A stretch of DNA of 22,423 nt. Origin: a virus. The DNA lies in the IMG/VR virus record IMGVR_UViG_3300027741_000293, positions 1 to 22,423 of that record; one strand, given 5' to 3'. The notes beneath the pieces are model-generated. The model worked only from the letters and a program-made list of their open reading frames with translations. It ran no database searches and was not told the origin of the DNA. Positions 1-22,423 of the stretch are shown piece by piece. Within the stretch, counting starts at the first letter, position 1. Each line of letters starts with the position of its first letter. The translations under genes and the position numbers were made by a program.

Positions 1-810
1 AGCATTAGCATTCAACCGTATGGGCCATTTGGTCAAAACAACCTTGGAATCCAATTTGGTCAACTTGTTGTAACCAACTCAACAAACAATCAAGTTATAA
101 TTAATGGTTCTGGAAACATATACAATTGTAGCATTCTTGCCTCTGGAGTAGGTGGATTAGATGCAGGAAGCGGAGCCGCAAATACAACATATTTCATTTA
201 TGTAATTTACGGATCTTCCGTTGGCATAAATGTTCTTTTTTCGCTTTCTGGAACTGCTCCAACGCTTCCAACCAATTACACATATTCAAGGCTGATTGGG
301 GTAACTAGAACAGTTTCTAATTCTGTTACTTTTGATGGCAACTATAACCAAAATGGTAGGGTTGTTAATTTTGGATACACTGCTAGAGAACAAGTTTTGT
401 ATTATCCTTGGACTACAGGAGCAAACAACAAGTATTTTACTGGTGCTGTTTCTTATGGATTATCTTCTAGCTATGCCTCTACTGCAAGATATAGGCTTTC
501 AAGCACAAGGAGTCCGGGTCAATCATATAATTTTGCTCTTGTTGTTATTGGAAGCTCAACTGCTGGGACAACTGGAACAACATATACTGCTTATCCAGTA
601 AGTTCTGAAGTTTTTGGAGCCGCATCATATCAACCAATTTCTGTTGAAACAAATGCATCTGCAAATTTTGTAACATTTGATGCATTTATGCCTCAATCAT
701 TTTCTGGAACTCAACCAAGTTATTACAATTTGTTAATTGGAACTGCTCTTGCTACAACCAATGATTTTGTTGAGCTTGCAATTACTGGTTATCAGTTAAA
801 CATTTTCTAA
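1..810 (+). CDS. Tail fibre / receptor-binding protein, C-terminal part (5' truncated)
   Basis: The frame is open from base 1 to the TAA at 808-810, so the gene begins outside the window; 269 residues are visible. The internal TTG at 397 is not a plausible start because the frame continues upstream with the same composition. The protein is rich in Ser, Thr, Gly, Asn and Tyr with short alternating hydrophobic stretches, as in beta-rich phage fibres. The segment around residues 65-100 (YFIYVIYG..., then TAPTLPTNYTYSRLIG) resembles a module common in tail-fibre and tail-spike proteins. Family knowledge suggests a distal adhesin that contacts the cell surface. It is followed 1 bp later by the nozzle-like gene. 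Its DNA is more A/T-rich than that gene, which fits exchange of host-range modules. The exact fold is not identified. Confidence 0.6.
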   Translation, partial: SISIQPYGPFGQNNLGIQFGQLVVTNSTNNQVIINGSGNIYNCSILASGVGGLDAGSGAANTTYFIYVIYGSSVGINVLFSLSGTAPTLPTNYTYSRLIGVTRTVSNSVTFDGNYNQNGRVVNFGYTAREQVLYYPWTTGANNKYFTGAVSYGLSSSYASTARYRLSSTRSPGQSYNFALVVIGSSTAGTTGTTYTAYPVSSEVFGAASYQPISVETNASANFVTFDAFMPQSFSGTQPSYYNLLIGTALATTNDFVELAITGYQLNIF

Positions 811-811
811 T

Positions 812-3004
812 GTGGCTCAAGACGGAAGAATATACGATGGAAGCACGATAACGGTTGCAATGGATGCTGAAACGCATCCTAGCAATCTTCCTCCATCATA
901 TGTATCGTCCTGTGTAAACCGATCTTTTCGTCAGGGAGTCAACGCAACTCGACCTCCCTTTACCGATCTACAAATCAATGTTGCGTATGGATACCCTGAT
1001 TCCATATTGACAGATTTCCAAACAGGAAACTTCCAAGGTGCTTGGCCTTACAAGGCTATAAAAACAGGGTCGGTTGATGGGATTGTCTGTTCTGTTGCTG
1101 GAGTCATCTACTTCATATCCATCGTCAACAATGTAGGCACACTCTACAAACTCATTGATGGGAATGATGCAACCATGATGCACACATGGTTCGTTCAAGC
1201 AGAAGATTGGATTTACATCCAGAATGGATACCAAGATCCGATTGCATGGAATGGTGACATATCGGGCGCACCTACCAACCTCCAGGCACAAGGAGATGGA
1301 ACATCTCAAATCAAATTGACATGGACTGATAATGCCCCAGGAGCAGTTCAAACAGAAATCCAAGTCCAATCATCTGCTCAAGTTTTCACAACGGTTGATA
1401 CCATTCCCATAGCGGAAGTGTATTACAACTACGCCGCACCATCTTCTTCCACATCTTACTCGTTCCAAGTTCGTAGCGTGTTCCCAGATGGGTCATCAAC
1501 CCCTTGGTCAAACATTGCGACAACTACGGCTGCCACCACAACGATCACAGCATCACAACCCAATGCGGTCTTTAGGCTCAATCCCGTCAAGCAACAGATG
1601 CCCATTGGAACGATCATGGCTTATGCTTATGGTCGAGTTGCAGTAAGTGATGCCAACAACAACATCTATGTTTCCGACATCATCTACGGAAACGGATTCA
1701 CAACAACTTCCAACACGCAGAACTTTACCGAGCAAACCTATTGGGCTGAAGGTGGATCATTTACCCCCCCTGCAAACCTTGGGTTGATTACAGGCATGAG
1801 GGTCATGCCGTCCCTCAACATCAATGTCCGAGGACAGGGTGAGTTGGTGGTCTTCTGCGAGAATGGATCATTCACTTTGGATCTCTCGCAAGATCGCACG
1901 ACATGGCAAGCGTCCAACATCCAGAAGGTCTCATTGATTGGTCGAGGATGCCGATCCCCTTGGAGTATTTGCGGAGTCAACAACGATGTCTATTTCCGAT
2001 CTGATGATGGATGGGCATTCTACAACAACGCTCAAGTAGATTTCTATCAGGCATTATCCTTCAGAAAGATTAGCCGGGAGGTTCAGCCTTGGGTGAACTA
2101 TGACACTCCTTGGTTGAGGCAGTTTGAGAGTTCAATGTTCTTTGACAACCGCATCATAGCAACTGTCTCCCCATTCACAGTCTCAAACCAAAACGATGGT
2201 CAGGGTCTCCATCGTCCTAGCAGAGCAATGATCGTGCTTGATGTGGAAGAGGAGAGCAGGATCAATCCAGACGCAGGGATGCCTACACGATGGAATGGTT
2301 TATGGGAAGGCCCACAACCCACTCAACTGCTTACTGCCCAAATCAACGGAGTCCAGAGAGGGTTCTGTTTCTCGTTTGATGCTGATGGAGTCAATCGTTT
2401 GTATGAACTCCAAAGCAGTAGTGTGCTTGCCACAGGGATTGATGATTACTCTCAAGTGTATGGGAGCGTCCCAATCAAGTCATATTTCATCACCAAGAGG
2501 TTTGACTTCACCCCCAACCCCGGTGCTTCCAAGTTTATCCGAAAGCAACTTGCTGGTGGCGAGATGTGGATCTCCAATTTGAAGGAAAAGGTTTCTGTTG
2601 CCATGTCGTATTTGCCTGATTCTTATCCAGCATTTACCCAACTTGGGAACACGATCTCAATTTCTACCAATCAATGCACACCGATTGTGGCGAATTGCTC
2701 ACCCCAGATCTCGCTTCCTAAATACTCCCAAGTAAAGTTCCCTTCCCCTGACATCAACGATTGTCAGTCCTCTAACCAAATCAACCTCCAAGAAGGAGCA
2801 GAGTTCCAGATCAAGATTGATATTGAGGGGTCTTGTATTGTGGATAGGGTAAGGATAGCGGCATTGTTGAATGCCACGCTTGATCTTCCAGAGGGGGTTT
2901 GCATTGGTGATGAGATTGACCCGATTGTTGAGTGTCCAATTAACTCGCTTGATTACTATCGAATTGTTCCTTTACAAACATCGGTTGGTTCTGTAGAAGG
3001 TTAA
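812..3004 (+). CDS. Tail nozzle-like virion protein (gp12/gp10-like) with an FN3 domain
   Basis: This 730-residue protein starts with GTG one base after the upstream stop. The next ATG (860) would delete an N-terminal stretch that looks conserved (RPPFTDL near residues 47-53). Residues ~152-243 form a fibronectin type III-like domain: APTNLQA, then LTWTDNA, YNYAAPSSSTSYSFQVR and PWSNIATTTA. The rest is beta-rich with aromatic-Gly blades (GQGELVVFCENGSFTL, NNDVYFRSDDGWAFYN), as expected for the beta-propeller of T7 gp12 or P22 gp10 type nozzle proteins. Those proteins close the distal end of the short tail and gate DNA release. The inserted FN3 domain is probably surface-exposed and could contact glycans or fibres. 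Placement among tail genes agrees with this. The family assignment is by general resemblance and not by a diagnostic motif. Confidence 0.5.
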   Translation: MAQDGRIYDGSTITVAMDAETHPSNLPPSYVSSCVNRSFRQGVNATRPPFTDLQINVAYGYPDSILTDFQTGNFQGAWPYKAIKTGSVDGIVCSVAGVIYFISIVNNVGTLYKLIDGNDATMMHTWFVQAEDWIYIQNGYQDPIAWNGDISGAPTNLQAQGDGTSQIKLTWTDNAPGAVQTEIQVQSSAQVFTTVDTIPIAEVYYNYAAPSSSTSYSFQVRSVFPDGSSTPWSNIATTTAATTTITASQPNAVFRLNPVKQQMPIGTIMAYAYGRVAVSDANNNIYVSDIIYGNGFTTTSNTQNFTEQTYWAEGGSFTPPANLGLITGMRVMPSLNINVRGQGELVVFCENGSFTLDLSQDRTTWQASNIQKVSLIGRGCRSPWSICGVNNDVYFRSDDGWAFYNNAQVDFYQALSFRKISREVQPWVNYDTPWLRQFESSMFFDNRIIATVSPFTVSNQNDGQGLHRPSRAMIVLDVEEESRINPDAGMPTRWNGLWEGPQPTQLLTAQINGVQRGFCFSFDADGVNRLYELQSSSVLATGIDDYSQVYGSVPIKSYFITKRFDFTPNPGASKFIRKQLAGGEMWISNLKEKVSVAMSYLPDSYPAFTQLGNTISISTNQCTPIVANCSPQISLPKYSQVKFPSPDINDCQSSNQINLQEGAEFQIKIDIEGSCIVDRVRIAALLNATLDLPEGVCIGDEIDPIVECPINSLDYYRIVPLQTSVGSVEG

Positions 3005-3006
3005 TT

Positions 3007-3483
3007 ATGCAGAATCAGAGTTCTCCAGTTCAAATCTTGTCTCCAGTTATTCCGAGTAGCTGGTGTCCATCTGGTTCATTTGCAGACATTTTTAATAGCT
3101 ACAATCAGCTATATTTGAACAATTCCACGGTTAATATCCCTGGACTCAATCAGGTTACGCCACAGCAGATTCAGACGATCAATCAGAACATCCAGAATCT
3201 CCAAAACACGATTAGTGCTTTTGCTGGCAAAAGTGGTTCACAGGCAATTGGTCATGTATCTACAGCACAAACTTTCCCAATTACTTTCAGTTCCCCAATG
3301 CCAAGTTCATCTTATCAGATAAGCATTAACTTTGTAAGCACATCGGGAACATTTAATGCCGCTGCATCTTGGGCAGTTCTTTCTGGATCTCAAACAACAT
3401 CTGGCTTTACTGCTATTGTTTACAGCAACAATACGGATATTGTTTCCTTTAATTGGTCAGTATTTACTGCTCCCTCATCCTAA
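3007..3483 (+). CDS. Small tail-associated protein with C-terminal beta-sandwich, adhesin-like
   Basis: 158 residues; ATG two bases after the upstream stop, with no Shine-Dalgarno sequence. Residues ~1-45 are Ser/Pro/Asn-rich, ~50-75 are a Gln/Asn-rich helical stretch (QQIQTINQNIQNLQNTI) that could trimerise, and ~80-158 repeat short beta strands (TFPITFSSPMPSSSYQISI, TSGFTAIVYSN). The strand pattern resembles the H-type-lectin-like C-terminal domains found on many phage fibre tips. The gene lies between the nozzle-like gene and a run of small genes, so it is likely a minor tail or fibre-tip component. No catalytic motif is visible. Function is inferred from layout and general fold impression only. 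Confidence 0.45.
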   Translation: MQNQSSPVQILSPVIPSSWCPSGSFADIFNSYNQLYLNNSTVNIPGLNQVTPQQIQTINQNIQNLQNTISAFAGKSGSQAIGHVSTAQTFPITFSSPMPSSSYQISINFVSTSGTFNAAASWAVLSGSQTTSGFTAIVYSNNTDIVSFNWSVFTAPSS

Positions 3484-3509
3484 CTCCAACCTAAACAACA
3501 AACAAACCT

Positions 3510-3686
3510 ATGGCTAACACAAACAGGGCTACCGAGCCTAAACTCCAATCCGAGGGTCACTCAACCCGTGGAACCATCAAAGAAGGCATGAGCAATCACC
3601 CAAAGGGAACCGAGTTTTCGGGGATCTTCTACAGCGGTGCTAAACAGCCAGAGCCTTCCTCTCCCGGTCGTTCATCCAAGAAATAG
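3510..3686 (+). CDS. 58-residue hypothetical protein in structural block
   Basis: ATG at 3510 after a 26-bp A/C-rich gap that ends aaacaaacct, with no Shine-Dalgarno sequence; stop TAG at 3684-3686, one base before the next ATG. The product (MANTNRATEP...GRSSKK) is polar, rich in Ser, Gly, Lys and Pro, with no hydrophobic core and no Cys, so it is probably partly disordered. It contains short KEGMSNHPKGTEFSG and FYSGAKQPEP segments that I cannot assign. The reading frame is supported by its tight packing with the two following small genes and by codon use like the neighbouring structural genes. Possible roles are a minor virion component or an assembly factor, but nothing in the sequence decides this. 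Confidence 0.55.
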   Translation: MANTNRATEPKLQSEGHSTRGTIKEGMSNHPKGTEFSGIFYSGAKQPEPSSPGRSSKK

Positions 3687-3687
3687 T

Positions 3688-3939
3688 ATGGCATCTCACG
3701 GTGTTCAATACACTCACGACAATACCGAGCGTGGTGTTGTTTCTGATTGCTGTGTCCCTCAACCTATGCAGAGGGTTCAGATCAAGAACGACATTGCCGC
3801 CATTCGTGGCTACAAGGATGCCCGCACTGCCCGCATCAAGTCCATTGGTGAGTCCAACCAGAGAGCATTCTCTGTAGGTGGCCCTGCCAACGAGACCTCG
3901 ATGGGCAAGGGATCTCCCTTCAATAGCGATTTCATCTAG
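3688..3939 (+). CDS. 83-residue hypothetical protein in structural block
   Basis: ATG at 3688, one base after the upstream TAG; the frame is open further upstream, but this start avoids overlap and matches the tag-t-ATGGC junction pattern seen again at 3937-3943. The product begins MASHGVQYTHDN, has a CC pair and a basic helical centre (QRVQIKNDIAAIRGYKDAR), and ends in a Gly/Ser-rich tail (GKGSPFNSDFI). No known family is recognised. It is co-directional with the tail genes and probably co-transcribed with them. A small DNA-binding or virion-associated role would fit the basic centre but is only a guess. Confidence 0.6.
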   Translation: MASHGVQYTHDNTERGVVSDCCVPQPMQRVQIKNDIAAIRGYKDARTARIKSIGESNQRAFSVGGPANETSMGKGSPFNSDFI

Positions 3940-3940
3940 T

Positions 3941-4108
3941 ATGGCTCTTCCACGGCTCCCTAAAATTGGGGCTATGCGGAGCAAGATGCTCAAGGTCAAA
4001 CAAGCTCCTTCAGTAAAACTGGGGAACTTGAAGACTACGACTGGCCCAAAACGACCAATGACCCGCATTCTTGTCGGTCATCCAATCTCTCATGGAGAAA
4101 TGATCTAA
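3941..4108 (+). CDS. 55-residue basic hypothetical protein
   Basis: ATG one base after the preceding TAG; stop TAA at 4106-4108. The product is strongly basic and Pro/Met-containing (MALPRLPKIGAMRSKMLKVK, then KTTTGPKRPMTRILVGHP), with few acidic residues and no transmembrane segment. It is the third gene of a tightly packed trio with near-identical junctions and directly precedes the GIY-YIG gene. A small basic virion protein or nucleic-acid-binding peptide is possible. I recognise no family. Confidence 0.55.
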   Translation: MALPRLPKIGAMRSKMLKVKQAPSVKLGNLKTTTGPKRPMTRILVGHPISHGEMI

Positions 4109-4111
4109 TAT

Positions 4112-4690
4112 ATGGCATCTGCATCTGGAATATATTGTTGGAAACATATCCAAAGCGGTAAACGATATATCGGACAGAGCATTGATGTCTTAAAAAGACT
4201 ATTCTCGCATAAAACGCTTTTGAACAATGGGCGTCATTACAATAATCATTTGCAATATGCCTGGTCTAAATACGGAGAAACATCGTTTGAATTTTCTGTA
4301 ATAGAATATTGCCCGAAAGAAATTCTTGATTGGCGAGAAGCGGAGTGGATTGAAAGTCTTAAATCTATGGATAGCAATTTTGGATACAATCTTGCATCAG
4401 GAGGAAGTAGTGGGAAATGTGTATCTGAAGAAACAAAGAAAAAACAAAGTGAATTAAGAAAAGGCCTTTTGACTGGAATCAGAAATGGAATGTTTGGGAA
4501 AAAACACTCGGAGGAAAGCAAGCGTAAAATTTCTCAAAACCGAAAAGGCATTCCAACTTCTGAAGAAACCAAACGAAAACTATCAGCAAAAGGAAAAGGT
4601 AGAATATTTTCTGAAGAACATAAGAAAAACATGGTGAAGGCTTGGCAATTACGGAAAGCAATTGCATCAAATGCGTTAGAGACTGTATAA
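4112..4690 (+). CDS. Free-standing GIY-YIG homing endonuclease with NUMOD3 repeats
   Basis: 192 residues. The N-terminal GIY-YIG nuclease domain (about residues 4-95) shows G6-I7-Y8, Y19-I20-G21, the catalytic Arg candidate R29, the metal-binding Glu candidate E76 in REAEWIE, and N93 in GYNLASGGS. The C-terminal half carries repeated NUMOD3-type DNA-binding motifs of the form SEE(T/S)K(R/K)K, starting near residues 107, 135, 153 and 168. Enzymes of this family cut a specific DNA site and promote spread of their own gene. It sits between structural genes in the same direction, three bases after the preceding stop, and interrupts no visible reading frame, so it is a free-standing homing gene. 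Its DNA is visibly more A-rich than the genes on either side, which fits acquisition by transfer. All catalytic residues appear present, so it is probably active. Confidence 0.92.
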   Translation: MASASGIYCWKHIQSGKRYIGQSIDVLKRLFSHKTLLNNGRHYNNHLQYAWSKYGETSFEFSVIEYCPKEILDWREAEWIESLKSMDSNFGYNLASGGSSGKCVSEETKKKQSELRKGLLTGIRNGMFGKKHSEESKRKISQNRKGIPTSEETKRKLSAKGKGRIFSEEHKKNMVKAWQLRKAIASNALETV

Positions 4691-4702
4691 ATAAATACCC
4701 CC

Positions 4703-5710
4703 ATGTTATACGACGTCCAATATATTCTGAATGCGATCCGTCCCTATGCAGGGAATAGTGGAACTTGTAATCAGAAGTTGCAACTTGAGTATCTCAACAA
4801 GGCTAGGTCTTTACTTTGGAACAAAACCGATAGTGATGCTACCTGTGAATATGTCTGCATCAAGTGTGTAAATAACCTCCTGACGCTTCCTAGCATCTAC
4901 AAACAGGTCAGGGTGGGGTGGATTGATGGAGTCCCTGTGTCGCTAGGCAACGAGTGGTATCAGGCTGTCCCTCAAGATAACTGGGGCGATGCCGCAAGTG
5001 GTGGATATGGCAATGGCTGGGGGCAAGGATACGCATGGAATGGTGGTAACAAAAAGTTCATTGAGGTTGGGGGAAGACACGTTACCTTCCAGAACTATGA
5101 TGCCTCCCCATACCTGCTGGCAATTGAACCAGAGTCAGCACTTGATGTGGGCAAGGAGATCACATTCTTTGGTGATGATGCCTACGCTACACGCATCAGC
5201 GAGACGATCACATTGGGAGTTGCCCCAAATTTCACTTACTCGGTTAACTTCTTTAAGAGCATCTTCCAATGCACCAAGCCACAAACCAATGGCAGGGTGA
5301 GGGTATATGCCTATGACCCTGATCGTAGCTTGAGATTGCTGCTGGCAGTTTATCAACCTTACGACATCAACCCTTCTTTCCGTAGATACTTTATCCAGGG
5401 CAAGGTTTGTGAGTCGGTAATCCTTTACTGCAAGAAGAACTATCAGGATTTGTATAACCTGACTGATCAGGTTGAGTTCACCCCAGAGGCAATGATCTCT
5501 GCTGTCATGGCAGTTGTCTATCGAGAGAACAAAGGGAGTGACCAGTTGTATGCAACATCCCTCCAGAATGCCATCTTTGAAGTCAATAGGGAGACTGCTG
5601 ATAGGGAGGAACCTACTGGTAGCCCAATTAGGCAGTTCCAAAACAACATGATGTTGAATGCTTTGATACCTACCTACGCATGGGATGATGGTGCGGCATG
5701 GCCTTATTGA
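4703..5710 (+). CDS. Connector / tail-tube-like structural protein
   Basis: 335 residues. The start is ATG 4703 after a short A-rich gap ending in five C residues. Residues ~1-60 are helical with two Cys pairs (ATCEYVCIKC), followed by a Trp/Gly-rich middle (WGDAASGGYGNGWGQGYAW, residues ~93-112), a beta-rich core and a helical C-terminal region (TPEAMISAVMAVVYREN). It lies between tail genes and ejection-type genes, where podophages often encode a gatekeeper/adaptor protein equivalent to T7 gp11. The helix bundle plus beta core would suit that, but the sequence shows no diagnostic motif. Other possibilities are a collar or fibre-anchor protein. Confidence is high that it is a virion gene and low for the exact role. 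Confidence 0.45.
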   Translation: MLYDVQYILNAIRPYAGNSGTCNQKLQLEYLNKARSLLWNKTDSDATCEYVCIKCVNNLLTLPSIYKQVRVGWIDGVPVSLGNEWYQAVPQDNWGDAASGGYGNGWGQGYAWNGGNKKFIEVGGRHVTFQNYDASPYLLAIEPESALDVGKEITFFGDDAYATRISETITLGVAPNFTYSVNFFKSIFQCTKPQTNGRVRVYAYDPDRSLRLLLAVYQPYDINPSFRRYFIQGKVCESVILYCKKNYQDLYNLTDQVEFTPEAMISAVMAVVYRENKGSDQLYATSLQNAIFEVNRETADREEPTGSPIRQFQNNMMLNALIPTYAWDDGAAWPY

Positions 5711-5711
5711 G

Positions 5712-6200
5712 ATGAAAGATTTATCCCAAATCAATGCGATAGATAGGATTGAGCATCAAATTGGTAATGCTCCACAAGTTCAATGCCCCTTAGAACACTT
5801 TTTTACTCCAGAGATTTACACCCGCAAAATTCTTATGCCAGCCGGATCTCTAGTGGTTTCGTTGAAACATAAATCCACACATCCTTTTTTCATTTTGAAG
5901 GGTAAAGTTGCAGTCCTTAAAGTATTAGAAAATGGAGAATTTGAAAGGGAAGCACTTTATGAAGCTGGTGATATGGGAATCACAAGACCGGGAACAAAAC
6001 GATTTCTCTATAACATAGAAGATACCATTTGGGTAACTTGTCATTCAAATCCAGATAACATTGAAGATCCTGATGAAATAGTGTTAGGATTGTCAGAACC
6101 AAACGATAACCCTCTAATTGACTTATCTAGACCAGAATTTAGTATGTGGAAAAAAGATGTAAGCCCTAGCTTGATTCATAAAGAACTACAACTCGCATGA
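5712..6200 (+). CDS. Cupin-fold phage protein
   Basis: 162 residues from ATG 5712, one base after the upstream stop. An in-frame ATG at 5685 would overlap the preceding gene. The central beta-rich region is cupin-like: KILMPAGSLVVSLKHKSTH followed by PFFILKGKVAVLKV (motif 1 region) and YEAGDMGITRPGTKRFLYN (motif 2 region). Of the usual metal ligands, His residues of the KHKSTH segment remain, but the motif-2 His is replaced, so it may be a non-enzymatic structural cupin. Cupin-like proteins of unknown role recur next to internal virion genes in podophages. Its TGA overlaps the next possible ATG by 4 bp (ATGA). Its DNA is more A/T-rich than the upstream connector gene. Confidence 0.6.
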   Translation: MKDLSQINAIDRIEHQIGNAPQVQCPLEHFFTPEIYTRKILMPAGSLVVSLKHKSTHPFFILKGKVAVLKVLENGEFEREALYEAGDMGITRPGTKRFLYNIEDTIWVTCHSNPDNIEDPDEIVLGLSEPNDNPLIDLSRPEFSMWKKDVSPSLIHKELQLA

Positions 6201-7126
6201 GATTTCTAATTCCAGCACAAACAATTTCAGAGCATAGGCATCGTAAGATGCCAGTATTTGAAACATTTGGGTTAAGTGCAACTTCAATTGCATTAATTGG
6301 AGCTGGAACCGCTGCTCTTGGAACCGCTGGAAGTCTTGGGATGCAAGCGTATAATGCCTCCAAGAAAATTCCTGGTTATAATGCTCCATCACCACAAGAT
6401 GTTTCACAGCAACAACAAATGTTGGTTCAAAATGCTGCTTTGGATGCAATGCAATATGCTCCAAAGTTTACCCAACAAAACATTGATTTACAAAATAGGG
6501 TAACCCCCGGATCTTCTGCACAAAGAGAGGAAGCGTTAAAGAAAATCAATTCTTATATCCAAGGAGAAATTCCTCTTGATGTTCAACAGAATATCAATCG
6601 TCAGGTAGCACAGAACCTTGGTGGTGGATTCAACCTTTATTCTGGTGGTGGACAAGCTCCACAAAATTTTGCTCGTAACCTTGGTCAGACAAGCCTTGGG
6701 TTGTCGCAATACGGATTGAGTGCCGCCCCTACATGGCAACAACTTGCTAATACAATGGTTGCTTCGCCAACTCAATTATTTGGTTCAATACTTCAAGCTG
6801 GTGAATTTGCTTCTGGAAATCAAACCCAACAAGCAGAAAATAAATATCAATCTGCAATGAACCAGTATGGAGGCCAGCAAGCCCAAGGACAACAAATTGC
6901 ACAAGGACTTGGTGCTTTAGGGAGTGCTGGTGCTGGTCTTATGCAAGCTGGTCTAATGGCTAATTATTATCACAATCAAGCCGCTCTATCAAATCCACAA
7001 GTTCAAGGGGCGCAAGCAACTTTAGGTCAATTTGGACTTCCAGCTATGTCGGCATCAGGATCTATGTCTCAAGCACAAATGTCTGCTCTATATGGTGGAT
7101 TGTCTGCTGGAGAAACACCTTGGTAA
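6197..7126 (+). CDS. Internal virion / DNA-ejection protein with N-terminal membrane segment
   Basis: 309 residues from ATG 6197, which overlaps the cupin stop as ATGA. A second plausible start is ATG 6248 (MPVFETFG...), which would give 292 residues and a more typical N-terminus. The first part contains a long hydrophobic Ala/Gly stretch (TSIALIGAGTAALGTAGSLG) able to insert in a membrane. The rest is rich in Gln, Ala, Asn and Gly, with repeated helices and a Gly-rich patch (AQNLGGGFNLYSGGGQ). This matches the character of T7 gp14-type internal proteins, which leave the capsid and form part of the channel that carries DNA across the envelope. It is followed by another Ala/Gln-rich gene and the giant protein, in the order expected for a set of three ejection proteins. 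Confidence 0.6.
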   Translation: MRFLIPAQTISEHRHRKMPVFETFGLSATSIALIGAGTAALGTAGSLGMQAYNASKKIPGYNAPSPQDVSQQQQMLVQNAALDAMQYAPKFTQQNIDLQNRVTPGSSAQREEALKKINSYIQGEIPLDVQQNINRQVAQNLGGGFNLYSGGGQAPQNFARNLGQTSLGLSQYGLSAAPTWQQLANTMVASPTQLFGSILQAGEFASGNQTQQAENKYQSAMNQYGGQQAQGQQIAQGLGALGSAGAGLMQAGLMANYYHNQAALSNPQVQGAQATLGQFGLPAMSASGSMSQAQMSALYGGLSAGETPW

Positions 7127-7129
7127 TTT

Positions 7130-8047
7130 ATGGCAATAGGATACTACAACTACTCTCCGTTGATTGCTCAAGGTGAGCAAACCGTTAATCAGCTTGCTGG
7201 TCTTGGCAAGCAGATTGGCAATGCTATCGAGACCCATGCCGCTACGCAGTCTGCACAGGCAATGTTGCCAGTAATCCAACAGCAATATGCAACTGGAATA
7301 GAAAAGGTTGCTCGAGGAGATCAGAGTGGAATGTCAGATGTTATCCAAGCCGCTGGACTAGCAGGACAGAATCCTTTGACTCAACACTTGTCCAATCAAT
7401 TCATTACTGGAATGACTCAAGTTAGTGAAATGGCAAGAACTAAAGAATTGGCTAACGCTAGATTACAGGGGTCTGCATTAAATTACGCAGGGAAACTTTA
7501 CACATCAAATTCCGCAACACAAAGGGCTGGAATGGCTAGACCAGAAACAGGTGGTCAAGCAGCACAAACAAGACAAAAATACAGGGCGGGAGCAATGGCT
7601 TTGTGGAATGGAGATAAAGATGTTAGCGGTGCAAAAGATTTGCTATCTGATTGGGTTACTGGAAAAGACATGGATAAAGCTCAATTGTTTAATCAGAAGC
7701 TCAATCAATATGTCGCCTTCAAGAAAGACTTACCTGGCTTTACCGATCCAAACTTTGAAAACGCCCTTCACGCAAAAGATGCTATATTAAAAGGGGCAGA
7801 TAGAAATGCGGTTCTAAAGCGACTTCAATCAGCGGGGCCATCCAGCCCAACTCAAGCTACTCCCGCCGAGCCTTCTGTTCCCATGCAACAATCTGCTCCA
7901 GCACAAGGAACTCCATCGGGAATCCAGATCAACCCTAATTTCTCCACAGGGGCAATGATTCCAGCAGCAACTACTGCCCCAGAAGAAGCTCCAAGTCCCT
8001 CAAATGTAGTTCAGCAACAACCACAGGAAGAAGAACAGCCTGTTTAA
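7130..8047 (+). CDS. Second internal virion / ejection-type protein, Ala/Gln-rich
   Basis: 305 residues, ATG three bases after the upstream stop and no Shine-Dalgarno sequence. Residues ~1-210 are helical and rich in Ala, Gln and Gly (GEQTVNQLAGLGKQIGNAIE, AAGLAGQNPLTQHL), resembling elongated helical ejection proteins such as T7 gp15. The last ~90 residues are a low-complexity Pro/Gln/Ala/Ser tail (PTQATPAEPSVPMQQSAPAQ, then QQQPQEEEQPV). No catalytic motif or transmembrane helix is seen. It lies directly upstream of the giant protein and would be translated with it. Role is inferred from composition and position. Confidence 0.5.
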   Translation: MAIGYYNYSPLIAQGEQTVNQLAGLGKQIGNAIETHAATQSAQAMLPVIQQQYATGIEKVARGDQSGMSDVIQAAGLAGQNPLTQHLSNQFITGMTQVSEMARTKELANARLQGSALNYAGKLYTSNSATQRAGMARPETGGQAAQTRQKYRAGAMALWNGDKDVSGAKDLLSDWVTGKDMDKAQLFNQKLNQYVAFKKDLPGFTDPNFENALHAKDAILKGADRNAVLKRLQSAGPSSPTQATPAEPSVPMQQSAPAQGTPSGIQINPNFSTGAMIPAATTAPEEAPSPSNVVQQQPQEEEQPV

Positions 8048-8050
8048 CCT

Positions 8051-11000
8051 ATGGGTGATAATCCATTTGCCGATTTAATCCCAAATAATGGGTCATCGGA
8101 AGGGGATGCTTCTCCTTCCCCTACCCCGTTTACTTCTTATAGCATTCCTGCCGCTGTAGGTGGTGCTGATGAGGCGTATGATCCAGATACCGCAAAGGGA
8201 CTAGGAGTAAGGGATATTCGACTCACTCCGGGAGTGGTTGCTGTAAATCCATCAGTCAACCCCTTGGGGACGGTGTTCTTAAACAAAGATACTGGCGAGG
8301 CATATATTGCCGCTGACAGGCATGGGAATAGAAATCCCAATGTAGTTGATATTTACAAAGACCCCACTGATTACAAGGCCGAGTCAGGACACGCCAACTT
8401 TATTCCAATTGACCAGATACCTCTCAATGAGATTCCCAAAAGTCCAGCGGAGTTAAGGAAGCTATTGGCTAATTACGGAAAAGTTCCCGCATCATCTGTT
8501 GCCCATGAGGATCAGAATCCATTTGCTGATTTGATTCCCAATAACAAGAAAGAAGGGGCGATGGAGGAATCTCAACAAGCTCAAGATGGCAATCCGTTTG
8601 CTGATTTGATTCCAAAACCAAAGAGCTACGGAAGCACGATGGAGGAAGACAAGGGCATTGCACCATCTGCTGCTACTAGCTCGTCTATGCCTTGGTATAG
8701 TGCCTTGGGTAGATCTGCCACCGCACAGACTGCCGCTAGTGTTATAAGGCAAGCAGAGGGATTGGAAAGGGCATCTGCCGCTCCGCTTCAATCACTTCCT
8801 CAACTTTCTCCAGAACTAGGGCCGGGAATTGGGGGAACTACCGCTGAAGCAAATGCTGTTTTTGATAAAGCCATTTCTGATAGGCAATCTGCATTAACGT
8901 CCCTGCAAAACACTATCTCCAAAAGAGGCTTTACTACAGCGGATGATACAATGCGTATCAAAGCAATTAAAGATGAGATCTCAAAAATACAATCCCAAAA
9001 GCCAATAGCATTAGCATCACAAGAATATACTCCAGAATCTCAACAGCAGCTATTACAAAGAAGGCAAGAAGCATCTAAAACTGCCGCTGGATTAGAACAA
9101 AAGGCTCAAGGGATGTTCCCTGTTTTAGGAGTAAGCCCAACTGACACATCTGTTGCCGCTGGCATTGGTCGAGGAGTTGGAAACATTGTATCAATGGTTC
9201 CAGAAATGCTTACAGGGCCACTTGCCTTACCCTTGACTGGGTTGGCAATGGGCAGCCAAGCATACGCTGAAGGTTACAACAACAAGGCGGAGGAACTTAA
9301 AAAGCAAGGCGTAACTGATCCAAATGTTATTGAGAAACAAGCCCATGCATCCGCAAGTCAAGAGGCAGTAAAGACAGTCCCGCAATTAGCCGCCTATATG
9401 GTGGGGGGTAAATTAACATCTGATGCTGTAGCGGCTTTGATGAAAGGGGCTGCTCCTGCCGCAAAGGGTATCGTTGGAGGAACTGCTGCCGCTGGAGCAA
9501 ATGTGATCACATCAGCGGGATTGAGGGGATTAGAGGGTCAACCTATTACCCCCACCCCTGAAGGTTTGACTCAAGACATTTTGTTTGGAGCGTTTCATGG
9601 ACTAGGAACTGGATTGCAAGCTAGGTCAGATGCAAAGAAAGCCGCTGACGCACAACTTGGTGGAAAAGAACCTCAAGTTGCTCCATCTAGCATTCCCAAT
9701 GTCAATGAAAAGGAAGCCATCATTACTGCCAAAGCAGATGATTTACATGAGACTCCTGCCCCTGTAATCAACATTCCCGCCGCAACTCCAGAAGAGTTGG
9801 CTAAAGTTGGAGAGGCTCCGATTACGCCAGAGACTCCTGCTCCAGAAGATAAGACCCAAAAGATCGCTGATCTCTCTATTGAGCAATTGGAGCATGAGCC
9901 AGGGTCAGCGGAGCATACAGCAATTCAACAACAGATTGATGAGTTACAGAAACCCGCTGAAGCTCCTATAGCTGAAGCACAACCAGAAACACCAAATGCC
10001 GTTCAAGAGCAAACAACAGGAGAAGTGGGCGTTCGCAACGCACCAGCCGTGGGCGAAGGAGTGGGCGGACAAAACAAAGCAGAAGTCCCTGCCACGCAAG
10101 GTGAAGAAAAGCCAAAAGAAGAAGTAACTCCTTTTAGCAAAAGAGACTTTTCAGAAGATCTAAATCAGTCTTTTAATAAAAAAGATGCTAAAGGTCGTCC
10201 TGTTCTTCTTGAAAATTCAGAAGTAGAAAAAATGTCAGAGGAACAAAGAGCCATGCGATTTATGGTTCTTTCTGATTCAATAAGCAGGGGATCAAAAGAT
10301 CCAGTAGTATTCGCAAACCTTGCCAAGTTATATCAAGAGTCCAAAAGACTTGGAGAAGTAAAAGAAATACCAAGCATAGAGGAATACATTTCTGGTAAAA
10401 AACCTATTGAAATAACAGCGGAAGAAGTAAAACCACAGCCAAAGAATCTCCCCGCCACAGGCCAGGAAGTCAAAGAAGAGGTAACTACTCCAGCTTCTTT
10501 AGAAGAAGCTAAAACTCCAGAAGAAGTAGATGCCTTTGTAAAAAAACAAAGAGCAATTTTACCATTAAACTTTAGAGATAAAGAAACTCTTGGCAAAAGG
10601 CTAAAAGCTCTTGGAATGCAAGCCGCCGCAAAGAAGCGTCAGCTTACTGGCAATCTTACCGCTAAAGAAGCCGCCGCTAAAGCCAAGAAAGAAGAATCTA
10701 ATTATATCGGAAAGCCTGTTTCTGTTGATGGAAGAAATGGCACAATAATCGGAAATCCTTTTGGAAGAGTAAAAGTTCGATTTGAAGATGGAAATGAATC
10801 AACCCATCTTCCAGAAAAGATTGAATCTCCAGTAGAGGCAAAGCCAGAATCAAAACCTACTGAAGAAGTAACTCAACCAGAGTTGCCAGAAATTGTAAAA
10901 TGGGCAGATAAGACCATTAAAGAAGGTCAAAAAAGGTTAAATACAGGTTTAGATCCAGAGTTGCTTTTTGCTTATGCAGTAAAATCTGCTCACTTTTTGG

Positions 11001-14000
11001 GCGTAAGAACAAATGATTTTGCCAGATGGTCAAAACAAATGGTGAAAGAATATGGAGAGCGAATTCAACCATACCTTGAAACCATTTGGGGAAGAGTTCG
11101 CCAACACGCATCAGGTGAATACAATCTGATTGACGATCCATTTTGGAAAAAGAATTCTGGAAAACCAGAGGAAGGAGAAGAAGCATATACTCCAAGCAAG
11201 ATTGCATGGAGTGATGCGGCAAGAGATATGTTTGGGATTAGGATTCATCCTTCTGAATTACCTTCCTTTAATGATGTCCACAAAATTTCCAAATGGCCCG
11301 AACCATTAAGGGATTTAGCAACAGTTAATGATGTAAGCTATCAGCTAAACAAAGAAACTGATGTAGCTGGAAATGAAATTTTAGACATTGCTACAACACC
11401 AATGGAAGAGGAAAGTGGAACTTTTGCTGAAAAGTTGGGTGACTTTGGTGGTGCTTCATTTAGAAACAGATTGCGTAGGGACATTCAAAAAAGAAATGAT
11501 GCAATTGAAAGAATAAAAGAAAAGACAAAGGGTCTTTATACTGATGAAGAAATTCTTGAAAAGGCATCTGAATTACCTCATGCGGGAAGAATTTATGCAG
11601 AAGATATATCCGCAAGGGCAAAAGAAAGCAGATCCCGGCTTGAAACTTGGGCTGATAATACAATCAAAGAATCTAGAAAGCGTCTTAATGTCGGACTAGA
11701 TCCAGAGGTCTTATCTGCATACGCAGTCAAGGGTGCTTTCAAGATTGCCCGTGGTGTTCGTGACTTTACCGCTTGGTCAAAGGAGATGTTGTCTGAATTT
11801 GGTGATGCAATTCGACCCCACTTGGAGGATCTCTGGAATCGTGCAAACCAATTGCACAACGAGGAAGCAGCTAAATACGGCCCCAAACCTCCTAGCGAAA
11901 GGGAAGTCTATGCAAAGCGAGTAGAGGAACAGCTCTCCAAGGTTTATGGTCGCAATCCTACCGCTGAAGAAGTGGGGAAATATGTAGATAAGAAGTTCCC
12001 GAAAGCTGAAGTTCCCGCTCCTGTTGCTACTCCTGCTACTGAAGGTCAACCAATCCAATTTGGAACATCAAGGGCGACCCAAGAAGAAATGCTAAAATCT
12101 GGCATTGGGCAAGGGGCAGTTCCATCTATTGAGCCAATGACTCGTAATGAGATGATCCAACAAGGGAAGGATGCCATCTCAAAAGGAGCAGACCCAGAAG
12201 AAGCGTTGAGCAAAATTCAGTCTGCTGAAGTTGATAAAAACTCAATGATAGCTAGGGCGCATATTGAAACTCTTGCGTCTAATGCGTATGAGGCATTGCG
12301 AAAATTTGGAGCAAATTCAGAGGAATACAAAGAAGCAAACAGAATATATAACGAATATAATGATCGTTATCAGCAAAATGTTTCTAGCGTTGCTGGTAGA
12401 ACATTGGGTCAGCAAGCATTTAGAACAGAATTAAAGATGGACAATGCTTTTGACTTTCAAAGGCAATTCAATGAAGACACAAAAGGCTCTGATTTAAGTG
12501 CGTCTCAATTGGACAAAGCATCCAAACTTGCCAAAGAAAACACCAAGGCAAATGAAGAAACTCAAAAGGCTCAAGATAATCTAGAAAAAATCAGGGATGA
12601 AGGGTTTTCTGATGTTGATGTTGAGACCCCGGAGTCAGTTGATGAAGCTCGTCAAAAAGTTGCTGATCTTTCAGATCCCGATAAGGCAAAACAGAAAGCT
12701 GAAATTGATCAACTCAATCAAGAAAATGAACAGATCAAGAACAGGCTTGAAGAGGCAAATCAAAGGCTATCTGAATCTTCAGAATCTTTGCGTGATAGGC
12801 TTAAAAAAGAAAATGAAGAGCTACGCAATCAATTAGAAGAAGCTAAAAAAGAAGATCCACTTGTTAAGCGTGTGATTGATGCTCTTGCAAAAGGCTATGA
12901 AAGCCAGATGCAAAAGGCACTTGAGAGAATCAGGCAGCGCAACAAGGAAGGTCGTTTAATGACTGGATTGAATCCAGCGGATCTTGCCGATCATGTAATT
13001 GTTGGTTCCTATCATATTACAAAGGGAGCTAGGGATTTTACAAAATGGTCAGCAGAAGTTGTTAAAACTATAGGTGAAAATGTTAAGCCATATCTTGAAC
13101 AAATATGGAATGAATCTTGGAAGCAGATTGATAAAGATTTGGCAGGATCAAAAGACCCCGGAGCAACCAAGGCTCGATCAGAAATCAAGAAGGTTAAAGC
13201 CAAAGCCAAGCGAGTTTCTAAAATGTCCCCAGAGGAAAAGCGGGCAAACAACATTCGCAAACGGATTGAACGCAATCAACAAATCATTGATGACATTAAC
13301 AATGGTAAGATTTCTAGTCCCAAAGATGTTCAAAAAGTTACCAATGAAGAGATTCGTGGTCTTGAAGATCAGTTAAAACAAGTTCAGGAGCAATTAAAAG
13401 AAGCCAAGCTAAAAGAAAAAAAGGTGCTTCAATTTGGTGGCAAAATAACTGACAAGCTAAATCCAGAACAAGCAAAGACAATTTGGGAAACGGCAAAGAA
13501 GTTTTACATACCTAGAATGACAAAAGATGCATTCTATGATGAACATAGATTGATTGCCGATATTGCTGATGACTTTGGATTGACTCCAAACCAAGTAAGA
13601 GAAGCGTTCTCTATGCCAAGGGGGGCAAGAAAAGCATCCAACGATCTCTACCAACAACAACAAAAAAGAAAACAGGTTCTTGATAATTCAAGAAGGTGGC
13701 TGATTGACCAAAGTGCCAGCGCAATTGGGAAAATTGCAGGGAAGGCCGCTGAATCAGCGTTTAAATTGTCCGTTCTTGGTCACGGGACGGCATTCATAAC
13801 AACTCATGCTCTTCCGCTTTGGGCTACTAATCCCATTATGGGAACAAAGGCTTTCTTGAGGGCAATGAGATACACATTTACAGGTAAAAATGGGAGAACT
13901 CAATGGATTATTGATAACCATAACATTGTAAATCATCCTGATTACGAGTGGGCAATGAAAGGCGGGGCAGATGTCAATCCGTTTAGATACGGAACAGAAA

Positions 14001-15067
14001 AGCCGCAAAGATCAAATCCTGACAGCTTGCTTGCAAAAGCTCTTGATCCAATTACTGGAGGAAGAGGGTTTGATGCATTGCATTGGATGAGGATGGAGTA
14101 TTTCTCAAAGTATTGGAGAAAACTTTCACCAGCACTTCAGAATGAAGAAATGGCAAAAGTTATTGGAGATGCCGCAAATACAGCTACCGGATATGCGGAA
14201 TCAAAACTTGGATCTCATCCACTTGTTCGTCTTGCTTTGTTTGCCCCCAAATTATACAAGTCCCAATTCAAATGGCTTGTTGGAGACCCGGCAAAAATGC
14301 TTGGGACAGCAGCTAGAATGGCTGTGGGAAAAGATGTTTCTCCTGCTGACGCTTGGCAAGCAAGGCATGAAGCTGTCAATAAGGTTAAATTTATTGGGAT
14401 GTATGCGGGATTACTTGGATTGAATCAAGCGATTCTTTCAGCAACTGGAAGCAATGCACAAGTAAACTTTACCGATCCTAAAAAACACGATTGGCTTGCA
14501 TTCAAAACAAGCGATGGTTCATTTAATCCTTTGCACCCGTTTCTTTCAATTGGAAGGCTTTTGGCAAAAGAGACACATGATTTGTTTAGTGACTATATTC
14601 CATCGGTTTTGGGCCAGAAGACGGCTTTGGAGAAATCCCCAGGAAACAATGTAAAGCTCGCCTTACATGATTTGGGGGATTATGCGTTTGGAAAGTTAAG
14701 CCCAATTGCTAGAGATATTGCAGTTGTGGTGAATCAAAGAGACTTTACTGGAAATGCAGTTCCTTGGTCATCAGTTGCCCCGCTTCGTGGTAAAGAAAAA
14801 CTTACTTGGCCTCAATTTTTGGCTGAAATGTTTTCCCCGATTCCTTTTGCAGAAGCATCTACTCAAAAGGATTGGGCATCTGCTGGAGCAGCGGAAAAAC
14901 TCGGATCTGCGTTGCTTTTTGGCGTTCCTTATACAACGAAAGAAGATGAGGAAAGATGGGAAGCATCACACAAATCCAAAGCAAAGCCCTCTGGCGGATC
15001 TGGAGGATTTGGAGCTAGAGCATTCAAGCCAATGGATAGTGCTTTTAAGGGGTTTAAGGAAAAATAA
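8051..15067 (+). CDS. Giant 2338-residue internal virion protein, polyvalent-type, with N-terminal 3D/lytic domain
   Basis: One uninterrupted frame from ATG 8051, three bases after the preceding stop, to TAA 15065-15067. Visible parts in order: an NPFADLIP motif at residues 4-11, with further copies at 156-163 and 181-188; a 3D/double-psi barrel-like domain (~45-115; GVVAVNPSVNPLGTVFL, with D89 and D100 as candidate acidic catalytic residues); hydrophobic Ala/Gly stretches (~370-400 and ~445-490); acidic linkers (~560-880); an SH3/KOW-like segment (~884-925; GKPVSVDGRNGTIIG); and three copies of a ~70-residue module (951-1018, 1200-1267, 1623-1692). Between modules two and three is a helical segment (~1350-1480) of a kind common in phage polyvalent proteins. 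Coiled coils lie at ~1490-1620 and ~1732-1791. A large C-terminal region (~1904-2310) ends in a Gly-rich tail. The likely role is ejection with the phage DNA and local peptidoglycan cutting, as for T7 gp16, with extra domains that may act in the host cell. The ejection role is inferred. Confidence 0.7.
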   Translation: MGDNPFADLIPNNGSSEGDASPSPTPFTSYSIPAAVGGADEAYDPDTAKGLGVRDIRLTPGVVAVNPSVNPLGTVFLNKDTGEAYIAADRHGNRNPNVVDIYKDPTDYKAESGHANFIPIDQIPLNEIPKSPAELRKLLANYGKVPASSVAHEDQNPFADLIPNNKKEGAMEESQQAQDGNPFADLIPKPKSYGSTMEEDKGIAPSAATSSSMPWYSALGRSATAQTAASVIRQAEGLERASAAPLQSLPQLSPELGPGIGGTTAEANAVFDKAISDRQSALTSLQNTISKRGFTTADDTMRIKAIKDEISKIQSQKPIALASQEYTPESQQQLLQRRQEASKTAAGLEQKAQGMFPVLGVSPTDTSVAAGIGRGVGNIVSMVPEMLTGPLALPLTGLAMGSQAYAEGYNNKAEELKKQGVTDPNVIEKQAHASASQEAVKTVPQLAAYMVGGKLTSDAVAALMKGAAPAAKGIVGGTAAAGANVITSAGLRGLEGQPITPTPEGLTQDILFGAFHGLGTGLQARSDAKKAADAQLGGKEPQVAPSSIPNVNEKEAIITAKADDLHETPAPVINIPAATPEELAKVGEAPITPETPAPEDKTQKIADLSIEQLEHEPGSAEHTAIQQQIDELQKPAEAPIAEAQPETPNAVQEQTTGEVGVRNAPAVGEGVGGQNKAEVPATQGEEKPKEEVTPFSKRDFSEDLNQSFNKKDAKGRPVLLENSEVEKMSEEQRAMRFMVLSDSISRGSKDPVVFANLAKLYQESKRLGEVKEIPSIEEYISGKKPIEITAEEVKPQPKNLPATGQEVKEEVTTPASLEEAKTPEEVDAFVKKQRAILPLNFRDKETLGKRLKALGMQAAAKKRQLTGNLTAKEAAAKAKKEESNYIGKPVSVDGRNGTIIGNPFGRVKVRFEDGNESTHLPEKIESPVEAKPESKPTEEVTQPELPEIVKWADKTIKEGQKRLNTGLDPELLFAYAVKSAHFLGVRTNDFARWSKQMVKEYGERIQPYLETIWGRVRQHASGEYNLIDDPFWKKNSGKPEEGEEAYTPSKIAWSDAARDMFGIRIHPSELPSFNDVHKISKWPEPLRDLATVNDVSYQLNKETDVAGNEILDIATTPMEEESGTFAEKLGDFGGASFRNRLRRDIQKRNDAIERIKEKTKGLYTDEEILEKASELPHAGRIYAEDISARAKESRSRLETWADNTIKESRKRLNVGLDPEVLSAYAVKGAFKIARGVRDFTAWSKEMLSEFGDAIRPHLEDLWNRANQLHNEEAAKYGPKPPSEREVYAKRVEEQLSKVYGRNPTAEEVGKYVDKKFPKAEVPAPVATPATEGQPIQFGTSRATQEEMLKSGIGQGAVPSIEPMTRNEMIQQGKDAISKGADPEEALSKIQSAEVDKNSMIARAHIETLASNAYEALRKFGANSEEYKEANRIYNEYNDRYQQNVSSVAGRTLGQQAFRTELKMDNAFDFQRQFNEDTKGSDLSASQLDKASKLAKENTKANEETQKAQDNLEKIRDEGFSDVDVETPESVDEARQKVADLSDPDKAKQKAEIDQLNQENEQIKNRLEEANQRLSESSESLRDRLKKENEELRNQLEEAKKEDPLVKRVIDALAKGYESQMQKALERIRQRNKEGRLMTGLNPADLADHVIVGSYHITKGARDFTKWSAEVVKTIGENVKPYLEQIWNESWKQIDKDLAGSKDPGATKARSEIKKVKAKAKRVSKMSPEEKRANNIRKRIERNQQIIDDINNGKISSPKDVQKVTNEEIRGLEDQLKQVQEQLKEAKLKEKKVLQFGGKITDKLNPEQAKTIWETAKKFYIPRMTKDAFYDEHRLIADIADDFGLTPNQVREAFSMPRGARKASNDLYQQQQKRKQVLDNSRRWLIDQSASAIGKIAGKAAESAFKLSVLGHGTAFITTHALPLWATNPIMGTKAFLRAMRYTFTGKNGRTQWIIDNHNIVNHPDYEWAMKGGADVNPFRYGTEKPQRSNPDSLLAKALDPITGGRGFDALHWMRMEYFSKYWRKLSPALQNEEMAKVIGDAANTATGYAESKLGSHPLVRLALFAPKLYKSQFKWLVGDPAKMLGTAARMAVGKDVSPADAWQARHEAVNKVKFIGMYAGLLGLNQAILSATGSNAQVNFTDPKKHDWLAFKTSDGSFNPLHPFLSIGRLLAKETHDLFSDYIPSVLGQKTALEKSPGNNVKLALHDLGDYAFGKLSPIARDIAVVVNQRDFTGNAVPWSSVAPLRGKEKLTWPQFLAEMFSPIPFAEASTQKDWASAGAAEKLGSALLFGVPYTTKEDEERWEASHKSKAKPSGGSGGFGARAFKPMDSAFKGFKEK
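8060..8083 (+). repeat. NPFADLIP motif, copy 1
   Basis: Encodes residues 4-11 of the giant protein, immediately after the start codon. Copies 2 and 3 encode the identical eight residues with only a few synonymous base changes. Confidence 0.85.
8516..8539 (+). repeat. NPFADLIP motif, copy 2
   Basis: Encodes residues 156-163 of the giant protein, after the 3D-like domain. It is followed by asparagines, as is copy 1 (NPFADLIPNN in both), which shows that the repeat extends slightly past the core. Confidence 0.85.
8591..8614 (+). repeat. NPFADLIP motif, copy 3
   Basis: Encodes residues 181-188, only 17 residues after copy 2. It is preceded by Gly and followed by KPK instead of NN. The short spacing suggests a local duplication of a linker plus motif. 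Confidence 0.85.
10901..11104 (+). repeat. ~70-residue module, copy A (in giant protein)
   Basis: Residues 951-1018 run from WADKTIKE to the end of IWGRVRQ. The shared pattern is a basic helix, then (N/M)(T/V)GL(D/N)P, a small hydrophobic helix, R(T/V)NDF or RDF, then WS and PYLETIW. Copies A and B are the closest pair. Confidence 0.85.
11648..11851 (+). repeat. ~70-residue module, copy B (in giant protein)
   Basis: Residues 1200-1267. It begins WADNTIKESRKRLNVGLDPE and ends LEDLWNRANQ, and is nearly co-linear with copy A without gaps. It is separated from copy A by about 180 residues of unrelated acidic and helical sequence. Confidence 0.85.
12917..13126 (+). repeat. ~70-residue module, copy C (in giant protein)
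   Basis: Residues 1623-1692, more diverged at the start (the W is lost) but keeping MTGLNPADLADHVIVGSYHI, GARDFTKWSAEVVK and VKPYLEQIW. It follows a long coiled coil. Confidence 0.8.
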
Positions 15068-15121
15068 CCCTTGATTCTCTTTCTCTTTTCAGCAACCCTT
15101 TAGCCTCACAAAGCAACCACC
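15068..15121 (+). other. Short intergenic gap, pyrimidine-rich then A/C-rich
   Basis: This 54-bp gap starts with a CT-rich run (ttctctttctcttttc) and ends cacaaagcaaccacc just before the next ATG. There is no Shine-Dalgarno sequence. An imperfect stem (aaggggtt / aaccctt) spans the end of the giant gene, but it has a bulge and lacks a clean T-run, so I do not call a terminator. Confidence 0.4.
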
Positions 15122-15421
15122 ATGAGCAAAAAATTCATCCTACCTCCATCTCTTAAATATCCCTTTGAACAATCCGAGTTCCCCGGTGATGTAAACCTTC
15201 GTGAGATTCGGGAACACGCAGAGAAGAACAAACTAGCAGAGGTTTCCTTCTACCAAGCTATCGTTATCGCACTCCTTGAGCAGAGGAATTACTTTGTTGT
15301 GGAGACGCTTCGATATGCCAAGGAGTATGGTCAGTTGCCACCAAGGGAAGATGAGGTTGATTCCCCTGTGGAGAAAACTGAAGAGCCAGCACCAGAAAGA
15401 TTCCGCAAAGTTTACGAGTAG
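15122..15421 (+). CDS. 99-residue hypothetical protein
   Basis: ATG 15122; stop TAG 15419-15421. The product starts MSKKFILPPSLKYPFEQSEF, has a helical centre (SFYQAIVIALLEQRNYFVVE, residues ~42-61) that looks amphipathic and not membrane-spanning, and an acidic Pro/Glu-rich tail (PREDEVDSPVEKTEEPAPER). It lies between the giant virion protein and the glycosyltransferase, with only three bases before the latter's GTG, so the two are likely translated together. I recognise no family. A small partner of either neighbour is possible. Confidence 0.6.
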   Translation: MSKKFILPPSLKYPFEQSEFPGDVNLREIREHAEKNKLAEVSFYQAIVIALLEQRNYFVVETLRYAKEYGQLPPREDEVDSPVEKTEEPAPERFRKVYE

Positions 15422-15424
15422 GTC

Positions 15425-16957
15425 GTGGCTACCTTCCTCAACATGGGGCGGTATGGGGACATCGTATCGTTCCTGCCTGTCCTAAAGAATGAGTTTGATA
15501 CAACGGGTAAGAAGCCTAGCCTAGTTGTTGCCAAGGACTTTGCAGACATCTTGGATGGGGTTAGCTATGTTGAGCCTATAGTCTATGATGGAGCATTTGA
15601 TGACATCACAGGGGCATTAGAATATCTCAAGACCCGAAATGAAACGGCAACTGCAACCCAAGTTGTCGGCATCCCTGATGTTTTAGTTGGTCAGGTTTAT
15701 GGAAAGCATCATGGCCCCCAAATCATCTGTGACTCATTCCAACAAGATGCCTGGAGGCTCGCAGGGAAGCTAGACCTATGGCCTAGCCAACCTCCGCTGG
15801 TGTTTGATCGACGAGACAAGAAACGAGAAGAGGAACTCATCAAGGAAATCCCCAAGAACAAGCCTTGGATTGTTGTCTCAACTGGTGGGACATCCTCACC
15901 CTTCCAGTATTCTGACTTGCTGTGGGAGATTCTAAACCATTCCTTTCCAGAGTTCCACATCGTTGATCTGGGAAAGATCAAGGCTGAAAGGTTCTACGAC
16001 TTGCTTGGCATCATGGATCATCCAAATACCCATGCGATGATCCTGACCGATAGTGGGCCGCTACATCTCTCATACGCCACACAGAAGCCTGTTCATGCCC
16101 TTGTGACGGATTCCCCCTATTCATGGCATGGAGCTGCGTGGAGGCCATCCTACGCATCCTATATACGGTATAAGAACTTCCCACGGGATGTGACTAGGAT
16201 CTTGGGGTTGATTCGGGGAACTATTCCATTACCTCCCATTACCAACCCTGACATCATCCATGTCTATTGCAGGATTCCAGATGCAGTTGGGTATGAGAAG
16301 AAGAGGAACGACCTCGCCAAAAAGACTTGGGATAAAATCGGGTGGGTGGATTGCGGGTTGGATGACAACTGTTTTGTAAGACACGCTGGAAATGTCATAC
16401 CCAAGCAGACCAGATACATTCCGCTTATCAAGGAGATGATCAGGCTTGCCTGTTGTGGCAGGAAGGATAGCGACATCGTGGTCATTACCAATACCGACAT
16501 CTGTGTCTCTACGAACATCGTGGAGAAGATCAGGGCAGGGTTGCCAGCGTATGCCTTTCGACATGACTACCGGGTTCTAGATGAGATCATCCCTGATTCA
16601 GAAATCGCTGGAGATAAATACCCTGGGTGTGACTTGTTTGCAATGTCGGTTGGATGGTGGAGGAGAAACCATCACCTCTACCCTGACATGGTGATAGGAC
16701 GGCATTCTTGGGATCGCATCATGCGAGAGCTATTCAAGTTGGCTAAAGGCAGGGAGATTGAGAGGGGCATCTACCATCAGAGACATCCCTCTGGTTGGGA
16801 AAACCCTGTTGCCTTGAATACAGATCTCTGCAACCTACGCAACGCAAGGCTTGCAAGGGAGTGGTTGACTGAACGGAATATCCCCTTGGAGGAGCTAGAG
16901 GATCTGAACTACGAGGGAAAGTTCAAGCGTCCTGACTTTAGCAAGCTGAAGGTTTGA
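15425..16957 (+). CDS. Two-domain glycosyltransferase: GT9-like N-terminus plus GT-A-like C-terminus
   Basis: 510 residues. GTG 15425 is chosen because the first beta strand (ATFLNMGRYGDIVSFLPVL) would lose its N-terminal half if the ATG at 15443 were used. Residues ~1-265 resemble family GT9 (ADP-heptose:LPS heptosyltransferase fold): the Gly-rich GRYGDIV loop at 8-14, VVSTGGTSS for the second Rossmann domain, and DSGPLHLSYATQKPVHALV from residue 209. Residues ~270-510 form a second domain with IVVITNTDICVS (N356-T357-D358, at a place where GT-A enzymes carry a DxD motif), then CDLFAMSVGWWRRN and IGRHSWDRIM. Such enzymes transfer sugars to a phage or host acceptor. Placement at the end of the virion block suggests modification of a virion protein or of host surface glycans. 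The GT9 call is fairly secure, the second less so. Its 3' end overlaps a leftward gene by 20 bp. Confidence 0.7.
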   Translation: MATFLNMGRYGDIVSFLPVLKNEFDTTGKKPSLVVAKDFADILDGVSYVEPIVYDGAFDDITGALEYLKTRNETATATQVVGIPDVLVGQVYGKHHGPQIICDSFQQDAWRLAGKLDLWPSQPPLVFDRRDKKREEELIKEIPKNKPWIVVSTGGTSSPFQYSDLLWEILNHSFPEFHIVDLGKIKAERFYDLLGIMDHPNTHAMILTDSGPLHLSYATQKPVHALVTDSPYSWHGAAWRPSYASYIRYKNFPRDVTRILGLIRGTIPLPPITNPDIIHVYCRIPDAVGYEKKRNDLAKKTWDKIGWVDCGLDDNCFVRHAGNVIPKQTRYIPLIKEMIRLACCGRKDSDIVVITNTDICVSTNIVEKIRAGLPAYAFRHDYRVLDEIIPDSEIAGDKYPGCDLFAMSVGWWRRNHHLYPDMVIGRHSWDRIMRELFKLAKGREIERGIYHQRHPSGWENPVALNTDLCNLRNARLAREWLTERNIPLEELEDLNYEGKFKRPDFSKLKV

Positions 16958-17096
16958 CCTTGAATTGCCCTAGCCTAATAGCGTCTTTGGTTTCTTCAAA
17001 CCTTTCTGGAGTTACCCACATCTCTTTTCCTTTTGGATGGTATCCCCAGAATCGCTTTGTCTTATCAGCGTTCCAAGTTCCTCGCTTTAGCTTCAT
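16938..17096 (-). CDS. 52-residue basic hypothetical protein, last gene of leftward operon
   Basis: ATG at 17096 overlaps the upstream stop as ATGA; stop TAA at 16938-16940, inside the 3' end of the convergent glycosyltransferase gene. The product starts MKLKRGTWNADKTKRFWGYH and continues with MWVTPERFEETKDAIRLGQF. It is basic, with three Trp and no Cys. A short RFWGYHP(K)GKEMWVTPE stretch looks like a compact beta fold. I know no family. Its reality rests on the 4-base overlap that matches the rest of the operon and on its composition. Confidence 0.6.
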   Translation of the reverse strand: MKLKRGTWNADKTKRFWGYHPKGKEMWVTPERFEETKDAIRLGQFKVKPSAC

Positions 17097-17308
17097 TGGT
17101 CTTGCTCGGATATACTTGGGATAGCCGTGATGGGTATGACTGGTTGGTATCGAGGCTCCTGTGATGGTTCTGGGAGAGTGGTCACTTGGTAGTATGCCCC
17201 GGCATCCCTGCCATCTGTTGCTGATAGGTTGGCAACATAGATAGTCTGGGTTTGTGGAACAGGCTGCTGGATGGGGGCGAATGCCGTGTAGATGAGTGCT
17301 AGGATCAT
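17093..17308 (-). CDS. 71-residue hypothetical protein with short hydrophobic N-terminus
   Basis: ATG 17308 overlaps the preceding stop as ATGA, and its own stop overlaps the next ATG in the same way. The product opens with a short hydrophobic stretch (MILALIYTAFAPI) that could be a weak signal or anchor, but lacks a basic n-region and is shorter than a usual signal peptide. The rest is Pro/Gln/Thr-rich (QQPVPQTQTIYVANLSATDG, then PEPSQEPRYQPVIPITAIPS) and probably extended or disordered. A small envelope-associated or lysis-related protein could look like this, but no lysis motif is seen. No family is recognised. Confidence 0.55.
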   Translation of the reverse strand: MILALIYTAFAPIQQPVPQTQTIYVANLSATDGRDAGAYYQVTTLPEPSQEPRYQPVIPITAIPSISEQDQ

Positions 17309-17592
17309 TTATTTAGTTTGGTGTGACTGCTACTCATATGCCAGCCGGAACATTGATCGCAAAAATAGGAACGGAGAAAGCTAGTCCCTCCAAATCCTGA
17401 TTCTAGTCGATGCTTGATAGCTGAATCACATTTTGATGCTGAAGTGTAAACGGATTTACCGCATATACCCTTCTTTGGTTTCTCTGCTCCCTTGATGAGA
17501 CCCTGCTCAAAGGCTTCCCTTTTGTTGATGGGAGGCAAGTCTGGGGTCTCAAACCCAAGTTCTTTTAGGATAGCGTCAACTGATTTGCTCAT
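17305..17592 (-). CDS. Cys-containing small protein, probable zinc binding
   Basis: 95 residues from ATG 17592. A TTG two codons upstream is also in frame, but ATG is preferred. Residues ~1-40 are helical (KSVDAILKELGFETPDLPPI). The C-terminal half has CGKSVY, SKCDSAIKHRLESGFGG and then YFCDQCSGWHMSSS, a pattern with four Cys and a His resembling phage zinc ribbons of the type FxCxxCxGWH. Members are usually small DNA- or RNA-contacting proteins of unknown role. It overlaps the upstream gene by 17 bp and the downstream one by 4 bp (ATGA). I cannot assign a specific family. Confidence 0.6.
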   Translation of the reverse strand: MSKSVDAILKELGFETPDLPPINKREAFEQGLIKGAEKPKKGICGKSVYTSASKCDSAIKHRLESGFGGTSFLRSYFCDQCSGWHMSSSHTKLNK

Positions 17593-17959
17593 TGGCAATA
17601 TGTGTGATTAGATCCCTCCGTAGTGTTCCGCATCCTTTTTTGCAACATGCATTGTCGGCATCTTTCTTATAGCCAGAATAATACTCTGTGAGATCCCACC
17701 ATCCTTCTTCATGCTTACAACAAGCATTGCAGATGGTAGAGTGATCATGGCTATACATATACCATCCCGTTCCTTTGCATTTAGGGCAATCTGTTTTTCC
17801 TATCTCACTTTTAAGGGCGGCAAGATCCTTCATGGACTTGCGAGTGTCCTGTAAAGACTCCCATTCCATGACCCCATCTGCTATGGCTATCGCACGATCT
17901 CGCTGGTTGTTGGAACGATCTAGCTTCTCCTGCATGGTGAGTTCTGGTTTTTCAGTCAT
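17576..17959 (-). CDS. Cys-rich protein with DnaJ-like zinc motif
   Basis: 127 residues from ATG 17959, whose first bases (ATGACTGA) contain the upstream stop. The frame is open further upstream, but that would cover the whole end of the membrane-protein gene. The N-terminal half is helical and charged (QEKLDRSNNQRDRAIAIADG, ESLQDTRKSMKDLAALKSEI). The second half is Cys-rich: CPKCKGTGW, then ICNACCKHEEGWW and ADNACCKKGCGT. The CxxCxGxGW plus CxxC arrangement resembles the zinc motifs of DnaJ and related phage proteins, and two further Cys clusters are unusually dense. It probably binds one or two zinc ions. Function unknown; a chaperone-like or nucleic-acid role is possible. Confidence 0.65.
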   Translation of the reverse strand: MTEKPELTMQEKLDRSNNQRDRAIAIADGVMEWESLQDTRKSMKDLAALKSEIGKTDCPKCKGTGWYMYSHDHSTICNACCKHEEGWWDLTEYYSGYKKDADNACCKKGCGTLRRDLITHIANEQIS

Positions 17960-18293
17960 GGTGCATGATAAGAAGGCCGATAAAAGCCAATGAAGTTCCG
18001 ATTGTGGTTTGGGTATCGAGTCTGATTCCATAAAACAAGATGGGTAGTGCGATGAACAAGAGGCTGACAATGAAGTCCCAAGCTAAATTAGCAAAGAACA
18101 TCTGGTTTTGACTTACGGATCTGCTCATCCAGAACCAGGCGAGACCCGACAATGCCCCTGCTGCAACGCTCAACGAGCAAGCAAGAGTGGTATTGCTACG
18201 GAGTCGCCAGTCATAGGAGATGCAGACCCATGCGGAGTTGGTGATGACCTCTACCAGAAATACTGGCAATAGGATGGTGATTAGCTTTGTCAT
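17952..18293 (-). CDS. Small four-helix integral membrane protein
   Basis: 113 residues; ATG 18293 overlaps the preceding stop as ATGA. Four hydrophobic segments are clear at about residues 4-25 (ITILLPVFLVEVITNSAWVC), 35-57, 65-90 (FIVSLLFIALPILFYGI) and 96-110 (GTSLAFIGLLIM), with short loops (YDWRLRSN, RSVSQNQ, RLDTQT). Size and topology are like small multidrug resistance/EamA-type transporters, but the conserved Glu of SMR proteins in helix 1 is only loosely matched by E15, so this is a resemblance. A holin or a superinfection-exclusion protein is an alternative, although no endolysin lies nearby. It is co-transcribed with the replication genes. Confidence 0.6.
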   Translation of the reverse strand: MTKLITILLPVFLVEVITNSAWVCISYDWRLRSNTTLACSLSVAAGALSGLAWFWMSRSVSQNQMFFANLAWDFIVSLLFIALPILFYGIRLDTQTTIGTSLAFIGLLIMHHD

Positions 18294-18424
18294 CTGATGT
18301 TGACCTCTTGAATCTCTTTACAGGTCACACACTTGAGTGCGCTGATACCTGTATCAGGATTAGTTGACCAACTGGTGTTATGCCCAAAGAAAAAGCAGAA
18401 GGCATGGATAAGGAACTTTTTCAC
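18290..18424 (-). CDS. 44-residue Cys/His mini-protein, GTG start
   Basis: GTG at 18424 lies in a GTGA overlap with the preceding stop, and the stop TGA (18290-18292) overlaps the next ATG, so the frame fills the gap exactly. The product starts MKKFLIHAFCFFFGHNTSWS and ends ALKCVTCKEIQEVNIR. C10, H15 and the C32-x2-C35 pair form a plausible zinc site of the phage mini-protein type CxxxxGHxxW...CxxC. The evidence is the two overlaps and the Cys/His pattern; no experiment-like signal exists in the sequence. Role unknown. Confidence 0.65.
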   Translation of the reverse strand: MKKFLIHAFCFFFGHNTSWSTNPDTGISALKCVTCKEIQEVNIR

Positions 18425-18618
18425 TTGAGAACATCAATAGCCGCATTGATTGCGTCATGGATCTTTAGGCTCTTGCCTAGTGAGTTGAGGAGATGGATCT
18501 CGCTCAAGACATTCTCTAGGTATGCCAGTTTGCTGTTCAGTCTGCTGATCTCCTGACACAGAGACTCCTTCTCTCGGTCAAGACAATTTTGTTCGTCTTC
18601 GTTGTATATGTTTGTCAT
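18421..18618 (-). CDS. 65-residue coiled-coil protein
   Basis: ATG 18618 overlaps the preceding stop as ATGA. The product is almost entirely helical with heptad-like hydrophobics and many charges (LDREKESLCQEISRLNSKLA, YLENVLSEIHLLNSLGKSLK), and two Cys. It probably forms a dimer or trimer. Nothing else is recognised. Its position directly after the replication-associated gene suggests a partner role, but this is inference from order only. Confidence 0.6.
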   Translation of the reverse strand: MTNIYNEDEQNCLDREKESLCQEISRLNSKLAYLENVLSEIHLLNSLGKSLKIHDAINAAIDVLK

Positions 18619-19082
18619 GGTTTTAGGGTTGCTAGGTATTTTCGTTGTATGGGTTCAGGGTCTTCTTCAAAAGAAGAATCAATGAATTGGGGTGGGTATC
18701 CTTCTTCGATCTTCCAAGCTCGATACGCATCAGGATCTACGCTGGAGGTTGACCCTTTGAATATCGGCTTCTGGATCTTCTGCGAGAGAACAGAGTGGTC
18801 TATTCCCTCGTCCTCCCAACGGCCTTGGTTAAGCCAAGTGCTAGGATTGGGAATGAACTTGCCTCCCTCCTTTTGCCAATCAGGAGATGCTATGCTCTTC
18901 TTGAGTGACTCAAGGATGATCTCTATTGCCGGGAACTTCTTCCGCTTCCAGATCTCTTGACAATAGCCTTTCCCTGTCTTTCTAGGGTAAGCCTTCCAGA
19001 ACACCTCAAAGTCGCTTTTACGAGCATTCTGGGGCGAATACGACTGACCACAGTGAGGCCAGAGTTCTTCAGAATTGCTCAT
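18615..19082 (-). CDS. Phage replication-associated domain protein (O-protein C-terminal type)
   Basis: 155 residues, ATG 19082, overlapping the preceding gene by 14 bp. Residues ~23-90 carry the signature common at the C-terminus of phage replication initiators and helicase-loading proteins: FEVFWKAYPRKTGKG, then IWKRKKFPAIEIILESLKKS, SPDWQKEGGKFIPNPSTWLN and GRWEDE. In most relatives this segment is fused to a winged-helix or loader domain; here it is nearly alone, with a polar tail of ~60 residues (KIEEGYPPQFIDSSFEEDPE). It presumably helps recruit the replicative helicase at the phage origin. It lies among nuclease, winged-helix and SSB genes, which supports a role in replication. Confidence 0.75.
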   Translation of the reverse strand: MSNSEELWPHCGQSYSPQNARKSDFEVFWKAYPRKTGKGYCQEIWKRKKFPAIEIILESLKKSIASPDWQKEGGKFIPNPSTWLNQGRWEDEGIDHSVLSQKIQKPIFKGSTSSVDPDAYRAWKIEEGYPPQFIDSSFEEDPEPIQRKYLATLKP

Positions 19083-19413
19083 ACACCCACTCCTTCTTTT
19101 TAAGTTGAACCGCCATGAAGGTAAACCAAGGATGGTTTTCAGCAGCGACCTTGATCTTGATGCGTCCTGACTGATGCCAAAATCCTTTTACCTCATGGAA
19201 CTCGATGCTCCCATCTGCCATGATGATAAAAAAATCAGGTAAATAGCTAGTCAGCTTGGCAAGTTTGATGTTGATCTGTTCAAACCCCCAATGGTGGATC
19301 TCTCCAGCCAGCTTTCTTTGATCAAGCAAAGCCGCATAGGCTTGCTCGGTCTTGTTCATGGTTCCAGCGACCCTCCTGGTCGTGTTTCCCTTTGCTCTGA
19401 ATGGTTTCTTCAT
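19069..19413 (-). CDS. DUF1064-like PD-(D/E)XK nuclease
   Basis: 114 residues from ATG 19413, which overlaps the preceding stop as ATGA; the frame is open upstream but this start fits the operon. The fold signature is E23 in NKTEQAYAALLDQRK, P59-D60 in YLPDFFIIMADGS, and E74-V75-K76 in EFHEVKGFW, the spaced E...PD...ExK of the PD-(D/E)XK superfamily. Residues R84 and K86 follow in GRIKIKV. Phage DUF1064 proteins are usually Holliday-junction-resolvase-like or structure-specific nucleases acting in recombination or DNA packaging. Size is typical. All core catalytic residues are present, so it is likely active. Confidence 0.75.
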   Translation of the reverse strand: MKKPFRAKGNTTRRVAGTMNKTEQAYAALLDQRKLAGEIHHWGFEQINIKLAKLTSYLPDFFIIMADGSIEFHEVKGFWHQSGRIKIKVAAENHPWFTFMAVQLKKKEWVYEQF

Positions 19414-19589
19414 TTGATTTTCACCATTTGAATGGCATACCTTGCTTGTTCCCACTCTGGGTTTACGACGATCTCGTTCTTGCCCTCACCCCGGATATAG
19501 ACAGGGATTGGGTGTCGAGGATAATCGCTCAACTCGTTATACCTCATCTTCAGGTCGTTGTTGAATGCTTCTAATTCTTGGTCGGTCAT
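19410..19589 (-). CDS. 59-residue acidic hypothetical protein
   Basis: ATG 19589 overlaps the preceding stop as ATGA and its own stop overlaps the next ATG the same way; a longer frame upstream is therefore not used. The product begins MTDQELEAFNNDLKMRYNEL, then DYPRHPIPVYIRGEGKNEI, and ends VNPEWEQARYAIQMVKIK. It is small and mixed alpha/beta. I recognise no family. It lies between the winged-helix and nuclease genes, so a small accessory role in DNA processing is plausible but unproven. Confidence 0.55.
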   Translation of the reverse strand: MTDQELEAFNNDLKMRYNELSDYPRHPIPVYIRGEGKNEIVVNPEWEQARYAIQMVKIK

Positions 19590-19885
19590 ACTAATGCTAG
19601 TGGTTTTATTGTTTTGCCTGTGATGGTGCATTTTCGCTTCTCGCACTCAACCATCCAGTTTTTCTTCTTGAGTCCGTTACAGCGACCAGAGACAGCGTTT
19701 ATGGTTATCCCTGTAAGTCTGCTAATCTCTTGCAAGCTATAATCCCTGCCCTGTTTAAGAGTCGTGATGATGAGTTGCTCTTGATTGGAAAGCGTCCCAT
19801 CTTCCTTGATGTCCTTGAATGCCTCCTTGGAAGTTCCTCGGACATTCTTTGCCACCCAGTTAAATAAGTCTCCCAGATCGTTCAT
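19586..19885 (-). CDS. Winged-helix DNA-binding protein
   Basis: 99 residues from ATG 19885 (ATGA overlap with the preceding stop); a start at 19939 in the same frame would add 18 residues but overlap the neighbour by 58 bp. Residues ~30-99 read as a winged helix-turn-helix: GTLSNQEQLIITTLKQGRDY (helix 1 and turn), SLQEISRLTGITINAVSGRC (helix 2 and recognition helix), and NGLKKKNWMVECEKRKCTIT (wing). This pattern, with ITINAVSGR at the recognition helix, is common in small phage proteins that regulate early genes or aid replication initiation. It is placed next to the replication-associated gene. It may bind an operator or origin in this cluster. Confidence 0.7.
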   Translation of the reverse strand: MNDLGDLFNWVAKNVRGTSKEAFKDIKEDGTLSNQEQLIITTLKQGRDYSLQEISRLTGITINAVSGRCNGLKKKNWMVECEKRKCTITGKTIKPLALV

Positions 19886-20076
19886 AGTTCTGTCTGTGGA
19901 AAGTTGATAATGCATTTGTGGTAATGTCTTTGATTCCATATTTTAGGTAATGAGTTTACTCCAGCGTCAAACGCTGCCTTGACTCGATCCTCAACTGAAG
20001 GAACCTGGTTGCCTTCTGCAAGGTATCTGATTCCCTCGGTGTCCCAATACTCCTGTGCTTCTTTTGAGTGGTTCAT
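19882..20076 (-). CDS. 64-residue hypothetical protein
   Basis: ATG 20076 overlaps the preceding stop as ATGA and its TGA overlaps the next ATG. The product begins MNHSKEAQEYWDTEGIRYLA and continues with a short acidic-helical segment VEDRVKAAFDAGVNSLPKIW and a Cys/His tail. It is probably a small helical protein. No family is recognised. Support comes mainly from the overlaps on both sides and the position inside the operon. Confidence 0.55.
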   Translation of the reverse strand: MNHSKEAQEYWDTEGIRYLAEGNQVPSVEDRVKAAFDAGVNSLPKIWNQRHYHKCIINFPQTEL

Positions 20077-20420
20077 TTGGTTAGATGGTTGAGTTGTTCA
20101 CGAATATCATTTGCAGTTTTAGGACACCCTTCCTCCCATTGACCTATTGTTCGCAGGAAAGCCTCGGCACGTTTAGGGGCACTAGCGTGCCATGGGCAGG
20201 ATAGCTTGTTTAGCCATTTTAAATACTCTATGCTATTTTCATCCATGATGTGGTTTTCCGCTTCATGTATGGCGTTCAGGTCTCCGTAGTAGTTGGGGAT
20301 TGTGCTTTGTTGTTTCCCATTTGGGTCTTCCCAAAGTCCCTCAACTCCTCCAAAATAAGAGGAAAGTTGTTTCCATTTACAAAAGAGGGCGATTCGTCGG
20401 TTGATTTCTTGTGGGTTCAT
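20073..20420 (-). CDS. Phage ABA-sandwich domain protein
   Basis: 115 residues from ATG 20420 (ATGA with the preceding stop). The centre and C-terminus match the phage ABA sandwich domain: IPNYYGDLNAIHEAENHIMD, then YLKWLNKLSCPW, and the characteristic SAPKRAEAFLRTIGQWEEG. The family is widespread in small phage proteins of unknown biochemical function, often near replication genes. The N-terminal ~40 residues (NPQEINRRIALFCKWKQLSS) are helical. It probably works with the neighbouring replication genes, but no activity can be read from the sequence. Confidence 0.75.
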   Translation of the reverse strand: MNPQEINRRIALFCKWKQLSSYFGGVEGLWEDPNGKQQSTIPNYYGDLNAIHEAENHIMDENSIEYLKWLNKLSCPWHASAPKRAEAFLRTIGQWEEGCPKTANDIREQLNHLTK

Positions 20421-20638
20421 TTTAGTAATCCTGCTTCCTCAACGGCTTTTTCCATCAGGCGAGAGTAAACTTGATTGAACTTGAGTAAGTCCAGAGACCC
20501 ATCCTCCCTTCTGGACATTGCCCTAGCCTCAAATTCAGCGTCAGGGATTAGCTTGTTTCTCGCTGTGACATAATCACAGCAATGGTATTCAGGAACAACT
20601 CCATAGCGTTCCTCGCAGGTGCAGTATCTTCGGCTCAT
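20417..20638 (-). CDS. 73-residue Cys-rich N-terminal hypothetical protein
   Basis: ATG 20638; stop TGA at 20417-20419 overlaps the next ATG as ATGA. Upstream is a 30-bp gap that reads as a C/A-rich leader in the sense direction (cgcaaccacgcaccaca just before ATG), without a Shine-Dalgarno sequence. The product has C6, C8, C20 and C21 in its first 22 residues (RRYCTCEERYGVVPEYHCCD), which may bind zinc, then VTARNKLIPDAEFEARAMSR and a helical tail. A DYVTARNKLIPDAE-like segment is common in phage small proteins of unknown role. Confidence 0.55.
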   Translation of the reverse strand: MSRRYCTCEERYGVVPEYHCCDYVTARNKLIPDAEFEARAMSRREDGSLDLLKFNQVYSRLMEKAVEEAGLLK

Positions 20639-20668
20639 TGTGGTGCGTGGTTGCGTGGTTGAGCTAGG

Positions 20669-21016
20669 TTAGAAAGGCAGACCTTCATCGTAGTCTTCCT
20701 GTTCAACAACAGGTTTTGGACGATTCTGGAATGCCTTTGCTGGCTTGACTTTATCCACAAAGTTCGGAGGGAAAACTGACTCCTGCTCCTGCTTGACTTT
20801 GTAGTTCCCCAAGATCTCGCTCTTGATCCCGGCATCACGCTGCTCCTTGGTTAGGGAGTGTTTGACAGAACCATCGTTGCCATACTGGTCTTTACCATCC
20901 CTGTTAGGCCAGCAGATTAGGTTCAGGTATAAGGCTTTTGTCCCATCCTTTTTGGTGACTGACTTGAGGAGCGACTTGTCGATCTTGGTTACATCTAGTG
21001 ATATTGTATATGACAT
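20669..21016 (-). CDS. Single-stranded DNA-binding-like protein with acidic C-terminal tail
   Basis: 115 residues, ATG 21016, after an A/T-rich leader. The N-terminal ~75 residues are beta-rich and match a phage ssDNA-binding-like pattern: ISLDVTKIDKSLLKS, ALYLNLICWPNRDGKDQYGN and SLTKEQRDAGIKSEILGNYK. A Pro/Gln-rich linker leads to a C-terminus ending EDYDEGLPF, which resembles the DDDIPF tip of bacterial SSB that docks other replication proteins. The protein probably coats ssDNA during phage replication and recruits the nearby nucleases. It is shorter than E. coli SSB (~178 residues). I have not identified the OB fold beyond this pattern, so other ssDNA-binding families are possible. Confidence 0.65.
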   Translation of the reverse strand: MSYTISLDVTKIDKSLLKSVTKKDGTKALYLNLICWPNRDGKDQYGNDGSVKHSLTKEQRDAGIKSEILGNYKVKQEQESVFPPNFVDKVKPAKAFQNRPKPVVEQEDYDEGLPF

Positions 21017-21069
21017 ATGGTTATTATTTATCTTGTTGTTTTGTTTGTGTTTTTACTGACATTTTACTC
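21017..21069 (-). promoter_or_regulatory. A/T-rich leader before the SSB-like gene
   Basis: 53 bp, the longest non-coding gap in the leftward block. In the sense direction it begins with a pyrimidine-rich patch, contains a taaaat word that could serve as a -10 element, and ends in an A-rich stretch (caaacaaaacaacaagataa) before ATG. No -35 or Shine-Dalgarno sequence is clear. A promoter here is possible, but this is only a resemblance. Confidence 0.3.
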
Positions 21070-21264
21070 TTATTCGGGAGAGATAAATCCCTCCACTAGA
21101 AGATATTCCATGACTTTCTTTGCGTGGGAAACATCTGATGGTTGGTTGTCCGTTGGCATTGCAGAGAAATTCCCTCCTGCTTTTGTGATGATAAGCCAAT
21201 CCCGCCCCCGGTATCGTATGCCAAGAGCGTATTGTTCATCAGTTTCTTTTAATTGATGGTTCAC
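21070..21264 (-). CDS. 64-residue hypothetical protein
   Basis: GTG 21264 is the only reasonable start in the frame and overlaps the end of the DUF2800-like gene by 26 bp; ATG is absent nearby and upstream frame sequence is the shadow of that gene. The product begins with VNHQLKETDEQ, then YALGIRYRGRDWLIITKAGG and FSAMPTDNQPSDVSHAKKVM, ending in YLLVEGFISPE. It looks like a compact alpha/beta domain. No family is recognised. It may be a small partner of the nuclease encoded by the overlapping gene. Confidence 0.5.
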   Translation of the reverse strand: MNHQLKETDEQYALGIRYRGRDWLIITKAGGNFSAMPTDNQPSDVSHAKKVMEYLLVEGFISPE

Positions 21265-22300
21265 CTGTTGTGGTTTCAATGAGCCAGCCAAGGTCTGATT
21301 CAAGAGAGGATTTGAGTTCCTTTCCTTTTTTACCTGTTGCTTTTCCGTATGCTTTTTCAAGAGCCGTGATGCTAATCTTTGCACAAGCCATGACATCATC
21401 AGGTTTAAGAACACTAGACAGCGCAGATACAACGGCACTTGTGTCTGTGGAAACATTCCTGATTGTGCGCCCTTCTGTGAGGCTTCGTCCAGCGAATTGT
21501 TGCCCTGCGATCATCCGAGCTTTCATTTCCTTCCTGACCTCTTCGATGAAGTCCAGAACGACCTCTGCTTTCTCATCAATTGCCAGGATTTCCTCGTTGG
21601 AGAGTTGGTTAACAACGGCCTTTGAGACTACCTCTAGCTCTTTGTGCGCCCCACGAACCTCTGGACAAATGCTTTTAGCACGACACCATTTACAAGCATC
21701 TGGACTAGGAGTTCTGATAGCATCATGCTTTTGACTAGCACGAACGATGCCAACGATCTCCTGCTCTGCCTTGATGAGATCCTCCTCGTCGTATTGGGCA
21801 ATGGTCTTGCCAGCGGCGAGGGGTTGAATGATCGCAACGAGGATCGTCTTGAGTTGTGGGAATGCCTTCTTGACTAGGACGGCATAGGCTCGGAGTTGGT
21901 AGTTTTCAGCAGCTCCTGATTGAGCTACACGCCCCGTCTTGTAATCGGTGACAACTGCTGTGTCATCCCCGAAAAAGTCAATGCGGTCGATAGCTCCAGA
22001 GAACAGATCATCATACCAGAACCTCTCCTCGATGATTTCCCTTGTTCTCTCACCCAGATCCAACTGACCGATCATCTCGCTGAATTGGGACAGACAACGA
22101 GTTGCGATGTCTTGACCATCTTCTGTGAGTGACTCGTAGGGTTTTGTTCCCGCTAGGACGGCGTGGACATCCGCTCCTAGTGCCATGTATTTGTTCTCCT
22201 CTTGTGGAGGAAGTGTCTGCTCTAGGTTCCATGACCCTGGGCATAGGGCAAGTCGGCTGAATCCGCTTGCTGAAGGCTTTCCGTTACGCTCGTCAGTCAT
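21239..22300 (-). CDS. DUF2800 / Cas4-like PD-(D/E)XK nuclease with probable Fe-S cluster
   Basis: 353 residues, ATG 22300, overlapping the preceding stop as ATGA. The N-terminus has the typical SASGFSRLALCPGSW, with C20, then GADVH (H46), SGAIDRIDF (D105, D108), TDYKTGR (D119, K121) and the helix ENYQLRAYA (Q135), the conserved order of the Cas4/RecB-type nuclease. C203, C206 and C212 in ACKWCRAKSICPE join C20 as likely ligands of a 4Fe-4S cluster. Relatives are 5'-to-3' DNA exonucleases that work with ssDNA-binding proteins in phage recombination, and an SSB-like gene lies two genes downstream. The C-terminal ~140 residues are helical and typical of the DUF2800 extension. Active-site residues look intact. 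Confidence 0.8.
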   Translation of the reverse strand: MTDERNGKPSASGFSRLALCPGSWNLEQTLPPQEENKYMALGADVHAVLAGTKPYESLTEDGQDIATRCLSQFSEMIGQLDLGERTREIIEERFWYDDLFSGAIDRIDFFGDDTAVVTDYKTGRVAQSGAAENYQLRAYAVLVKKAFPQLKTILVAIIQPLAAGKTIAQYDEEDLIKAEQEIVGIVRASQKHDAIRTPSPDACKWCRAKSICPEVRGAHKELEVVSKAVVNQLSNEEILAIDEKAEVVLDFIEEVRKEMKARMIAGQQFAGRSLTEGRTIRNVSTDTSAVVSALSSVLKPDDVMACAKISITALEKAYGKATGKKGKELKSSLESDLGWLIETTTGEPSIKRN

Positions 22301-22423
22301 TTGGTTTTGTTTAAGGCGAAATACATGGCATCAAGGGCAATTTCAAAAGCCTCTTCTGGGCTAATAATTTCTGCCCTTTCTAAAGACTTCAACGCTTCAG
22401 ATTTGCGATAAATATCCCAAAGT
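22297..22423 (-). CDS. C-terminal end of a truncated hypothetical protein
   Basis: Only the last 41 codons are inside the window; the frame runs off the right edge and its TGA (22297-22299) overlaps the next ATG as ATGA, as elsewhere in the operon. The visible part (LWDIYRKSEALKSLERAEII, then SPEEAFEIALDAMYFALNKT) is helical and charged. No family can be named from this piece. Confidence 0.55.
   Translation of the reverse strand, partial: LWDIYRKSEALKSLERAEIISPEEAFEIALDAMYFALNKTK

Follow-up and report, generated by a model that had tools for sequence, protein, structure and literature searches.

A repeated N-terminal motif around a probable wall-cutting domain in a predicted phage ejection protein

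The 22.4 kb IMG/VR virus fragment examined here (IMGVR_UViG_3300027741_000293, 22,423 nucleotides, hereafter the window) contains a single open frame of 7 kb for a protein of 2338 residues. It raises two questions: what so large a protein does in infection, and why the peptide NPFADLIP occurs three times at its N-terminus. The first-pass annotation of this DNA had proposed an ejection-type protein that joins a lytic domain with early host-takeover functions, and had listed the NPFADLIP triplet without building on it. The triplet is the most unusual part of the protein.

Gene order around the reading frame

The reading frame is intact from its ATG (8051) to its stop (15067), exactly as annotated, and orthologues with the same gene order are found in virus contigs L002, L003, L006, L007, L008, L018, L019 and L020. 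Four further contigs (L010, L014, L046 and L016) have the N-terminal part alone in common with it. The gene is the third after gp7-like and gp20-like ejection genes and adjoins tail genes, which is the position of gp16 (Table 1). The fibre/cupin-like gene upstream is homologous to the gene found at the same place in Shewanella phage ZP9 (6.6e-17) and in DSL-LC05 (3.1e-14), and what comes next is alike in the window, ZP9 and DSL-LC05: the first ejection gene, the second, and a gene for a motif-bearing protein. The first of these genes is labelled 'DNA transfer protein' in DSL-LC05 and the third 'putative DNA transfer protein', and the third proteins of DSL-LC05 and ZP9 start with MAENPFAQF...DNPFAQF and MANPFDQFD...NPFDQFD, respectively; the ZP9 protein is WOZ57828.1. 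This shared arrangement indicates that the window frame comes from a short-tailed phage and is its third ejection gene. Gene order and relatives give good support to the ejection-type assignment, and the protein would presumably be packaged in the virion. A tblastn search of phage records with the whole protein, and with its C-terminus, gave no match.

Two neighbouring genes are also of note. A GIY-YIG homing endonuclease with NUMOD3 motifs is encoded inside the virion gene cluster (window 4112-4690) and is also present in L003 and L008. The ejection gene is followed by a 510-aa gene (15425-16957), about 62-74% conserved in relatives; from a weak match of heptosyltransferase type, it may be that the virion operon includes a glycosyltransferase.

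Table 1 Features of the ejection locus, with positions in the window
Feature	Residues	Position	Strand	Basis or remark
Short tail fibre/cupin-like gene, synteny anchor		5685..6200	+	phrog_12032 1e-22
First ejection gene, gp7/gp14 position		6197..7126	+	conserved in relatives; position as in DSL-LC05
Second ejection gene, gp20/gp15 position		7130..8047	+	gene order
2338-aa frame, third gene of ejection trio, polyvalent-type protein		8051..15067	+	ORF list, orthologues, synteny
NPFADLIP copy 1	4-11	8060..8083	+	exact string
3D-family (YuiC/MltA-like) domain, between motif copies 1 and 2	27-125	8129..8425	+	profiles
Asn66, at place of 3D aspartate 1 (YuiC D129), substituted	66	8246..8248	+	alignment
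Asp89, at place of YuiC D151/MltA D297 (substrate contact)	89	8315..8317	+	alignment
Asp100, at place of catalytic YuiC D162/MltA D308	100	8348..8350	+	alignment
NPFADLIP copy 2	156-163	8516..8539	+	exact string
NPFADLIP copy 3	181-188	8591..8614	+	exact string
Gly/Ala-rich hydrophobic helical region, candidate membrane-active segment	373-530	9167..9640	+	hydropathy maxima 379, 446, 473; conserved in relatives; putative role
SH3/KOW-like beta segment	886-927	10706..10831	+	conserved in L003, L006, L020
Module 1	953-1023	10907..11119	+	profile match; opens the block that is 84% identical in L006
Exchangeable cassette between modules 1 and 2	1028-1185	11132..11605	+	84% identical in L006 versus 30-45% outside
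Module 2	1202-1272	11654..11866	+	phrog_938 6.7e-15, phrog_10089 DarB-like 1.8e-14
Probable coiled coil	1536-1620	12656..12910	+	generic coiled-coil matches
Module 3	1626-1700	12926..13150	+	profile match
Conserved C-terminal region	1760-2310	13328..14980	+	37-90% identical in relatives; part shared with DarB-like polyvalent protein

The repeated motif and the domain between its copies

All three NPFADLIP copies are exact, and none of 100 shuffles came near this result. The 11 relatives checked all carry three N-terminal copies of one motif, the version of which is specific to the protein (NPFADLIP, DPFADLIP, DPFADLPN, EDALAFLG, GLFDDLLG, NVYAQFLE or LPAGFELE), and in each of the 11 the observed similarity between copies was reached by 0 of 100 shuffles. 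The nucleotide differences between the three window copies are synonymous only, which argues that selection acts on the motif peptide. In the window family the motif version covaries with the C-terminal half of the gp20-like ejection protein encoded upstream: L015 and L020 have a near-identical gp20-like start, after which both the gp20-like sequence and the motif version switch. We do not take this covariation as proof of contact, because the two genes adjoin on the DNA and linkage alone could explain it. The protein of L016 (9896-16285) has an LPAGFEL-type motif three times at its N-terminus and again as its last residues (PAGFDLV), and the C-terminus encoded in L006 (11800-11902) ends in three PFGLKSS-like copies, of which shorter likenesses close the proteins of L018 and the window.

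When viral contigs were scanned for [DN]PFADLIP, 45 stretches came up, and the counts rest on the 39 true contigs analysed. The first copy lies within 60 residues of the ORF start in 34 of the 39 (two of these 34 being fragments cut at the 5' side), a Met is present within 12 residues upstream in 29, and two or more copies are found in 19. The permuted control [DN]PLADFIP returned 25 stretches, mostly of one unrelated family with the match near the C-terminus; no repeats were seen among them, and the match was near the ORF start only in two very short ORFs. The behaviour of NPFDQFD was predicted beforehand from the [DN]PFADLIP result and the scan was then performed, giving at least 120 stretches, 80 of which were analysed. 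Here the motif lies within 60 residues of the ORF start in 77/80, with a nearby Met in 72/80 and two or more exact copies in 40/80, and the bodies of the carriers fall in 16 clusters. In both scans most carriers are large ORFs with unrelated bodies and the motif at the N-terminus. Four of the 80 NPFDQFD stretches belong to a separate nuclease-like family; in L133, L138, L149 and L154 a nuclease-like protein starts with NPFDQFDIEHLSASSIN, the same peptide in a probably unrelated family. Phage proteins of L015 (7981-9528), L157 and L165 that differ elsewhere have in common, behind the N-terminal motif, a domain of the form RPVVKNxDGSISTVRS...VLIPTVSDDGR.

The bodies of two NPFDQFD proteins had no match to a named phage, and the motif is absent from the ejection proteins of a Microcystis phage and of C72C1, and is thus not universal. 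Our literature search, with most subscription journals outside its scope, did not find these strings as a phage motif. The best reading of NPFADLIP is a docking or targeting motif of ejection proteins. A broader proposal, to which we give slightly less than even odds, is that tailed phages share an undescribed family of repeated N-terminal motifs ([DN]-P-[FY]-x-[DQ]-[LF] and variants), which would mark unrelated ejection proteins to be loaded, or docked on one shared partner in the virion, lysins being placed between the copies.

Residues 27-125 are very likely homologous to 3D domains. Pfam 3D (PF06725) was the sole Pfam family matched, at 13.4 bits and so below its gathering score of 23.8, and hhalign against canonical 3D domains gave a probability of 97.1% at 33% identity, a loose value, as are the other hhalign values, since the alignments contain very few sequences. 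YuiC aligned in register with the profile of the seven-member family, with a poor E-value (0.26). When the divergent L016 copy was compared with phage records by tblastn, it matched annotated 3D, peptidase and YocH proteins (best 6e-5), and one further protein that is unannotated. The VAVNPxxxPLG block of the window domain matches the 3D family. Two of the three 3D aspartates are invariant, including the one at the catalytic position, and the first is Asn66 in all family copies; the D89-D100 spacing equals that of D151 and D162 in YuiC, where D162 is catalytic and D151 binds substrate (PMC4499186). We consider it likely, though less so than the homology, that the domain is catalytically active. 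An AF2 model of residues 1-580 had a mean pLDDT of 42.8 (about 26-48 over the 3D domain), too low for fold searches. What had been annotated as a 3D/double-psi-barrel-like stretch is supported by profiles. A protein of the same 3D subfamily, with a signal-like N-terminus, is encoded in a Bacteriovorax stolpii MAG (L021:8354-9811).

The window, L003, L008, L010, L014, L015, L016 and L046 have the 3D domain between the first and the second motif copy. In L018 the same slot is occupied by a PF01832 glucosaminidase (7e-9, above gathering score), which is unrelated to 3D, and the stretch between the motif copies of L102 has, by eye, a GH73-like look. L053 and L028 have a lysozyme ahead of two motif copies, followed in L053 by an ejection-protein-like body, and in L002, L006 and L020 the slot is empty, with no lysin there. 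That one slot is occupied by unrelated wall-cutting domains is the strongest indirect indication of an action of the 3D domain on the wall, where it probably cuts the glycan strands of peptidoglycan. The cell-wall-cutting function suggested by the first-pass annotation is in this way backed by profiles and by the replacement in L018, both AlphaFold runs being too poor to contribute.

We find it unlikely that the slot domain is not an active wall-cutter and is instead a degenerate 3D domain limited to binding glycan or peptide, or a DNA/CTP-binding ParB-like fold of the kind common in polyvalent proteins. Such a domain would account for Asn66 in place of the first of the three defining aspartates, and for the match of the seven-sequence profile to the ParB-family protein Noc (7.7e-5, without gaps across about 100 positions), which is stronger than its match to YuiC and is accompanied by an hhalign probability of 92% for Noc alone. 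However, this probability drops to 33% against a small ParB alignment, whereas the 3D profile scores better and the aspartate spacing and the VAVNPxxxPLG block match as well. The annotated phage matches are all 3D, peptidase or cell-wall proteins, the N-terminus of the Bacteriovorax homologue resembles a secretion signal, and L018 has its glucosaminidase in the same slot.

As for the motifs, the gain or loss of domains between copies, in proteins that are mosaic, could suggest that they have no binding role and serve as points of recombination in the DNA, or as neutral repeats of a linker at which domains exchange. We regard this as improbable, since selection on the peptide is indicated by the synonymous differences, each protein repeats its own peptide with peptides differing between proteins, and on many bodies that are unrelated the first copy immediately follows the start codon. 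We also doubt that the motifs act in the infected cell or its envelope, where they would bind a host protein of the periplasm, membrane or cytoplasm as ejection proceeds. Close relatives do have different motif versions and yet similar adaptor (about 80% identity) and stabilisation genes (74-78%), as for host-specific contacts, but the version changes together with the C-terminal half of the ejection protein encoded upstream. This is consistent with a partner in the virion, though neighbouring genes could move together.

Modules, cassettes and the C-terminal region

By sequence comparison the window protein is a mosaic. The 84% identity to L006 is restricted to module 1, the cassette and module 2 (residues 945-1262), and the identity of about 90% to L002 is restricted to residues 1801-2300. 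The three repeated modules recognised earlier are real, as all three match the profile of relatives and the second also matches PHROGs, one DarB-like (1.8e-14) and one labelled 'endolysin' (6.7e-15). No solved structural relative of the module was found, and the cassette has no PHROG match. The SH3-like segment is likewise conserved in relatives, with no library match confirming its fold, and for the two coiled coils of the earlier description we obtained weak generic coiled-coil matches.

The DarB-like MTase-helicase protein of L009 shares the module and part of the C-terminus with the window protein, which thereby has domains in common with known polyvalent proteins, as it also does through the DarB-like PHROG. 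This part of the proposed polyvalent link holds; the swapped cassettes of relatives are weakly or not confirmed as ParB- or acetyltransferase-like. Those in L003, L007 and L010 had that appearance by eye and were set aside as unconfirmed or weak (ParB-like at 0.033 in L007). LPD38 (PF18857) reached 12.9 bits in P0004, short of its gathering score of 27, and E 0.0085 in one of eight relatives, and an AlphaFold model of residues 1590-2338 had a mean pLDDT of 47.6, too low for fold searches. The 3D domain is the one probable enzymatic domain recognised in the window chain. No effector domain or host-takeover enzyme was recognised in residues 190-2338, and the early host-takeover functions proposed for the same chain find no support in the window copy. 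That polyvalent proteins are packaged and injected had been called established, which is too strong: for the majority of these proteins, Iyer et al. 2017 (PMC5512222) present it as a prediction.

Proposed working and comparison with known systems

We propose, with a probability of about 0.6, that the window protein is the third and largest ejection protein, at the gp16 position, carried inside the head and passed through the tail when the phage infects, with three docking motifs around a probable wall-cutting 3D domain, swapped middle cassettes and a C-terminus at the inner membrane or in the cytoplasm. The N-terminus would be flexible, and its motif array probably binds repeated sites on a virion partner, which may be the scaffold or the tunnel protein encoded just upstream. 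This binding would serve to load the protein, to keep the lysin at the tunnel, or both. After ejection the wall would be opened by the 3D domain, by analogy. The middle is built of cassettes that are exchanged between helical modules recurring in the chain. The hydrophobic regions and the conserved helical C-terminus would, also by analogy, reach the inner membrane and cytoplasm, and the C-terminus probably acts at one or the other. There are precedents for several of these steps: in P22 a scaffold mutant in the N-loop loses gp16, so that the scaffold is a precedent for a docking site (PMC12005531), in T7 a gp16 'molecular tape' beside the lytic domain cements the tunnel protein gp15 (PMC8954989), and in T4 a peptide of ten residues at the N-terminus can be enough to load a protein into the head (PMC9026906).

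The window protein has in common with T7 and P22 gp16 its place as third gene of the ejection trio and its hydrophobic helical regions, and with T7 gp16 alone a probable lytic domain at the N-terminus together with a likeness to the 'tape', an extended segment by which T7 gp16 cements the tunnel protein next to it (PMC8954989). The likeness lies in these features; the window protein is nearly twice the size, with a 3D domain where T7 has a transglycosylase, a motif array bracketing the lysin and swappable middle cassettes. With polyvalent proteins (DarB-like, LPD38; Iyer et al. 2017) it shares module 2 and part of the C-terminus, both found in the DarB-like MTase-helicase protein, and the mosaic architecture, as well as, probably, a peptidoglycan-cutting domain, a known theme of the class; unlike them, the window copy is without a recognised effector enzyme. 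Iyer et al. (PMC5512222) describe lysozyme, PF07486 and DD-peptidase domains, and use neither the term '3D domain' nor mention an N-terminal short motif.

The window domain shares with the 3D Sps/MltA family (YuiC, MltA) the VAxxPxxxPLG block and two aspartates at the right spacing, with the catalytic position kept, but has Asn for the first aspartate and 'HGN' for 'TGGA', and by sequence would form a separate subfamily. The motif resembles the T4 capsid targeting sequence (CTS) in being a short N-terminal peptide on otherwise unrelated proteins, which in T4 are head-packaged. The T4 sequence is single and is removed by gp21, whereas the window-type motif is present in two or three copies with no cleavage known.

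Two aspects of this architecture bear on phage biology. One slot is filled by wall-cutting domains of unrelated families, and the repeated N-terminal motif is the part likely to surprise the specialist. The choice and positioning of ejection proteins in the phage head are largely unresolved outside T4, and the repeated N-terminal peptide is a concrete, mutable candidate for their selection. It would also be a sequence flag for ejected proteins among the many phage genes that have no assigned function, and it might serve as a handle by which cargo is loaded into phages.
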